Positions 1 through 64,000 of a stretch of DNA of 64,000 bases are shown in pieces. How positions within the stretch are numbered: the stretch's first letter is position 1; the number at the start of each line of letters is the position of its first letter. The position numbers and the translations under genes were made by a program. Below the pieces are notes generated by a model. The model was not told where the DNA came from, did no database searches, and saw only the letters and a program-made list of their open reading frames with translations. The stretch covers positions 124,001-188,000 of the forward strand of contig NZ_FNKQ01000002.1 of the NCBI RefSeq assembly GCF_900100875.1. Direction: 5' to 3'. The DNA is from Halopelagius longus. Its GTDB lineage: Archaea; Halobacteriota; Halobacteria; Halobacteriales; Haloferacaceae.

Positions 1-38
1 CGCGACGTGCGACCTTCCGGCGCGCGAACTCGTCTAAC

Positions 39-68
39 GTCGCGCCGTCTCGGGTCGCGCCGTCTCGG
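39..68. repeat. Perfect tandem duplication of a 15-bp unit
   Basis: The unit GTCGCGCCGTCTCGG occurs at 39-53 and again without a gap at 54-68. On the minus strand one reading frame would give RDGAT repeated, but no start codon supports a gene at this edge. The stretch 1-116 otherwise holds nothing I can assign. Confidence 0.6.
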
Positions 69-116
69 CGGTGTGGGAAGAAGTGGTCGGATTCGGTCGC
101 GGACGCGGCGGTGCGG

Positions 117-314
117 TCAGTGCAGGATGTCCTTCACGCGGCGAGGTTCGCCGCTGAGGTTCGGGTTCTTCTCGACGATTTTGAGGACTTCGTGGTCCGT
201 CACGTCCGGGTACGCCTTCTCGGTGGCGTCTTCGATGAGGTCCTTGTCGAGGCGGAACTGGGTGCCCTCGTACTCGACGTCGACCCCTTTGTCGTCGAAG
301 GAAAGGACGGTCAT
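117..314 (-). CDS. DUF5800 family small haloarchaeal protein
   Basis: A 65-residue acidic, soluble protein with no membrane segment or signal peptide. The sequence (MTVLSFDDKGVDVEYEG at the start, a DVTDHEVLKIVEKNPNL stretch further on) resembles the DUF5800 family, which as far as I know is restricted to haloarchaea and has no assigned function. The ATG is 25-30 bases downstream of a T-rich box on the minus strand (about 340-348), so it is probably transcribed leaderless from its own promoter, divergent from the bactofilin-like gene. Its size is typical of the family. Confidence 0.75.
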   Translation of the reverse strand: MTVLSFDDKGVDVEYEGTQFRLDKDLIEDATEKAYPDVTDHEVLKIVEKNPNLSGEPRRVKDILH

Positions 315-381
315 AGGTGACCGTAGCTTACGAGAGAATAAAAACGCACGCCCGGTTCGTCTGACGCGCGTCGTACGGTCG

Positions 382-390
382 GTTTATTAC
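382..390 (+). promoter_or_regulatory. TATA-like box for the bactofilin-like gene
   Basis: GTTTATTAC is centred about 27 bases upstream of the GTG at 413. This fits haloarchaeal leaderless transcription and favours 413 over the in-frame GTG at 398 as the start. Confidence 0.5.
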
Positions 391-412
391 CCAGCATGTG
401 TTGGTCCGAGTT

Positions 413-1264
413 GTGTCACTCGGTTCGGACCCGCTCGACGCGCTCGAGATACCCGACGGGACGACCGTCGAGGAGCACGATTTGGTGACGGAGAGCGACG
501 TCATCGTCGGCGGACAGAGCACGATCGAGTTCGGCGTCCGCGGGCGGAACGTCGTCGCCGGCGAGCGAGTGCGGTTCGGCGGCGACATCGAGGCGGAGGG
601 CGACTGTCGGTTGGACACGTGGTGCGACGTGGCCGGAAACGTCCTCGTCGGCGAGAACGCCTACCTCGGCGAACGCGTCCACGTCGGCGGCCGCCTGATG
701 GTATCGGGCGATTTGGACATCGGCGACGACGTGGACATAGAGGAGGGGTTCGAGGCCAACGGCTGGATAGTCATCCGAAACCCCGTCCCGACGCTCGTCT
801 TCTACTTCATCGTCCTCTCGCAGTTGCTCCGTCTCGGCGAGAACGACGCCGCGGGCGAACTCGCGGACTCGCTGAAGGGCGAGAGCGAACACCAACCGCT
901 GACGATTCCCCGCGGATCGACCGTCTCGGACGACGCGTGGCGCGCCTCCACCCCCGCCACCGTCGGCGACGGCTGCCGACTCCACGGCAACATCCGCGCG
1001 GAGTCCATCGACGTCGGCGAGGACAACAACATCTTCGGCAGTCTGCGCGCCCGCGAGGACATCGTCGTCCGGTCGGGGACGCGCATCCACGGCGACGTGA
1101 CCACCCGGAACGGGACGGTCACCATCGAGGAGGGCGCGCGCGTCCTCGGCGACGTCTCCTGCGGCGAACTCGAACTCCACGAGGGTGCGCTGGTCGACGG
1201 GACGATGCGCGCCCGCGGCGAGATGCGCATCCACAGTTCCGACCCCACGCGCGATATCGAGTGA
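413..1264 (+). CDS. Bactofilin-like polymer-forming protein
   Basis: About 283 residues built of short repeated beta-helix rungs with G-D/G-E turns (for example GDLDIGDDVDIEEG and GDVTTRNGTVTIEEGARVLGDVS). This is the pattern of bactofilin / polymer-forming cytoskeletal proteins, which assemble into filaments without nucleotide. Two rung blocks (roughly residues 30-120 and 175-275) are separated by a hydrophobic stretch (about 125-140, TLVFYFIVLSQLL) and a charged linker, so it may touch the membrane. The start is GTG 413, chosen from TATA spacing. Cell-shape or scaffold roles are inferred from bacterial relatives. The exact function in archaea is unknown to me. Confidence 0.7.
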   Translation: MSLGSDPLDALEIPDGTTVEEHDLVTESDVIVGGQSTIEFGVRGRNVVAGERVRFGGDIEAEGDCRLDTWCDVAGNVLVGENAYLGERVHVGGRLMVSGDLDIGDDVDIEEGFEANGWIVIRNPVPTLVFYFIVLSQLLRLGENDAAGELADSLKGESEHQPLTIPRGSTVSDDAWRASTPATVGDGCRLHGNIRAESIDVGEDNNIFGSLRAREDIVVRSGTRIHGDVTTRNGTVTIEEGARVLGDVSCGELELHEGALVDGTMRARGEMRIHSSDPTRDIE

Positions 1265-1363
1265 GTCGCCGCTCTCCGACGCCGTCGCTCCGCCGAGATG
1301 AGTCAAACGGTCGTTTGTGTCTACGGTACTCCTTTCTGACGTGTCGCGGTAGTCGGTGGCAGT

Positions 1364-2275
1364 ATGCACACGAGACGAACGCTCGCCGCCGTCGCACTCG
1401 CCGCCCTCCTCGTTCTCGCGGGGTGCGGGGGCGCATCGACCGGCGGCGCCGGCGATTCGGGTGAGATTGCCGCCGAGAGACAACAAAGCGCCGGGTCGGT
1501 GACGGGGGCGCAAGCGACGGCCTCCGGCGACGACGGCGCAAGCGGCGGTAGCGACGGCGGGTCGGCGTCCGAGGCGGCCCTGCAGGAACGCGCGCTCATA
1601 AAGACGGGAACCGTCGTCGTCGAAGTAGACGACTTCGAGTCCTCGCGGGCGAACCTCACAGACTCCGTCGAGGGGTACGGCGGGTTCGTCAGCGAGACGC
1701 GGACGCGACGCCGCGGGCCGGAGAACCACACGTACGTCCACGGAACGCTCGTCCTCCGCGTCCCGTCCGAGGAGTACGAATCGCTGCTCTCGGACGCCGA
1801 AGCCGAGGGCGACGTCGTCTCCTCGGAGACGAACACCGAGGACGTGACCGACCAGTTGGTCGATTTGGAGGCCCGATTGGAGAACCTCCGGGCGGAACGC
1901 GACAGGCTCCGGACGCTGTACGAACGGGCGAACTCGACGGAGGACGTCCTCGCGGTGCAGCGAGAGTTATCGGACGTGCAGGGCGAAATCGAGCGACTGG
2001 AGGCGAAGAAGAAGTCGCTCGAACGACGGGTCGCGTACTCGACGCTGACGGTGGAACTGCGCGAACCCGACCCGACGCCGACGTACACTCACGAAGCGTG
2101 GTACGACACGCCCGTCGTCTCGGCGTTCCTCCAGTCCGTCGAGGGCGTCCTCGTCGTCGGCCGGGCGATGGTCGTCGGGGCCGCCTACGCGCTTCCGTAC
2201 CTGTTCGCGTTCGGTGCGCCCGTCGCCGTCCTCGGCGCGGCGGCGTGGCGCTTCCGCCACCGACTTCCGCGCTGA
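1364..2275 (+). CDS. DUF4349 domain lipoprotein
   Basis: 303 residues. It begins with a twin-Arg-preceded signal and lipobox LAGC, with the lipid-modified Cys at 21, followed by a low-complexity Gly/Ser/Ala linker (about 22-75), a DUF4349 domain with a charged coiled coil (about 150-205, ending in the typical RVAYSTLTVELREP motif), and a C-terminal membrane helix (about 260-292) followed by basic residues. It is therefore probably anchored at the outer face of the membrane by both lipid and helix. Family function is unknown. The gene starts about 100 bases after the bactofilin-like gene on the same strand. Confidence 0.8.
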   Translation: MHTRRTLAAVALAALLVLAGCGGASTGGAGDSGEIAAERQQSAGSVTGAQATASGDDGASGGSDGGSASEAALQERALIKTGTVVVEVDDFESSRANLTDSVEGYGGFVSETRTRRRGPENHTYVHGTLVLRVPSEEYESLLSDAEAEGDVVSSETNTEDVTDQLVDLEARLENLRAERDRLRTLYERANSTEDVLAVQRELSDVQGEIERLEAKKKSLERRVAYSTLTVELREPDPTPTYTHEAWYDTPVVSAFLQSVEGVLVVGRAMVVGAAYALPYLFAFGAPVAVLGAAAWRFRHRLPR

Positions 2276-2369
2276 CCCCGCGTTCGCTCGCTTCCTCGGC
2301 GCTCCGACGCCTCGATTCGCGCCTTCGAGGACCGAAAGGAAATTCGGTCTGTCGGCCTTCCCTCTCGGT

Positions 2370-3545
2370 ATGCTCTCTATCGCGTTAGCCGGCAAGCCCA
2401 ACGCGGGCAAGTCCACGTTCTACAAGGCGGCCACGCAGGCCGACGTGGACGTTGGCAACTACCCCTTCACGACCATCGACCCGAACCGCGGGGTAACCCA
2501 CGCCCGCACCCGGTGTCCGTGTCTCGACAGGGACGAACGGTGCGGCAACTGCGAGGACGGCACGCGCTACGTCCCCGTCGAACTCCTCGACGTGGCCGGA
2601 CTCGTCCCCGGCGCCCACGAGGGGCGGGGACTCGGCAACCAGTTCCTCGACGCCCTCACGAACGCGGACGTCATCCTCAACGTCGTCGACGCCTCCGGCG
2701 GGACGAACGAGGAGGGCGAACCCGTCGAGGTGGGGACGTACGACCCCCTCGAAGAGGTCGATTTCGTCGAGGAGGAGTTAGAGCAGTGGCTGACCGGTAT
2801 CATCGACCGAAACTGGGAGTCCGTCGAGCGGAAGTCCCGGTCGCCGGACTTCGACATCGACGACGCCCTCACGGAGATGCTGACGGGGTTCGGCGCGACG
2901 GAGTACGACGTGGCCGCCTCGCTTCGGTCCTTGGAGTACCCGTCGGACCCGATGCAGTGGGAGGACGAAGATAGGGAGCGACTCGCCCGCGACATCCGCG
3001 CGCGGACGAAGCCCATCGTCCTCGTGGCGAACAAGGCCGACGTCGCGCCCGAGGAGAACCTCGACCGACTCCGCGAGACGGACAAGCCGGTGGTGCCGAC
3101 CACCGCCGACGGCGAACTCGCTCTCCGGAAGGCGGCGGAGGCGGGCGTCGTGGAGTACCTCCCCGGCGACGAAGAGTTCGAGATAGTCGGCGATATCTCC
3201 GACGCCCAAGCGGAGGGGTTAGAGAAGATACGCGACGTGATGACGGAGTACGACGGCACCGGCGTCCAGCAGTCGATAAACCGCGCCGTCTACGACGTCC
3301 TCGACGTGCTGACCGCCTACCCGGTACAGAACGAGACGAAGTGGACCGACGGGACGGGCGAGATGCTCCCGGACGCGTTTCTCCTCCCGCAGGGGTCGAC
3401 GCCGAAGGACCTCGCGTACGCCGTCCACTCCGACATCGGCGAGGGCTACCTCCACGCCGTCGACGCGCGGTCGAACCGCCGCATCGCCGAGGACTACGAA
3501 CTCGACGAGGGCGACGTCATCAAAATCGTGAGTACGGCGTCGTAG
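2370..3545 (+). CDS. ychF: OBG-type GTPase/ATPase YchF
   Basis: 391 residues. The P-loop GKPNAGKST is at 8-16, switch II DVAG at 74-77, NKAD at roughly 220, and a TGS-like C-terminus ends in DEGDVIKIVS. YchF/OLA1 proteins are ribosome-associated P-loop enzymes that prefer ATP. A four-Cys cluster (C49, C51, C58, C61) sits in the G-domain insertion, the arrangement I associate with archaeal members. The open frame extends upstream, but ATG 2370 is the only start that begins at the conserved MLSIALAGKP. The gene is convergent with the DUF7344 gene. Confidence 0.93.
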   Translation: MLSIALAGKPNAGKSTFYKAATQADVDVGNYPFTTIDPNRGVTHARTRCPCLDRDERCGNCEDGTRYVPVELLDVAGLVPGAHEGRGLGNQFLDALTNADVILNVVDASGGTNEEGEPVEVGTYDPLEEVDFVEEELEQWLTGIIDRNWESVERKSRSPDFDIDDALTEMLTGFGATEYDVAASLRSLEYPSDPMQWEDEDRERLARDIRARTKPIVLVANKADVAPEENLDRLRETDKPVVPTTADGELALRKAAEAGVVEYLPGDEEFEIVGDISDAQAEGLEKIRDVMTEYDGTGVQQSINRAVYDVLDVLTAYPVQNETKWTDGTGEMLPDAFLLPQGSTPKDLAYAVHSDIGEGYLHAVDARSNRRIAEDYELDEGDVIKIVSTAS

Positions 3546-3575
3546 CGCCGCAACGGCGGGCGATCGTGGTTACTC

Positions 3576-3660
3576 GCTGAAGTAGGGACCCCGGGCAGGA
3601 GGACGGGCGTGTCCATGGCAAGTCCTGCCGAACCCGGGTAGGAGGGACTACGGGTTCAGC
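3576..3660. ncRNA. Candidate structured RNA between convergent genes
   Basis: Four nested helices can be paired by eye. P1 is GCTGAA 3576-3581 with TTCAGC 3655-3660 plus GTAG 3582-3585 with CTAC 3648-3651 (GGG bulge). P2 is ACCC 3588-3591 with GGGT 3636-3639. P3 is GGCAGGA 3594-3600 with TCCTGCC 3623-3629. P4 is GGAC 3601-3604 with GTCC 3611-3614. The strand is undetermined because both orientations fold. It matches no RNA family I recognise (not SRP, RNase P, tRNA or a known riboswitch core). It could also be a bidirectional terminator for ychF and the DUF7344 gene. Transcription is not shown. Confidence 0.35.
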
Positions 3661-3662
3661 CG

Positions 3663-3986
3663 TTATGAAAGGGTCGACTCCCCGAGAATCTGGACCGTCT
3701 GCTCGGCCACGCCGCCGGTCGCCCGGGAGACGGTTCGCTCCTCGGGGTCGAAGGAGACGAGTCCCGCCTCGTCGAGCTTCGGCAGGTGGACGTGGTACAG
3801 CTTCACCGCGGCGGTGCGGCGTTCCTCGTCGCCGACGTCCTCGGGGGAGACGTCTTCGCGTTCGGCGACGACTTCGGCGGCCAACGTCTCGACGGATTTC
3901 GGACAGTCGTCCTCCTCGAGACAGGAGAAGGTCAGCCGTCGGTTCCGGTCGGACAGGGCCTGAAAGGGGGATTCTTGGTCCATCAT
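3663..3986 (-). CDS. DUF7344 winged-helix regulator
   Basis: 107 residues resembling the haloarchaeal DUF7344 type. An N-terminal FQALSDRNRRLTFSCL helix is followed by a helical segment, then YHVHLPKLDEAGLVSFD (roughly 68-84), the recognition-helix and wing pattern of ArsR-like DNA-binding proteins. A two-Met start (3986 or 3983) is possible and I kept the longer. It is probably a small transcriptional regulator that acts as a dimer; its target is unknown. It stands alone, convergent with ychF. Confidence 0.75.
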   Translation of the reverse strand: MMDQESPFQALSDRNRRLTFSCLEEDDCPKSVETLAAEVVAEREDVSPEDVGDEERRTAAVKLYHVHLPKLDEAGLVSFDPEERTVSRATGGVAEQTVQILGESTLS

Positions 3987-4212
3987 AGGGGTGTGGGGGA
4001 CGTCTGACGACGGGCTTTTCCGCCGTCGTTTTCACCTACGTTTCTCTCCCCGTGAACTCTCGGCCTAACCAGTTAGGTTCGGTCGCAGGCGGCGAATATC
4101 GAGACGCGCCCCGAGACGGAGCGAAGCGAGAACGGCCGGGGAACGGCGTCGGACGGTGCCCGAAGGCCCGGACGTTCGGACCGGGTCGATCCGCGGTCGG
4201 TTACGCGGGTGG

Positions 4213-5775
4213 TCAGTCGGCGTCCGAGGAGAACACCCGCGGGACGGCGAACCCGGTGAGTTCGGAGAACGTGTACGCCGCGGCGACGACGACGACGGCG
4301 CCCGCGGCGAGCAACGGAAGCGGCGAGACGCCGTACCCGCTAGCGAGGAACAGGAGCGTCGCCGTCCCGCCGGCGACGAGGGCGTACGGAATCTGCGTGT
4401 TCACGTGGTCGACGTGGTCCGCCCCGGCGAACATCGACGACAGCACCGTCGTGTCGCTGATGGGCGAGCAGTGGTCGCCGAACAGCGACCCGGTGAGAAT
4501 CGCGCCGATAGCGCCCGGGAGGGGTGCGCCGAGTTGGTACGCCAACGGCACCGCGACGGGGAACATGATGCCCATCGTCCCCCACGAGGTGCCGATGCTG
4601 AACGAGATGATGGCGGCGGAGACGAACACGATGGCCGGGAGCATGTTGGCCGTGATGATGCCCTGCGCGACGGCGACGACGTACGGACCGACGCCGAGTG
4701 CTTGGCTGACCGCGCCGATGGTCCACGCCAGAGAGAGGACGGCGACGGGGAACATCACCATCTTGAACCCCTCGAAGATGGCGTCGCTCACGTCGTCGAG
4801 GGCGACCCGGGCGTGGCCGACGAGGATGGCCAAGAGCAGACCGCAGGCGGAGAAGACGCCCCAGAGGATTGCGTCGGCGGTGGCGGCCTCTTTCAGCGCG
4901 TCCACGGGGGCGACGCCGGGCCACCCGCCGGAGTAGAGGAGGCCGAACCCGGTCACCGCGACGAGGGCGACGATGGGCGCGGCGAAGTACCACCAGCGAG
5001 CGTCGACGTGGTCGGGCGTGACGATGTCCTCCTCGCGCGTTTCGAGGAGTGGGTCGGCGTCGTCGCGCAGGACCTTCCCCGTCTCCTTCGCGCGCTTCTC
5101 GGCGCGCTTCATCGGGCCGAAGTTCCACCCGGTGAAGACGACGACGAACACGAGTGCGATGGCGAGGAGGCTGTAGAAGCGGTACGGGATGCTCTGCAGG
5201 AACACCACGAACGGGCTCATCTCGATGCCGAGTTCCTTGAACTGCTGGGAGATGAGGCCCACCTCGAAGCCGACCCACGTCGAGACGACGGCGATGCTGA
5301 CGACCGGCGAGGTGGTCGAATCGAGTAGGTACGCGAGTTTCTCGCGACTGATGTCGAACTTGTCCGTGATGGGACGCATCACCGACCCGGTGATCATCGT
5401 ACTCGCGTACGAGTCCACGAAGATGAGCATCCCGAGGACGCTGGTGCCGATTTCGGCCTGTTTCCGCGTCTTGATGCGGGAGATGATGCGCTCCGCGAGG
5501 GCGTTCATCCCGCCCGAGAGGAATATCATCCCGAGCATCGCCCCCGAGAGGAACGTAAAGAGGAGTAGTTTGATGTTGAACGCCGGGGTGATGTTATCGA
5601 TTACCAACTGGAGGGCGTGGGCCGCCCCCGCGATTGGGTTCCACCCGACGAGTATCGTCGCGCCTATCCAGATTCCCGCGAACAACGAGAGCAGCACCTG
5701 CCTGCTCACCAGCGTCAGTACGATGGCGAAGAGCGCCGGGAGCAGACTGATGATGCCGTAGTTCTCTGCTGGCAT
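4213..5775 (-). CDS. NhaC-family Na+/H+ antiporter-like membrane transporter
   Basis: 520 residues with about 11-12 hydrophobic segments. Family-typical features are VDSYASTMITGSVMRPI (near 120) and, in the second half, SFSIGTSWGTMGIMFPVAVP followed by LFGDHCSPISDTTVLSS, the inverted-repeat core of the NhaC/ion-transporter superfamily. Some members exchange Na+ for H+ and others carry amino acids, so the substrate is not certain. In a salt-in halophile Na+ extrusion is the likely role. A T-rich box on the minus strand (about 5802-5810) lies about 27 bases before the ATG, so the transcript is near leaderless. It is monocistronic. Confidence 0.85.
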   Translation of the reverse strand: MPAENYGIISLLPALFAIVLTLVSRQVLLSLFAGIWIGATILVGWNPIAGAAHALQLVIDNITPAFNIKLLLFTFLSGAMLGMIFLSGGMNALAERIISRIKTRKQAEIGTSVLGMLIFVDSYASTMITGSVMRPITDKFDISREKLAYLLDSTTSPVVSIAVVSTWVGFEVGLISQQFKELGIEMSPFVVFLQSIPYRFYSLLAIALVFVVVFTGWNFGPMKRAEKRAKETGKVLRDDADPLLETREEDIVTPDHVDARWWYFAAPIVALVAVTGFGLLYSGGWPGVAPVDALKEAATADAILWGVFSACGLLLAILVGHARVALDDVSDAIFEGFKMVMFPVAVLSLAWTIGAVSQALGVGPYVVAVAQGIITANMLPAIVFVSAAIISFSIGTSWGTMGIMFPVAVPLAYQLGAPLPGAIGAILTGSLFGDHCSPISDTTVLSSMFAGADHVDHVNTQIPYALVAGGTATLLFLASGYGVSPLPLLAAGAVVVVAAAYTFSELTGFAVPRVFSSDAD

Positions 5776-5881
5776 TCCACCGCTTCGTTCACGACTCCCA
5801 CGTTAAAAAATGCACTATTTAACGCGACGAAATTCCATATTATGCCAACGAATCCGCAGAGAATGGGATATATCTTGTGGC

Positions 5882-7003
5882 CTACGCGACTGCGTCGTAC
5901 GCTTCGGCCATCACGTCGAGTGCCTCCCGAAGCGACTCCTCGTCGGTGGCGTAGGAGAGGCGCGCGTACCCGTCGCCGTGTTCGCCGAAGGCGTCGCCCG
6001 GGACGACGATGACGCCGCGTTCGAGGCACTCCTCGACGAACCCATCGGGCACCTCGGGCATGCAGTAGAACGCGCCGCCGGGCGTCGGCACGTCGAGGCC
6101 GATGTCTTCGAGTCCGGAGACGACGATGTCGCGCCGCCTGCGGAACGACTCGGTCATCTCCGAGACTTGGTCCTGCGGCCCCGTCAACGCCGCCTCGGCG
6201 GCGAACTGCGCCGGGGCGGACGCGCAGGCTTGGATGTACTGGTGGACGCGGAGCATGCGCTCGATTCGGCGGGAGGAAGCGTGGACCCATCCGAGACGCC
6301 ACCCTGTCATCGAGTAGAGCTTCGAGGCGGAGTTGACGACGACGACGTTGTCCGTCTCGGCGAACTCCGCGGGCGACCGGAACTCGCCGTCGAAGACGGT
6401 GTACTCGTACACCTCGTCGGAGACGCAGAGCACGTCGTGTTCGTCGGCGATGCGGGCGAACTCGCGGATATCCTCCGGCGGCGACACCGCGCCGGTCGGG
6501 TTGCCGGGACTGTTGACGACGAACGCCGCCGTGTCGTCGGTGATGGCGTCTTCGACGGCGGCGGGGTCTAAAGTCAGGTCGTCGCGGAGGGGGACCGGCA
6601 CGGGTTCGCCGCCCGCGAGTTTCGTCAACGCGTCGTAGGAGACGAACCCCGGGTCCGGCAAGATGACTTCGTCGCCGGCGTCGACGTGCGCCTCCAACGC
6701 GATGTGGAGGGCTTCGCTCCCGCCGGCCGTCGCGATGATGTCGTCGGGCGAGACGTCGATGCCTTGGTCGCGTTCGTGCTTCGCGGCGATGGCCTCCCGC
6801 AGGGGACGCATCCCCTTGTTCCCGGTGTAACCGTCCGCGCGGCCGTCGCGTATCGCCTCTACCGCCGCCTCGTGGGCGTGGGCGGGCGCGGAGAAGTCGG
6901 GTTGTCCGAGTCCGAGGTTGATGGCGTCGTCGCCGGCCGCCTCGAACACCTCGCGGATGCCGCTTATCGAAACCGACTCCACTCGTTCGGAGAACTCCGT
7001 CAT
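5882..7003 (-). CDS. Class I PLP-dependent aminotransferase
   Basis: 373 residues, fold type I aminotransferase. Visible are the substrate loop GLGQPDF (31-37), NSPGNPTG (164-171, with N168 contacting PLP), SDEVY (195-199, D196 pairing with the pyridine nitrogen), the Schiff-base lysine K228 in SASKLYSMTGWRLG, and a C-terminal YARLSY arginine motif. It resembles archaeal aspartate/aromatic aminotransferases, but specificity cannot be read from sequence alone. GAGAGGAG precedes the ATG, one of the few starts here with a possible Shine-Dalgarno. It lies about 100 bp from the antiporter on the same strand and is not obviously linked to it. Confidence 0.88.
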   Translation of the reverse strand: MTEFSERVESVSISGIREVFEAAGDDAINLGLGQPDFSAPAHAHEAAVEAIRDGRADGYTGNKGMRPLREAIAAKHERDQGIDVSPDDIIATAGGSEALHIALEAHVDAGDEVILPDPGFVSYDALTKLAGGEPVPVPLRDDLTLDPAAVEDAITDDTAAFVVNSPGNPTGAVSPPEDIREFARIADEHDVLCVSDEVYEYTVFDGEFRSPAEFAETDNVVVVNSASKLYSMTGWRLGWVHASSRRIERMLRVHQYIQACASAPAQFAAEAALTGPQDQVSEMTESFRRRRDIVVSGLEDIGLDVPTPGGAFYCMPEVPDGFVEECLERGVIVVPGDAFGEHGDGYARLSYATDEESLREALDVMAEAYDAVA

Positions 7004-7093
7004 ACTCCTCTCCCCGTGGTCCGCCGGGATAGTTCTTCCCTAACACGATTCGGTCGCCGCCCCGAAACGACGCCGCTGGGCCGCCCGTCCGGA

Positions 7094-7252
7094 CTACGCC
7101 GACTCGTGCGCCTCGCGGAGTTCTTCGAGGTGCGTCTCCAAGACGTCCAACGTGGCGTCGGCGTCCACGTACCCCTTCTCGTACTCGCTGTACGCCTTCT
7201 CGGCTCCCTTCAGGAACTTCGCGACGGCCTCGTCGAGTTCGTCGTCGCTCAT
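7094..7252 (-). CDS. Small acidic helical protein (52 aa), hypothetical
   Basis: ATG 7252 to TAG 7094 encodes 52 residues beginning MSDDELDEAVAKFLKGAEKA. The predicted product is almost wholly helical and rich in Glu/Asp/Lys, with heptad-like hydrophobic spacing. It has no Cys, signal or membrane segment. Third-position GC and acidity match neighbouring real genes. It ends 90 bases before the aminotransferase start on the same strand, so the two may be cotranscribed. I do not recognise a function; a short coiled-coil dimer would fit. Confidence 0.6.
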   Translation of the reverse strand: MSDDELDEAVAKFLKGAEKAYSEYEKGYVDADATLDVLETHLEELREAHESA

Positions 7253-7320
7253 AGGCGATGGTTTCGGCGCGGCGTGAAAAACGCCCCGACGCGGGCCGCC
7301 GTTCGACGCGCGTCCGTCGG

Positions 7321-7326
7321 TTTATA
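7321..7326 (+). promoter_or_regulatory. TATA box TTTATA of the XPB gene
   Basis: TTTATA ends 24 bases before the GTG at 7351. The spacing predicts a leaderless mRNA starting at that GTG and rules out the upstream in-frame starts. Confidence 0.55.
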
Positions 7327-7350
7327 GGCATCGCCGGCCCACCTACGACC

Positions 7351-8700
7351 GTGCTCACGCTTCAGTTCGAGGACGGGACCGTTCGCCTCGACGGCCTCTC
7401 CGAGTCCGGCCTCTCGGCGGCCGACCTACCGGGCGTCGAGGCGGACGAGCGGAGTCTCGTCGCCCGCGCGCCCGCCCACCGCTACGCGGCCCTCCGCGAC
7501 GCCCTCGACGAACGCGGCGTCGAATACGAGGACCGCGTCCTCCCCGCGGAACGCCTCGACTTGACGCACTCGTACGACCTGCGCGACTACCAACGGGAGG
7601 CCCTCGACGCGTGGCGGGCCAACGGCGACAGGGGGGTCCTCGAACTCCCCACCGGAAGCGGAAAGACGGTCATCGCTGTCGCCGCCATCGCCGCGCTCGG
7701 GGTTCCGACGCTCGTCGTCGTCCCGACGGTGGACCTCTTAGAACAGTGGCGGCGCGAGTTGGAGACGGAGTTCGAGGTGCCGGTCGGGCAGTTCGGCGGC
7801 GGCGAACAGACGCGGGAGGCGATAACCGTCTCGACGTACGATTCGGCGTACCTCCGCGCGGAGGACGTCGGCGGCGACTTCGGGTTCGTCGTCTTCGACG
7901 AGGTGCACCACCTCGGCGGCGAGGGGTACAGGGACGTGGGGAGGTTGCTCGCCGCGCCCGCGCGCCTCGGCCTGACGGCGACGTTCGAACGGCCGGACGG
8001 CGCACACGAGGTGGTCGCGGAACTCGTCGGCCCGAAGGTCCACGAACTCTCGGTGGACGAGTTGGCGGGCGACCATCTCGCCGACTACGAGGTGCGGCGC
8101 GTCGAAGTCGAACTGACGCCCGAGGAACGCGAGGCGTACGAGGATGCGCAGGGGACGTTCGTCGAGTACCTCAAGCGCTCGAACCTCTCGTTGAACAGCG
8201 GTTCGGACTACCGGAAACTCGTGATGCGGTCGGGGTCGGACCCCCGGGCGCGGGAGGCGCTTCTGGCCAAGCAACGCGCCCGGCGCATCATGATGAACTC
8301 CGACGCGAAGGTGGCGAAACTGGCGTCCATCTTGGACCGTCACCGCGGGGACCGCGTTATCGTCTTCACCGCCCACACGGACCTCGTCTACCGCCTCTCG
8401 GAGCGGTTTCTCCTCCCGGCGGTGACGAGCGAAACCGGGGCGGCCGAACGCCGGGAGATTCTCGACCGGTTCCGCGACGGCACGTACTCGCGCGTCGTCA
8501 CCGCGAACGTCTTAGACGAGGGCGTGGACGTGCCAGACGCCAACGTCGCCGTCCTCCTGTCGGGAAGCGGGTCGGAACGCGAGTTCACCCAGCGACTCGG
8601 GCGCATCCTCCGGCCGAAGCGAGACGGCGGGAGCGCCACCCTGTACGAACTCGTCAGCGTCGAAACCGCCGAGGAACGCGTCGCGGACCGCCGGCGGTGA
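7351..8700 (+). CDS. xpb: XPB/Rad25-type superfamily 2 DNA helicase
   Basis: 449 residues, close to the roughly 440 of archaeal XPB proteins. An N-terminal damage-recognition-like domain (1-70) precedes the Q-like motif YDLRDYQREAL, Walker A TGSGKT (101-106), Walker B as DEVHH (183-187), motif III LTATFER, and in the second RecA domain VFTAHTDLVY, DEGVDVP and motif VI QRLGRILRP. XPB unwinds DNA with 3'-5' polarity, and in archaea it works with the nuclease Bax1. Bax1 is encoded on the same strand at 10570, but three opposite-strand genes lie between. Confidence 0.9.
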   Translation: MLTLQFEDGTVRLDGLSESGLSAADLPGVEADERSLVARAPAHRYAALRDALDERGVEYEDRVLPAERLDLTHSYDLRDYQREALDAWRANGDRGVLELPTGSGKTVIAVAAIAALGVPTLVVVPTVDLLEQWRRELETEFEVPVGQFGGGEQTREAITVSTYDSAYLRAEDVGGDFGFVVFDEVHHLGGEGYRDVGRLLAAPARLGLTATFERPDGAHEVVAELVGPKVHELSVDELAGDHLADYEVRRVEVELTPEEREAYEDAQGTFVEYLKRSNLSLNSGSDYRKLVMRSGSDPRAREALLAKQRARRIMMNSDAKVAKLASILDRHRGDRVIVFTAHTDLVYRLSERFLLPAVTSETGAAERREILDRFRDGTYSRVVTANVLDEGVDVPDANVAVLLSGSGSEREFTQRLGRILRPKRDGGSATLYELVSVETAEERVADRRR

Positions 8701-8757
8701 GGCCCTCCCCGTTCGAAGGGAGAAGAGCGCTCGGTTCCGCGGTCGGCGAACGCCGCC

Positions 8758-9411
8758 TCAGAGCGCCGTTTCCCTGTCGAACTGCGCGAAGAACTCGGTC
8801 ATGAAGCTCCACCGGGACTCGCCGGACCGGCGTCCGGGCGGCGTGTACAACGCGTTCAGACGCTCCTCGGACCACTCCCGGAGGAGGGTGATGTCCGGGA
8901 GGTTCGTCGCGGCCCCCCCGGATGCCGACGCGTCGCCGATTATCCCGTACTTCTGGCCCGCCTCGCCCGACCGTTCGCCGACGATACAGGCCATTCGGAC
9001 GATTCCGACCGCTCCGATCGCTTCCAACTTGTCCGCGTCGAACAGCAGTTTCGCCTCGGGCGTCTCCGGTTCCGGGGAACTGGTCCGGATGCTGTGCGCG
9101 CGGATGCAGTGTTGGATGGCGTCTATTCGGTCGGTCGCCACCCCCTCGGCTTCGAGGAGCGTCCGCGCCTCCGCCGCGCCCCACCGGTCGTGGTCGTCTA
9201 TCTCCCCCGTCCGTTCCAACGGACGGCCGATGTCGTGTAACCACGCCGCCGCGGCGAGAACCTCCCTATCGACGGGTGCATCCCATTCGTCCGCTAACCG
9301 AGCCGACAGATTGTGGACGCGACTCGCGTGGAAGCTATCGTGTCCGGGGAGGGCATCTTCGTAGTACGGCAACGCCAGCCTTCGAGCGAGGGGACCTAAC
9401 TCCTGCGTCAT
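8758..9411 (-). CDS. HD-domain phosphohydrolase
   Basis: 217 residues with an HD metal-binding core: H28 and H33 region, H59-D60 in AAAWLHDIGRP, then an IQHCIRAHS helix and LLFDADKLEAIG near 122-133, a conserved pattern of YedJ/YpgQ-like hydrolases. Members cleave phosphate from nucleotides or related compounds in the cytoplasm; the substrate here is not predictable. A C-terminal extension (RWSFMTEFFAQFDRE) follows. It runs convergent with XPB (57 bp apart), so it is not part of the repair operon despite lying inside the XPB-Bax1 interval. Confidence 0.85.
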   Translation of the reverse strand: MTQELGPLARRLALPYYEDALPGHDSFHASRVHNLSARLADEWDAPVDREVLAAAAWLHDIGRPLERTGEIDDHDRWGAAEARTLLEAEGVATDRIDAIQHCIRAHSIRTSSPEPETPEAKLLFDADKLEAIGAVGIVRMACIVGERSGEAGQKYGIIGDASASGGAATNLPDITLLREWSEERLNALYTPPGRRSGESRWSFMTEFFAQFDRETAL

Positions 9412-9485
9412 GAGTCGTGGATAACTATATCACAGATGACATAACGCTTGGGGTTCTCGCAACGGGACGAAACGGAGACCGACGA

Positions 9486-9893
9486 TCAGGACACGTCGAC
9501 GTCGATTTCGCCGCCGTCGAGGAACTCCGACTCCGTCACCTCGAAGTCCACCTCGAACGACGCCGAACTCTCCGGCGGAACGGTCACGTTCGTCTCGCGC
9601 GTCCGCGTCTCGCCGTTCACCGTCACCGCGACGCGGACGCGGCCGATTCGCTCCGCAGTTCCGCGGTTCCCGATCTCGCCGAACACCCGTAGCGTACCGT
9701 CGTCGTTCGCGCCGAAGTCGAACGTCTTCACGTACAGGTCCGGCCGAGTCGGCGTCGTTCGCGGTTGCCCCTCGGGTGCGGTCGGCGGCCGACGGGGACC
9801 GGTCGCGCCGGGCGCCGACCCGAGACACCCCGCCGAGAGGCCGACTACGAGTACCCGCAGGACGTTCCGACGCGTCGAGGGCCGCGACTCCAT
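9486..9893 (-). CDS. Lipoprotein with FxLYD/CARDB-like beta domain
   Basis: 135 residues. After basic residues (RPSTRRN) comes a hydrophobic signal and the lipobox LSAGC, with the Cys at about 23, then a Pro/Thr linker and a beta-sandwich whose pattern (FGEIGNRGTAERIGRV, later VPPESSASFEVDFEV) resembles FxLYD/CARDB domains used for extracellular binding or spacing. The ATG at 9893 is chosen because the signal peptide starts there, although the frame is open further upstream. It is probably anchored outside the membrane. Ligand unknown. Confidence 0.72.
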   Translation of the reverse strand: MESRPSTRRNVLRVLVVGLSAGCLGSAPGATGPRRPPTAPEGQPRTTPTRPDLYVKTFDFGANDDGTLRVFGEIGNRGTAERIGRVRVAVTVNGETRTRETNVTVPPESSASFEVDFEVTESEFLDGGEIDVDVS

Positions 9894-10012
9894 ACTCGCC
9901 CCTTGGTAGACTCGGCTATGAGTCTTTCCGACTACTGAGGGTACTACCCGTTCGCAACGACGAGACGACGATTCGAGAAAAGATTGTTCGCATCGGCGAC
10001 GCGGCGCACGGC

Positions 10013-10429
10013 TTACGTCGCCGTGGTGGTGCGCTTCGCCTTCCGGTCGTGGTACCAGAACAACACCGCTCCGATCGCCGCGAGAACCGCGATGGCCAGC
10101 GTCGTCATTCGACCCAGGACGGGCCAATCGAGGCCGAACAGGCCGGTGATGTCGATAATCCAGAGCGCACCCATGATTATCGCGCCTGCGACGGAGAACC
10201 ACAACAGGCCCGGGTGGGTGTCGGCGTCGCCGGCGTGGGTGTCCGTCCGGTCGTCGTACTGTTCGCCGCGTGGCGCGTCGTCGAAGTTGTCGTGGTCGGT
10301 GTTGGACGTGTCTTTGGTGTACCTCTGCTTCGTGTGGACCCCGTCTTCGTCGCGCGTCACCTCTTCGGACTCTTTCGTGAACGAACCCTCTTTGCGAGTC
10401 CTGTCGTCGTCTCCGTGTTCATTTGCCAT
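10013..10429 (-). CDS. Small two-helix membrane protein, hypothetical
   Basis: 138 residues. The first 70 are very hydrophilic and charged (a D/E/T/R-rich tail with no predicted fold), then two membrane helices (about 74-92 and 107-124) separated by a short GLFGLDWPVLGR loop, and a basic end (YHDRKAKR). The positive-inside rule puts the C-terminus in the cytoplasm, so the long tail is also cytoplasmic. I recognise no family. An AT-rich GTAAATTAC element (minus strand, about 10459-10467) lies near -30 of the ATG. Confidence 0.65.
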   Translation of the reverse strand: MANEHGDDDRTRKEGSFTKESEEVTRDEDGVHTKQRYTKDTSNTDHDNFDDAPRGEQYDDRTDTHAGDADTHPGLLWFSVAGAIIMGALWIIDITGLFGLDWPVLGRMTTLAIAVLAAIGAVLFWYHDRKAKRTTTAT

Positions 10430-10458
10430 GCAGTCGATGGTTGGCCCGTCGCACGTGA

Positions 10459-10496
10459 GTAATTTACGGCACTATATCAGGTAATATTAATTTGCG
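10459..10496. promoter_or_regulatory. AT-rich divergent promoter region before bax1
   Basis: An unusually AT-rich island (GTAATTTAC, ACTATATCAG, GTAATATTAATTTG) lies in GC-rich surroundings between the small membrane protein (minus) and bax1 (plus). GTAAATTAC on the minus strand is correctly spaced for the 10429 start. The bax1 box is more likely the TTTTGT near 10542. Confidence 0.4.
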
Positions 10497-10569
10497 GCGC
10501 GGTGACCTGACCGTTTTCCCGTAGTACCGGGACGCGCGACTTTTGTCGGCGCGGAACGAAGCGGCGTCC

Positions 10570-12123
10570 GTGCTGACGAAAGACCTCCTCCGCGTCTCTC
10601 GGGCCGGCGGCGGGTACCACCCGCAGTTCGTCGGGCGGGAGTCGAGACCGCTCGCGGCCCGCGTCATCGGCGTGTTTCAGGGACACGTCGGCGAACCCCG
10701 TCACCGCCTCGACGAGGCCCTCTCGGCGCTTGAGGACGAGGCCGACGACTTCAAACTCGTCCGCGGGTTCGCGGCGTTGGCCGACCGGGAGGCGACGTTC
10801 GAGACGCGGGCGGAACTGCCGCCGGAGCGCGCTCGGCGGGTGGCGTTCGAGGAGGCCGAGGCCGTCGGCGTCGTCACGGAGGCGGAACGCGAGGCCGCAC
10901 TCGAACGCGCCGCCGACCGACTCGCCGCCGACCGGTCCGCGGTCGAATCGTCGCTGTACGCCGACCGGGAGGTCAACGAGGTGTTGGCGTCGTTCGACTC
11001 GCGGTGGGGGCCCGACGAACTCCTCGAACAGTACAACCTCTCGCTGGCGCAGACGGCGCTTTTCGACGCCACGGAGGTCACAGTTCGGAGTTCGGACCCG
11101 CGGACCCTCGTCTCGGCGGTGAAGCGACTCGGACTCATGTACGAGATTCGGCGGACCGACGCCGAGAGGGAGGTGGTCGTCACCGGTCCGGACGCGCTCT
11201 TCCGCCGGACGCGGCGCTACGGCACCGCCTTCGCCCGCCTCCTCAGAAGCGTCGCGGCGGCCCCGGAGTGGTCGCTGACGGCGACCATCGACGACCGGGG
11301 GACGGAGCGACAACTGCACCTCTCGGCGGACGACGTCTCCGTCCCGAACGTCGAACCCGTGGCCGAACCGACGTACGACAGCGGGGTGGAGGCGGACTTC
11401 GCCGCCCGGTTCGAGGGGTTGGACCTCGATTGGTCGCTCGTCCGCGAACCCGAAGCCCTCGCCGCGGGCGCGCGAGCGATGATCCCGGACTTCGCGTTCG
11501 ACTACCATCCCGCGGGCGGTGCCCGCGGGAGTCGGTCGGACGGGTCCGACCACGCCCACGCGGACTTTCGCGTCTTCTTCGAGGTGATGGGCTTTTGGAC
11601 GCCCGAGTACGTCGAGAAGAAACTCGACCAGTTCGCGACGGTGGCCGACGACGTGGAGTTGGTCGTCGCCGTGGACGAATCGCTGGCTGTGAGCGAGGAC
11701 GTGGCCGCACTCGACCACCGCGTCGTCACCTACTCCGGGTCCGTCCGCGTCAAGGACGTGGTGGACGTCCTGCGGGAGTACGAGTCGGACCTCGTCGCGG
11801 AGGCGGCCGACGACCTGCCCGCGGAACTCGTCCCCGAGGCCGACGCGGTGTCGCTCTCGGAGTTGGCCGCCGAACGCGGCGTCAGCGAGGACGCCCTCGA
11901 CGGCGTCGCCTTCCCGGACCACGAACTCGTGGGCCGAACGCTCGTCCGCCCCGCCGTCCTCGATTCGCTCCGGGAGGAACTCGCGGCGGGGATGTCGCTG
12001 TCGGACGCCGAGGCGGTCCTCGACGAACGGGGCCTCGCGGACGCGTCGGCGGCCCTCTCCCGACTCGGCTACCGCGTCGAGTGGGAGGGACTCGACGGCG
12101 GAACGCTCCGCGAGAAGGAGTGA
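10570..12123 (+). CDS. bax1: Bax1 (DUF790) nuclease, XPB partner
   Basis: 517 residues from the GTG at 10570, where the conserved LTKDLLRVSR begins. The N-terminal DUF790 region is followed by the nuclease core: MIPDFAFDY, then FFEVMGFWTPEYVEKKL, which holds the D...E...K layout of PD-(D/E)XK enzymes. Bax1 binds XPB and together they unwind and incise DNA in archaeal excision repair. A C-terminal helical segment follows (roughly 390-510). T-rich bases near 10542 are spaced for a leaderless start. The gene sits 1.9 kb downstream of xpb on the same strand. Confidence 0.85.
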   Translation: MLTKDLLRVSRAGGGYHPQFVGRESRPLAARVIGVFQGHVGEPRHRLDEALSALEDEADDFKLVRGFAALADREATFETRAELPPERARRVAFEEAEAVGVVTEAEREAALERAADRLAADRSAVESSLYADREVNEVLASFDSRWGPDELLEQYNLSLAQTALFDATEVTVRSSDPRTLVSAVKRLGLMYEIRRTDAEREVVVTGPDALFRRTRRYGTAFARLLRSVAAAPEWSLTATIDDRGTERQLHLSADDVSVPNVEPVAEPTYDSGVEADFAARFEGLDLDWSLVREPEALAAGARAMIPDFAFDYHPAGGARGSRSDGSDHAHADFRVFFEVMGFWTPEYVEKKLDQFATVADDVELVVAVDESLAVSEDVAALDHRVVTYSGSVRVKDVVDVLREYESDLVAEAADDLPAELVPEADAVSLSELAAERGVSEDALDGVAFPDHELVGRTLVRPAVLDSLREELAAGMSLSDAEAVLDERGLADASAALSRLGYRVEWEGLDGGTLREKE

Positions 12124-12224
12124 CGGCGGCCGTCGGCGGCCCGCGACGGTCGGTTTTCTCGACAGTCCGTAAGTCGCTCAGAACGCCCATCAGTGTCGCG
12201 GACGTACTTCGACGCGGATGACGC

Positions 12225-14459
<2,235 letters not shown>

Positions 14460-14460
14460 C

Positions 14461-14474
14461 GAGACGCCCGTCTC
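14461..14474 (+). terminator. Short hairpin after copB
   Basis: GAGACG-CC-CGTCTC forms a 6-bp hairpin two bases after the copB stop, followed by CGCTTTCGTC. It is a weak terminator candidate. A second inverted repeat GAACG-CT-CGTTC (14515-14526) in the same gap may be an operator. Confidence 0.35.
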
Positions 14475-14595
14475 CGCTTTCGTCTCAGCTCTCGCGCGGA
14501 AACGGCCCTGAGAGGAACGCTCGTTCAGGTAATCGTCTCATTCAGAACTCTCCGCCAAAAGAAGGATGCGGCGCTCGGGCGAAACGAGTAGTGAA

Positions 14596-14955
14596 ATGTC
14601 CCTAGCAGACACCGCATCCGAAATCGAGCATCTGAACGACAAGCAACGCGAGTGCCTCGAGAACTGCTTCGAGGCCGCCGAAACGTGCGAGTGGTGCGCC
14701 GACGCCTGCGCCGGCGAGGGCGAGGGAATGGCGAAGTGTATCCGCCTCTGCCGCGACGTGGCGGACCTCACGACCCTCCACGCGCGCTTCATGGCGCGAA
14801 ACTCCAACTACAGCGAGGAACTCGCCCAAGTCTGCGCCGGGGCTTGCGAGGAGTGCGCCGCGGAGTGTGAGCAACACGACGCCGACCACTGCCAACTCTG
14901 CGCGGAGGTTCTGCGGGAGTGCGCCGAAACCTGCCGGCAGATGGCGTCGGCGTAA
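14596..14955 (+). CDS. Four-helix Cys-rich copper storage-like protein (Csp / DUF326)
   Basis: 119 residues with 15 Cys in CxxxC and CxxC spacing along amphipathic helices (for example ECLENC, CEWCADAC, KCIRLC, CAGACEECAAEC, CQLCAEVLRECAETC). This is the signature of Csp copper storage proteins, whose four-helix bundle is lined with thiolates that hold many Cu(I) ions. There is no signal peptide, so it is a cytosolic (Csp3-like) form. The ATG at 14596 starts the conserved helix. It lies 136 bases after copB on the same strand, which makes a shared role in copper tolerance likely. Confidence 0.82.
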   Translation: MSLADTASEIEHLNDKQRECLENCFEAAETCEWCADACAGEGEGMAKCIRLCRDVADLTTLHARFMARNSNYSEELAQVCAGACEECAAECEQHDADHCQLCAEVLRECAETCRQMASA

Positions 14956-15010
14956 TCGAGTCCCTTCGACGCGACGAGGAACGCCCCCCGAGTACCTCTT
15001 ATTTCGAGAC

Positions 15011-15322
15011 ATGTCATCCGACACAGAGACGGTCGAAGGGTTCGTCATCGACATCGCCTGCGTCCGGAAGAACCCCCGCGAGGGGTTGCCGGAGGACGCT
15101 CGCACGCACACGAAGGAGTGCGCCCTCGAGGGCCACTGCGTCGAGAGCGGGTACGCCGTCGTCACCGACGAGGACCGACTGATCCTCCTCGACTCCGAGG
15201 CCACGACGCGGGTGGTGGAGACGATAGAACGGAGCGATACCGAACGGGGACACCGCGTGCGCGTGACGCGCGAACGCACCGACGGCGGAACGATGGAGAC
15301 GACGGCCGTCGAGGAGTTGTAG
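15011..15322 (+). CDS. Small Cys-containing protein of the copper cluster, hypothetical
   Basis: 103 residues. It starts with GFVIDIACVRKNPREG and continues with HTKECALEGHCVESGYAVV, a pattern resembling small beta-barrel domains (G-x-V-x-D-x-x-C ... H-x-x-C) found near metal-handling genes in bacteria. Three Cys and two His are placed to bind a metal. There is no signal or membrane segment. It lies 55 bases after the Csp-like gene and is probably cotranscribed with it. Copper chaperoning is an inference from position and thiols; I cannot name a family with certainty. Confidence 0.6.
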   Translation: MSSDTETVEGFVIDIACVRKNPREGLPEDARTHTKECALEGHCVESGYAVVTDEDRLILLDSEATTRVVETIERSDTERGHRVRVTRERTDGGTMETTAVEEL

Positions 15323-15368
15323 CGTCCGCCTCACTCGGGCGTTCGGCCACCGCCTCCTGTCCCCCGCC

Positions 15369-15920
15369 TCACTCGACGGTCGGCAGGTCCTCTTGGCGAC
15401 CCTTCGGGACCGTAGAGCGGAGTTCGCCGTGGAGGAACAGGCCGACGCCGATGGGTTCGCGTTCGCCGACGAGTTCGTGCGCGGCGATGAGGTAGCCCCA
15501 GTCGCCGTCCCACTCTATCTCTTGGTCCTCCCCGGCGACGAACCGGGCCGCCCGTTCGGCGTCGAGTTCGACGACGTTCTCCGTCGCCGCGCCGCCGAAT
15601 CGCTGGACGGCGTTCGTGGAGGGCTTCCAGTGTTCCTGCCGCGCGCGAAGGATGCGCAGGCCGAGTCCCTCCACGTCGGACGGACTCACCACGTCGTCGG
15701 CGAACGCCCAAATCTTGCCCGCGCCCTTCTCCCAGAACGTGTGGCCGTCCCACGTCTCCGGCGGGATTCCGTAGCGGTTCTCCCACCACGCGAGGACTTC
15801 CTCGCGGGTGGGTCGGCCCGCGACGACGCGGTCCTCGGACGTCTCGGGGAGGCGGTCGAACCGTTGCCCGTCGTTCGTCGGTCGCTCCTCGGACTCCGTC
15901 GTCTCCTCGGTGTCGCTCAT
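15369..15920 (-). CDS. PUA-like RNA-binding partner of NSUN methyltransferase (DUF7122-like)
   Basis: 183 residues. The middle resembles the region that follows the catalytic domain in NOL1/NOP2/Sun proteins (WENRYGIPPETWDGHTFWEKG) and the end looks like a PUA fold (YLIAAHELVGEREPIGVGLFL, then RSTVPKGRQ). Its ATG overlaps the stop of the methyltransferase gene by four bases (ATGA), so the two are translated as a coupled pair. The likely role is to present rRNA or tRNA to the catalytic subunit. The N-terminal 30 residues are acidic and disordered. Confidence 0.75.
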   Translation of the reverse strand: MSDTEETTESEERPTNDGQRFDRLPETSEDRVVAGRPTREEVLAWWENRYGIPPETWDGHTFWEKGAGKIWAFADDVVSPSDVEGLGLRILRARQEHWKPSTNAVQRFGGAATENVVELDAERAARFVAGEDQEIEWDGDWGYLIAAHELVGEREPIGVGLFLHGELRSTVPKGRQEDLPTVE

Positions 15921-16855
15921 GCCGTCACCTCCAGTTTCGCGCAGAAGAACCCGCCCGTGTCGTTGTGGTGGGGGTAGACGCGGTGGGCGAGTTCGACGCT
16001 CGGGTCGTACTCCTCCTCGTCCCACTCGGTGACGCCGGGGGCCGTCTCGAACCCATCGGGGGCGTCCCACTCGACGAGTTCGCACGCCTCCTCGTCGAGA
16101 ACGTGGTCGAGGACGGCTTCGTTCTCCTCCGGCGCGAAAGTGCAGGTGGAGTAGACGACGGTGCCGCCCTCGCGCGTCGCCTGCACCGCGCGCCGGAGGA
16201 TGCCCTTCTGGATGCCCGCGACGCTGTGGACGTGGTCCATCGTCCACTTATCGAGGGCGTCGGGGTTCTTCCGAATCGTCCCCTCGCAGGAGCAGGGGGC
16301 GTCCACTAACGCTTTATCGAACTCCTCGAACGCCGCCGGGTCGTCCGTCCCCTCGCCGAACGGCTTCAAGGAGAAGTTCCGCGCGTCCTGGTTCGTCACC
16401 ACGAGGTTCGAGACGCCGAGTCGCTCGGCGTTGTGGCGCAACGCCGAGAGGCGTCCGAGATTGTTGTCGTTGCCGACGAGCGTCCCCTCGTCGTCCATCA
16501 GGGCGGCCAACTGCGTCGTCTTGCTTCCGGGGGCGGCGCAGGCGTCCCAGACGACGTCGCCGGGCTGAGGGTCTAACGCGATGGCCGGCAGCGAGGACAC
16601 CTCCTCCTGCCCGTGGAGCCACCCGTGGAAGTACGGCCACGACGTGCCCGGCCCGCGTTCGTCGAGTTTGAGGATGCCCGGGTGCCAGTCCGTCGGTTCG
16701 TAGGCGACGCCCTCGGCGTCGAGGGCCGCCCGCGCGCGTTCCACCGTCGTCTCGATGGTGTTGACGCGAACGACCGACGGGAGCGGCCGCTCGCAGGCGG
16801 CCAAGAAGGCCTCCTCGTCGTCCACGAGCGGCGCGTACCGCTTGAGCGGGTTCAT
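15917..16855 (-). CDS. RsmB/NSUN family RNA cytosine-C5 methyltransferase
   Basis: 312 residues. The SAM-binding motif I is DACAAPGSKT (104-113). Two catalytic cysteines are present: C188 in DAPCSCEGTIRKN and C238 in YSTCTFAPEEN, the pair that distinguishes RNA m5C enzymes. An N-terminal NPLKRYAPL segment matches archaeal members. The protein ends right after the Rossmann fold (HNDTGGFFCAKLEV), and the PUA-like part is a separate overlapping gene. Target RNA (tRNA or rRNA) cannot be decided from sequence. Confidence 0.88.
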   Translation of the reverse strand: MNPLKRYAPLVDDEEAFLAACERPLPSVVRVNTIETTVERARAALDAEGVAYEPTDWHPGILKLDERGPGTSWPYFHGWLHGQEEVSSLPAIALDPQPGDVVWDACAAPGSKTTQLAALMDDEGTLVGNDNNLGRLSALRHNAERLGVSNLVVTNQDARNFSLKPFGEGTDDPAAFEEFDKALVDAPCSCEGTIRKNPDALDKWTMDHVHSVAGIQKGILRRAVQATREGGTVVYSTCTFAPEENEAVLDHVLDEEACELVEWDAPDGFETAPGVTEWDEEEYDPSVELAHRVYPHHNDTGGFFCAKLEVTA

Positions 16856-16978
16856 CGACCGACTCTACCCGACGACTCCGCTTGTGGGTTTCGGATGCTG
16901 TCCGCCGCGGACGGCGGGAGCGCGGCACCGAACTCGTGCCCGAGCCGACGTTTGGAGACGCGTGAAGGCGGGCCACGC

Positions 16979-16984
16979 TTTTTA
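16979..16984 (+). promoter_or_regulatory. TATA-like box of the PAC2 gene
   Basis: TTTTTA is centred 28 bases before the ATG at 17010, giving a leaderless transcript. The 16856-17009 gap holds nothing else beyond a short GTCCG/CGGAC inverted repeat. Confidence 0.5.
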
Positions 16985-17009
16985 CAACCTGAACGGCCGA
17001 ACGTGACGT

Positions 17010-17750
17010 ATGGCCCACATAAACGTGTTCGCGAAGGACGTGTCGCTTTCGGAACCGACGCTGATAGAGGGGCTTCCGGGCGTCGGACTCGTCGGGAAGA
17101 TAGCCGCAGACCACATCGTCGAGCAGTTCGAGATGAGCCACTACGCGAACGTCCACTGCGACGGGGTCCCGCGGGTCGCGGTGTACGAGGAGGGCGACCC
17201 GACGCTCCGGTCGCCGGTCAGACTGTACGCGGACGAGGAGCGGAACCTCCTCGTCCTGCAGAGCGACGTGCCCATCCGACCGGACTCGGCGGCCGAACTC
17301 GCCGACTGCCTCTCGAACTGGTTCGACGACGAGTCGATTCTGCCCGTCTTCCTCTCCGGCATCCCGAGAGAGCAGTCCGGCGACGTGCCGGACCTGTACG
17401 GCGTCGGCGTCGGCGGCGGGGCGCAGATGCTCGCGGACGCGGACATCGGCGAACCCGCGGAGGCGGGCCTCGTCTCCGGACCGACCGGCGCGTTACTCAA
17501 CGACGCGGTCGAACGCGAGCGGACCGCGGTGGGTCTGGTAGTGGAGTCGGACCCGCAGTTCCCGGACCCCGCCGCCGCCCGCGTCGTCCTGAAAAACGGC
17601 ATCGAACCGCTCACGGGGGTCGAGATTCCGGCGGACGACCTCGTGGACCACGCCGAGGACATCCGCGAGGCGAAGGAGCGACTGGCCAAGCGCATGCAGA
17701 GCGCCGACGAGGAGAGCACGCAGGCCCGACCGCTCGGGATGTACCAGTAA
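17010..17750 (+). CDS. PAC2-family proteasome assembly chaperone
   Basis: 246 residues. The N-terminus carries LIEGLPGVGLVGKIAADHI, the hallmark of archaeal PAC2/PbaA-like proteins, then a Rossmann-like alpha/beta core with YGVGVGGGAQ and GPTGALLNDA, and a C-terminal charged helix (about 208-235). Such proteins assist proteasome alpha-ring assembly in eukaryotes and bind proteasome parts in archaea. The proteasome beta gene lies at 54-55 kb in this window, not adjacent. It is monocistronic with its own promoter. Confidence 0.85.
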   Translation: MAHINVFAKDVSLSEPTLIEGLPGVGLVGKIAADHIVEQFEMSHYANVHCDGVPRVAVYEEGDPTLRSPVRLYADEERNLLVLQSDVPIRPDSAAELADCLSNWFDDESILPVFLSGIPREQSGDVPDLYGVGVGGGAQMLADADIGEPAEAGLVSGPTGALLNDAVERERTAVGLVVESDPQFPDPAAARVVLKNGIEPLTGVEIPADDLVDHAEDIREAKERLAKRMQSADEESTQARPLGMYQ

Positions 17751-17794
17751 CCGTCCGCGAGTCCTCCCGTCGGCCGCGAGAGACGCGAACGTCC

Positions 17795-18535
17795 TCAGTC
17801 GCGCCGGAGGTACGCCGCCGCCCCGCCGGCGAGTCCGGTGAGTGTCGCAGCAACGCCGAACCCGGGCGTCCCCGTCTGCGTCTCCGCCGCCTCATCACCG
17901 GGGGTTCCTTCCGTCGTAGCGACCGTCCCTTCCACCGTCTCGGTCGTTCCTTCCGCCCCGTCGGCCGTTCCCTCCGTCTCGACGTTCTCCGCGGCCTCCA
18001 CGTTCACGTCGGCTTCCTCGGGGTCGACCTTTTCGACGGTCAACGCGATGTACTCGCCGCACCGGGTCGCCTCCCGTATCTGCCACGTCGTCCCTATCTC
18101 GAACGACGGGCCGGACGCGTCGGTGTAGAAGTTAGTTCCCTTTATCATCTCGGTCCGCTGGTCGAGTCGTTGGAGGACGGAGACTTCGTACGGTTCGCTC
18201 TGCGAAGCGCTCCATCCGACGGCGGAACACTCGGAGAACGCCCCCGGCTCCGTCTCCTCGTTCGTCTGGTCGGCTATCAGGAGGAACTGGCTCCTGTACT
18301 GTTCCTCCTCGCCGCTGAACTCCTCGTACATCGGGATGACCCCCCTCCGTCGGTCGGGGGAGGAGCCGGTGCCGGTAGGCGAGTCAGTGCCGGTAGACGA
18401 ATCGGTGCCGGTAGCCGTCTCCTGCGCGGCGGTCGTTCCGACGCCCGCGGTGATTCCCGTCGTCGCACCGACGCCCGCGAGAAACGCCCGGCGCGAATAC
18501 GCTCTCCGTCGGTCGGAGTCAGTATCGGTCCCCAT
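17795..18535 (-). CDS. Tat-exported PGF-CTERM protein, hypothetical
   Basis: 246 residues. A Tat signal (RRAFLAGVGATTG, roughly 14-40) precedes a Thr/Ser/Gly repeat linker, a globular part with two Cys (ECSAVGWSASQ and EATRCGEYIALTVEKVDP), a long E/T/G-rich stalk (about 178-220), and a final TPGF motif, hydrophobic helix and RR. This is the PGF-CTERM arrangement recognised by archaeosortase A, which removes the tail and attaches a lipid, so the protein ends up at the cell surface. The globular domain is not one I recognise. Confidence 0.78.
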   Translation of the reverse strand: MGTDTDSDRRRAYSRRAFLAGVGATTGITAGVGTTAAQETATGTDSSTGTDSPTGTGSSPDRRRGVIPMYEEFSGEEEQYRSQFLLIADQTNEETEPGAFSECSAVGWSASQSEPYEVSVLQRLDQRTEMIKGTNFYTDASGPSFEIGTTWQIREATRCGEYIALTVEKVDPEEADVNVEAAENVETEGTADGAEGTTETVEGTVATTEGTPGDEAAETQTGTPGFGVAATLTGLAGGAAAYLRRD

Positions 18536-18637
18536 GGAGGGCGCTAGACACAGCCCACCGAAACCCGTTTTGGCAGAAGCGGCGACGGTTCACGTTATTC
18601 TACAACCCTTAAGCCCGGCGAGGCACTCTGCCGAACC

Positions 18638-19348
18638 ATGACCGAAGATGCTTCCGAACCGGCGGACGGTGCGACCGAGGAGGCCGAGACGACGGCGTCT
18701 CAGACGGACGCCCCGCCGACGGACGCGGAGGCGAACGACACGGCGGCCGGGACCGACGACGGCTCCGGGGAGTCCCCGAAGGCGGAGGACGCGGAGGCGG
18801 CGGAAACGGAGGATAACCTCGCCGCGCGCGTCGCGGCCTACGACGAGGAACTGGCGGCGGAAGTCGAGTCGCTCCAGCGCCGCGTCTCGGAGTTGGAGTC
18901 CGAACTCGACTCCTCGAACGAGGAGGTCGAGGACCTCTCCTCGCGCCTGAAGCGCACGCAGGCGGACTTCCAGAACTACAAGAAGCGCGCGAAGAAGAAA
19001 CAGGAGCAGATTCGAGAGCGCGCCACCGAGGACTTCGTCGAACGCGTCGTGAAGGTGCGCGACAACCTCATCCGCGCCCTCGAACAGGACGAGGACGCAG
19101 ACATCCGACCGGGAATCGAATCGACGCTCGAAGAGTTCGACCGCATCCTCGATTCGGAGAACGTCTCGACCATCGACCCCGAACCCGGAACCGACGTCGA
19201 TCCGACGCGCCACGAGGTGATGATGCGCGTCGACAGCGACCAACCGGAGGGAACCGTCGCCGACGTCTACCAACCCGGGTACGAGATGGCCGAGAAGGTC
19301 ATCCGCGAGGCGCAGATAACCGTCAGCACCGGCGAGAGCGACGAGTAA
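18638..19348 (+). CDS. grpE: Nucleotide exchange factor GrpE
   Basis: 236 residues. The first 65 are an acidic low-complexity tail, then a long coiled coil (about 65-140, with QADFQNYKKRAKKKQEQI) and the C-terminal beta domain (about 165-236, HEVMMRVDSDQPEGTVADVYQPGYEM), which is the conserved GrpE signature. GrpE releases ADP from DnaK. dnaK and dnaJ follow on the same strand, with an unrelated alpha/beta hydrolase inserted between grpE and dnaK. A CCCTTAAG element near 18607 lies near -29 of the ATG. Confidence 0.93.
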   Translation: MTEDASEPADGATEEAETTASQTDAPPTDAEANDTAAGTDDGSGESPKAEDAEAAETEDNLAARVAAYDEELAAEVESLQRRVSELESELDSSNEEVEDLSSRLKRTQADFQNYKKRAKKKQEQIRERATEDFVERVVKVRDNLIRALEQDEDADIRPGIESTLEEFDRILDSENVSTIDPEPGTDVDPTRHEVMMRVDSDQPEGTVADVYQPGYEMAEKVIREAQITVSTGESDE

Positions 19349-19421
19349 AACTCGAAACAACGCGAGACGCGCGGCGTCCGGTTCGCACACGCTTTTGTGG
19401 GGCGAACGACACGTCCGTCGC

Positions 19422-20180
19422 GTGCGACTCCCCCTTCGTAATCGCTTCCGCGAGGTGCCGAAAATCGAGTTCTCCGTCTTCGGCGAGGCACGCGACGACG
19501 ACCTCCTCTGCGTCCTCGGGTGGGGAAACCGCCCGGAACACGACCACGTCTCGTGGCTCGTAGAGGCCCTCGTCGAGGCGGGCTACCGCGTCCACGCGGT
19601 GACGCTCCCGACGAACCCGTGGCACTTCGAGGACCAACTCCTCGCGCCGGTCCGGACGTACGCGCGCGAACACGACGTCGACCTCGCGTTGAGTCACAGC
19701 ACCGGCGGACTCGTCGCCGCGCACCTCGCCGACGACGTCGACGTGCGAAACGTCTTCCTGAGTCCGTGGTGGGGGACGGCACCGGTCGAGGGCGCCGCGT
19801 CGGTGGTTCTTCCCCTCCTGCTTCGGATACCGACCGCGAAACGACTGCTCCGGTTCGACCGCGACCCCTCCGTCATCGGCGAGTTGGTGACCGAAGCGCA
19901 GTTCGAGGAGGCCGTCCCGGACGCGGCCTCGCCCGCGTTCCTGCGGACGATTGTGGACGCCCAGTCGCGCCTCCCGCCGTTCGACGAGGACGATGCGGTG
20001 TTCTGTTCGCTCTCGGACCGCGTGGTGAGCGTCCGCGCCATCGGCGACCGGACGCCCGCGGCGAACCTGCGTCCGTACGACGGCGGCCACGAGTTCTTCG
20101 CCTCCCCCGGTCGGGAGTCCGTCCTCGAAGACGTTCTCGCGGCACTCGAAGAGGGGCCCGAGGCGATTCGCCGGGACTGA
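19422..20180 (+). CDS. Alpha/beta-hydrolase family protein
   Basis: 252 residues from GTG 19422, chosen because a CTTTTGT box lies about 27 bases upstream; a TTG at 19395 is also in frame. An alpha/beta-hydrolase fold is suggested by [16 protein letters not shown], a nucleophile elbow written [11 protein letters not shown], and a late YDGGHEFF His. The elbow has Ser as the central residue (HSTGG). The substrate is unknown. It sits between grpE and dnaK on the same strand, with a separate promoter, so a heat-shock role is only a possibility. Confidence 0.75.
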
Positions 20181-20320
20181 TCGGTCGGTCCGCCGCCGAC
20201 GCAGGAGGGCGCAGTCTGCGGTTCCATAAAATGCTGGCGGACGCGTTCGTCCGGCGGCCGCGAAAACCGCATGACGGCGGCGACCCGGACTCTCGCCGCC
20301 GACGCTACCGTCTAGTAACC

Positions 20321-20327
20321 TTTAACC
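20321..20327 (+). promoter_or_regulatory. Putative dnaK promoter element
   Basis: TTTAACC within GTAACCTTTAACCGATTTAG is the only AT-rich element upstream of dnaK. It lies 33 bases before the ATG at 20354, which would leave a leader of about 5 bases. Confidence 0.4.
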
Positions 20328-20353
20328 GATTTAGACCGGTATGTGCGAACAAG

Positions 20354-22261
20354 ATGGCGAGCAACAAGATTCTCGGTATCGACCTCGGTACCACGAACAG
20401 TGCGTTCGCGGTGATGGAGGGCGGCGACCCCGAAATCATCGTGAACTCCGAGGGCGACCGGACCACACCCTCCGTGGTCGCGTTCACCGAGGACGACGAG
20501 CGTCTCGTGGGGAAACCGGCGAAGAATCAGGCCATCCAGAACCCGGAGCGCACGATTCGTTCTATCAAGCGCCACATGGGTGAGGACGACTACACCGTCG
20601 AAATCGACGGTGAGGACTACACGCCGGAGCAGATTTCGGCGATGATTCTCCAGAAGATAAAGCGCGACGCCGAGGACTACCTGGGCGACGAAGTGGAGAA
20701 GGCCGTCATCACGGTTCCGGCGTACTTCAACGACCGCCAGCGTCAGGCGACGAAGGACGCGGGCGAAATCGCCGGCTTCGAGGTCGAACGCATCATCAAC
20801 GAACCGACCGCCGCGTCGATGGCGTACGGGCTCGACGACGACTCCGACCAGACCGTCCTCGTGTACGACCTCGGCGGCGGGACGTTCGACGTTTCCGTCT
20901 TGGACCTCGGCGGCGGCGTCTACGAAGTGGTCGCGACGAACGGGGACAACGACCTCGGTGGCGACGACTGGGACGAGGCCATCATCGACTGGTTGGCCGA
21001 GGAGTTCGAGAACAACCACGGCATCGACCTCCGCGAGGACCGACAGGCCCTCCAGCGTCTGAAGGACGCCGCCGAGGAGGCGAAGATAGAGCTCTCCTCG
21101 CGGAAGGAGACGACCATCAACCTCCCGTTCATCACGGCGACCGACTCCGGTCCGGTCCACCTCGAGGAGAAACTGTCGCGCGCGAAGTTCGAGTCTCTCA
21201 CCTCCGACCTCATCGACCGGACGGTCGGCCCGACGGAGCAAGCCCTCGAAGACGCGGGCTACTCGAAGGACGACATCGACGAGGTCATCCTCGTCGGCGG
21301 TTCGACCCGGATGCCGCAGGTCCACGAGAAGGTCGAGGAGATGCTCGGGTCGGAACCGAAGAAGAACGTCAACCCCGACGAGGCCGTCGCACTCGGCGCG
21401 GCCATCCAAGGCGGCGTCCTCGGCGGCGAAGTCGACGACATCGTTCTGCTCGACGTGACGCCGCTGTCGCTCGGTATCGAGGTGAAGGGCGGTCTCTTCG
21501 AGCGTCTCATCGAGAAGAACACCACCATCCCGACCGAGGAGTCGAAGATATTCACCACGGCGGCGGACAACCAGACGTCCGTGCAGGTCCGCGTCTTCCA
21601 GGGCGAGCGCGAAATCGCCGAGGAGAACGAACTGCTCGGCGAGTTCCAGTTGACGGGCATCCCGCCGGCGCCGGCCGGAACGCCGCAGATCGAGGTCGGC
21701 TTCAACATCGACGAGAACGGCATCGTCAACGTCGAAGCCGAGGACAAAGGCTCCGGTAACGCCGAGTCCATCACCATCGAGGGCGGCGCGGGCCTCTCCG
21801 ACGAGGAGATAGAGCAGATGCAGCAGGAGGCCGAACAGCACGCCGAGGAGGACAAAGAGCGCCGCGAGCGCATCGAAGCCCGCAACGAGGCCGAGAGCGC
21901 CATCCAGCGCGCCGACACCCTCCTCGAAGAGAACGAGGAGGAGGTCCCCGAGGACGTCGTCGCGGACGTCGAGGACGCCATCGACGAGGTGGAGGCCGTC
22001 CTCGAAGACGACGACGCCACGAAGGAGGAACTCGAAGACGCGACGGAAGCGCTCTCGAAGGAACTCCAAGAGATCGGCAAGCAGATGTACCAAGAACAGG
22101 CCCAAGCGGGCGCCGGCGGTGCGGGTGCCGGCGGCGCGGGCGGTATGGGCGGCGCAGGCCCCGGCGGTGCGGGCCCCGGTGGCGCGGGCGGCGCCGGTGC
22201 CGCCGACGGCGACGAGTACGTCGACGCCGACTTCGAGGACGTGGACGAGGACGAGGACTGA
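20354..22261 (+). CDS. dnaK: Hsp70 chaperone DnaK
   Basis: 635 residues. The ATPase domain carries [50 protein letters not shown] and the linker region [14 protein letters not shown]; the substrate domain follows ([13 protein letters not shown]), then a helical lid and a Gly/Ala-rich tail ending [12 protein letters not shown]. The start at ATG 20354 gives the conserved [13 protein letters not shown]. DnaK folds proteins with DnaJ and GrpE, both encoded in this block. Hsp70 in archaea was acquired from bacteria according to general knowledge, and the whole set travels together here. Confidence 0.97.
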
Positions 22262-22282
22262 GGCCTCGTCCTCGTCCGCCCA

Positions 22283-22413
22283 CCAGAACTGCTCCGCAGT
22301 TCTGGGGACGTCCCAAACTCGCGAGGCGAGTTTGTGGGCTCGAAAGACGCAAGGCGTCTTTCGAACGTAGACGACGAAGACGAGCAGTAAGCGAGACGGC
22401 GAGTAACTCGCCG
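22283..22413. repeat. Series of perfect hairpins between dnaK and dnaJ
   Basis: Four perfect inverted repeats plus one palindrome lie within 131 bases. CCAGAACTGC-TCC-GCAGTTCTGG is at 22283-22305. The palindrome GGGACGTCCC is at 22305-22314. CAAACTCGC-GAG-GCGAGTTTG is at 22314-22334. TCGAAAGACGC-AAG-GCGTCTTTCGA is at 22340-22364. CGGCGAGT-A-ACTCGCCG is at 22397-22413. The first three hairpins have 3-base loops and stems of 9-11 bp without mismatch. They may terminate, process or stabilise the dnaK mRNA, or be a small mobile palindromic element. No gene fits in 22262-22528. Confidence 0.8.
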
Positions 22414-22528
22414 GACGCGGCTACCTTCGTTTCGACCGTACGCTCCGAGGAGTCGCTTCGTTCGTCGGAACCTGTCGTCCGCGAGGCGCGATTTTGAAGT
22501 GGCCCGCCGAATTATGCACGTACAACTG

Positions 22529-23683
22529 ATGAGCGAGGACTTCTACGACGTGCTCGGGGTCTCGCGGGACGCCAGCGAGGACGAGATAAAGAAGGCGTAT
22601 CGGAAGAAAGCGTCACAGTACCACCCGGACGTCTCCGACGAACCCGACGCCGAGGAGAAGTTCAAGAAGGTCAAGAAGGCCAAGGAGGTACTGACCGACG
22701 ACGAGAAGCGGCAGATGTACGACCAGATGGGTCACGACCGCTTCGAGCAAGCCGAGAAACGCGGCGGCGTCGGCGGCGGCGGCGCGGGCGGTATGGGCGG
22801 CATGGGCGGTATGGGCGGCGGCGGCCAGAACCCCTTCGAGGACATCTTCAGCCAGTTCTTCGGCGGCGGGGGCGGCGGCCGCGGCCAACGCCGCAACCAA
22901 CCGCGACAGGGGCGGGACCTCCGCACCCGCGTCTCCTTGGACCTCGACGAGGCGTACGAGGGCGTCGAGAAGCAGTTCACCGTCGCGCGTCCGGAACGCT
23001 GTCCGGAGTGCGACGGCGAGGGTCACCCCCCGGACGCCGACGTGACCACCTGCCCGCAGTGTAACGGCCGCGGGCAACAGACCACCGTCCGCGACACCGC
23101 ACTCGGCCGCGTCCAGCAGACGCAGACGTGTCCCCACTGCGGCGGCGAGGGACAGACGTACAGCGAGACGTGTCCCGAGTGTAACGGCGACGGGACCGTC
23201 CGCAACGAGGCGACCCTGTCGGTGGACATCCCCGCGGGCATCCGCGACGGCCAGACCCTGCGGATGGAACGCGAGGGCGCGCCCGGCGAGAACGGCGGGC
23301 CGAACGGCGACCTTCTCATCGAGGTGTCCGTCCGCGACCACGAGGAGTTCGACCGCGAGGGCGACGACCTGTACCACCACCACGCCATCTCCTTCCCGCA
23401 GGCCGTCTTCGGCGACACCGTCACGGTGCCGACGGTGGACGGACAGGCCGAACTGGACGTCCCCGAGGGCACCCAAAGCGGCGAGACGTTCCGCCTAAAG
23501 GGTAAGGGGATGCCCCACCTCCGCGGCCGCGGCCGCGGCGACCTGTACGTGCAGGTGCAGGTCGTCACGCCCGAGGAACTCAACGAGGACCAACGCGAGG
23601 CGCTCGAAGCGTTCGCCGAGGCCGGCGGCGAGGAAGTCGACGTAAAGCAGGGCTTCTTCGAGAAGATCAAGAACTCCTTCTGA
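22529..23683 (+). CDS. dnaJ: Hsp40 co-chaperone DnaJ
   Basis: 384 residues from ATG 22529 (MSEDFYDVLGV); ATG 22514 is in frame but lies before the transcript start predicted from the ATTTTGA box at about 22491. The J domain has the HPD triad (YHPDVSDEP). A Gly/Met-rich linker (about 80-118) is followed by four zinc repeats CPECDGEG, CPQCNGRG, CPHCGGEG and CPECNGDG and the C-terminal substrate domain. It stimulates DnaK ATPase and delivers clients. It is separated from dnaK by 267 bases of hairpins. Confidence 0.96.
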   Translation: MSEDFYDVLGVSRDASEDEIKKAYRKKASQYHPDVSDEPDAEEKFKKVKKAKEVLTDDEKRQMYDQMGHDRFEQAEKRGGVGGGGAGGMGGMGGMGGGGQNPFEDIFSQFFGGGGGGRGQRRNQPRQGRDLRTRVSLDLDEAYEGVEKQFTVARPERCPECDGEGHPPDADVTTCPQCNGRGQQTTVRDTALGRVQQTQTCPHCGGEGQTYSETCPECNGDGTVRNEATLSVDIPAGIRDGQTLRMEREGAPGENGGPNGDLLIEVSVRDHEEFDREGDDLYHHHAISFPQAVFGDTVTVPTVDGQAELDVPEGTQSGETFRLKGKGMPHLRGRGRGDLYVQVQVVTPEELNEDQREALEAFAEAGGEEVDVKQGFFEKIKNSF

Positions 23684-23749
23684 GCCTCCTCCGCTCCGTC
23701 CCCCTTGCTCGCCCCCCGCTTTTCCTCCGTCGTTTCCGCCGCCTCTCGT

Positions 23750-24145
23750 TTGATTCGCGTCCCGCCAGACCGTGAGCGTACGTCGTACACGACTGCCGAT
23801 TACGAAGATGCGGACTCCGTCGGCGGGGGCCTGTGCTCCCTCCGGGACGAACTCGACTGCGAGAGCCTCGGATTCTCCGTTCTGAAGGCGGACCCCGGAT
23901 GGGTCGGGAAGGAACACGACCACGCCGACGAGGGCCACGAGGAGGTGTACTTCCTCGTGGAGGGCGAGGCGTCGCTGACCGTAGACGGAGTCGAGGGAAC
24001 CTCGACAAGCAACCGGATTTCGTCCGGCGACGGCGAGGAGATTCGGATGGAGGCGGGCGACGCGGTGCGCGTCTCCCCCGACGCGACGCGCCAGTCGGAG
24101 AACGGACCGTTCGAGAGCACGTTCGTCCTCGCCGGCGCGCCCTGA
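23750..24145 (+). CDS. Cupin-domain protein
   Basis: 131 residues from the TTG at 23750; an earlier in-frame TTG (23705) is also possible and no ATG or GTG is available, so the start is uncertain. The cupin motif 1 region HDHADEGHEEVYFLVEGEASLTVDG (split here by reading) holds H, H and E metal ligands, and motif 2 is EAGDAVRVSPDATRQ. It is a single-domain cupin with an inserted Ser/Gly loop (GTSTSNRISSGDGEE). The metal-dependent function or ligand is not predictable. It follows dnaJ by 66 bases on the same strand. Confidence 0.7.
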   Translation: MIRVPPDRERTSYTTADYEDADSVGGGLCSLRDELDCESLGFSVLKADPGWVGKEHDHADEGHEEVYFLVEGEASLTVDGVEGTSTSNRISSGDGEEIRMEAGDAVRVSPDATRQSENGPFESTFVLAGAP

Positions 24146-24230
24146 CCGCCGGGCGTCGCCGACCGCGCGAGACGTTCGGGAAATCTAACGGCTCACAGCT
24201 ATTATCGTCCGCGGGCGAGTACGTGAATTG

Positions 24231-25394
24231 ATGGCACGGATGGAGGACGACCGAATCCCGGTGACGCTCGTCGGCGGAACGCTCGGCGCCGGGAAGACGA
24301 CGCTCGTGAACAACGTCCTCCGGAACGCCGGAGCGCACGACGTGGCGGTCCTCGTCAACGACATGGGCGAGGTGAACATCGACGCCGAACTCATCGCCGG
24401 GTCGGCCGACGACGACGTGATAGACCTCACGAACGGCTGTATCTGCTGTCAGTTGCAGGGCGATTTGGTCGCGGCGGTGAACCGCTTGGCGAGAGAGCGG
24501 TCGTTCGACTACCTCCTCGTGGAGGCGTCGGGAATCAGCGACCCCGTCCCCGTCGCGCGGACGTTCCTCGGCGAGACGGAGGGCGAGGAGGACCCGACCG
24601 ATTACTACCGGTTGGATACGGTCGTCAGCGTCGTGGACGCCTACGGCTTCTGGAAGGAGTTCGACCCCGAAGCCGAACGTCCCGACGGGTCGGACGCGCC
24701 GGGCCGGACGCTCGCGGACGTGCTCGTGGACCAAGTGGAGTTCTGCGACGTGTTGGTGCTGAACAAGTGCGACTTGGTCCCCGACGAGGAACTCGACGAG
24801 GTGGAGCGAGTCGTCCGCGAACTCCAACCGCGGGCGACCGTCTATCGGGAGACGTACGCCGACGTGAGTCCGGAGGCGGTCCTCGGAACCGGCCTCTTCG
24901 ACTACGAGGAGGTGAGTCGGGCCGCCGGGTGGAAGCGTCGGATGAGAGAGGGCGACGGCCGGCGGGGAGGTGGCGGCGACGAGGAGAGACACGACGGCCA
25001 CGAGGAACACGACCACGCCGACGGCGAACACGACCACGCCGCCGCCCACGGCGTCACCTCGTTCCTCTACGAGTCGGACCGCCCGTTCCACCCCGAACGC
25101 CTCGACGACTACCTCGAAGCGTGGCCCGACGGCGTCGTCAGGGCGAAGGGGTTCTTCCGCCTCGCCACCCGTCCCGAGACGGTGATGGGGCTGAACCGGG
25201 CGGGGCCGTCGGTCACCGCCGGTCCCATCGGTCGGTGGAACGAGGACGACGACAGGCGGACGCGACTCGTCTTCATCGGCACCGACGTGCCCGAGGCGTC
25301 GGTCCGGAGCGCACTCGACGACTGTCTGGCGACGGACGCGGAACTCGAAGACGCGGAGGGACTCAGCGACCCGTTCCCGTCTCCGCCGGAGTGA
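24231..25394 (+). CDS. CobW/COG0523 metal-handling GTPase
   Basis: 387 residues. Walker A GGTLGAGKTT (15-24), the CxCC metal motif G-C70-I-C72-C73, an EASGISDPVPV switch, NKCD base recognition, and a CobW C-terminal domain (about 275-380). A His-rich loop (about 253-275, EEHDHADGEHDH) sits between the domains and should bind Zn or a similar metal. Such proteins insert or move metals; in many organisms they belong to zinc homeostasis. Two mini Zn-finger-like genes follow directly. ATTATCG near 24201 lies about -28 of the ATG. Confidence 0.88.
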   Translation: MARMEDDRIPVTLVGGTLGAGKTTLVNNVLRNAGAHDVAVLVNDMGEVNIDAELIAGSADDDVIDLTNGCICCQLQGDLVAAVNRLARERSFDYLLVEASGISDPVPVARTFLGETEGEEDPTDYYRLDTVVSVVDAYGFWKEFDPEAERPDGSDAPGRTLADVLVDQVEFCDVLVLNKCDLVPDEELDEVERVVRELQPRATVYRETYADVSPEAVLGTGLFDYEEVSRAAGWKRRMREGDGRRGGGGDEERHDGHEEHDHADGEHDHAAAHGVTSFLYESDRPFHPERLDDYLEAWPDGVVRAKGFFRLATRPETVMGLNRAGPSVTAGPIGRWNEDDDRRTRLVFIGTDVPEASVRSALDDCLATDAELEDAEGLSDPFPSPPE

Positions 25395-25569
25395 CCTGCT
25401 CTTTCAACTCGTCCCACGACTCGTCGAACCCGTAGTTCGACCGTTCGGCCTCCGTCTCCGCGAGAGCGGTCTGGTACACGTCGTCGTACTCCAACAGTTG
25501 CTCCCACCCCGACTCGCGTATGCTGCAGTAGATGCACATGGATACGGAATCCTGTCGGTGCAGTCGCAT
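25363..25569 (-). CDS. Mini CxxC protein, hypothetical
   Basis: 68 residues (or 58 if ATG 25539 is used, giving MCIYCSIRESGWEQLLEY). One CIYC pair, a WEQLLEYDDVYQTAL helix and a FDESWDELKEQ helix make it a compact acidic microprotein; a dimer could build one Zn site. Its 3' end overlaps the 3' end of the CobW gene by 32 bases in convergent orientation. Trp and Tyr content and codon use look like a real gene, and I believe similar proteins occur in other haloarchaea. Function unknown. Confidence 0.5.
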   Translation of the reverse strand: MRLHRQDSVSMCIYCSIRESGWEQLLEYDDVYQTALAETEAERSNYGFDESWDELKEQVTPAETGTGR

Positions 25570-25634
25570 AGTCGTTTCGCGCGGATCACATACAGTTCAG
25601 AAAGAATATAGTCAACGGGTCTAAGGCGGTAGCG

Positions 25635-25790
25635 ATGGTAAGAAAGATGATGTCAGGGTACCGAGCAACCGTCTCCGGGCGCTGCGACCACTGCGAGTGG
25701 GAAGCGCTCTCTACGTCGTACACGGAGATGGTGAAGATGTATCAGGACCACCTCCGGGCGGAACACCCGAAGGCGTGGATGCGGTCCTGA
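25635..25790 (+). CDS. Mini zinc-finger protein (51 aa)
   Basis: 51 residues. RCDHCEWEA supplies a CxxC pair and MYQDHLRAEHPKAW supplies His residues at C2H2-like spacing, so one zinc can be bound (Cys2His2 microprotein). The ATG at 25635 starts MVRKMMSG, with alternative ATGs at 25647 and 25650. Haloarchaea encode many such one-domain Zn-finger microproteins, a few of which affect biofilm or motility; the role of this one is unknown. It lies between the divergent CxxC microprotein and the convergent alcohol dehydrogenase. Confidence 0.6.
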   Translation: MVRKMMSGYRATVSGRCDHCEWEALSTSYTEMVKMYQDHLRAEHPKAWMRS

Positions 25791-25805
25791 GACGGGTCGT
25801 CTCCG

Positions 25806-26972
25806 TTACGGTTCGAGGACGACCTTCGTCACGCCTTCTTCGCGGTTGTCGAACTTCTCGTACATCTCCGGGGCTTCGTCGAGGCCGACGCGGTGGGAGA
25901 CGACCCAACTCGGGTCGGCACGTCCCTCGATGATGAGGTCGCGCAGTTGTCGGTTGTACTGTTTCACGTTGGCCTGCCCCGTCCCGAACTTGTGGCCCTT
26001 CTCGAACAGTTTCCCGAAGTCGATGCCGATGCGGCCCTGCGCGGACATCTCGTCGGGCGCACCGGGATCGACGGGGAGGTACAGACCCACGACGCCTATC
26101 TGACCGGTCGGTCGGACCGTCCGGACGAGTTGGTTGAGGACGATAGCCGGGTTCTCCTTCGCCGGGTCGTACGGTTCGTCCGGGTTATCGCGCACCTCCT
26201 CGGGGTCTATGGCCTGATAACCGACGGCGTCGACGCCTTTGTCGACTTGGTCGCCGTGCGCGTCGAGTATCTGCTCCACCGGATCGCTCTCTTGGAAGTT
26301 TATCCCCTGCGCGTCGGTGTGTTCCTCCACCATGTCGAGGCGACTCTCCACGCGGTCCACGACGTATATCTCCGAAGCGCCCTTGATGTCGGCGCTGTAG
26401 GCGGCCATCATTCCGACCGGTCCGGCCCCGTAGATGGCGATGGACTCTCCGGGTTGGAGGTTCGCCAGTTCGGTGCCGTGCCACCCCGTCGGGAAGATGT
26501 CCGCGAGCATCGCGAAGGCGTCCTCGTGTTCGTCGCCCTCGGGGAGTTTCAGCGCGTTGAAGTCCGCGTACGGGATGCGGAGTTGTTCGGCCTGTCCGCC
26601 CTGGTACGGTCCCATCGCCACGTACCCGTACGCCCCGCCGGCGAATCCGGGGTTGACGTTGGTACAGAACCCCGTGTAGCCGTTCTCGCAGTTCCGACAG
26701 AAGCCGCAGGCCACGTTGAACGGCGCGACGACCCTGTCGCCCTCTTCGAGGGTGCTGACCCCCTCGCCCACTTCGGTGATAACGCCCATGTTCTCGTGGC
26801 CGAACACCAGGCCCGGGTCCGCGTCCGTCCGCCCCTCGTACATGTGCAGGTCGGACCCGCAGATGGCCGTCGTCGTGATATCGATGACCACGTCGCTCGG
26901 GTGTTGAATCTCCGGTTCGTCCACGTCCTCGATGGACACGTCCTTCGGCCCCTGGTACACTACTGCGCGCAT
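25806..26972 (-). CDS. Zinc-dependent alcohol dehydrogenase, glutathione-independent formaldehyde dehydrogenase type
   Basis: 388 residues from ATG 26972 (MRAVVYQGPKDVSIEDV); an in-frame GTG at 26993 overlaps a GGAGGT. Catalytic zinc ligands are in ICGSDLHMYEG and FGHENMGV; the structural zinc loop is ACGFCRNCENGYTGFC. The Rossmann motif is IYGAGPVGMMAAYSADIKGA. The overall length and the insert before the NAD domain match the FdhA group, which carries tightly bound NAD and dismutates or oxidises aldehydes. In haloarchaea the real substrate is uncertain. Confidence 0.88.
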   Translation of the reverse strand: MRAVVYQGPKDVSIEDVDEPEIQHPSDVVIDITTTAICGSDLHMYEGRTDADPGLVFGHENMGVITEVGEGVSTLEEGDRVVAPFNVACGFCRNCENGYTGFCTNVNPGFAGGAYGYVAMGPYQGGQAEQLRIPYADFNALKLPEGDEHEDAFAMLADIFPTGWHGTELANLQPGESIAIYGAGPVGMMAAYSADIKGASEIYVVDRVESRLDMVEEHTDAQGINFQESDPVEQILDAHGDQVDKGVDAVGYQAIDPEEVRDNPDEPYDPAKENPAIVLNQLVRTVRPTGQIGVVGLYLPVDPGAPDEMSAQGRIGIDFGKLFEKGHKFGTGQANVKQYNRQLRDLIIEGRADPSWVVSHRVGLDEAPEMYEKFDNREEGVTKVVLEP

Positions 26973-27169
26973 TGTGGTACTTGTTACCTCCACGCATTGC
27001 TGAGGGCGGTCGGCAAATATATCATTTTAAACACAAGAGAGACTGTCGCCGGTACTGTTCGCAATTTACGCCGGCGTTTTCACAGCCGCCACGTCCCGGA
27101 AGAAATTGCCTCTTCTCGGCCCAGAGCGACGACGACGGCGTTTTGACGGCGGGGGGTCTCGTCCACCGT

Positions 27170-27934
27170 ATGACCGCAGGAGACGGACCGGAACCGGTGA
27201 CCGACCCCGCCGTCCTCGGCGACGCGGTGTCGCGCGACCGGCGCGCGCCGGCGACCGCACTTCGGGCGGACGCGCCGGGGCGGTCGTACAGTTACTACGA
27301 CTTCGTCACCACCTCGTACAAGGCGGGGAACGTCCTCCGGTATCTGGGCGTCCGCGAGGGCGACCGGGTGGACGTCGAACCCGACCGCCTCCCCGAACCG
27401 GTGTTGACGTTCTACGGCGCGGCGCAGTTGGGTGCCGTCGTCTCGTTCGACCCCGACCCCGACGCGTCGGACCCGCCGCGCGCCGCCGTCGTCCCCGTCG
27501 AACGGGAATCCGAGTTCGCCACCGAACCGGGGAGCAAACTCGCCGTCTACGGCGGCCCCCCAGAGCGTCCCACGACGACCCACTGGGAGAAGGAGGTCTG
27601 GAGCGAGAACCCGGCGGTCCACCCCGCGTCGGTGGCGGCCGAGGACCCCTTGCTGGCGGCGGACCGGACGTACTCCCACGCCGAGGTTCTCTCCGCGGCG
27701 GCGGCCGCCGCCGAGGACGCCGACCTGCGACCGGGCGAGGACGTCGCGGTCCGGGGGTCGCTCTCCCACCCCGGCGTCGTCGCCGCGGGCCTCGTCGCGC
27801 CCGTCCTCGTCGGCGCGACGATACTGTTCCCCGACGGGGACGCCGAGGGCGAGGGACCGTCCGGCGACGTTCGGGTCGGCGGGGGACCCGAGCGTCGGGC
27901 TATCGACCCCGACTCGGTGTTCGGCGACGACTGA
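27170..27934 (+). CDS. Acyl-CoA synthetase-like fragment (AMP-binding N-terminal region)
   Basis: 254 residues. The start (APGRSYSYYDFVTTSYKAGNVLRYLGVREGDRV, read in parts) and the GAAQLGAVVSFDP region resemble the N-terminal subdomain of AMP-forming synthetases, with a second half (ADRTYSHAEVLSAAAAAAEDADLRPGEDVAV) that repeats the same kind of fold. The adenylation P-loop, the GRxDD motif and the catalytic Lys are absent, so it should not activate acids. It ends 10 bases before the stop of acs in convergent orientation. TTTTGAC at 27141 lies 27 bases from the ATG. Role unknown, perhaps regulatory. Confidence 0.7.
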   Translation: MTAGDGPEPVTDPAVLGDAVSRDRRAPATALRADAPGRSYSYYDFVTTSYKAGNVLRYLGVREGDRVDVEPDRLPEPVLTFYGAAQLGAVVSFDPDPDASDPPRAAVVPVERESEFATEPGSKLAVYGGPPERPTTTHWEKEVWSENPAVHPASVAAEDPLLAADRTYSHAEVLSAAAAAAEDADLRPGEDVAVRGSLSHPGVVAAGLVAPVLVGATILFPDGDAEGEGPSGDVRVGGGPERRAIDPDSVFGDD

Positions 27935-27944
27935 GGCCGGCCGT

Positions 27945-29927
27945 CTACCGCGCCTCGCGCAGTTCGTCGAGGGCGCCGGGGTTCTCGATGCTGCTCATGT
28001 CTCCGAGTTCGTCGCCTTGGTGGACCGCCGAGATGGCGCGCCGGATTATCTTCCCCGACTGCGTCTTCGGGAACTCCGAGACGAACAGCAGTTCCCGCGG
28101 GCGGAACGGCTTGCCCTGTTCCTCGCCGACGAGTTCGCGGAGTTCCTCGCGGAGTTGCTCCGAGGGGTCGTACCCGTCTTCGAGGACGACGTACGCGACG
28201 ACTGCCGTCCCCGTCGTCTCGTCGTCGACGCCGACGGCCGCGGCCTGATTGACGGCGTCGTGTTCGATGAGGACGCCCTCTATCTCGGCGGGGCCGACCT
28301 TCCGTCCGGCGACGTTGAGGGCGTCGTCGGCGCGCCCGTGGAGGAACCAGAAGCCGTCCTCGTCCTTCTGGGCCCAGTCGCCGTGGTTCCAAAGCGGCGG
28401 GTCCTCGAAGCGACTCCAGTAGGCGTCGAGGTAGCGGTCGTCGCCCGACCACAGCGACTTCGTCATCGACGGACAGGAGTCCCGAGCGACGAGGTAGCCG
28501 CGTTCGTGGTCGTCTGCGATGCTCTCGCCCTCGGCGTCCACGATGTCGATATCCATCCCGAGTCCGGGGCCGCCCAGACTGCACGGTTTCAGCGGTTGGT
28601 CCGGCATCGGCATGAGGAAACAGCCGCAGATTTCGGTGCCGCCGGAGATGTTCATGATGGGCGCCTCGCGGTTCCCGATTCGGTCGTAGAACCACATCCA
28701 CGACTCGGGGTCCCACGGTTCGCCCGTCGAACCCAGCAGACGGAGCGACGAGAGGTCGTGCTTCTCGACCCACTCGTCGCCGTGCTTCCGGAGCGCTCTG
28801 ATGGCCGTCGGCGAGATGCCGAACACCGTCAGGCCGTGGCGGTCTATCATCTCCCAGAAGCGGTCGGGTTCGGGGTGGTCCGGCGCGCCCTCGTACATGA
28901 AGACGGTGCCGCCGAACGTGTGGTTCCCCACGAGCGTCCACGGCCCCATCATCCACCCGATGTCCGACACCCAGAAGAAGCGGTCCTCCGGCTTGTGGTC
29001 GAAGCCGAAGTAGATCTCCTTGGCCGTCTGCATCTGGATGCCCGCGTGGGTGTGGACGATGCCCTTCGGCTTCCCCGTCGTCCCCGAGGAGTACAGCAGC
29101 ATCGACTCCTGATTCGCGTCCAGTTCCTTCGTCTCGTACTCCGGGGACCGCGATTCGACCGCCCGGTGCCACCACTCGTCGCGGGCGGTCCACGTGATGG
29201 TCGCGTCCTCCCTGTCGGCGAGTCCCAGACGGTCGTAGACGACGGTGTGTTCGACGGTTCCGGCCTCCTCGATGGCCTCGTCGGCGGCGTCCTTCAGGGT
29301 GACTTCGCCGCCCCGTCGGTAGAACCCGTCCGCCGTGAACAGCACCGAACACCCCGAGTCTTCGATTCGCGTCGCCGTCGCGTCCACGCCGAACCCCGAG
29401 AAGATGGGCACCGCTATCGCGCCGACTTTGAAACAGCCGTAGAGGATGGAGATGACCTCGGGCACCATCGGCATGTAGAGACCGACCGTATCGCCCGTCT
29501 CGACGCCGTACGACTCCAGCAGATTGGCCACTTGGTTCGCCTCGCGGTGCACGTCGTGGTACGTCACCCGCCGCACGTCGCCGGGTTCGCCCTCCCAGAT
29601 GCACGCCACTCGGTTCCGGTCGGGGCTATCGATTGCGGCGTGCCTGTCGAGGACGTTGTGGGCGATGTTTATCTTCCCGCCGGGGTACCACTCCGCGAAC
29701 TGGGGCCCGTCGGAATCGTCGCGCACCGAGTCGTACCCCTCGTAGAACTCGATTCCGAGGTACTCGACCAGTTCGTCCCAGAACCACTCCACGTCCGAAC
29801 AGGTTCGGTCTATCAACTCGTCGTAGTCCTCGATGCCGTACTCCCGCATGAACGCCCGGACGTTCGTCGCCTCCGCGAACTCCGGGGAGGGCCGGTGGAC
29901 CACCTCGTCGGTGTCGGGTACCTGCAT
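27945..29927 (-). CDS. acs: Acetyl-CoA synthetase (AMP-forming)
   Basis: 660 residues from ATG 29927 (MQVPDTDEVVHRPSPEF). The P-loop is YSSGTTGKPKGIVHTHAG, followed by WVSDIGWMMGPW (CoA/acetate pocket Trp), ISGGTEICG, NHGDWAQ, the hinge GRADDALNVAGRKVGPAEIE, and the catalytic lysine motif KTQSGKIIRR. Length and motifs match acs rather than medium-chain ligases, although propionate use is possible. The enzyme makes acetyl-CoA from acetate and ATP. It is divergent from a GNAT acetyltransferase gene 121 bases away, but that gene is not obviously an acs regulator. Confidence 0.88.
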   Translation of the reverse strand: MQVPDTDEVVHRPSPEFAEATNVRAFMREYGIEDYDELIDRTCSDVEWFWDELVEYLGIEFYEGYDSVRDDSDGPQFAEWYPGGKINIAHNVLDRHAAIDSPDRNRVACIWEGEPGDVRRVTYHDVHREANQVANLLESYGVETGDTVGLYMPMVPEVISILYGCFKVGAIAVPIFSGFGVDATATRIEDSGCSVLFTADGFYRRGGEVTLKDAADEAIEEAGTVEHTVVYDRLGLADREDATITWTARDEWWHRAVESRSPEYETKELDANQESMLLYSSGTTGKPKGIVHTHAGIQMQTAKEIYFGFDHKPEDRFFWVSDIGWMMGPWTLVGNHTFGGTVFMYEGAPDHPEPDRFWEMIDRHGLTVFGISPTAIRALRKHGDEWVEKHDLSSLRLLGSTGEPWDPESWMWFYDRIGNREAPIMNISGGTEICGCFLMPMPDQPLKPCSLGGPGLGMDIDIVDAEGESIADDHERGYLVARDSCPSMTKSLWSGDDRYLDAYWSRFEDPPLWNHGDWAQKDEDGFWFLHGRADDALNVAGRKVGPAEIEGVLIEHDAVNQAAAVGVDDETTGTAVVAYVVLEDGYDPSEQLREELRELVGEEQGKPFRPRELLFVSEFPKTQSGKIIRRAISAVHQGDELGDMSSIENPGALDELREAR

Positions 29928-30048
29928 ATCGTCCGTCCCTTTCTCCGCGCCCACGAAGTAACTTGCCCGAACGATAGTGTATGTCGCTCGCGCCGACGGG
30001 TTCCGCCTCGCAGGAATCCTTTTTCGCGCGCGGGTCCTACGTGGGCGC

Positions 30049-30645
30049 ATGTACGTTCGGGACGCCAAGAACCGAGACGAGGTCTGGTTGCTCGACCGAA
30101 TCGAGGAGATGGGCCTCACAGACCCCGCGTTCCGCTCTCGCGACTACGTCATCGCCTTAGACGAGGAGACGACCGAACGGGCCGGGTTCGGTCGCATCCG
30201 CGTCCACCGGGACGGCGACGACGAGGACGGCGCGGAGTTCTGCGAACTCGCCCTCGTGGCGACGCTCGAACGCTGGCGGAGGCAGGGCGTCGGCGCGCAC
30301 GTGGTCGAACGACTGCTGACGAAGGCGGGCGACGAGGGGTTCGACGACGTGTACGGGTTCACGGCGCAACCCGAGTACGTCCTCCAGTTCGGCTTCTCGC
30401 CCGTGGACGGAGAGCAACTTCCCCCGACCCTCGAAGACCGACTCGACGCCGTCCGCGAGGAACGCGGCGACGACGCCATCGCCGTCCGAATCGCCGTCGA
30501 GGAGTTCGAGATGCCGCCGCGACTCAGAGAGCGATTCAAGGAGGCCACGCCCGGCGACGACGACGGCGAGGTGACAGTCGAGGAGACGGCCGAGGACTTC
30601 GGTATCGACCCCGACGAGGTCACCTACAAGTACGATACGGGGTAG
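30049..30645 (+). CDS. GNAT-family N-acetyltransferase
   Basis: 198 residues. The GNAT core has ELALVATLERWRRQGVGAHVVERLL, with the acetyl-CoA pyrophosphate loop RRQGVG, and GFDDVYGFTAQPEYVLQFGFSPVD as the late beta strand and helix, resembling the N-acetyltransferases that act on amino acids or protein N-termini. The C-terminal 60 residues are a charged helical extension not needed for the fold. ATCCTTTTTC near 30022 lies about 27 bases upstream of the ATG. The substrate is not predictable. Confidence 0.8.
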   Translation: MYVRDAKNRDEVWLLDRIEEMGLTDPAFRSRDYVIALDEETTERAGFGRIRVHRDGDDEDGAEFCELALVATLERWRRQGVGAHVVERLLTKAGDEGFDDVYGFTAQPEYVLQFGFSPVDGEQLPPTLEDRLDAVREERGDDAIAVRIAVEEFEMPPRLRERFKEATPGDDDGEVTVEETAEDFGIDPDEVTYKYDTG

Positions 30646-30675
30646 CGGGCTCCGACGCCGGCGTCGCGGGCGGGG

Positions 30676-30972
30676 TCACGTCCGGTCGTCGAGGAAGTCG
30701 GTGCTGAAGACGATGTACGCGAGCACCGTACAGAAGAGGACGGGCGGGAGGATGGCGAACCCCCACAGCGGTTCGGTCCCCATGCCGACGATGAGGACGA
30801 CGTTGCCGAGGCCGATGAAGAGGAACGGCAGCACCGCGAGGGCCGCCCGCCGTCGGTTCTTGCCGCCGGTTTCGGGCTGAAGCGGTTCCTCGAACTCGTC
30901 GGGGGTCGCGTCCGCGCCCGCGCCGGCGTCCGCCTCCGACTCGTCGTCGGCGGACGTAGAGGAGGTGGCCAT
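30676..30972 (-). CDS. Small membrane protein with acidic N-terminus
   Basis: 98 residues. The first 40 are Asp/Glu/Ala-rich and disordered, then a basic stop (GGKNRRRAA) and two membrane helices (about 43-63 and 69-89) separated by TEPLWGF. By the positive-inside rule the N-terminus is cytoplasmic. I recognise no family. The next gene upstream on the minus strand is also a small membrane protein, 77 bases away. Confidence 0.65.
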   Translation of the reverse strand: MATSSTSADDESEADAGAGADATPDEFEEPLQPETGGKNRRRAALAVLPFLFIGLGNVVLIVGMGTEPLWGFAILPPVLFCTVLAYIVFSTDFLDDRT

Positions 30973-31049
30973 ACCGAAACTGGGGACGCCCAGCGCCAAA
31001 AACGCCGCGCCTGCGCCCCCGTCTCTCGACCCCCGACCGCTCGGGTCCG

Positions 31050-31349
31050 TCAGTTCGCGTCCTCGTACCGCGAGGCGACGGCGACGAGGCCGAACAGGAC
31101 GGTGAGCACGCCCGCCGCGACGAGGGCGGCGTACAGAGACATAGACAGCGGCGTCGTCGGGATGGTGACCAGACCGCCGAGAACAGCGACCCGCGGGGCG
31201 GTTTCGGCCCCGTTGCTCCCGATGAAGAAGCCGACCACCCCGGCGAGGACGACGACGGTAGCCCCCACCCCCAGCAAGATGCGCCGGCCGAGTCCCGGCG
31301 TCCCCGACGCCGGTTCGCCGCGGTTCGTCGAATCGGATTCTGCTGACAC
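31050..31349 (-). CDS. DUF7520-like small membrane protein
   Basis: 99 residues from a GTG start at 31349 (MSAESDSTNRGEPASG), the last start before the hydrophobic part. Two membrane helices (about 24-46 and 69-92) flank a loop with TIPTTPLSMSLY, a pattern I associate with the haloarchaeal DUF7520 family. No function is known. It is cotranscribed at most with the similar two-helix gene downstream, and divergent from cytidine deaminase. Confidence 0.65.
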   Translation of the reverse strand: MSAESDSTNRGEPASGTPGLGRRILLGVGATVVVLAGVVGFFIGSNGAETAPRVAVLGGLVTIPTTPLSMSLYAALVAAGVLTVLFGLVAVASRYEDAN

Positions 31350-31463
31350 GCCGCGGACTAGGGCGGCCGCCCGTTTGGCACTTGCCCTTCGTCGTCCACT
31401 CGCCCGCCGCGGCGACTCCCGGGACGGCAAAGTACAAACCGCTCCCTCGGGAACCGAGAGGCG

Positions 31464-31883
31464 ATGCCAGAGGAACTCCTCACCCGCGCCCGCGACGCCC
31501 TCGACGACGCCTACGTCCCCTACTCGGAGTACTCGGTCGGGGCCGCGCTTCGAACCGCCGACGGCGAGGTGTACGTCGGGTGCAACATCGAGAACGCGAA
31601 CTACTCGAACAGCCTCCACGCCGAGGAAGTCGCCGTCGCGGAGGCGGTGAAGAACGGCCACACGGCGTTCGAGCGAATCGCCGTCACCTCGGGCGCGAAG
31701 GACGGCGTCACCCCCTGCGGGATGTGTCGCCAGACCCTCGCGGAGTTCGCCGACGAGAGCCTCGTCGTCGTCTGCGACGAGGGGGGCGAGGAGACGACGG
31801 AGTACACCCTCGGCGAACTCCTGCCCGACACCATCTCCTTGGACACGCTGAACGCGGCGGCGGAGTCCCGCGAGGACGTATAA
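31464..31883 (+). CDS. cdd: Cytidine deaminase
   Basis: 139 residues, standard for tetrameric CDA. The catalytic H/E pair is in NSLHAEEVAVAEA and the two other zinc ligands are in PCGMCRQTL; the substrate-binding NIENANYSNSLH precedes. The enzyme converts cytidine and deoxycytidine to uridine forms for salvage. The uridine phosphorylase gene lies 1.2 kb downstream on the same strand, with a metalloprotease gene between, so both salvage steps are local but not strictly one operon. Confidence 0.93.
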   Translation: MPEELLTRARDALDDAYVPYSEYSVGAALRTADGEVYVGCNIENANYSNSLHAEEVAVAEAVKNGHTAFERIAVTSGAKDGVTPCGMCRQTLAEFADESLVVVCDEGGEETTEYTLGELLPDTISLDTLNAAAESREDV

Positions 31884-31915
31884 ACAGTTAGGTATCCGGA
31901 CAGTCTCGTCGCGGT

Positions 31916-32980
31916 ATGAAACGCCGCGCAGTCGTCCTCGCCGCGTTGCTCCTCCTCGCGGGGTGTTCCGGAACCCCCGCGGGCGACGCCACCGCCGGAA
32001 CCGACGCGTCCGAACTCTCCGCGACGGAGACGCCCACTCCGGAGGCGACGGAAGCGCCGACGGCGACGCCCGTACCGCCGCAGAACCCGTGGCGCGCGGA
32101 CCCGATAGTCGTCGGCGTCGCCGACGCCGAGAACGACTCCGAGTACGTCGAACTCGTGCGCGAGGCGACGGCGTACTGGGAGACGAACGGGTCCGCGTAC
32201 GGGTACGAGGCGAACTACGCCGTCCGTCCGAACGCCTCGGATCCCGACATCGTCGTCGAGTTCGCCCACGAACTGGCGTACTGCGACGACTACGACCGGC
32301 ACACGGTCGGGTGCGCGCCCGTCCTCGACGCCGACTCGACTCCGTTCGGCACGTCCACCGTATCGATAGAGCGCGGGTACACCGACGAGACGACGTTCTC
32401 GATACTGAAACACGAGTTCGGACACACCCTCGGACTGACGCACGAGGCGGGTGAGGAACTCGCGTTCATGAACGCGAGCATCGACACCGTCCTCACGCCG
32501 AAGCCGAACGCCACCGACCGTCCGATTCCGTGGCGCGACTCGAACCTCACGCTGTACGTGGACTACTCGAACGTCTCCGACGACGAACGCGGGACGTACG
32601 AGGCGGAAGTCGCGCACGCGGTCGACTACTACGACGGCGGCGCCGACGGCTACCTCCCGTCGAACGTCACCGTGACGACGGTGCGGAACCGGTCGGCCGC
32701 GGACGTCCTCGTGACGTTCCCCGACCGACCCCTCGCGACGGAGGACGGGCGCGGCACGTCGTGGAGCTATCGGTTCGTGGACCCCGACGAGGACGGCAGT
32801 CCCGAGTGGTACGTCGAAGGGCGGGTCGCGGTGGTGACCCGCGAGACGAGGCACGTCGACCTGTACCTCGGGTACGGCCTCGGGATGCTGTTCGCGCCCG
32901 ACTCCCGGAGCGACCTCCCGGACCCGTTCGACGGCGAGGGTCGGTCGCCCGACGACGAGTGGACGTCGCGACGGCGGTGA
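31916..32980 (+). CDS. Secreted zinc metalloprotease lipoprotein (metzincin-like)
   Basis: 354 residues. The signal ends in a lipobox LAGC with Cys17, followed by a Thr/Pro/Glu-rich linker (about 25-60). The zinc motif HEFGHTLGLTH (H166-H176) has the HExxHxxGxxH form of metzincins (matrixin-like). The following glycine loop and a possible Met-turn (LAFMNASI) support this. A second domain (about 210-354) has no match I know. It is anchored by lipid at the outer surface and degrades or processes extracellular protein. The TATA-like GTATAAAC (31878-31885) overlaps the cdd stop codon. Confidence 0.8.
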   Translation: MKRRAVVLAALLLLAGCSGTPAGDATAGTDASELSATETPTPEATEAPTATPVPPQNPWRADPIVVGVADAENDSEYVELVREATAYWETNGSAYGYEANYAVRPNASDPDIVVEFAHELAYCDDYDRHTVGCAPVLDADSTPFGTSTVSIERGYTDETTFSILKHEFGHTLGLTHEAGEELAFMNASIDTVLTPKPNATDRPIPWRDSNLTLYVDYSNVSDDERGTYEAEVAHAVDYYDGGADGYLPSNVTVTTVRNRSAADVLVTFPDRPLATEDGRGTSWSYRFVDPDEDGSPEWYVEGRVAVVTRETRHVDLYLGYGLGMLFAPDSRSDLPDPFDGEGRSPDDEWTSRRR

Positions 32981-33011
32981 GCACCGGCGTCTCCCCGGGC
33001 GGAAGGAGTGC

Positions 33012-33017
33012 TTATTT
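33012..33017 (+). promoter_or_regulatory. TATA-like box of uridine phosphorylase
   Basis: TTATTT within GCTTATTTTTG is centred about 27 bases before the ATG at 33042, predicting a leaderless mRNA and supporting 33042 over the earlier in-frame start. Confidence 0.55.
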
Positions 33018-33041
33018 TTGTCGGGGGACCGCACACCCGTC

Positions 33042-33860
33042 ATGAGCGACAGCGAGGACCCGAACGACGAGGTCCAGTACCACATCGAAGTCGGCCCCGA
33101 AGACGTCGCGGACACCGTCCTCCTGCCCGGGAACCCCGAGCGAGTGGACAAGATAACCGCCCTCTGGGACGAGTTCGAGGAACGCGGTTCCCACCGCGAG
33201 TACCGCACCGCGACGGGCACGTACGAGGGAACGCCCATCTCCGTCACCTCGACGGGCATCGGCGGCCCCTCCGCGGCCATCGCCGCCGAGGAACTCGCCC
33301 GAATCGGCGCGGACACGTTCGTCCGCGTCGGGTCCTGCGGCGCTATCCAACCCGAGATGGACGTCGGCGACTTGGTCATCACCTCGGGGGCCGTCAGACA
33401 GGAGGGCACCTCCAAGGAGTACGTCCGCGAGGACTACCCGGCCACCGCGGACCACGAAGTCGTCTGCGCCCTCGTCGCGGCCGCCGAACGCCTCGACTAC
33501 GACTACCACGTCGGACTGACGATGAGCGCAGACTCCTTCTACGCGGGGCAGGGCCGCCCCGGGTTCGAGGGGTTCGAGGCGGCGGGGTCGGAGTCGTTGG
33601 TCGAGGACTTGCGGGAGGCGAACGTGAAGAACATCGAGATGGAGGCGGCGACGCTTCTGACCGTCGCGAACGTGTACGGCCTTCGCGCGGGCGCGGTCTG
33701 TACCGTCTACGCGAACCGCGTCACCGGGGAGTTCCGGACGGAGGGCGAGTCGCGCGCGGCGAAGACGGCGAGTCTCGCCGTCCACCTCCTCGCGCGCATG
33801 GACGAGGTCAAGCGCGCGGCGGGCGTCGACCGCTGGCACGCTGGCCTCTCGCTCGACTGA
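33042..33860 (+). CDS. udp: Uridine phosphorylase
   Basis: 272 residues, nucleoside phosphorylase-I family. VLLPGNPERVDKI (phosphate site), STGIGGPSAAIAAEEL, RVGSCGAIQPEMDVGDLV and NIEMEAATLLTVAN (ribose-binding E/M) are all present. The enzyme phosphorolyses uridine to uracil and ribose-1-phosphate, which in haloarchaea can enter the NMP/pentose bisphosphate pathway. It follows cdd and the metalloprotease gene on the plus strand. Confidence 0.9.
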   Translation: MSDSEDPNDEVQYHIEVGPEDVADTVLLPGNPERVDKITALWDEFEERGSHREYRTATGTYEGTPISVTSTGIGGPSAAIAAEELARIGADTFVRVGSCGAIQPEMDVGDLVITSGAVRQEGTSKEYVREDYPATADHEVVCALVAAAERLDYDYHVGLTMSADSFYAGQGRPGFEGFEAAGSESLVEDLREANVKNIEMEAATLLTVANVYGLRAGAVCTVYANRVTGEFRTEGESRAAKTASLAVHLLARMDEVKRAAGVDRWHAGLSLD

Positions 33861-33965
33861 CTTTCGCTTTCTGCGAAATTTTTGCCCCAGTATCTCACTC
33901 ACTGAAACCCGATAGCAATCACCGCCGCTCTCCGGCGGTCTCGCGCTTGTTCGTTTCAAAGGTCC

Positions 33966-33970
33966 TTTAT
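33966..33970 (+). promoter_or_regulatory. TATA-like box of NDH-2
   Basis: TTTAT in GTCCTTTATCTAATG is centred 26 bases before the ATG at 33994, the usual haloarchaeal leaderless spacing. Confidence 0.5.
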
Positions 33971-33993
33971 CTAATGCCTACGACGGGCCGTCT

Positions 33994-35187
33994 ATGAGCA
34001 CGCAGGTCGTCGTCCTGGGCTCCGGGTACGCGGGTACCGGTGCCGTCAAACGCCTCGAAGATGAACTCGGCTCGGACGCTGAACTGACGTGGGTCTCGGA
34101 GAACGACTACCACCTCGTCCTCCACGAGGCGCACCGCTGCATCCGCGACCCGAGCGTCGAGTCGAAGATTGCGCTCCCCGTAGACGACATCAAGTCCCCC
34201 GAGACGAAGTTCGTGAAGGGCCGCGTCGAGAACATCGACGTCGAGGACCGCCTCGTCGAACTCGACGGCGACGACGAAGTCGAATACGACTACCTCCTCG
34301 TCTGTCTCGGCTCCGCCACCGCGTTCTACGGCATCGAGGGTCTCGAAGAGTACTCCCACGAACTCAAGGGTCTCGACGACGCCCGAGAGATTCACAGCGC
34401 CATCAAGTCGGCCGCAGAGGACGCCTCGCGGGACGACCCCGCGCAGGTCATCGTCGGCGGCGCGGGCCTCTCCGGCATCCAGTCGGCGGGCGAGATAGCG
34501 GAGTACCGCGACATCCACCGCGCGCCCATCGACATCACCATCGTCGAGGGTCTCGACGAGGTGTTCCCCGGTAACGACCCCGAACTGCAGGGTGCGCTCC
34601 GCAAGCGCCTCGTCGAGAAGGACGTCGAAATCCTCACCGGCGACTTCATCTCGAAGGTCGACGAGGAGAACGTCTACCTCGGCGGCGGCGAGGACGAGGA
34701 ACCCGACACCTTGGAGTACGACGTCCTCATCTGGACCGGCGGCATCACGGGCCAAGAAGAGGTCGCCGACGCCGACGTGGACAAAGACGAGCGTTCGAAC
34801 CGCATCTACGCGGACGCGGACTTCCAGACGAGCGACGACCGGGTGTTCGCCCTCGGCGACTCCGCCCTCGTCGAACAGGGACAGGACTCCGTCGCGCCGC
34901 CCACCGCGCAGGCCGCGTGGCAGGCCGCGGACGTCGCGGGCGAGAACGTCGCCCGCGCCGTCAAGGGGCAACCGCTGAAGACGTGGAGCCACGAGGACAA
35001 GGGGACGCTCATCTCCATCGGCGACGACGCCGTCGCCCACGGCGTGAAACTGCCGATGTTCGGGAAGGTCCCCGTCAACGTGTTCGGCGGCCCCGCCGCG
35101 CGAACGCTGAAGAAGAGCGTCGCCACTCGGTGGATTGCGGACATCACCTCCCCGCGCCGCGCGTTAGAGGCGTGGGAGGACATGTAG
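33994..35187 (+). CDS. Type II NADH dehydrogenase-like FAD oxidoreductase
   Basis: 397 residues. The FAD site VVLGSGYAGTGAV is at the N-terminus, the NAD site VIVGGAGLSGIQSAGE is mid-protein (about 151-166), and YLLVCLGSATAFYGI and VFALGDSALVEQ complete the two-dinucleotide-binding fold. No redox-active CxxxxC pair is present, so it is of the NDH-2 kind rather than a disulfide reductase. NDH-2 passes electrons from NADH to menaquinone at the cytoplasmic membrane face without pumping. Haloarchaea use it in place of complex I NADH input. It is monocistronic. Confidence 0.87.
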   Translation: MSTQVVVLGSGYAGTGAVKRLEDELGSDAELTWVSENDYHLVLHEAHRCIRDPSVESKIALPVDDIKSPETKFVKGRVENIDVEDRLVELDGDDEVEYDYLLVCLGSATAFYGIEGLEEYSHELKGLDDAREIHSAIKSAAEDASRDDPAQVIVGGAGLSGIQSAGEIAEYRDIHRAPIDITIVEGLDEVFPGNDPELQGALRKRLVEKDVEILTGDFISKVDEENVYLGGGEDEEPDTLEYDVLIWTGGITGQEEVADADVDKDERSNRIYADADFQTSDDRVFALGDSALVEQGQDSVAPPTAQAAWQAADVAGENVARAVKGQPLKTWSHEDKGTLISIGDDAVAHGVKLPMFGKVPVNVFGGPAARTLKKSVATRWIADITSPRRALEAWEDM

Positions 35188-35302
35188 ACGGCGAACGAAC
35201 CCGCACGGAACCCGACCTCTTTTTCGGAGCGACGGACGACGCGGAGCGACGCCGTCGGGGTACGTCCCCTCGCCCCGACTGCCGTCGCTACTCGACGACG
35301 AC

Positions 35303-35334
35303 AGAGAAGAAAAGCGGCCGACCGAGCGTCGGCC
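35303..35334 (-). terminator. Hairpin with T-rich tail after the HTH gene
   Basis: GGCCGAC (35316-35322) and GTCGGCC (35328-35334) form a 7-bp stem with a 5-base loop. On the minus strand it is followed by GCTTTTCTTCTC, and it lies just past the stop of the HTH regulator gene. This is a good terminator for that gene. The NDH-2 gene ends on the other side of the gap. Confidence 0.55.
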
Positions 35335-35355
35335 TCGGCATCTCTGCAGAGAGCC

Positions 35356-35889
35356 TCAGTGATTCGGCTCGCCGACTGGCGCGCGCATGTCGTCGATACG
35401 GAGGATGAGAATGTTGCTGGTGTCGTCCTTCCCGTCGACGATGCCCTCGACGACGAGCTTCGAAAGCGGCGTCGGGCCGACTTTCACTTCGTCGCCCTCG
35501 TGGAAGTCTCGGACGGAGCCTTGGACGTGAATCTCGGCGCGGCACAGTTCCGGGTGGTGAACCGACGAGAGGTCGATACCGTCGACGTTCACGCCGGTGA
35601 CCGTCTCCCCGTTGTGCTGGAGGGGGACGGAGGCGGGTTCGTCCATCTGGTCGACGTCGAGCGCTTCGTACGCGTTCGCCGTCGGCTTGTAGCCGCCCTT
35701 CGGCCCCGGAACGCCCTCGACCAACTGCAGGGCCTTCAGACTCTGCATCTGGTTGCGAATCGTTCCCGGATTCCGGTTTACCTCTTCTGCGATGTCCTCA
35801 CCTTTCACGGCGTCCTCACTCTGCCGATAGAGGTTTATCAGCGCCGTGAGGATGGTTTTCTGACTCGACGTCAGCTCGATTGATGACAT
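35356..35889 (-). CDS. HTH transcriptional regulator with C-terminal ligand-type domain
   Basis: 177 residues. An N-terminal winged helix (MSSIELTSSQKTILTALINLYR, then KGEDIAEEVNRNPGTIRNQMQSLKALQLVEG, read in parts) has a TrmB/MarR-like recognition helix. A second part (about 85-170) is beta-rich, with two conserved blocks (LQHNGETVTGVNVDGID and HVQGSVRDFHEGDEVKVGPTPLSKLVVEG). I associate it with a haloarchaea-wide regulator family but cannot name its effector. It is convergent with the NDH-2 gene and divergent from the SDR epimerase (173 bases between). Confidence 0.78.
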   Translation of the reverse strand: MSSIELTSSQKTILTALINLYRQSEDAVKGEDIAEEVNRNPGTIRNQMQSLKALQLVEGVPGPKGGYKPTANAYEALDVDQMDEPASVPLQHNGETVTGVNVDGIDLSSVHHPELCRAEIHVQGSVRDFHEGDEVKVGPTPLSKLVVEGIVDGKDDTSNILILRIDDMRAPVGEPNH

Positions 35890-36062
35890 GGTGATTCGTT
35901 CGAAGCATACGTCCTTAAATGCGATGGATGAACGGGAGAAACCCGGTGCCGTCTGACAATTTTCGGGTAAATACGTGTGCTATTTTCACAAACGAAGCCC
36001 GTATTTCGACCGCGGAGTCCCGTGCCGGTAGTAATTTACACACCGGTCGTAGTTTCCAACGC

Positions 36063-36983
36063 ATGAACGAGAAACGGGCCCTCGTCACTGGGGGTGCCGG
36101 ATTCATCGGATCGAACCTTGCGAACCATCTCGCGGCCGATAACGACGTTATCGCCGTCGACGATCTCCACCTCGGAACGCCGGAGAATCTCGACGAGGGC
36201 GTCGAGTTCGTAGACGCGAGCGTCCTCGACGACGACTTGCCCACCGAGGGCGTGGACGTTCTGTTCCACCTCGCGGCGTACTCCTCGTACACGATGGCCG
36301 AGGAGAACAAGCGCGAGGCGACGCGCGTGAACGTCGAAGGGTTCGTCAACGCGGTCGAACAGGCGCGTGAGGACGGGTGCGACACCGTCGTCTACGCGAC
36401 CACCTCCTCCATCTACGGGTCGCGCACCGACCCGTCCCCCGAGGACATGCCCGTCGAGGCGCGGACCTGCTACGAGGCGTCGAAACTCGCCCGCGAACAG
36501 TACGGCGAGTACTTCCATCACCACTACGACATGACGCTCGCGGGCCTCCGATTTTTCTCCGTCTATCAGGGGTACGGCGGGGCCGAGGAGCACAAAGGCG
36601 AGTACGCCAACACCGTCGCCCAGTTCGCCCACAAGATTGCGAACGGCGAACGGCCGGAACTGTTCGGCGACGGCTCTCAGACCCGCGATTTCACCCACGT
36701 CGAGGATATCGTCCGCGGCATCGAACTCGCCGCCGACCACGAGTTGCAGGGCATCTACAACCTCGGCACCGGCGAGAGCTACGACTTCAACACGATGGTC
36801 GAGATGATAAACGAGGAGTTGGGGACGGACGTCGAACCGAAGTACGTCGAGAACCCCCTCGACGTGTACGTCCACGACACGAAGGCCGACCCGACGAAGA
36901 TGCGGGAGGCCACCGGGTGGGAACCGCAGATTTCCTTCGAGGAGGGCGTCGCACGTGTCTGCGCGCCGTACCGCGAGGAGTAA
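36063..36983 (+). CDS. NAD-dependent sugar epimerase/dehydratase (extended SDR)
   Basis: 306 residues from ATG 36063; the frame is open upstream, but NAD-site TGGAGFIGSNL (9-19) sits at the right distance only from this start. The catalytic Y137-x3-K141 (CYEASK) and the Ser pair at 115-116 are present, and SDR C-terminal blocks (TRDFTHVEDIVRGI, YNLGTGESYDFNTM) follow. This is the profile of UDP-glucose 4-epimerase or dTDP-glucose dehydratase relatives. The nucleotide-sugar substrate is not predictable, but surface glycosylation is the usual role. Confidence 0.87.
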   Translation: MNEKRALVTGGAGFIGSNLANHLAADNDVIAVDDLHLGTPENLDEGVEFVDASVLDDDLPTEGVDVLFHLAAYSSYTMAEENKREATRVNVEGFVNAVEQAREDGCDTVVYATTSSIYGSRTDPSPEDMPVEARTCYEASKLAREQYGEYFHHHYDMTLAGLRFFSVYQGYGGAEEHKGEYANTVAQFAHKIANGERPELFGDGSQTRDFTHVEDIVRGIELAADHELQGIYNLGTGESYDFNTMVEMINEELGTDVEPKYVENPLDVYVHDTKADPTKMREATGWEPQISFEEGVARVCAPYREE

Positions 36984-37040
36984 CCGGGGACGGCGGGCGG
37001 CGGACGCCGCGGACGCGCCGTACCGACTTCGGCCGCCCGA

Positions 37041-38390
37041 CTACGGCGAATCGCGCTGCTGTTCGACGAACTCGACGGTGACGGTCACTCGCTCGCCCGT
37101 CTCGGTGGCGATGGCCTGACGCAACACCCCCGACAACGACGGGTACGACCGGTCCACCGGTCTCCTGACGGTGACGGTCACCTCCCTTCTGTCCTCGGAG
37201 ACGCCGAGGTCCGAGAACTCGATTTGGACGGCGGTCAGTTCGAGTTTCTCGTAGCCCGGCCCCTCGATTACGTCCTGTACTGCGGTCGTCGCCTGATTCT
37301 CGAAGGCTATCTGCTGGGCGAGGAGCACCCCCGGACCGATGGCCGTCGTCACGAACAGGCCGAGGACGACGTACGTCGTCGGGCGCCCCAGCACGGTGCG
37401 GACCTTCGCCGCCGCACTCGCGGCTTCCGACCACTGCTGGGGTCGGTACCCGAGGTACCAGAGCGTCGCCGCCCCCGCCAGCACGATGCCGGTGACGTTG
37501 ACCGCGAGGAGGACGAACGCGCCGAGCGCCACCGTCGGAATCCCCCACGCGACGCCGATGCCGACCGCCGCGGCGGCGGGGAGGATGGCGGCGGCGACGG
37601 CGACGCCGACGATGGAGACGGGGAGTTCGGTCGCGAGACCGAACCCGCCGGCCGACCCCGCACAGAGGGCGACGATGAGCGTCAACAGGCCCGGAGACGT
37701 TCGACTCGCTATCTGCTGGACGGTCGTCACGCTGAGAGAGGGTGCGACGAACTGCGCCGTCTTCAGTCCCCACCCGAGGGCGGCGGCGGCGACGACGGCG
37801 ACGGCGAGGCCGGCGAACGTGGACTTGATGCCCTCCACGAACAGCGACCGTTCGTCGAGGGCCGTGCCGACACTCGCGGTGAGTGCGGCCCCGATCTGCG
37901 GGGCGATGACCATCGACCCGACGACGAGTGCGGGCGAGTCCAACAGCAACCCCGCCGTGGCGACGAACGCGCTCAGGACGGTCATGCTGTAGTACGTCAC
38001 CGGCCGCGGGTTGAGGTTGCGCACCTTCGTCCGAATCTCCTCGTTCGAGATGCGTTCTTCCTCCTCGGTGCCGTCCATGTACCGGTCGACGAGCGTCGAG
38101 TAGTGCGGCGTCGAGGCCGTCTCCGCGTTGACGATGACGAGGTACTCCTCCTCGATTCCGATGTCCGTCATCGCGTCGCGGACGCGGTCTACCGCCTCCG
38201 TCGGCACCGGGAACTGGACCATCTTCTGACCGGGGCCGGTCTCTCCGGCGTCACCGTCGCTCCCGACGTCTCGGACGAAGTCGCCCCCGTCCTCTACGGA
38301 GAACACCACCGGGTCGATGTCCTCCTCGCGGAGTGCGTCCAACACGTCGTCGAGGTGTTCCGTTTCGACCAACACCTGCAGCAGTCGCAT
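37041..38390 (-). CDS. DUF389 / TIGR00341 membrane protein
   Basis: 449 residues. A soluble N-terminal part (about 1-115, MRLLQVLVETEHLDDVLDAL with a ferredoxin-like strand pattern) is followed by about 10 hydrophobic helices (130-345) with VVGSMVIAPQIGAALTASVG and SAGGFGLATELPVSIVGVAVAAAILP, then a C-terminal alpha/beta domain (about 350-449). This is the TIGR00341 family of unknown function, probably a transporter or channel. The ATG at 38390 starts the conserved MRLLQVLV. It is divergent from the arginase gene. Confidence 0.82.
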   Translation of the reverse strand: MRLLQVLVETEHLDDVLDALREEDIDPVVFSVEDGGDFVRDVGSDGDAGETGPGQKMVQFPVPTEAVDRVRDAMTDIGIEEEYLVIVNAETASTPHYSTLVDRYMDGTEEEERISNEEIRTKVRNLNPRPVTYYSMTVLSAFVATAGLLLDSPALVVGSMVIAPQIGAALTASVGTALDERSLFVEGIKSTFAGLAVAVVAAAALGWGLKTAQFVAPSLSVTTVQQIASRTSPGLLTLIVALCAGSAGGFGLATELPVSIVGVAVAAAILPAAAAVGIGVAWGIPTVALGAFVLLAVNVTGIVLAGAATLWYLGYRPQQWSEAASAAAKVRTVLGRPTTYVVLGLFVTTAIGPGVLLAQQIAFENQATTAVQDVIEGPGYEKLELTAVQIEFSDLGVSEDRREVTVTVRRPVDRSYPSLSGVLRQAIATETGERVTVTVEFVEQQRDSP

Positions 38391-38519
38391 CGACTGTCGA
38401 GAGTGGGGCTGCGCGGAAAGCGACTCTCCCGGGTCGCAGGGGGCGAGAGCCTTCCCGAGGCCGTGAGTCTCTCGTCTCGTTTCGATGACCATAAGCGCGC
38501 GAGCGGTGCAGATACGACC

Positions 38520-39428
38520 ATGACGCGACCAACCCGAATCATCGGCGCGCCCATCGACTACGGGGCGAATCGACGCGGCGTGGACATGGGCCCGTCGGCC
38601 ATCCGCTACGGCGGCCTCGCGGCGCAACTTGAGGACGCCGGCGCGGCCGTCGCCGACGACGGGGACGTCGCCGCGCCCCGCGCCGAGGAACGCGACCCGG
38701 AGGCCGAGAAACCGAGCGAAGGCCGGGCGAAGTTCCTCCGCGAGACGAAGGCGGTGTGTACGGCGCTGTCGGACCGCGTGGCCGAGACGCTCGCCGACGA
38801 CGAACTACCCCTCGTCCTCGGCGGCGACCACTCCATCGCCATCGGGTCCGTCACCGGAAGCGCCCGGAACGCCGACGTCGGCCTCGTCTGGTTCGACGCC
38901 CACGGCGACTTCAACACACCCACCACGTCGCCGTCGGGGAACGTCCACGGGATGCCGTTGGCCGCCCTCCTCGGAATCGGCGAGTTCGCGGGCGTCGAGT
39001 GGGCCAACGCCGACGGCCTCCGCGAGGAGAACGTCGCCATCGTCGGCCTTCGCTCCGTGGACGAGGCCGAACGGAAGGCGATTCGACAGAGCGAGGTGAC
39101 CGCCTTCACGATGTCCGACATCGACGAGGAGGGAATCACCGACGTCGTCGATGAGGCTCTCGACGTCGCCACGGCGGGCACCGACGGCATCCACGTCAGC
39201 CTCGATTTGGACTGGCTCGACCCCCGGGAGGCGCCGGGCGTCGGGACGCCCGTCCGCGGCGGCGTCAACTACCGCGAGGCCCACTCCGCGTTGGAAACCG
39301 TCGCCGAGACGGACGCGCTCCGCTCTCTGGAACTCGTCGAGGTGAACCCCATCCTCGACGAACAGAACGAGACGGCGTCGCTTGCGACCGAACTCGCCGC
39401 CAGCGCACTCGGAAAGCGCATCCTGTAA
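38520..39428 (+). CDS. Arginase/agmatinase family ureohydrolase
   Basis: 302 residues. The binuclear Mn site is complete: GGDHS (101-105, H104), DAHGDFN (126-132), and SLDLDWLDPREAPGVGTP near 225. EVNPILDEQNETA at the C-terminus is the arginase-type ending, so arginase (arginine to ornithine plus urea) is more likely than agmatinase. This is the catabolic route for arginine in haloarchaea that lack the ADI operon. The ATG at 38520 starts TRPTRIIGAPIDYG. It ends about 150 bases before the 3' end of gyrA. Confidence 0.87.
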   Translation: MTRPTRIIGAPIDYGANRRGVDMGPSAIRYGGLAAQLEDAGAAVADDGDVAAPRAEERDPEAEKPSEGRAKFLRETKAVCTALSDRVAETLADDELPLVLGGDHSIAIGSVTGSARNADVGLVWFDAHGDFNTPTTSPSGNVHGMPLAALLGIGEFAGVEWANADGLREENVAIVGLRSVDEAERKAIRQSEVTAFTMSDIDEEGITDVVDEALDVATAGTDGIHVSLDLDWLDPREAPGVGTPVRGGVNYREAHSALETVAETDALRSLELVEVNPILDEQNETASLATELAASALGKRIL

Positions 39429-39576
39429 CGGGTATCGCTCCTTTCTTCCGACGCTCGTCCGACGCGCCTCCGCGAGACGGCCCCACACCTCGTTTCCGGT
39501 GAACTGACGGGTTCTCGGGCGGCGTCGCTCCCGGAATCGGCGGTGCGGCGAAAAGAAAAGTCGGCGTCGGTCGGCG

Positions 39577-42228
39577 TTACTCGGAGTCGGGTTCGCCGTC
39601 TTCGAGAGCCTCGGCGGCGAGTTCGCCGTCGTCCGCCTCGCGGAGTTCCTCGGCGGCGAGTTCGCCGTCCGTCGCCGCGTCGGGGGCGGACTCGTCCGCC
39701 TCGGCGTCGGCGTCCGCGTCGGCGTCCACGGCGGTCGAACGCGCCTCGTTGTACACGTCGACGGACGCGACGGCGTCGCCCTCGGCTAAGTCCATCACGA
39801 TGACGCCCATCGTGTTCCGCCCGACGGTGGAGACGTCCTCGACGGGCGTCCGGACGATTTGGCCCTCGGAACTCATGACGAACAGGTGGTCGCCGTCGCC
39901 GACGGTCTCCATCGCGCAGACGGGGCCGTTCCGCTCGTTCGTCTTGATGTCTATCAGGCCCTTCCCGTTGCGGGACTGCGGCCGGTAGTTCTCGATGTCC
40001 GTCCGCTTCCCGTACCCGTTCTCGGTGACGGTGAGCACCCAGTTGTGGATGTCCTCGTCCACGGCGGCGACGCCCGCCACCTTGTCTTCGCCTTCGAGGT
40101 TGATGCCCCGGACGCCGCGGGCGGACCGACCCATCGGGCGAACCTCGTCCTCGTGGAAGCGGATGGACATCCCCCCGCGGGTGGCGATGACGATGTCGCG
40201 TTCGCCGTCGGTCACCTCCACGTCGGCGAGTTCGTCGCCGTCGTCCAACGTGGTGGCGATGATGCCCGTCGAGAGGATGTTCTGGAAGTTCTCGACGTGC
40301 GTCCGCTTGATGTACCCCTCGCGGGTGACCATCGTGAGGTACTTGTCCGTCTCGTCTTCGATGTCGGCGCAGTTGACGACGGCGGTAATCTGCTCGCCGT
40401 CGTCCAAGTCGAGCAGGTTCACCGCGGACTTCCCGCGGGCGGTCCGGCCCATCTCGGGTATCTGGTACGTCTTCAGCTGGTACACCTGCCCGTGGTTCGT
40501 GAAGTACAGCAGGTAGTCGTGGGTGCTCGCGACGAACACCGACGACACCCGGTCGCCCTCCTTCAGTTCGGTGCCGATGATGCCCTTCCCGCCGCGGCGT
40601 TGCGCGCGGAAGCTGTCGAGGGACATCCGCTTGATGTAGTCCTCCTCGGTGACGACGACGACGACGTCCTCCTCGGCGATGAGGTCCTCGTGGGTGACGC
40701 TGCCGGTGTCCTCGATGAACGAGGTGCGACGCTCGTCGGCGTACTCCTCTCTGATGTCGAGGAGTTCCTCCTCGATGACCGCGTCGAGCTCCGACGCGTC
40801 CGAGAGAATCTGGTTCAGGCGGTCGATGCGCTCTTGGACCTCCTCGTACTCGGAGCGAATCTCCTCGGCTTCCATCGAGGTGAGCGAACCGAGCTGCATC
40901 GAGACGATGTGGGTCGCTTGGTCCTCGGAGAAGTCGAACGACGGCAGTTCCTCGCCGTCGACTTCGACGGTCTGTTCGCCGCGGAGTGCGGCCTTCGCGT
41001 CGTCGCGGCTCTCGGAGTTGCGGATGGTCTCGACCACCGCGTCGATGTTGTCGAGCGCGGTCAGTCGGCCTTCGAGGATGTGCGCTCTGTCCTCGGCCTC
41101 GTCGAGTTCGTACTGCGAGCGCCGACGCACGACCTCTCGCCGGTGGTCGAGGTACTCCTCTAAGGTCTCTTTCAGCGTGAGAACCCGGGGTTGACCGTCC
41201 ACGAGGGCGAGGTTGATGACGCCGAACGTGGATTCGAGGTGGTGTTCCAACAGTTGGTTCTTCACCACTTCGGCGTTCGCGCCGCGCTTGAGTTCGACGA
41301 CGACGCGGATGCCGTCGCGGTCGGACTCGTCGCGCAGGTCGCGGATGCCCTCTATCTTGCCCTCGTTTACGTCGTCGGCGATGCGTTCGATGAGGCGCGC
41401 CTTGTTCGCCTGATACGGTAGCTCCGTGATGACGATGCGGTCGTCGTCCTCGACTTCGAACTCGGCGCGGACGCGGATGCGCCCGCGGCCGGTCTTGTAC
41501 GCCTTGTGGACGGCGTTTCGGCCGACGATGTTCGCGCCTGTCGGGAAGTCGGGGCCTTTGACGTGCTCCATCAGGTCCTCGACCGTACAGTCGGGGTTCT
41601 CGATGAGGTGGACCGTCGCGTCGATGACCTCCCCGAGGTTGTGCGGCGGGATGTTCGTGGACATCCCGACGGCGATGCCGGACGAACCGTTGACGAGCAG
41701 GTTCGGGAACGCCGAAGGGAGCACCGCCGGTTCCTGTTTGCGGTCGTCGTAGTTCGCTTGGAAGTCGACGGTGTCCTTGTCGATGTCCGCGAGCAGTTCC
41801 TCCGTGATGGAGGCCATCCGCGCCTCCGTGTACCGCATGGCGGCCGGCGGGTCACCGTCCACGGAGCCGAAGTTCCCCTGCCCGTCCACGAGGGGGTAGC
41901 GCATCGAGAAGTCCTGCGCCATGCGCGCGAGGGCGTCGTAGATGGCGGAGTCGCCGTGGGGGTGGTAGTCACCCATCGTCTCGCCCACGATGGACGAGGA
42001 CTTCCGGTGCGAGGACCGGGAGGTGATGCCCGCCTCGTGCATCGCATAGAGGATGCGTCGGTGGACGGGCTTGAGGCCGTCGCGGACGTCCGGTAGCGCC
42101 CGCCCCGCGATGACGGACATCGCGTAGTCGATGTACGACTGTTCCATCTCCTGTTCGATGCGGGCCGTCTCCACGTCGGCGGCGATGCCCGCGCCCGGTT
42201 CAAATTTGTCTGGTGCGTCGGAACTCAT
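39577..42228 (-). CDS. gyrA: DNA gyrase subunit A
   Basis: 883 residues. The catalytic tyrosine is Y133 (AAMRYTEAR), the quinolone pocket reads [17 protein letters not shown] with the Ser retained (S94), and the winged-helix and tower regions follow. Six beta-pinwheel blades make up the C-terminal domain, with the gyrase box QRRGGKGI. An acidic tail (last about 55 residues) is rich in DAD and carries DGELAAE twice, from a perfect 21-bp DNA repeat. Gyrase introduces negative supercoils. gyrA follows gyrB by 24 bases on the same strand. Confidence 0.96.
39610..39669. repeat. Two perfect 21-bp repeats in the gyrA tail
   Basis: CTCGGCGGCGAGTTCGCCGTC occurs at 39610-39630 and 39649-39669, 39 bases apart, coding the DGELAAE unit twice in the acidic tail of GyrA. 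Confidence 0.75.
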
Positions 42229-42252
42229 GGTGATTTTCGTGGCTGAGTTAGG

Positions 42253-44392
<2,140 letters not shown>

Positions 44393-46813
44393 ATGACCTC
44401 GTTCCAGTCGACGCTCGGCGAGGAGTCGGGGATCGCCGAGGAGCTGGCGGAGAGCCAGCGGGCCATCTCCATCGCCGAGTTCTTCGAGAAGAACAAGCAC
44501 ATGCTCGGCTTCGACTCGGGCGCTCGGGGGATGGTCACCGCCGTCAAGGAAGCGGTGGACAACGCCCTCGACGCGACCGAAGAAGCCGGAATCATGCCCG
44601 ACATCTCGATCGAGATACGCGAGTCGGGCGACTACTACACGCTCGTCGTCGAAGACAACGGGCCGGGGATCACGAGAGAGCAGATTCCGAAGGTCTTCGG
44701 GAAGCTCCTCTACGGCTCTCGCTTCCACGCGCGCGAACAGTCACGCGGACAGCAGGGTATCGGTATCTCCGCGGCGGTCCTCTACGCCCAGCTCACCTCC
44801 GGCAAACCCGCAAAGATCACGAGTCGGACGCAGGGTGCCGAGACGGCGCAGTACTTCGAGCTCATCATCGACACGGACACGAACGAACCCGAGATTCAGG
44901 TCGAAAAGGAGCTCTCTCCCGCCGAATCTGACCTCTCGCCGACCCACGGCACGCGAATCGAAGTCGAGATGGAGGCGAACATGCGCGCCCGCCAGCAGCT
45001 CCACAACTACGTGAAGAACACGGCGGTCGTCAACCCTCACGCGCGACTCGTCCTCGACGAACCGGGACTCGACGAACCCCGACAGTACGAACGCGTCGAG
45101 GGCGCGAGCCTCCCCGCCGAAACCGAGGAGATTCGACCCCACCCCCACGGGGTCGAACTCGGGACGCTCATCAAGATGCTCGGCGCGACGGAGTCGTACT
45201 CCGTCTCGGGCTTCCTGCAGGAGGAGTTCACCCGCGTCGGCGCGAAGACCGCCGGGAAGGTGCTCGATAGCTTCCGCGACCGGCACTTCGGCCGGGAGAT
45301 GGCGTGGGGCGCGCCCGAACCGGGAGCCGAACTCGAGACCGACCTCGAAACCGCAATCGAGGACGCCGTCGCCAACAAGGGCGCGGCGGCCACCTCAGCG
45401 TTCGCCGGCCGCGTCGCCGACACCCTCCGAAACCGCGACCGGACGGCGTACTTCGAGCTCGAATCCATCGTCTCCACCGTCGCGGACGATATCGGCGAGA
45501 AACACGGCGTCACCTTCGGCGAGACGGTGCAGGAGAACGCCGTCGACGCGGCGTGGGAGGTTCTCACCGCCGACGTGACGCCCGACCTCTACGGCCTCGT
45601 CGACGACGCGACGAGCACCCGGAAGGACGACCGGACGGTCGAGGGCCTCGCGACGCGCCTCGGCGAGAAGTTCACGGACGGCCCCGCCCGACACCGCGCG
45701 ACGCGGACGCAGGTCCGCGAGTACGTCGACCGGTCGGCGGACGTGCTCGTCTCCGCGAACGACGACATCACCATCGGCGAGACGGCCCGCGAAAACGTCG
45801 CGGAGGCCGTCTGGAAGGTGATGCGCACCGTCCCCGACGAGGTGCCGAAGATATCCGAGGTGGCCGAAAGCAGGGACACCGCCTCCGAACTGCTGGAGGC
45901 GATGCGCGAGACGGACATCCTCGCGCCGCCGACGAACTGCCTGTCGCCCATCACCGCCGAACTCGTCGAGGCCGGCCTCCGGAAGGAGTACGACGCCGAC
46001 TTCTACGCCGCGGCGACCCGCGACGCGGAAGTCCACGGCGGCGACCCGTTCATCGTCGAGGCGGGCATCGCCTACGGGGGCGAACTGGAGGACGGCGGGT
46101 CGGTGGACCTGCTCCGCTTCGCGAACCGCGTCCCCCTCGTCTACCAGCGAGGGGCCTGCGCCACGACGGACGTGGTAAAGCGCATCGGCTGGCGGAACTA
46201 CGGCCTCGACCAACCCGGCGGGTCCGGGATGCCGAACGGCCCGGCGGTCATCATGGTCCACGTCGCCTCCACGAACGTCCCGTTCACGAGCGAATCGAAG
46301 GACGCACTCGCGAACATCCCGGAGATAGAAGACGAGATAGAGCTCGCCATCCGGGAGGCCGCCCGCGACCTGAAGTCCTACCTCAACAAGCGGCGGTCGA
46401 TGCAGAAGCGCCGGAAGAAACAGGACGTCCTCGGGAAGATTCTGCCCGAGATGGCCGACAAGCTCTCGGAGGTGACGGGCCGGGAACGGCCGAACATCGA
46501 CGGCGCGTTGGCGCGCATCATGAACAACGTCGGCGTCGAACGCGTCGTCTCCGACGACACCGTCACCCTGAGCGTCGAGAACCACTCCGACCGCACGGAG
46601 GAACCGGACATCACCGAAATCGTCTCCGCGGAACCGGCGGACGTGCCCGACGAGGCAACCGTCGTGGACTTAGACGGCGAGTGGTTCGTCAAGTGGAACC
46701 CCTCCGTCCCCGCCGGGGAGACGGTCGAACTCACCTACACCGTCGCATCGGACGCGTCGTTCGACATCAACGTCGACGGCGTCGAGACGGAGAAACTGAC
46801 CGTTAACACGTAA
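44393..46813 (+). CDS. top6B: DNA topoisomerase VI subunit B
   Basis: 806 residues. GHKL ATPase motifs [20 protein letters not shown] and [16 protein letters not shown] occupy the first 150, then the helix-two-turns-helix and transducer ([22 protein letters not shown]) and a C-terminal Ig-like domain (about 730-806). This is over 250 residues longer than crenarchaeal Top6B: an insertion inside the H2TH/transducer region (about 320-490) holds two related units, [14 protein letters not shown] (from 375) and [14 protein letters not shown] (from 461). ATG 44393 follows TTTTAA. It forms the ATPase part of Topo VI with the next gene. Confidence 0.95.
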
Positions 46814-46817
46814 GACA

Positions 46818-47912
46818 ATGAGCACGAAATCAGACGACGAACTCGCGCGCGAACGTCTCATCGACCTCGCGGTGGAGTTCTACGACCAGTTCGAGGAGGG
46901 GGACATCCCCCACATGGACATCCCCACGCGGACGAAGAGCAACATCGTCTTCGACGAGGACTCGAAGGTGTGGGTGTACGGCGACCGCAAATCGACGCGC
47001 TCTGCGAACAGCGTTCGCGGGGCGCGGAAGTTGCTGAAGGCGACGTACGCCATCGAGTTCCTCGTCCGCCAACTCGAAGAGGACCGCTCTTCGACCCTGC
47101 GTGAACTCTACTACCTCTCCGAGTCGTGGGACGCAGAGGAGGCGCACTTCAACGACCAAGACGAGTCGAATCAGCTGATAGAGGACCTCGAAATCGTCTC
47201 GAAGGTCACCCGCGAGGACTTCCACATGCGCCCCGAGGAGTCCGGGGCGACGCTCATGGGTCCGCTCGAACTCCGCGAGCAGACCCGCCGCGGCGAACGC
47301 GAGATTCACTGCCAACTTGACGTCGGCGAGGGGGGCTACCAGATTCCGAACAACCCCGACACCATCGAGTTCCTCGACCACGACATCGACTTCATCCTCT
47401 GCGTGGAGACCGGCGGGATGCGCGACCGGCTCATCGAGAACGGCTTCGACGACCAGTACAACTGTCTCGTCGTCCACCTGAAGGGGCAACCCGCCCGCGC
47501 GACGCGCCGCATCACCAAGCGCCTCCACGACGAACTCGACCTGCCCGTGGTGGTCTTCACCGACGGCGACCCGTGGTCGTACCGCATCTACGGGTCCGTC
47601 GCCTACGGGTCCATCAAGTCGGCGCACCTCTCCGAGTACCTCGCGACGCCCGAGGCGCAGTTCATCGGCATCCAACCCGAGGACATCGTGGAGTACGACC
47701 TGCCGACGGACCCCCTCTCGGACTCGGACGTGAACGCGCTCCAGTCGGAACTCGACGACCCGCGCTTCCAGTCCGACTACTGGACCGAGCAGATAGAGCT
47801 CCAACTCGACATCGAGAAGAAGGCCGAACAGCAGGCGCTGGCCTCTCGGGGGCTTGACTTCGTGACCGACGAGTACCTGCCCACTCGACTCGACGAGATG
47901 GGCGTCCTCTGA
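46818..47912 (+). CDS. top6A: DNA topoisomerase VI subunit A
   Basis: 364 residues, Spo11/Top6A family. The active-site tyrosine is in [12 protein letters not shown] (Y98 or Y99), inside the 5Y-CAP domain; the Toprim domain supplies E in [14 protein letters not shown] and the DxD in [15 protein letters not shown]. It cuts both strands with 2-base overhangs and re-seals after passage, working as an A2B2 enzyme with top6B, whose stop is only 4 bases upstream. It is convergent with an alpha/beta hydrolase gene 4 bases away. Confidence 0.95.
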
Positions 47913-47916
47913 GCGG

Positions 47917-48807
47917 TCACGACAGCGCCGACAGCACGTCCTCTCTCGCGCGGAGGAACGCCGTCAGGTGGTCGCCGTCGTACGCGTCGCTTTTCGCACC
48001 CGGAATCCGCTCGGTTAGCCACCGCGCCGCCGCCGGCGTCGCGTTCCTGTCTTCGCGCCCGTAGCGAACCGCCGTCTCGACGGTCACCTCGCCTACGTCG
48101 AACCCCCACGGACGCTCGAACAGACGCATCTCGCGGGCGACGCCCGCCGCCCCTCGCCGGAACGCCGCCTCGACGTCGGCTTCGAGGGTCTCGAAGACGC
48201 CCTCGGGGTCCGAAACGACTTCTCTGACGCCGTCGGGGTCGCCGTACAGCGACGCTACTTTCTCCGGCGGGGCGTCGCCGAGCGTCCGAGCCTGTACGGT
48301 CAACAGCGGTCGTAAGAGAACGGGCGCGTACCGGCCGAGAACGGAGAGGACGCGGAGCGCCGCGGCGGCGTCGCCCGTCGCCCCCGACGGCGGCGACGGC
48401 GGACAGACGAGCGACAGTTCCGCGACGCGCCCCGGACGCGTCGCCGCGAGGGCGAGGGCGTGCGGCGCGCCGCCGGAGAACCCGATTACGGGGGCCGCAC
48501 CGACGCCAACGTCGTCCGCGACGGCGAGCGCGTCCGCCGCCCGCTCCGCCAGCGACCCCTCCGGGAGGGGGTCCGTCCCCCCGATACCCGGCCGGTCGGG
48601 ACAGAGGAGGCGGACGCCGCGTTCGCGGGCCGCCTCGGCGAGGAGGCCCCCGAGGACCCGCGACCCGGGCGTCCCGTGGAAGAACAGGGCGGCGTCGCCG
48701 TTCGGGTCGCCGAACTCGGCGTACGCGACGGTTCGACCGTCCGACGCCGTCGTCTCCGTTCGTCGCTCCGGTTCCGCGTTCGCCCTCGCGCCTGCGCGTT
48801 CGCTCAT
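47917..48807 (-). CDS. Alpha/beta hydrolase
   Basis: 296 residues. The oxyanion region is FFHGTPGSRVLGG, the nucleophile elbow is IGFSGGAPHALALA (Ser in GFSGG), the acid is expected around YGREDRNATP, and the base is the His in YDGDHLTAF. A cap of helices lies between (about 150-235). Typical of the broad esterase/epoxide-hydrolase group; no substrate can be inferred. It runs convergent with top6A and is followed by the CDGSH gene in the same direction. Confidence 0.82.
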   Translation of the reverse strand: MSERAGARANAEPERRTETTASDGRTVAYAEFGDPNGDAALFFHGTPGSRVLGGLLAEAARERGVRLLCPDRPGIGGTDPLPEGSLAERAADALAVADDVGVGAAPVIGFSGGAPHALALAATRPGRVAELSLVCPPSPPSGATGDAAAALRVLSVLGRYAPVLLRPLLTVQARTLGDAPPEKVASLYGDPDGVREVVSDPEGVFETLEADVEAAFRRGAAGVAREMRLFERPWGFDVGEVTVETAVRYGREDRNATPAAARWLTERIPGAKSDAYDGDHLTAFLRAREDVLSALS

Positions 48808-48825
48808 GGTCGTCTCCCCCGCGGA

Positions 48826-49116
48826 TCACTCCCTCTCCGCGTCGCCGCCGGATGAACCCCGGTCGCTCTCCGAACGTCGCTCGTCGGCGTACACTATCTC
48901 GGCTATCTCGTGCCGCGGGCTCTCGTCGTCGTCGCCCTCGTACTTGTACACCGTCCCCTCGCTTTCGTCGCGGGTCGCCCGGTGGGACCCGTCGCAGAAC
49001 GGTCGGTTCGCCGAGAGTCCGCACAGACAGACGGCGACGTCGCCCTTCTCCTCGTCGATGTCGTCCTCGTCGAGTTTCAGCGGTCCGGTCGCCTCGTGAC
49101 GCACCTCTCGTGCCAT
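48826..49116 (-). CDS. CDGSH iron-sulfur protein
   Basis: 96 residues. The signature [16 protein letters not shown] holds three Cys and one His that bind a labile 2Fe-2S cluster. The rest is an acidic N-terminus ([16 protein letters not shown]) and an acidic tail. Prokaryotic CDGSH proteins are small, soluble and redox active, with unclear partners. It lies between two hydrolase genes on the same strand (18 and 43 bases spacing). Confidence 0.9.
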
Positions 49117-49159
49117 ACGTCTGACTGTCCGGCGGTCGAACTTAGGCTTTCCCGGCTAG

Positions 49160-49981
49160 TCACAGCGATTCGTCCCGCAGGAACCGCCGCACGACGCCGG
49201 TGAACTGGTCGTGGTTCTCGTCCATCGCGGCGTGACCCGCCCCTCGGAGGAGTGCGAGCGTCGCGCCGGGAATCCCCTCCTTCGTCGCCCTGAGGCGGGA
49301 CTCCGGGAACAGGGGGTCTTCTGTCCCGCCGACGACGAGCGTCGGTACGTCGATCTCTCCCAGTCGCTCGCCGGTGTCGTGTTCGAGGCACGCGTCGCAA
49401 GAGACGACCACGTCGGCGGGGTTCGACGGCGCGAACGACCCGCCGAGGGCGCGCACCACGGGCGAATAGACGCGCTTTCGCCACCCCACGTACGTCTCTC
49501 CGGTGATGGACTCGTAGAGGCGGCCCCACTCGCCGCGTTCGGCCAACTCGCGCCAGCGTTCGACGAGCGACACTCCCCTCTCGCCCAGTCTGTCCGCCGA
49601 CGCGCCGACGACGAGTCGGTCCACGAGTGCGGGGTAGTCCGCCGCGAGGTGTTGGGCGATGAACCCGCCCATCGAGTAGCCGACGACGTGCGCGCCGCCG
49701 AGTTCGTCGAGGACAGTCGCGTACGACCCCGCGAGGTCCCGCGTCGTCGTGCCGGGGGCGAGGCCGCGCGGCCGACCGACCGTCCAGACGGTGTACTCGT
49801 CGGTGAACTCGCGGTACGCCTGTCCCAACACCTGCGCGGTGCGCCAGTTCGGAGTGCCGTCGAACGCGTCGTTCAGTCCGGGGACGAAGACGAACGTCTC
49901 CGGGCCGTCGCCGACGCGGTAGTAGGGGAGACGCCCGTCCAGCCACCCGTGGTCGGTTGGTGCGGTCGCCGGTTGTATCAT
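49160..49981 (-). CDS. Alpha/beta hydrolase
   Basis: 273 residues. FVPGLNDAF is the oxyanion region, GYSMGGFIAQHLAADYP the nucleophile elbow (Ser), PTLVVGGTEDPLFPES the acid loop, and GAGHAAMDENH the base His. These are complete, so the enzyme should be active; the family covers esterases, dehalogenases and MenH-like enzymes. It is the first gene of a possible three-gene minus run with the CDGSH protein and the next hydrolase. Confidence 0.85.
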   Translation of the reverse strand: MIQPATAPTDHGWLDGRLPYYRVGDGPETFVFVPGLNDAFDGTPNWRTAQVLGQAYREFTDEYTVWTVGRPRGLAPGTTTRDLAGSYATVLDELGGAHVVGYSMGGFIAQHLAADYPALVDRLVVGASADRLGERGVSLVERWRELAERGEWGRLYESITGETYVGWRKRVYSPVVRALGGSFAPSNPADVVVSCDACLEHDTGERLGEIDVPTLVVGGTEDPLFPESRLRATKEGIPGATLALLRGAGHAAMDENHDQFTGVVRRFLRDESL

Positions 49982-50075
49982 CTATCCGTCACGACGGTCC
50001 GGCGGAGCAAAGTCCTTTCCGCGGTTCGCAGTCGCGGGGAGGGACTCGTCGGCGCTCGATTCGGGCCGGGGCGGC

Positions 50076-50792
50076 TCAGACCGGCCGCTCCTCGGGGTCG
50101 TCGATGACGACGGGGACGCCGCGGGAGGCGACGTCCGCCGCGAACGCCTTCGGGTCCGCGGTCAGGAGGTCGATGGTGTTGTAGTGAATCGGAAGGACGA
50201 GTTCGGGATCCAGCGCCTCCGCCAAGTCGGCGGCCTCGTGGCGGTCCATCACGACGGTCCCGCCGATGTTCGCGAGGAACACGTCCACGGAGAGGCGTTC
50301 GAAGCCGTCGAGGGCGTCGGAGTCGCCGGGCCAGAAGAAGGAGGTGCCGTCCACCGCGAGGCGGAACCCGCATCCGAACCCTTCGGGGTGGTTGACGCTC
50401 CCGTCGTCGTTGACGTGCGGGCCGTCGGGTTCGTTGTACGCCGGGACGCTCCAGACGTCCGCCGGACCGACCGCGAGGTGGTCCTCGTCGGTGACGCGCA
50501 CCACCTCGTAGGGGAGTTCTTCGACGGGCGTCACGTCGCGGTCGATGTTCGCGGCGTCTACGGCCTCGAACGCGACGACGGTGGCGTCCTCGTCGGCCAC
50601 CTGTTCGACGGCGTCGGAGTCGTAGTGGTGGTCGTGCGTGATGCAGACCAAGTCGCCGTCGCGGGCGTAGTAGTCGTCGAGAACGCCGTACCGGCCGGGG
50701 TCGAGGTAGGCGACGAAGCCGTCGGGCGTCTCGATGCGGACGGTGGCGTACCCGAGCCACGAAACCGAGAGGTCGCGGTGTCGAACGGTCAT
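50076..50792 (-). CDS. MBL-fold metallo-hydrolase (UlaG-like)
   Basis: 238 residues. The metal motif is ITHDHHYDSDAV in the first third, with a second His in the SVPAYN region, an Asp in FFWPGDSDALDG and the late IHYN His. This resembles the UlaG/RNase-Z-like branch acting on lactones, phosphodiesters or nucleic acids, without a way to pick the substrate. It stands alone between the hydrolase and the DNA ligase genes. Confidence 0.85.
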   Translation of the reverse strand: MTVRHRDLSVSWLGYATVRIETPDGFVAYLDPGRYGVLDDYYARDGDLVCITHDHHYDSDAVEQVADEDATVVAFEAVDAANIDRDVTPVEELPYEVVRVTDEDHLAVGPADVWSVPAYNEPDGPHVNDDGSVNHPEGFGCGFRLAVDGTSFFWPGDSDALDGFERLSVDVFLANIGGTVVMDRHEAADLAEALDPELVLPIHYNTIDLLTADPKAFAADVASRGVPVVIDDPEERPV

Positions 50793-50865
50793 ACCTCCCT
50801 CTACAGACCCCGGGTAGTAACCCGTTGTGGAAGCGTCAGAGAGGGGTCACCCCGGGGCCGCCTCG

Positions 50866-52737
50866 CTACTGCCCGTCGGCGAGGCGTTCGACGCGTTCGA
50901 GCGAATCGGCGTCCTCTGGGTCTTTGTCCTCGCGGACGGAGACGAACCGCGGGAACCGGAGGGCGTACCCCGAGGTGTACGTCGGCGAGCGCTGTATCTC
51001 CTCGTAGCCCACCTCGAAGACGACGGCGGGCCGGAGGTCCACCTCTTGGCCCTCTTCGGCCTGTATCTCCGGTTCGAGTAGTTCCGTCAGTTCCGCGAGT
51101 TTCTCGTCGGTGATGCCCGTCGCAACCTTCCCGATGGTCTCGTACCCGTCGTCCGTGCGCGCCGAGAGGAGGAACGTGCCGAGGAACTTCGCGCGCCGCC
51201 CCTCTCCCCACTCGGCGCCGGTGACCACGAGGTCCAACGTCTCCACGTCGGGCTTTCGCTTCAGCCAGTTTCTCCCCCTGTTTCCGGGCGAGTACGTCGA
51301 GTCGGGGTTCTTCAGCATGATCCCCTCGTGGCCCGCCTCCAACGCTCGCTCCTCGAAGGCGGCAATCTCCTCTGCGTCCGCGGAGACGAGCAGTTCGGAC
51401 ACCGCGCCGGTCCCACCGAGAACGTCGGTCAGTCGTTCGTGTCGGACGGTCAACGGCGCGTCCAACAGGTCCTCGCCGTCGGCGTGGAGGCAGTCGAACG
51501 CCCGCAGTTCGACGCGAACCTCCTCGCGCATCCGACTCACGTCGTGCTTGCGGCGGAACCGGCGGAGAATCTCCTGAAACGGTAGGGGGTCGCCGTCCTC
51601 GTCGATGGCGACGACTTCCCCGTCCAAGATGACCGACTCACCGACGTTGGCCTCCACGAACTCGACGACTTCCGGTAGGGGGTCGGTCACGTCGTCCATG
51701 TTCCGGGAGTACAGCGACACCTCCTCTTCCGCCTCGTCGTAGTGGACCTGTACGCGCGCGCCGTCGAACTTCGTCTCGACGGCGGCGGACTCCCACTCCG
51801 CTAAGGCGTCCGTGACGGTGCCCGCCTGCGCAAGCATCGCCTGCACCGGTCGGCCGACTTCGAGGCGCACCTCGGCGAGGCCGGACTCGCCCTCCTCGCG
51901 CGCCACCGTCGCCACCATCCCGTAGTCGTTCGACACCTGCAGGGCGCGTTCGACGGCGGCGAGTTCGTCGTCCGTCGCCCGCATCGTCGGTCCCTCGTCT
52001 TCGTCGTCGCTCTCGTCCGCTTCCTCGCCCTCGTCGTCGTCACCCTCGCTTTCGTCCTCTTTTGCTTCCCCGTCGCCCGCCTCGGGGTCCGAATCCGCGG
52101 CGAACGCCGAGAGGTCGGTTCTGGCCCCGTCGGTCGTCTCCCCGTCGTCCGCAGGTTCCGCGTCCGCGGGTTCCGCGTCGGCGAGGAACGCCTCGGCGAT
52201 GGCGTCTCTGACCGTCCCCTCGCCGACGCCGATGCGCATCTCCGAGAGGACGAGTCGGGCGATGAACTTCGCCTCCTCGGGCGAGCACCGGTTGAACAGG
52301 CCGAACAGCGTACTCAGCTTGCGGTCCTCGCTTCCCTCGCCGTCGGCGGCGGCCACCTCCCGGAGCGTCTCGTCCACCTCGGCGACGGTGAGGCCGTCCG
52401 TCCCGCCGGCGAACGCGGCCAGACCCTGCTGGCCGCCGAACTCGTAGCTCTCCGCGACGGCACCGATTTCGCCGATGTCGGCGAGTTTGTCTTCCACGTC
52501 GTCGGCGGTCACGTTCGTCCCCGCCGCGCGGGCGATGGCCTCGTGGAGGAGGCGCGGGCCGACGTCGAGCGTGGTCGAATCCCACGCCGGGAACACCCGG
52601 CCCTGCACGAACCTGACGACGACGGGGAGGTCCTCACCGGCGTCGAGGAACAGGTCGCGGACCAGCGCAACGGTGGCTAAGTCTGCGGGCTCTCGTTCCA
52701 TCTCCGACGCGCGGGCGGCGAACTCGGCGAACTCCAT
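50866..52737 (-). CDS. ligA: ATP-dependent DNA ligase
   Basis: 623 residues from ATG 52737 (MEFAEFAARASEMERE); the frame is open further upstream but without coding character. The catalytic lysine is K323 in KFDGARVQVHYDE, with motif III FDCLHADGEDLL, motif IV EGIMLKN, motif V NWLKRKP and an OB-fold tail (VFEVGYEEIQRSPTY). The N-terminal DNA-binding domain (1-185) is separated from the adenylation domain by an acidic Glu/Asp/Ala-rich insertion (about 186-255) not found in crenarchaeal ligases. It seals nicks in replication and repair. It is the main replicative ligase of the cell. Confidence 0.95.
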   Translation of the reverse strand: MEFAEFAARASEMEREPADLATVALVRDLFLDAGEDLPVVVRFVQGRVFPAWDSTTLDVGPRLLHEAIARAAGTNVTADDVEDKLADIGEIGAVAESYEFGGQQGLAAFAGGTDGLTVAEVDETLREVAAADGEGSEDRKLSTLFGLFNRCSPEEAKFIARLVLSEMRIGVGEGTVRDAIAEAFLADAEPADAEPADDGETTDGARTDLSAFAADSDPEAGDGEAKEDESEGDDDEGEEADESDDEDEGPTMRATDDELAAVERALQVSNDYGMVATVAREEGESGLAEVRLEVGRPVQAMLAQAGTVTDALAEWESAAVETKFDGARVQVHYDEAEEEVSLYSRNMDDVTDPLPEVVEFVEANVGESVILDGEVVAIDEDGDPLPFQEILRRFRRKHDVSRMREEVRVELRAFDCLHADGEDLLDAPLTVRHERLTDVLGGTGAVSELLVSADAEEIAAFEERALEAGHEGIMLKNPDSTYSPGNRGRNWLKRKPDVETLDLVVTGAEWGEGRRAKFLGTFLLSARTDDGYETIGKVATGITDEKLAELTELLEPEIQAEEGQEVDLRPAVVFEVGYEEIQRSPTYTSGYALRFPRFVSVREDKDPEDADSLERVERLADGQ

Positions 52738-52896
52738 CGCCCGGGTGTAGCCGGCAGGGGTGAAAAAGTCCGCCGACTCGCTCCGACCGTCGCACGGGGC
52801 GGTGTAGGGCCCGAACCGCCGCACGGCGTGAGCGTCGTTGCCACCGTATCGCGCAGCCACGGGATTCATACGACTCCACTTCAGAGAGGTGGGTAT

Positions 52897-54435
52897 ATGA
52901 GCGACGACCTCGCGGCGCGCGTAGAGGACGCACTCACGGTGGACCCCGAGGAGTACGAGGCGCAGGCGCGGGCGGACGCGGACGTGGTGAAGTCGGAACT
53001 GGCGGACGGGACGTTCGACAACCACCAGTCCATCGTCGGGTTCGAGTACGAGTTCTACGCCGTCGCCGACGGTCGGTGGTCCGCGAGCGGCGAGGACGAC
53101 GACGGGGTCCACGCCCTCATGCGCGTCCCGCGGCGTCTCCTCGAACTCATGGGGTTCGAAAAGGAGTTGGGTCTCCACAACGCCGAGATGACGACGAGTC
53201 CGCAACCGCTCAACCCCCACGGACTCCGCGCCCAGGAGGCGGAGGTTCGCTCCCGCCTCTCGGCGGCGCTCGACTGCACCCACTCGGAGGGGATACGCCT
53301 CGTCAGCGACGGACTCTGGACCATCCCTCCGGCGGGGGAGACGGCCCGCGAGTACCTCACCGACAGCGTCAGTTTCGAGGACGTGCGCATCGCGACGAAC
53401 ATGAGCGACTCCGTGCGGTACCACGCCATGGCCAACGGGCCGAACGTGCCGGACACCATGAGCGTCGACGCGCCGCACGTCCACCTCGAAGCGGACACGG
53501 TGATGCCCGAGTCGCTCATCACCTCCATCCAACCTCACTATCAGGTGGCCCACGCCGCCGACTTACCGACGTACTTCAACTACGCGCTCCGAATCGCCGG
53601 ACCGCTCTTGGCCCTCGGCGTGAACTCGCCGTTCTTCCCGCCGGACCTCTACGACGACGCGGGCGCACAGAAGATTCTCGAAGACGGCCACATGGAGAAC
53701 CGAATCGTCGTCTTCGAGTCCGTCCTCAACACCGGCGACACCGAGAAGGTGCGCTTCCCGAAGGACCTCACGGACATCGAGGAGGCGGTCGATAGGGTGG
53801 CGCAGGACGCGACGACGGTGCCGATGCCAGTCCCCCGCGGCGACCGGTTCGACGACGAGTTCGCCACCCTGCGCCGGAAACACGGCACGTTCTGGCGGTG
53901 GGTTCGTCCGGTGTTCGAGGGCGCGACGCGGTCCTCCGCCAACGCCCGCATCGAGTTCCGCCCCGTCGCGGCGCAACCGACGGTGCGCGACTCCATCGCG
54001 TTCCAGGCGGCCTTCGCGGGGTTGATGGAGAGCCTGCCGACGCGTCAACACCCGGTCATCGACCAGAACTGGGCCACCGCGCGGGAGAACTTCTACTCGG
54101 CGATGCGCGACGGCCTAGAGAGCGGCCAACGCTGGATAACGAACGCCGGCGAGGAGACGATGGACAGAGCGAGCGTCTACGACGACCTGTTGGCCCACGC
54201 CGCCGACGGACTCCGCTCTGCGGGGTGTTCCGAGGAGGAGGCGGACTACTACCTCGAACCGCTCCGTGCGCGCCTCGATGCGGGATGTACGCCCGCGAAC
54301 TGGAAGGTGACCCGAGTTCGGGAGGAACTCGCCGACGGCGCGTCGTTCGAGGACGCCGTCACGTCGATGCAACGGGAATACATCCGACGGCAAAGCGAGA
54401 CGCTCGTCGACGGGTCGTTCGCGGACTGGTTGTAA
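52897..54435 (+). CDS. Glutamate-cysteine ligase-like (GCS2 family) protein
   Basis: 512 residues. The N-terminal third has FDNHQSIVGFEYEFYAV, with the GxExE-type motif of the GCS2 carboxylate-amine ligases, followed by MTTSPQPLNPHGLRAQE, HVHLEAD and RIEFRPVAAQPTVRDSIA, all in the right order for ATP and amino-acid binding. It is clearly longer than the short haloarchaeal GshA (about 360 aa). It could make gamma-glutamylcysteine, the thiol haloarchaea use instead of glutathione, or another gamma-glutamyl product. It lies divergent from the DNA ligase gene (159 bases between). Confidence 0.72.
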   Translation: MSDDLAARVEDALTVDPEEYEAQARADADVVKSELADGTFDNHQSIVGFEYEFYAVADGRWSASGEDDDGVHALMRVPRRLLELMGFEKELGLHNAEMTTSPQPLNPHGLRAQEAEVRSRLSAALDCTHSEGIRLVSDGLWTIPPAGETAREYLTDSVSFEDVRIATNMSDSVRYHAMANGPNVPDTMSVDAPHVHLEADTVMPESLITSIQPHYQVAHAADLPTYFNYALRIAGPLLALGVNSPFFPPDLYDDAGAQKILEDGHMENRIVVFESVLNTGDTEKVRFPKDLTDIEEAVDRVAQDATTVPMPVPRGDRFDDEFATLRRKHGTFWRWVRPVFEGATRSSANARIEFRPVAAQPTVRDSIAFQAAFAGLMESLPTRQHPVIDQNWATARENFYSAMRDGLESGQRWITNAGEETMDRASVYDDLLAHAADGLRSAGCSEEEADYYLEPLRARLDAGCTPANWKVTRVREELADGASFEDAVTSMQREYIRRQSETLVDGSFADWL

Positions 54436-54467
54436 AAGAGAGCGACTGCGACTCGCGGCGGGCCGAC

Positions 54468-55196
54468 TTACAGGAGGTCCGCGAAGTCCTTGTGCCGCGT
54501 GATGTCGACGCCTTCCTCGGTGACGACGGCGACGTTGATGCCGTTGCCGGAGGCGAGGTCGCGTTCGACGGCGCTCTGGATGGCGCGGGCGGCGACCGTC
54601 TTCGCCTCGTCGACGCTCAGGTCGTCGCTGTACTCCTGTTCGAGCACACCGAGGGCGTACTGACTGCCCGACCCGGTGACGGTGTACTCCTCTTCGAGGA
54701 TGGAACCAGCGGGATCGATGCTGTAGATGTGCGCGCCCTCGTCGTCGATGCCGCCGAGGATGGGCTGGACGATGTAGAACGCCCCGGAGCGCAGGAAGTT
54801 ACCGAGGAGCGTCGAGAGCGCCTGCATGCTCATGTCCTCGCCGCGGCGCGACTCGTAGAGGCGCACCTCCGCGCGGATGGACCGGATGAGCGACTGCGCC
54901 GCCGAGACGGACCCGGCGATGGTCAGAGCGCCCCTCGGGTGAATCTCCTCGACCTTCTGGACGTCCTTCGAGGAGACCATGTGACCGAGGCTCGCACGCA
55001 TGTCGGTCGCGAGGACGACGCCGTCCTCCGTCTTCAGACCGACGGTGGTCGTCCCGGTCTTCGTCTCTTTGTCGCCCATCTGATTCGCTCGTTCGCTCGC
55101 GTTGGGGAACTCGCCGAGTTCCGGCGCGAACACGTTGGAGTGGTCGCCGTTCAGCGGGTCGAGGCGGCCAGAGATGTCGTCGCTCGGAGTTCGCAT
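54468..55196 (-). CDS. psmB: Proteasome beta subunit
   Basis: 242 residues. A 48-residue propeptide (with an acidic DLL-type start) is cut before T49, the N-terminal nucleophile in TKTGTTTVGLKTEDGV, and the catalytic D/K pair follows (DMRASLGHMVSSKD, with K near 81). GSGSQYALGVLEQEY and the SxxxA pattern of the beta ring are present. It makes the proteolytic ring of the 20S proteasome; the alpha subunit is not in this window, while a PAC2 chaperone is at 17 kb. Downstream genes on the same strand are unrelated. Confidence 0.96.
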   Translation of the reverse strand: MRTPSDDISGRLDPLNGDHSNVFAPELGEFPNASERANQMGDKETKTGTTTVGLKTEDGVVLATDMRASLGHMVSSKDVQKVEEIHPRGALTIAGSVSAAQSLIRSIRAEVRLYESRRGEDMSMQALSTLLGNFLRSGAFYIVQPILGGIDDEGAHIYSIDPAGSILEEEYTVTGSGSQYALGVLEQEYSDDLSVDEAKTVAARAIQSAVERDLASGNGINVAVVTEEGVDITRHKDFADLL

Positions 55197-55348
55197 TACC
55201 CGACCTTACAGCCCTGCGCTGATAAATGCAACCCTTACAACCTCTGTTGCCCGTATCGTCTGACGGTCCGAAAACGGGAGACGGGCGGGCCGCCGACAGT
55301 GCGGCCGCTCGCCGTGTTCGAGTGTCGCTTCGCAGAACGGTGCGGCGT

Positions 55349-55540
55349 TCAGTTCACCCGCGCGTGCTTCCGGGACTTCGCACGCTCGTACGCCGTCCCC
55401 GCGGCTTCGACGAGTCGGCCGACCGGGAGGCTGACGCCGAGTCGCCGCGCGAACAGCGCGACGGGCATCATGAGGATTCCGAGCATTAGGGTGAGCTGGT
55501 ATAGGACGAACGTGACGCCCCTGCGCATTGCGTTTAACAT
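55349..55540 (-). CDS. Small one-helix membrane protein (63 aa)
   Basis: 63 residues with a single hydrophobic segment (about 9-31, FVLYQLTLMLGILMMPVALFARRLG) followed by a basic end (KSRKHARVN). I believe close homologs sit next to psmB in other haloarchaea, but no function is known. A TTTATAT box on the minus strand (about 55571-55579) is 26-28 bases upstream of the likely transcript start. It is upstream of psmB on the same strand, 152 bases from it. Confidence 0.65.
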   Translation of the reverse strand: MLNAMRRGVTFVLYQLTLMLGILMMPVALFARRLGVSLPVGRLVEAAGTAYERAKSRKHARVN

Positions 55541-55886
55541 CGCACTATCGAGCGAGCGGCGACGGCACCATATAAATCTTCCCCGTCGGCCGTCGGCTCC
55601 ACCCCGACGCCGTACGCCGATTCAAGCGCGCTTGTCTCACGAACAACTCGACTGACTTTCGGCGGCCTCACTCGGTAGGGACTCCATTAGCCGCACGGTA
55701 CATCCGCATAAGTTATAGCGATGGGTCCGGTCGCATCCGCGTTCTCGGGCGCCCTCGGCGTGGTTATCGCTATCTCGGTCCGCGTTCACATCCGGTCGCC
55801 CCGCCCCGCCGGGCGTGGGACGTGAAGGCACGACTGCCGGACAGACGAACCACAAGACACGAAACCCCGCGGCGTGAGAACGTAGT
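55541..55886. other. Gene-poor gap of 346 bases
   Basis: It contains the promoter of the small membrane protein (minus, near 55575) and, on the plus strand, an AAGTTATAG element before a 34-codon frame 55721-55825 (MGPVASAFSGALGVVIAISV at its start). I do not call that frame a gene. No RNA or repeat is visible otherwise. Confidence 0.5.
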
Positions 55887-56249
55887 ATGAGCAATTATCT
55901 CGTAGCGATGGAAGCCGCGTGGCTCGTCCGTGACGTCGAGGGTGTCGACGACGCCATCGGCGTCGCCGTCAGCGAGGCGGGGAAGCGTCTGAACGACAAG
56001 GACAAAGAGTACGTCGAGGTGGAAGTCGGCGCGACGCCGTGCCCCGCCTGCGGCGAACCGTTCGACTCCGCGTTCATCGCCGCCAACACGGCGCTCGTCG
56101 GTCTCCTCCTCGAAATCGACGTGTTCAACGCCGACGGCGAGAAGCACGCCTCCCGCATCGCAAAGAGCGAAGTCGGCGGCGCACTCCGCGACGTTCCCCT
56201 CTCCATCATCGACGTGGTGGAGACGGAGGAAGACGACTCCGCCGAGTGA
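55887..56249 (+). CDS. UPF0212 (DUF555) family protein
   Basis: 120 residues. CPACG at about 52-56 and the FIAANTALVGLLLEIDVFNADGEKHASRIAKSEVGGALRD stretch (read in parts) identify the archaeal UPF0212 family. It is soluble and small, possibly with a zinc site from a Cys pair. Its function is unknown. The gene stands 51 bases before an XRE-CBS regulator on the same strand, so the two may be cotranscribed, although a separate T-rich box also lies in between. Confidence 0.9.
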   Translation: MSNYLVAMEAAWLVRDVEGVDDAIGVAVSEAGKRLNDKDKEYVEVEVGATPCPACGEPFDSAFIAANTALVGLLLEIDVFNADGEKHASRIAKSEVGGALRDVPLSIIDVVETEEDDSAE

Positions 56250-56270
56250 GGCGCCGCGGTCCCCGAAACC

Positions 56271-56276
56271 TTTTCG
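56271..56276 (+). promoter_or_regulatory. T-rich promoter box of the XRE-CBS gene
   Basis: TTTTCG in CCTTTTCGTATAAC is centred 27 bases before the ATG at 56301. Confidence 0.45.
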
Positions 56277-56300
56277 TATAACCTCTGGTAATCGGGTGAT

Positions 56301-56840
56301 ATGGAACTTCCGACCCCGCAGGACTTACGCGAACGACGGAAGTCGCTCGACCTGACGCAGAGCAGTCTCGCCGAGATGGCCGGGGTGTCCCAACCGCTCA
56401 TCGCCCGCATCGAGGGCGGCGACGTGGACCCGCGGCTATCGACGCTCCGTCGCATCGTCAACGCCTTAGACGAGGCGGAGGGGAGCGTCGTCCGCGCGCG
56501 GGACCTGATGAACGAGTCCGTCGTCAGCATCTCGCCGGACGACTCGGTTCGCCACGCCCGAGACAGGATGCTCGACGAGGGGTTCTCCCAACTGCCGGTC
56601 ATCCGCGACGGGTCGCCGGTCGGCATCATCTCCAACAGCGACATCCGGCACGTCCAAGAGGAGAACGTCGGCGAACTCCCCGTCGCGGAGGTGATGCGGG
56701 AGTCGTACACGACGGTCGAACCGACCGCGACGCTCGAAGAGATAGACGCCTACCTCGACCACAACGCCGCCATCCTCGTCGTCGAGGGGGGCCAGACCGT
56801 CGGCATCGTCACCGAGGCGGACGTGGCCGCCCACCTGTAA
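56301..56840 (+). CDS. XRE-family HTH regulator with two CBS domains
   Basis: 179 residues. The HTH (about 10-55, LRERRKSLDLTQSSLAEMAG then SQPLIARIEGGDVDPRLSTL) is followed by CBS1 (about 67-125) and CBS2 (about 128-179, ILVVEGGQTVGIVTEADVA). CBS pairs bind adenosyl ligands such as AMP, ATP or SAM, so the protein may sense energy or SAM state and control transcription. Archaeal HTH-CBS proteins of this layout are common; the regulon is unknown. It is adjacent to UPF0212 and convergent with the P450 gene. Confidence 0.88.
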   Translation: MELPTPQDLRERRKSLDLTQSSLAEMAGVSQPLIARIEGGDVDPRLSTLRRIVNALDEAEGSVVRARDLMNESVVSISPDDSVRHARDRMLDEGFSQLPVIRDGSPVGIISNSDIRHVQEENVGELPVAEVMRESYTTVEPTATLEEIDAYLDHNAAILVVEGGQTVGIVTEADVAAHL

Positions 56841-56893
56841 CGCGACGAGTCGCGGGGTTGCGCCGGTAGCGTCTCTGTTCTCCGTCCCGGCCG

Positions 56894-58243
56894 TCAGCGC
56901 TCTTCCACCCGCATCGGTACGCCGCCGACCGGTTGGGTCGTCATCTGCGGGCGGACCGACAGGTCGCCGTCGCCCGCCCACTCCAGCCGGTAGCGACGCG
57001 TCACCTCCGCGATTACCAGTTTCGCCTCGACGGTGGCGAACGCCCGACCCATGCATCGCCGCGGACCCGCCCCGAACGGCGCGTAGGCGTAGTCCGGCCG
57101 CGCGGCGGCGCGTTCGTCGGTCCACCGGTCCGGGTCGAACGCCGCCGGGTCGTCGTAGAATCGTCCGTCGCGGTGGACGTTCACCACCGACAGGAGCACC
57201 TCCGACCCCGCCGGAATCCGGTAGTCGCCCGCCGCTACCTCGCGCGTCGTCTCGCGGGGGAGCGTGTGGATGGGCGGGTAGAGCCGAAGCGCCTCCTCGA
57301 ACACCCGTTCGGTGTACGTCAGGTCCGCCAACTGCGACATCTCCACCGGGTCGTCGCCGACGACGGCGTCAACCTCCTCGTGGAGTCGGGCCCGCGCGTC
57401 GGGGTTGCGCGCGAGGAGGTACCAGACGAACGTCAGCGCCAAGGCGGTGGTTTCGTGGCCGGCGAACACCATGCCGACGAGTTGGTCCGACACCGCCGCG
57501 TCGGTTCGGGGGTAGCCGTCACCCTCGCGCGCCCCCGCGAGAACAGAGAGCAGGTCGGGCTCTTCCGCGTCGGCGTCGGAATCCGCGTTCGTCCCCGTGT
57601 TCGCGTTCGCCTCCCGAAGGAGTCGCCGAACTTCCGCCCGAAGCGTCGAGACGGCGTCGTCGAAGCGTCGGCGGTTGCGGGTCGGCACCCACTCCGGGAG
57701 CGCCCACGACTCGGGCGAAAAGCGCGCGTTGAGGTTGTCGGCGGCCGCGCGAAGTTCCGCGTCGCTCCCGCCGTCTCCGGTCGGGTCGCGGCCGAGGAGC
57801 GTCGACCCGAGCACGTCGAACGTGAGTCCCTTCATCTCCTCGACCATCGAGTACGTCTCGCCGGGCGTCCACGATTCGACCCGCCGCGTCGCTTGCGCGC
57901 GCATCTGCGGCGCGTACGAGCGGATTCGGCGGAAGAAGAAGAACGGGTCCAGCAACTCTCGCTGTTCCCGCCACGCCTCGCCCTCGACGGCGAGGACGCT
58001 CTCGCCGAAAGCGAGGCGGAAGTCGTCGGTCTTCGCGAAGGCGTCCGGCTCCGTCACTAACGCCCGTTCGAGGTACTCGGGGTGCGCGAGGACGTACTTG
58101 TCCTCGCCGGGGAGCGAGAGACGGAACACGTCGCCGTGTTCGGCCACGGCGGCGGCGATGAACCCGAAGGGGTCGCGGACGAACGCGACGGCGTTGCCGA
58201 GGACGGGGAGGCCGTCGGGCGCGGGCGGTCTGCGGTCGGTCAC
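56894..58243 (-). CDS. Cytochrome P450
   Basis: 449 residues, soluble and without a membrane anchor. The I-helix has AGHETTAL, the K-helix EEALRLYPP (ExxR), the PERF-like DPDRW, and the heme loop FGAGPRRCMGR with the axial Cys. These are all complete, so the enzyme should be active with a separate redox partner, which is not encoded here. Haloarchaeal P450s of this kind have no assigned substrate that I know of. It stands alone on the minus strand between the CBS regulator and purM. Confidence 0.92.
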   Translation of the reverse strand: MTDRRPPAPDGLPVLGNAVAFVRDPFGFIAAAVAEHGDVFRLSLPGEDKYVLAHPEYLERALVTEPDAFAKTDDFRLAFGESVLAVEGEAWREQRELLDPFFFFRRIRSYAPQMRAQATRRVESWTPGETYSMVEEMKGLTFDVLGSTLLGRDPTGDGGSDAELRAAADNLNARFSPESWALPEWVPTRNRRRFDDAVSTLRAEVRRLLREANANTGTNADSDADAEEPDLLSVLAGAREGDGYPRTDAAVSDQLVGMVFAGHETTALALTFVWYLLARNPDARARLHEEVDAVVGDDPVEMSQLADLTYTERVFEEALRLYPPIHTLPRETTREVAAGDYRIPAGSEVLLSVVNVHRDGRFYDDPAAFDPDRWTDERAAARPDYAYAPFGAGPRRCMGRAFATVEAKLVIAEVTRRYRLEWAGDGDLSVRPQMTTQPVGGVPMRVEER

Positions 58244-58342
58244 GGGTGTCGGTACCCCGCTATCGGATAAGAAACCTTGGCTCGGTGATAGATGGCGGCG
58301 TCGGAGTCAGGCGACCCGGCCGAGGAGAGCGTCGGTTCGGCG

Positions 58343-59347
58343 TTACAGGTCCAGACCGCGGACGGAGACGCCTTCGCCCTCCTCGATACGTCCGATGACG
58401 CGGCCGTCCGTCTCGGCGGCGAGGGCTTCGGCGTCCTCCGGCGGGAGGGCGGCGACGAACCCGGTCCCCATGTTGAACGTGCGGTACATCTCCTCGTCCG
58501 TGACGTTGCCCTCCGACTGGACGAACTCGAACACCGGGTGTGGGTCGAACGCGTCCTCGACGACGTAGCGGAACTCGCCCATTCGTTCGAGGTTCGTCCA
58601 CCCGCCGCCGGTGACGTGCGCGGCGGCGTTGACGCCGTGTTCGCGCATCGGGTCCAAGAGGTGCGCGTAGATGCGCGTCGGTTCCAGCAGGGCTTCGCCG
58701 ACCGTCTCGTACCCCTCGAACGGACAGGGGTCGGTGTACTCGTGGTTCCGCGTCGCCGCCTTCCGCGCGAGGGTGAGGCCGTTCGAGTGAATGCCCGACG
58801 ACCGGAATCCGACGAGGGCGTCGCCCGCCTCCGCCTCGCCGGGGAAGACGGCGTCCTTTCGCGCGAGGCCGGCGCAGGTGCCCGCGAGGTCCAGTCCCTT
58901 GATGACCTCGGGCATCACCGCCGTCTCGCCGCCGATCAGTTCCATGTCGGCCTCCTCGGCACCGGCGGAGAGTCCCTCGCCGACCTGCTGGGCGAACTCC
59001 TCGTCGGGCCGGTCCACGGCGAGGTAGTCCACGAACGCGACGGGGCGGACGCCCGCGGCCACGAGGTCGTTGACGTTCATGGCGATGCAGTCGATGCCGA
59101 CCGTCGAGTAATCGGAGAGAGCCTCCGCGACGATGAGTTTCGTCCCGACGCCGTCCGTCGCCAAGGCCAGATACCGGTCGCCGATGTCGAGCAGTCCGGC
59201 GTAGTCGCCCTCGCTCTCGCCGACGGCACCGATGAGGGCCGCCGTCGCCGCCTCGCTCGCGTCGATATCGACACCCGCGTCGGCGTAGGTCAGTTCCTCT
59301 CGCTCCTCGTCTTCGACGGGGTCTCCACCCGCGCCGGTGCCAGTCAT
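58343..59347 (-). CDS. purM: Phosphoribosylformylglycinamidine cyclo-ligase
   Basis: 334 residues. The ATP-grasp-like AIR synthase motifs are present: LTYADAGVDIDA, DGVGTKLIVAEAL, GIDCIAMNVNDLVAAGVRPV, and later GGETAVMPEV and SSGIHSNGLTLAR. PurM closes the imidazole ring of AIR in purine synthesis, using ATP. The ATG at 59347 follows a TTTTGC box on the minus strand about 27 bases upstream. No other purine gene is adjacent. Confidence 0.94.
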   Translation of the reverse strand: MTGTGAGGDPVEDEEREELTYADAGVDIDASEAATAALIGAVGESEGDYAGLLDIGDRYLALATDGVGTKLIVAEALSDYSTVGIDCIAMNVNDLVAAGVRPVAFVDYLAVDRPDEEFAQQVGEGLSAGAEEADMELIGGETAVMPEVIKGLDLAGTCAGLARKDAVFPGEAEAGDALVGFRSSGIHSNGLTLARKAATRNHEYTDPCPFEGYETVGEALLEPTRIYAHLLDPMREHGVNAAAHVTGGGWTNLERMGEFRYVVEDAFDPHPVFEFVQSEGNVTDEEMYRTFNMGTGFVAALPPEDAEALAAETDGRVIGRIEEGEGVSVRGLDL

Positions 59348-59660
59348 GTGCGAATCCGCGCGGTGGCGGAGCAAAAGATGCTCGGTCCATCTTCGGTTCG
59401 TTCCGGTCCGCGTTCGGTTCGGCCCCACCTACGCCGGCCCGTGACACTCGCTAGGGAGTGATTTACTGCCCACCGAGACCTACCGATAGTGTGAACGGTT
59501 CTACGGCCTCAGAATCCTCCGTGAAACTTCTAAACGTCTCTCGTCAGTTCGTGAACGGTTAGTGAAACGTCGTGTTCGGGTGAACGGTTGGAAATTCACG
59601 CCAAGGCTCGTACCCCTATATGTTCCCCCGACCTGTAGGAGTGTACGACGGTTCCCAACT
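59348..59660. promoter_or_regulatory. Control region between purM and the small membrane protein
   Basis: 313 bases without a gene. The minus-strand purM promoter occupies about 59370-59380. The plus side holds the GTGAAC/GTGAAA repeats at 59491-59589 (separate entry) and the TATA-like CCTATATG at 59615-59622 before the gene at 59661. Confidence 0.55.
59491..59589. repeat. Repeats GTGAACGGTT / GTGAAAC spaced about 30 bp
   Basis: GTGAACGGTT is at 59491-59500, 59551-59560 and 59580-59589. The related GTGAAACTTC is at 59521 and GTGAAACGTC at 59562, and an inverted TTCAC is at 59595-59599. The main copies are 30, 30 and 29 bases apart, close to three helical turns, so a protein could bind each from the same DNA face. 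This looks like a multi-site operator upstream of the gene at 59661. Confidence 0.6.
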
Positions 59661-59906
59661 ATGTCAAGCGTCTCTTCCCACCACAACGAAACCCCCCTTC
59701 GCCGAAGCATCGGCGTCGCAAGCACCGCCGCCAAGATGGGTCTCCGCTCGATGGAGGCCGTCACCTTCTGGGCGGCAGTCCTGCTCCCTTTCGCCTATCT
59801 CCCCCTCCTCTTCGGCGGCCTCGGCGAGAGCGAACAGCTCGTGTTCGCCGCGCTGTTGGCGGCGAACGTGTTCGCCCTCGTCGTCGGTCACGACCACGGC
59901 CGCTGA
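59661..59906 (+). CDS. Small two-helix membrane protein (81 aa)
   Basis: 81 residues. A charged N-terminus (MSSVSSHHNETPLRRS) precedes two hydrophobic helices (about 33-53 and 57-76), ending in a His-containing VVGHDHGR. I recognise no family. It is preceded by a TATA-like CCTATATG and, further up, by a series of GTGAAC repeats, so it is probably a regulated gene. It is convergent with the M50 protease gene, across a 248-base pyrimidine-rich gap. Confidence 0.6.
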   Translation: MSSVSSHHNETPLRRSIGVASTAAKMGLRSMEAVTFWAAVLLPFAYLPLLFGGLGESEQLVFAALLAANVFALVVGHDHGR

Positions 59907-59979
59907 GGACGCTCTCGGACCCGCTGACGGCGGCCCTCCGCGCCCTCCAGGTGCCCCCGACCCGAACCGCTTCGGCGTC

Positions 59980-60104
59980 TCCGTTCGCCCTCCGCTCTCT
60001 GTCGTCTCCTGCTCTCCTTCGCCTCTTCTCCGCTCTGCTCTTTCGCTCTCTCGCTCTCCGTCGCTCTTTCGCTCTCTACCCCCTCTCTTCTCCGCTTCGC
60101 TCCG
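59980..60104. repeat. Pyrimidine-rich tract downstream of the M50 protease gene
   Basis: By my count about five-sixths of the bases on the plus strand are C or T. The unit GCTCTTTCGCTCTC occurs at 60037-60050 and 60063-60076 (26 bases apart), among further CGCTCT steps. It lies between convergent genes. It could terminate transcription (U-rich on the plus strand) or form a triplex or mirror structure. No coding frame is convincing. Confidence 0.55.
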
Positions 60105-60154
60105 CGTGGGAACTCCGTATCGGCGCCGAGTGCGAACGGGACGGACTCGGGCCC

Positions 60155-60793
60155 TCAGAAGCCGAGTCCGGAGAGGAACGCCCCGGCGGTCAAGAGCACC
60201 GAGGTGACGAAGACGGCGAGGAAGGCGAGTTTGCTCCAGCCGAACACCGTCTTCCCGTCGAGGGAGCCGAACGGGAGCATGTTGAACGCCGCCAGAAAGA
60301 GGTTGATGAGGACTCCGCGACTGCCGAGAAGCGAGAGGAACGACGACCCGAGGGTGACGCCGCCGACGAAGACGGGGACGAAGACGGCGGCCAAAAGTAG
60401 GTTCGTCACCGGCCCGGCGAGGGCGATGAGGCCGTGCTGACGGTCCGTCAGTCTCCCGCGGTGGTACACCGCGCCCGGCGCGGCGAAGATGAAGCCGACC
60501 ATCGCGCTCATTATCGCCAGAAACAGCATTCCGTAGTCGGCGCGGAACTCCGCGATTTGGCCGAACCGGACGGCGACGACTTTGTGCGCGAGTTCGTGGA
60601 GCAGAAAGCCCACGCCCGCGGTGAGCAGACTGACGAGGAACGGGCCGGCGACGCCCCCGCCCAGGACGTTCGCCAGCGCTCGCTGACCGCCCCCGGCGAA
60701 GAAGATGGCGAACGCCAGACCGAGCGCCATCCACGCGACCAACAGGTCGCGGAGTTCGCGGGAGCTGAATCTGAGTGTCGAGTTCGTACTCAT
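60155..60793 (-). CDS. M50 / site-2 protease-family intramembrane metalloprotease
   Basis: 212 residues with about six membrane helices. The zinc motif is HELAH (H66-H70) in the second or third helix and a loop with SLDGKTVFGWSK replaces the usual NPDG near the C-terminus, giving the third ligand. This is a short, minimal member of the family without a PDZ domain, of the kind that cleaves transmembrane segments. It is 52 bases downstream of the TraB gene on the same strand, so the two are probably cotranscribed. The substrate is unknown. Confidence 0.83.
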   Translation of the reverse strand: MSTNSTLRFSSRELRDLLVAWMALGLAFAIFFAGGGQRALANVLGGGVAGPFLVSLLTAGVGFLLHELAHKVVAVRFGQIAEFRADYGMLFLAIMSAMVGFIFAAPGAVYHRGRLTDRQHGLIALAGPVTNLLLAAVFVPVFVGGVTLGSSFLSLLGSRGVLINLFLAAFNMLPFGSLDGKTVFGWSKLAFLAVFVTSVLLTAGAFLSGLGF

Positions 60794-60845
60794 GAGTGTG
60801 GTGTCTCGTGAAGCGTTCGAGGGGGAGGGAATTGGGCCTTGCGGG

Positions 60846-62516
60846 TTAGGAACCGCCGGTCAGCGCGCCCCAGACGATGTCCCACCCGTTCCGCGCGCCT
60901 TCGAGCATCAGTCGCGTGACGCCGTCGGCGCCGCCTAAATCGAGCGCGAACAGCGGCAGGACGTACGCGACGAACAGCAGGGAGGCGACGACGCTGCCGA
61001 CGTTCGTCGCCGCGACGACCATGATGAGGCGGAACAGCGGCACGTCGAACATCTCCGAGACGAGCTCGTCGAGCGGTTTCTCCTCGTCGTCCATCAGTTC
61101 GTTGAGCGTACCGATGTCGCTGACGTTCACCGGCGTGTGGCGAAGCTCCATGTAGCCCGTGAACCAGCCCGGGGCCAGAAGCGGGTTGATGGACGTCATC
61201 CACGCGACTGCGCCGCCGACGAGGGCCGAGAGCCACCGCGACCCGGCGGCCTTCGCGAGTCCGGCCGCGAAGACGCCGTTGATGAGGAACCACGCGAGGA
61301 ACAGCCGAATCAGCGCGCTGTTGCCCACCGTCGAGAGCGCGAGCAGGACGAACGACGCCACGGCGACGAGCGAGATGAGCGTCCCGACTATCTTCCCCCA
61401 CGGAAAGCGTCCCGACGTCGTCCCCGTTATCGACGACATCGGCGGCAGGTCCTGGGGGAATCGGAGGTAGTGTTCGATGCCCTCGCGGTGGCCCGCGCCG
61501 ACGACGGCGACGACGTTCGCGCCCGACTGCCGGAGGCCGACGAGTTGGTGGGCGATGTAGGCGTCGCGTTCGTCGATGAGGGCCTCCGCGCCGCCGGGCG
61601 AGAACGCGCGGAACTCCTCCATCATCGCGCTCACGACGTCCGTGTCGGTCATCTTCGACATGTCGAACTCCTCGACGTCGTCGCCCGCGCCGCCCCCGAA
61701 CGCGCCGACGACGACGCCGGTGGCCGCACCGAGGGTCACGCCGGTCAGGAGTCCGAGCGACATGCTGCCGACGATGCGGACGAAGAACGGGCCCAGCGAC
61801 GAAACGAGTGGGTCCGCGACGCCGAGTCCGAACCCGGCGACGCCGCCGAGGGCGACGCCGACGCCGACTGCGGCGAGGGCGCGGTCCTCGGCGTCCAACG
61901 CCGCCGCGCCGAGAATCCAGACGAGAGCGCCCGCGGCGACGGCGACGACGGCACCGCCGGTGGCGCGGGCGAGAATCGACATCCCGATGCCGAGGCTCCC
62001 GCCGACGATGGCGATCAACGCCCCGATGAAGACACCGGAGAACAGGCCGAGGACGACGCCGACGCCCCGCACGTCGCCGAGTCCGAAGGCGAGGCCCCCG
62101 ACCATCCGCAGTTTCTCCAGCAGGCTCATCCGCGACCAGAAGCGCTGCATCGTCTCTTGGATGTCGCGGTCCACGAGGGCGACGTCGATGCCGAGTTCCT
62201 CGGCCGTCTCGACGGCGGCGAGCATGTCCGCGCCGGGTTCGACGTCGAACCGTTCGCCCAACTGCGCTTGGACGTACGAGAGCATCCAGTAGGCGATGAA
62301 CTGGAAGACGGTGTTTCCGCGGAGCAGGTCTCCGGGTTCGATATCGTCGGGGGTGCCGCCCTTCATCGACCGATAGCGGCCCTCGTCGAGTTCGACGGCG
62401 ACCACGTCGGGGCGGTCCTCTTCTATCGCGTCTTCGACTTCGCGGATGCTGTCGGCGGAGACGTGCGCGGTGCCCACGACCCGGACGCGACCCTCTCCGG
62501 TCGCTTCCTCACTCAT
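60846..62516 (-). CDS. TraB-domain membrane protein
   Basis: 556 residues. The N-terminal TraB/PrgY domain (1-150) contains VVGTAHVSADSIREVEDAIEE, DVVAVELDEGRY and, in its second part, VAVVGAGHREGIEHYL. Several hydrophobic helices are inserted (about 160-270) and a C-terminal membrane part follows (about 370-556, IVGTLISLVAVASFVLLAL and beyond). TraB/PrgY proteins are proposed proteases or peptide sequesterers; this archaeal form has a much larger membrane part. The downstream neighbour is an M50 protease, which suggests a joint proteolytic role. Confidence 0.82.
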   Translation of the reverse strand: MSEEATGEGRVRVVGTAHVSADSIREVEDAIEEDRPDVVAVELDEGRYRSMKGGTPDDIEPGDLLRGNTVFQFIAYWMLSYVQAQLGERFDVEPGADMLAAVETAEELGIDVALVDRDIQETMQRFWSRMSLLEKLRMVGGLAFGLGDVRGVGVVLGLFSGVFIGALIAIVGGSLGIGMSILARATGGAVVAVAAGALVWILGAAALDAEDRALAAVGVGVALGGVAGFGLGVADPLVSSLGPFFVRIVGSMSLGLLTGVTLGAATGVVVGAFGGGAGDDVEEFDMSKMTDTDVVSAMMEEFRAFSPGGAEALIDERDAYIAHQLVGLRQSGANVVAVVGAGHREGIEHYLRFPQDLPPMSSITGTTSGRFPWGKIVGTLISLVAVASFVLLALSTVGNSALIRLFLAWFLINGVFAAGLAKAAGSRWLSALVGGAVAWMTSINPLLAPGWFTGYMELRHTPVNVSDIGTLNELMDDEEKPLDELVSEMFDVPLFRLIMVVAATNVGSVVASLLFVAYVLPLFALDLGGADGVTRLMLEGARNGWDIVWGALTGGS

Positions 62517-62539
62517 TGTACTCCGCTTTCGGGGCACGG

Positions 62540-62546
62540 TTTTTAC
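62540..62546 (+). promoter_or_regulatory. TATA-like box of the glycerate kinase gene
   Basis: TTTTTAC is centred 27 bases before the ATG at 62570, predicting a leaderless mRNA and fixing this start against the longer in-frame extension. Confidence 0.5.
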
Positions 62547-62569
62547 CCTTGTCGGAGCGTCTCGCACGT

Positions 62570-63955
62570 ATGCGCGATGTCACGTTAGACGCCGACGCGC
62601 CCACGTCGGCGCACGAGACTGCGTTGGCCTGCCTGCGAGACGCCATCGAGGCGGTTCTCCCGTACCGCGTCGTCCGCGACTCCGTGTCGCTCGACGGCGA
62701 GACGCTCCGGGTCGCAGAGGAGTCGTACGACCTCGGCGACTTCGACCGAATCGTCGTCGTCGGAGGCGGGAAGGCCGCAAACGGCGTCGCGGACGCCCTC
62801 GAAACCGTCCTCGGCGACAGAATCGACGCGGGGGCCGTCGTCACGCCGAACCCCGACGAATCGGACGCGTCGAACGGGTCGGCGGGGTCGAGCGACGGCG
62901 GCCGAATCGAACGGTTACCGGGCGACCATCCCGTCCCCTCCGAACGCGGCGTCGAGAGTTCGCGCCGTCTCCTGGAGGTTCTCGACGGCGCGGACGAACG
63001 GACGCTCGTCCTCGCGGCGATAACCGGCGGCGGCAGCGCCGTGATTCCGACGCCCGCCGAGGGCGTCTCGCTTTCGGACCTGCGGACGACCACCGACGAA
63101 CTCCTCCGGTCGGGCGCGGACATCTCGGAACTCAACGCCGTCCGCAAGCACCTCTCGACGCTCAAAGGCGGGGGACTCGCCGAACGCGCCGCGCCCGCGA
63201 CGGTGGTCGGACTGATGCTCAGCGACGTGGTGGGCAACGACTTGGGCGTCATCGCCTCCGGACCGACTGCGCCCGACGAGACGACGTACGACGACGCCCT
63301 GTCGGTGCTCGACCGCTACGACCTCTCGGTGCCCGAGTCGGTGCGCGACAGACTCGAACGCGGGGCCGCCGGCGAACTCGACGAGACGCCCACCCGCGGG
63401 GACGCCGTCTTCGAACGGGTGCACAACCACGTTCTCGCGGACGGGCACACGGCGCTCTCGGCGGCCCGCGAGGCCGCCCGCGAACGAGGGTACGACGCGC
63501 TCGTCCTCTCCTCGCGCGTCCGCGGCGAGGCGCGCGAGGCGGCGAAGACGCACGCCGCCGTCGCCGAGGAGGCGGCGGCGACGGGCGACCCCCTCTCGCC
63601 GCCCGCCGTCGTCCTCTCCGGCGGCGAGTGCACCGTCACCGTCCGCGGCGACGGCGAGGGGGGCCCCAACTTGGAGTTCTGCCTCTCTTCGGCCCGCGAG
63701 TTGGACACCCGCGCCGTCGTCGCCGCCGTCGATAGCGACGGCGAGGACGGCGGCACGACCGTCGCGGGCGCGGTAGTGGACGAGGGGACGGTCGAATCCG
63801 AGGACGAGGCGGCGGCGGCACTCGCCGAGAACGACGCCCTCCCGTACCTCCGCGAGAGGGGGACGCTGATTCGGACGGGCCCGACGGGGACGAACGTCAA
63901 CGACCTGCGGGTGGTCGTCGTCGGGGGCGAGGCGGGCCACGCCGCGGACGACTGA
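62570..63955 (+). CDS. Glycerate 2-kinase (DUF4147/MOFRL family)
   Basis: 461 residues. The N-terminal DUF4147 part has IVVVGGGKAANGVADALE (with the conserved Lys), HPVPSERG, AITGGGSAVIP, NAVRKHLSTLKGGGLA and GLMLSDVVGNDLGVIASGPT; the C-terminal MOFRL domain holds VLSGGECTVTVRG and ends in TGPTGTNVNDLRV. The enzyme phosphorylates D-glycerate to 2-phosphoglycerate, linking glycerol or nonphosphorylating Entner-Doudoroff intermediates to glycolysis. It is the last gene of the window, and 45 bases follow. Confidence 0.9.
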   Translation: MRDVTLDADAPTSAHETALACLRDAIEAVLPYRVVRDSVSLDGETLRVAEESYDLGDFDRIVVVGGGKAANGVADALETVLGDRIDAGAVVTPNPDESDASNGSAGSSDGGRIERLPGDHPVPSERGVESSRRLLEVLDGADERTLVLAAITGGGSAVIPTPAEGVSLSDLRTTTDELLRSGADISELNAVRKHLSTLKGGGLAERAAPATVVGLMLSDVVGNDLGVIASGPTAPDETTYDDALSVLDRYDLSVPESVRDRLERGAAGELDETPTRGDAVFERVHNHVLADGHTALSAAREAARERGYDALVLSSRVRGEAREAAKTHAAVAEEAAATGDPLSPPAVVLSGGECTVTVRGDGEGGPNLEFCLSSARELDTRAVVAAVDSDGEDGGTTVAGAVVDEGTVESEDEAAAALAENDALPYLRERGTLIRTGPTGTNVNDLRVVVVGGEAGHAADD

Positions 63956-64000
63956 GGGTAACGGCACCGAGAAATTGTGACGGCGGACGTGGCAACAAGT

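Follow-up and report, generated by a model that had tools for sequence, protein, structure and literature searches.

Two head-to-head copies of a dispersed haloarchaeal two-hairpin element as the probable source of a hairpin series at the end of dnaK

What is the run of perfect hairpins that follows dnaK in Halopelagius longus? A preliminary description of the window, the 64,000-nucleotide stretch of this genome (G000) that was analysed, noted four mismatch-free inverted repeats and a palindrome 3' of dnaK, and offered three readings: control of the DnaK to DnaJ ratio, a thermal sensor, or a family of palindromic mobile elements. We consider it highly likely that the series is two head-to-head copies of a dispersed haloarchaeal, CGTC-tagged two-hairpin element, inserted in the last codons of dnaK.

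The dnaK end and its empty site in a congener

All of the repeats first described are present, and three of the hairpins do share a 3-base loop (TCC, GAG and AAG). The regularity is, as had been claimed, not ordinary: the RNA fold of 22240-22420 has z = -9.8 against shuffles, and the DNA fold of 22238-22369 has z = -10.8. The original list was incomplete, in that a 14-bp perfect stem at 22243-22277 precedes the series and takes in the dnaK stop codon. The features of the locus are these:

20354 to 22261, plus strand: dnaK (open reading frame; comparison with the congener's locus, L006)
22238 to 22242, plus strand: left border GACGT, the D-V codons of dnaK and the insertion point (comparison with the congener)
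22243 to 22368, no strand: 126-bp insert, missing in the congener (alignment to the empty site in L006)
22238 to 22311, plus strand: unit 1 of the two-hairpin element, including borders (covariance model R1, E = 1.4e-8)
22243 to 22277, plus strand: unit 1, hairpin 1, 14-bp stem (stem search, fold)
22278 to 22281, plus strand: unit 1 linker GCCC, consensus TGCCA (unit alignment, R1)
22283 to 22305, plus strand: unit 1, hairpin 2, CCAGAACTGC-TCC-GCAGTTCTGG, 10 bp with a 3-nt loop (stem search, R1)
22305 to 22314, no strand: palindrome GGGACGTCCC, the fused CGTC/GACG borders of the head-to-head units (stem search, R1)
22308 to 22369, minus strand: unit 2 of the element, in reverse orientation (R1, E = 6.8e-6)
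22314 to 22334, minus strand: unit 2 hairpin, plus-strand sequence CAAACTCGC-GAG-GCGAGTTTG, 9 bp with a 3-nt loop (stem search, R1)
22340 to 22364, minus strand: unit 2 hairpin, plus-strand sequence TCGAAAGACGC-AAG-GCGTCTTTCGA, 11 bp with a 3-nt loop (stem search; the type recurs in genome G033)
22370 to 22390, plus strand: stranded original dnaK end GACGACGAAGACGAGCAGTAA, now untranslated (21/21 identical to the functional dnaK end of L006)
22397 to 22413, no strand: 8-bp hairpin with a 1-nt loop, outside the insert (stem search; congener alignment)
22492 to 22499, plus strand: TTTTGAAG, promoter-like box of dnaJ, about 36 nt 5' of its ATG (similar boxes at other dnaJ loci)
22529 to 23683, plus strand: dnaJ (open reading frame)

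Comparison of dnaK-dnaJ gaps among relatives, which the preliminary description had proposed, revealed an empty site. The gap is 267 bp here; in Halogeometricum pallidum and Halogeometricum limi it is 81-99 bp, and most Halorubrum have about 82 bp; the congener G001, whose DnaJ is 88% identical to that of G000, and most other relatives lack the structure. At its dnaK locus the congener reads GAGGACGT followed directly by GGACGACGAAGACGAGCAGTAA, with no insert. The window reads GAGGACGT, then a stretch ending in AACGT, then AGACGACGAAGACGAGCAGTAA, and is 126 bp longer; the additional sequence falls between GACGT and the last dnaK codons. This alignment implies that the original DnaK end (DDEDEQ and stop) has been stranded at 22370-22390. 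The last dnaK codons, GGACGAGGACGAGGACTGA, now come from the insert, and the C-terminus has changed from DDEDEQ in the congener to DEDED. In hairpin 1 of unit 1, the left arm is made of the DnaK tail codons, the loop holds the stop codon and the right arm is their inverted copy. Absence from sister strains with no trace of insertion had been named as grounds for refutation, but the trace is explicit. In the single-stranded DNA fold the insert is branched, and its border bases hold the structure closed.

The last hairpin of the original series, at 22397-22413, is probably a chance structure unrelated to the insert, because it lies outside it and stems of at least 8 bp number 51 in the 64-kb window, about one per 1.25 kb. 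Closely spaced hairpins are a different matter. Across the window and 800 kb of sampled sequence, a few stretches of which were picked for holding a known copy, there were 18 pairs with 3-nt loops no more than 12 nt apart, against 0.0 in shuffles. Mismatch-free stems of 9 bp or more that enclose a 3-nt loop were enriched about 3.5-fold in 400 kb from each of two genomes, the sample of G000 including some stretches chosen for known copies.

Architecture and distribution of the unit

The preliminary description had suggested searching the genome for the stems, exactly and degenerately. The window stem that was searched has no other exact copy, and a plain repeat search would therefore miss the family, which was recognised only through the comparison of dnaK gaps and a gapped pattern. 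Other hairpin-bearing gaps have ACCAGAA..TTCTGGT in common, and the gapped pattern ACCAGAAn{3,16}TTCTGGT is present in 20/40 related genomes, with few matches to a reversed control. This pattern, together with covariance searches, recovered dispersed homologous copies.

From the flanks of 20 copies, the layout is CGTC/GACGTT - hairpin 1 - TGCCA - hairpin 2 - GACG. The consensus of hairpin 1 is GACGAGAnC-nnn-GnTCTCGTC; its first stem pairs are G-C then A-T, and those of hairpin 2 are A-T then C-G. A typical unit is 57 nt long with 10-bp stems and 3-nt loops; others measure only 51 or 45 nt. Among 80 units from a structural pattern search limited to 3-nt loops, stems are mostly 10+10 or 7+7 bp. 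The linker varies between TGCCA, AGCCA and CGCCA. The left border is mostly CGTC or CGTT in the pattern search. In 22 aligned units the right border GACG is invariant and the loops have 3 nt. These 22 units, none of them from a dnaK copy, were used to build the covariance model R1. Of their cells, 95.8% pair, compared with 36-39% when partners are slid, and 13/20 base pairs have changed on both sides: the stems covary.

In the window, R1 matched 22238-22311 on the plus strand (E 1.4e-8) and 22369-22308 on the minus strand (E 6.8e-6); the next match had E 1e-3. Hits on both strands resolve the hairpin series into two head-to-head units, with the palindrome as their common CGTC/GACG border. Unit 2 is a divergent family member (E = 7e-6), and its hairpin, TCGAAAnACGC-nnn-GCGTnTTTCGAACG, recurs beside tandem units in G033, a genome of another family. 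A scan against Rfam gave nothing above the gathering score, only sub-threshold matches to miRNA hairpins. The preliminary suggestion of a palindromic mobile element family is supported by a filled and an empty site, dispersed homologous copies and covarying stems.

R1 matches occur in 34/40 order-level relatives. They fall at 17 distinct places in this genome; G003 has 76 matches and G033 has 40. The number of candidates scored was limited, which makes the copy numbers lower bounds, although sites that match on both strands enter some totals twice. With a cut-off of E <= 1e-6, 19/24 genomes of the same order were positive and 0/124 outside it; as judged from these sequence matches, the element is dispersed through the order Halobacteriales. 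No viral contig carrying the unit-2 hairpin was found.

At two loci in G033, L320 (contig C49) and L321 (contig C4), two or three units follow one another head to tail with a period of about 57 bp. They have GACGTT borders in common, which looks as if each new copy had joined at the edge of an earlier one. A second subfamily, with the linker CGTTCA between its two hairpins (ACCAGAAATC... and GCCAGAACGC...), is nearly identical at three intergenic places of this genome (L280, L281 and L287, at C1:514806, C3:413982 and C2:539284).

Could the palindromes instead have grown in place with no mobile element, the repetitive acidic dnaK tail offering quasi-palindromes at which templates switch? In favour of this, hairpin 1 repeats the dnaK end in inverted form and the tail is present twice. 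Loop triplets across the family also pair as reverse complements (GAA/TTC, GGA/TCC, GTC/GAC; r 0.65, permutation p 0.001, the copies being not fully independent), which looks as if single hairpins invert within the unit. However, hairpin 2, the linker and the borders are those of a family whose members are scattered over unrelated genes and genera. This membership largely refutes growth in place, to which we give very little credence. Template switching may nevertheless maintain the stems without being their origin.

Copies inside genes and at other dnaK ends

Two properties let the element sit inside genes: most units have a length divisible by three, and one frame lacks stops. Of the 80 units from the structural pattern search, 57 are divisible by three in length, and 53 of these 57 are stop-free in frame. 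Full-length intragenic units, mostly 57, 51 or 45 nt, lie in frame on the sense strand without stops and encode 15-19 residues of the form D-V-D-E..S-S-A-N..R-S-G-D. Their hosts include a Toprim protein resembling archaeal DnaG, glutamyl-tRNA synthetase, a GHMP kinase (homoserine kinase-like) and a pyridine nucleotide-disulphide oxidoreductase. In purF, the congener G001 exceeds G000 by exactly one 15-codon unit, giving a filled and empty pair within the genus; the same unit is missing in 21 further genomes compared. When this PurF is aligned to Bacillus PurF in the PDB, the alignment breaks exactly at the unit, whose flanks meet at the adjacent chain residues 295 and 296. PDB alignments of an aldehyde dehydrogenase and a GH3 protein likewise break at the unit.

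A homoserine kinase-like gene of G001 (L223, C1:1270447-1270508) apparently holds two adjacent in-frame units, one of 45 nt directly 5' of one of 57 nt. Mobile genes host the element too: units lie in frame within tnpB in G010 and G003 (L201, 1816-1878; L207, 1102-1160), and a unit in G033 spans a tnpA/tnpB junction (L319, 1784-1847).

The dnaK end is a recurrent site. Among 56 haloarchaeal dnaK loci with the tail motif, 9 carry a unit at the identical nucleotide, after GAnGACGT. These nine copies come from about six genera, namely those of the window, G010 and G018, Haladaptatus, Halorubrum, and Natronococcus/Natrialbaceae, and in several of them related species lack the unit. Because a genome has about 150,000 GACG sites, random insertion would not give such recurrence. 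The conserved D-V-D-E codons (GACGTnGACGA) match the element's own border and would make dnaK a recurrent target; spread between species by recombination is an alternative. Hairpin 1 of the dnaK copies is longer than the family norm, and a protein tail and its stop codon are encoded in it; these copies may therefore be specialised or spread by recombination rather than fresh insertions.

These copies bear on the proposals that the hairpins set the balance of DnaK and DnaJ, either as a thermosensor or as a terminator or mRNA-processing array defining the dnaK 3' end. The RNA fold directly 3' of the stop codon is very stable, and many 3' ends in Haloferax volcanii have a hairpin upstream, one tested hairpin terminating 59% of transcripts (PMC7237163). 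For bacteria, PMC8355165 proposes hairpin clusters as terminators. Read by eye, the congener has GCATTTTTCG after dnaK, with a T5C-like terminator stretch (ATTTTTC), where the window at 22415-22440 has GGCTACCTTCG, and the T-run is missing from the hairpin-insert allele. Against this, the congener and most relatives lack the structure and the identical unit type lies inside many unrelated coding sequences. No T-run directly follows the stems in the window, as a T-tract or bacterial-type intrinsic terminator would have it, and a scan for bacterial-type terminators or promoters found none. Moreover, dnaJ keeps its own promoter-like box, such boxes lying 35-38 nt 5' of dnaJ in 51/101 loci. Ratio control and thermosensing, the first two of the early readings, are therefore not supported, and we regard a regulatory origin as improbable. 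The Haloferax termination data and the missing ATTTTTC leave room for a role at the dnaK 3' end that the insert may have acquired; any such effect would be secondary, and no cellular function need be assumed to explain the structure.

Movement and relation to known elements

We infer mobility from comparisons of filled and empty sites only. The perfect stems of changing sequence and the reverse-complement loop pairs suggest folding as a single strand and template switching. The element would move as a folded single strand, with a trans-acting enzyme joining it at a GACG/CGTC tetranucleotide, while template switching at the palindrome would keep the stems perfect and flip the loops. At dnaK, two such units would have inserted head to head after GACGT, in the terminal D-V-D codons.

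A domain search found neither Y1 (PF01797) nor TnpB in G000; no IS200/IS605 transposase was found in this genome, nor did we find any transposase or autonomous copy of the element. Y1/TnpB was rejected as the source on this absence, and because Y1 number and copy number show no correlation across 40 genomes (Spearman 0.18, p 0.26). Two candidate autonomous copies were also set aside. One is a 5,044-bp contig (L318, G101:C36, 1-5044) with inverted copies of a longer repeat, itself starting with a unit, at its two ends; the contig carries chromosomal-type genes, by eye SAH hydrolase-like and hydroxyacid dehydrogenase-like. The other is a tnpA-tnpB element (L251, L252) in which the unit is internal, not at the end.

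The PATEs of Haloquadratum walsbyi (PMC3119063) raise the question of whether the series is instead a terminal-only IS605-type remnant with fused left and right ends, mobilised by TnpA. Compared by description, PATEs are likewise haloarchaeal and very short, with two palindromes; they have near-terminal palindromes and no terminal inverted repeats, shrink to 52 bp and are mobile without an intact transposase of their own. Units also lie within or beside tnpB in G003 and G010, and inside one tnpA-tnpB element in two genomes. In that IS200/IS605-type element the unit is 126 bp 5' of tnpA (L251, G034:C1:893494-893555; L252, G015:C2:730558-730619); the two versions, from genomes of two families, are 91.6% identical over 1.9 kb, with hairpin loops GAA and TCC. 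However, this genome has no Y1 or TnpB, and an R1 scan of 29 tnpA/tnpB loci, whose boundaries are mostly undefined, found no unit at an element end: those present are insertions inside an ORF, near a gene, or internal. In contrast to PATEs and IS605, the unit has GACG/CGTC borders on both sides, and no link to IS605 ends was found. We think a PATE unlikely and continue to favour the CGTC-tagged element.

Among known systems the bacterial CGTC-tagged REP dimers (PMC3733652) come closest; with them the unit shares an unpaired terminal CGTC tag, a CCA-type tail by the stem, inverted dimers, covarying palindromes and in-frame intragenic copies without a dedicated transposase (there encoding 20-30 residues). 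It differs in its stems, 10 (or 7) bp rather than 8-9 bp, in loops mostly of 3 rather than 4-5 nt, and in first stem pairs that are often G-C, whereas the first two positions in the bacterial elements are A/T pairs. Those elements rarely cluster and occur in five bacterial phyla but no archaea; ours form tandem arrays and are confined to Halobacteriales. REPIN/BIME doublets with RAYT similarly make one dispersed unit of two inverted palindromes (PMC3733652), but with a GTAG tag and Y1, in place of the CGTC/GACG tag and a genome in which no Y1/RAYT gene was found. Rickettsia palindromic elements (PMC10969869), compared by description, are also palindromic, sit in frame in unrelated housekeeping genes and add a recognisable peptide; the PurF and other PDB alignments show the same kind of in-frame insertion in conserved proteins, absent from homologues. 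They are about 150 bp long and form ten families, unlike the 45-57 bp dimers in archaea. More broadly, and tentatively, the units may form an order-wide haloarchaeal family of single-strand hairpins, suited to coding sequence, moved by an enzyme outside Y1/IS605 and landing near site-specifically at the dnaK end, time and again in different genera.

Outside Rickettsia and some other bacteria, in-frame palindromic elements that add peptides are little known. We found no description of this family, or of such elements in Archaea, in the searchable literature, most subscription papers lying outside its reach. With a haloarchaeal family, some of whose hosts are genetically tractable, mobility, the missing enzyme and effects on proteins become directly testable, aided by clean filled and empty pairs and a recurrent landing site at dnaK. 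The finding is also a warning: a striking hairpin in a haloarchaeal 3' UTR, or an extra segment in a haloarchaeal protein, may have been inserted and need not be regulatory.
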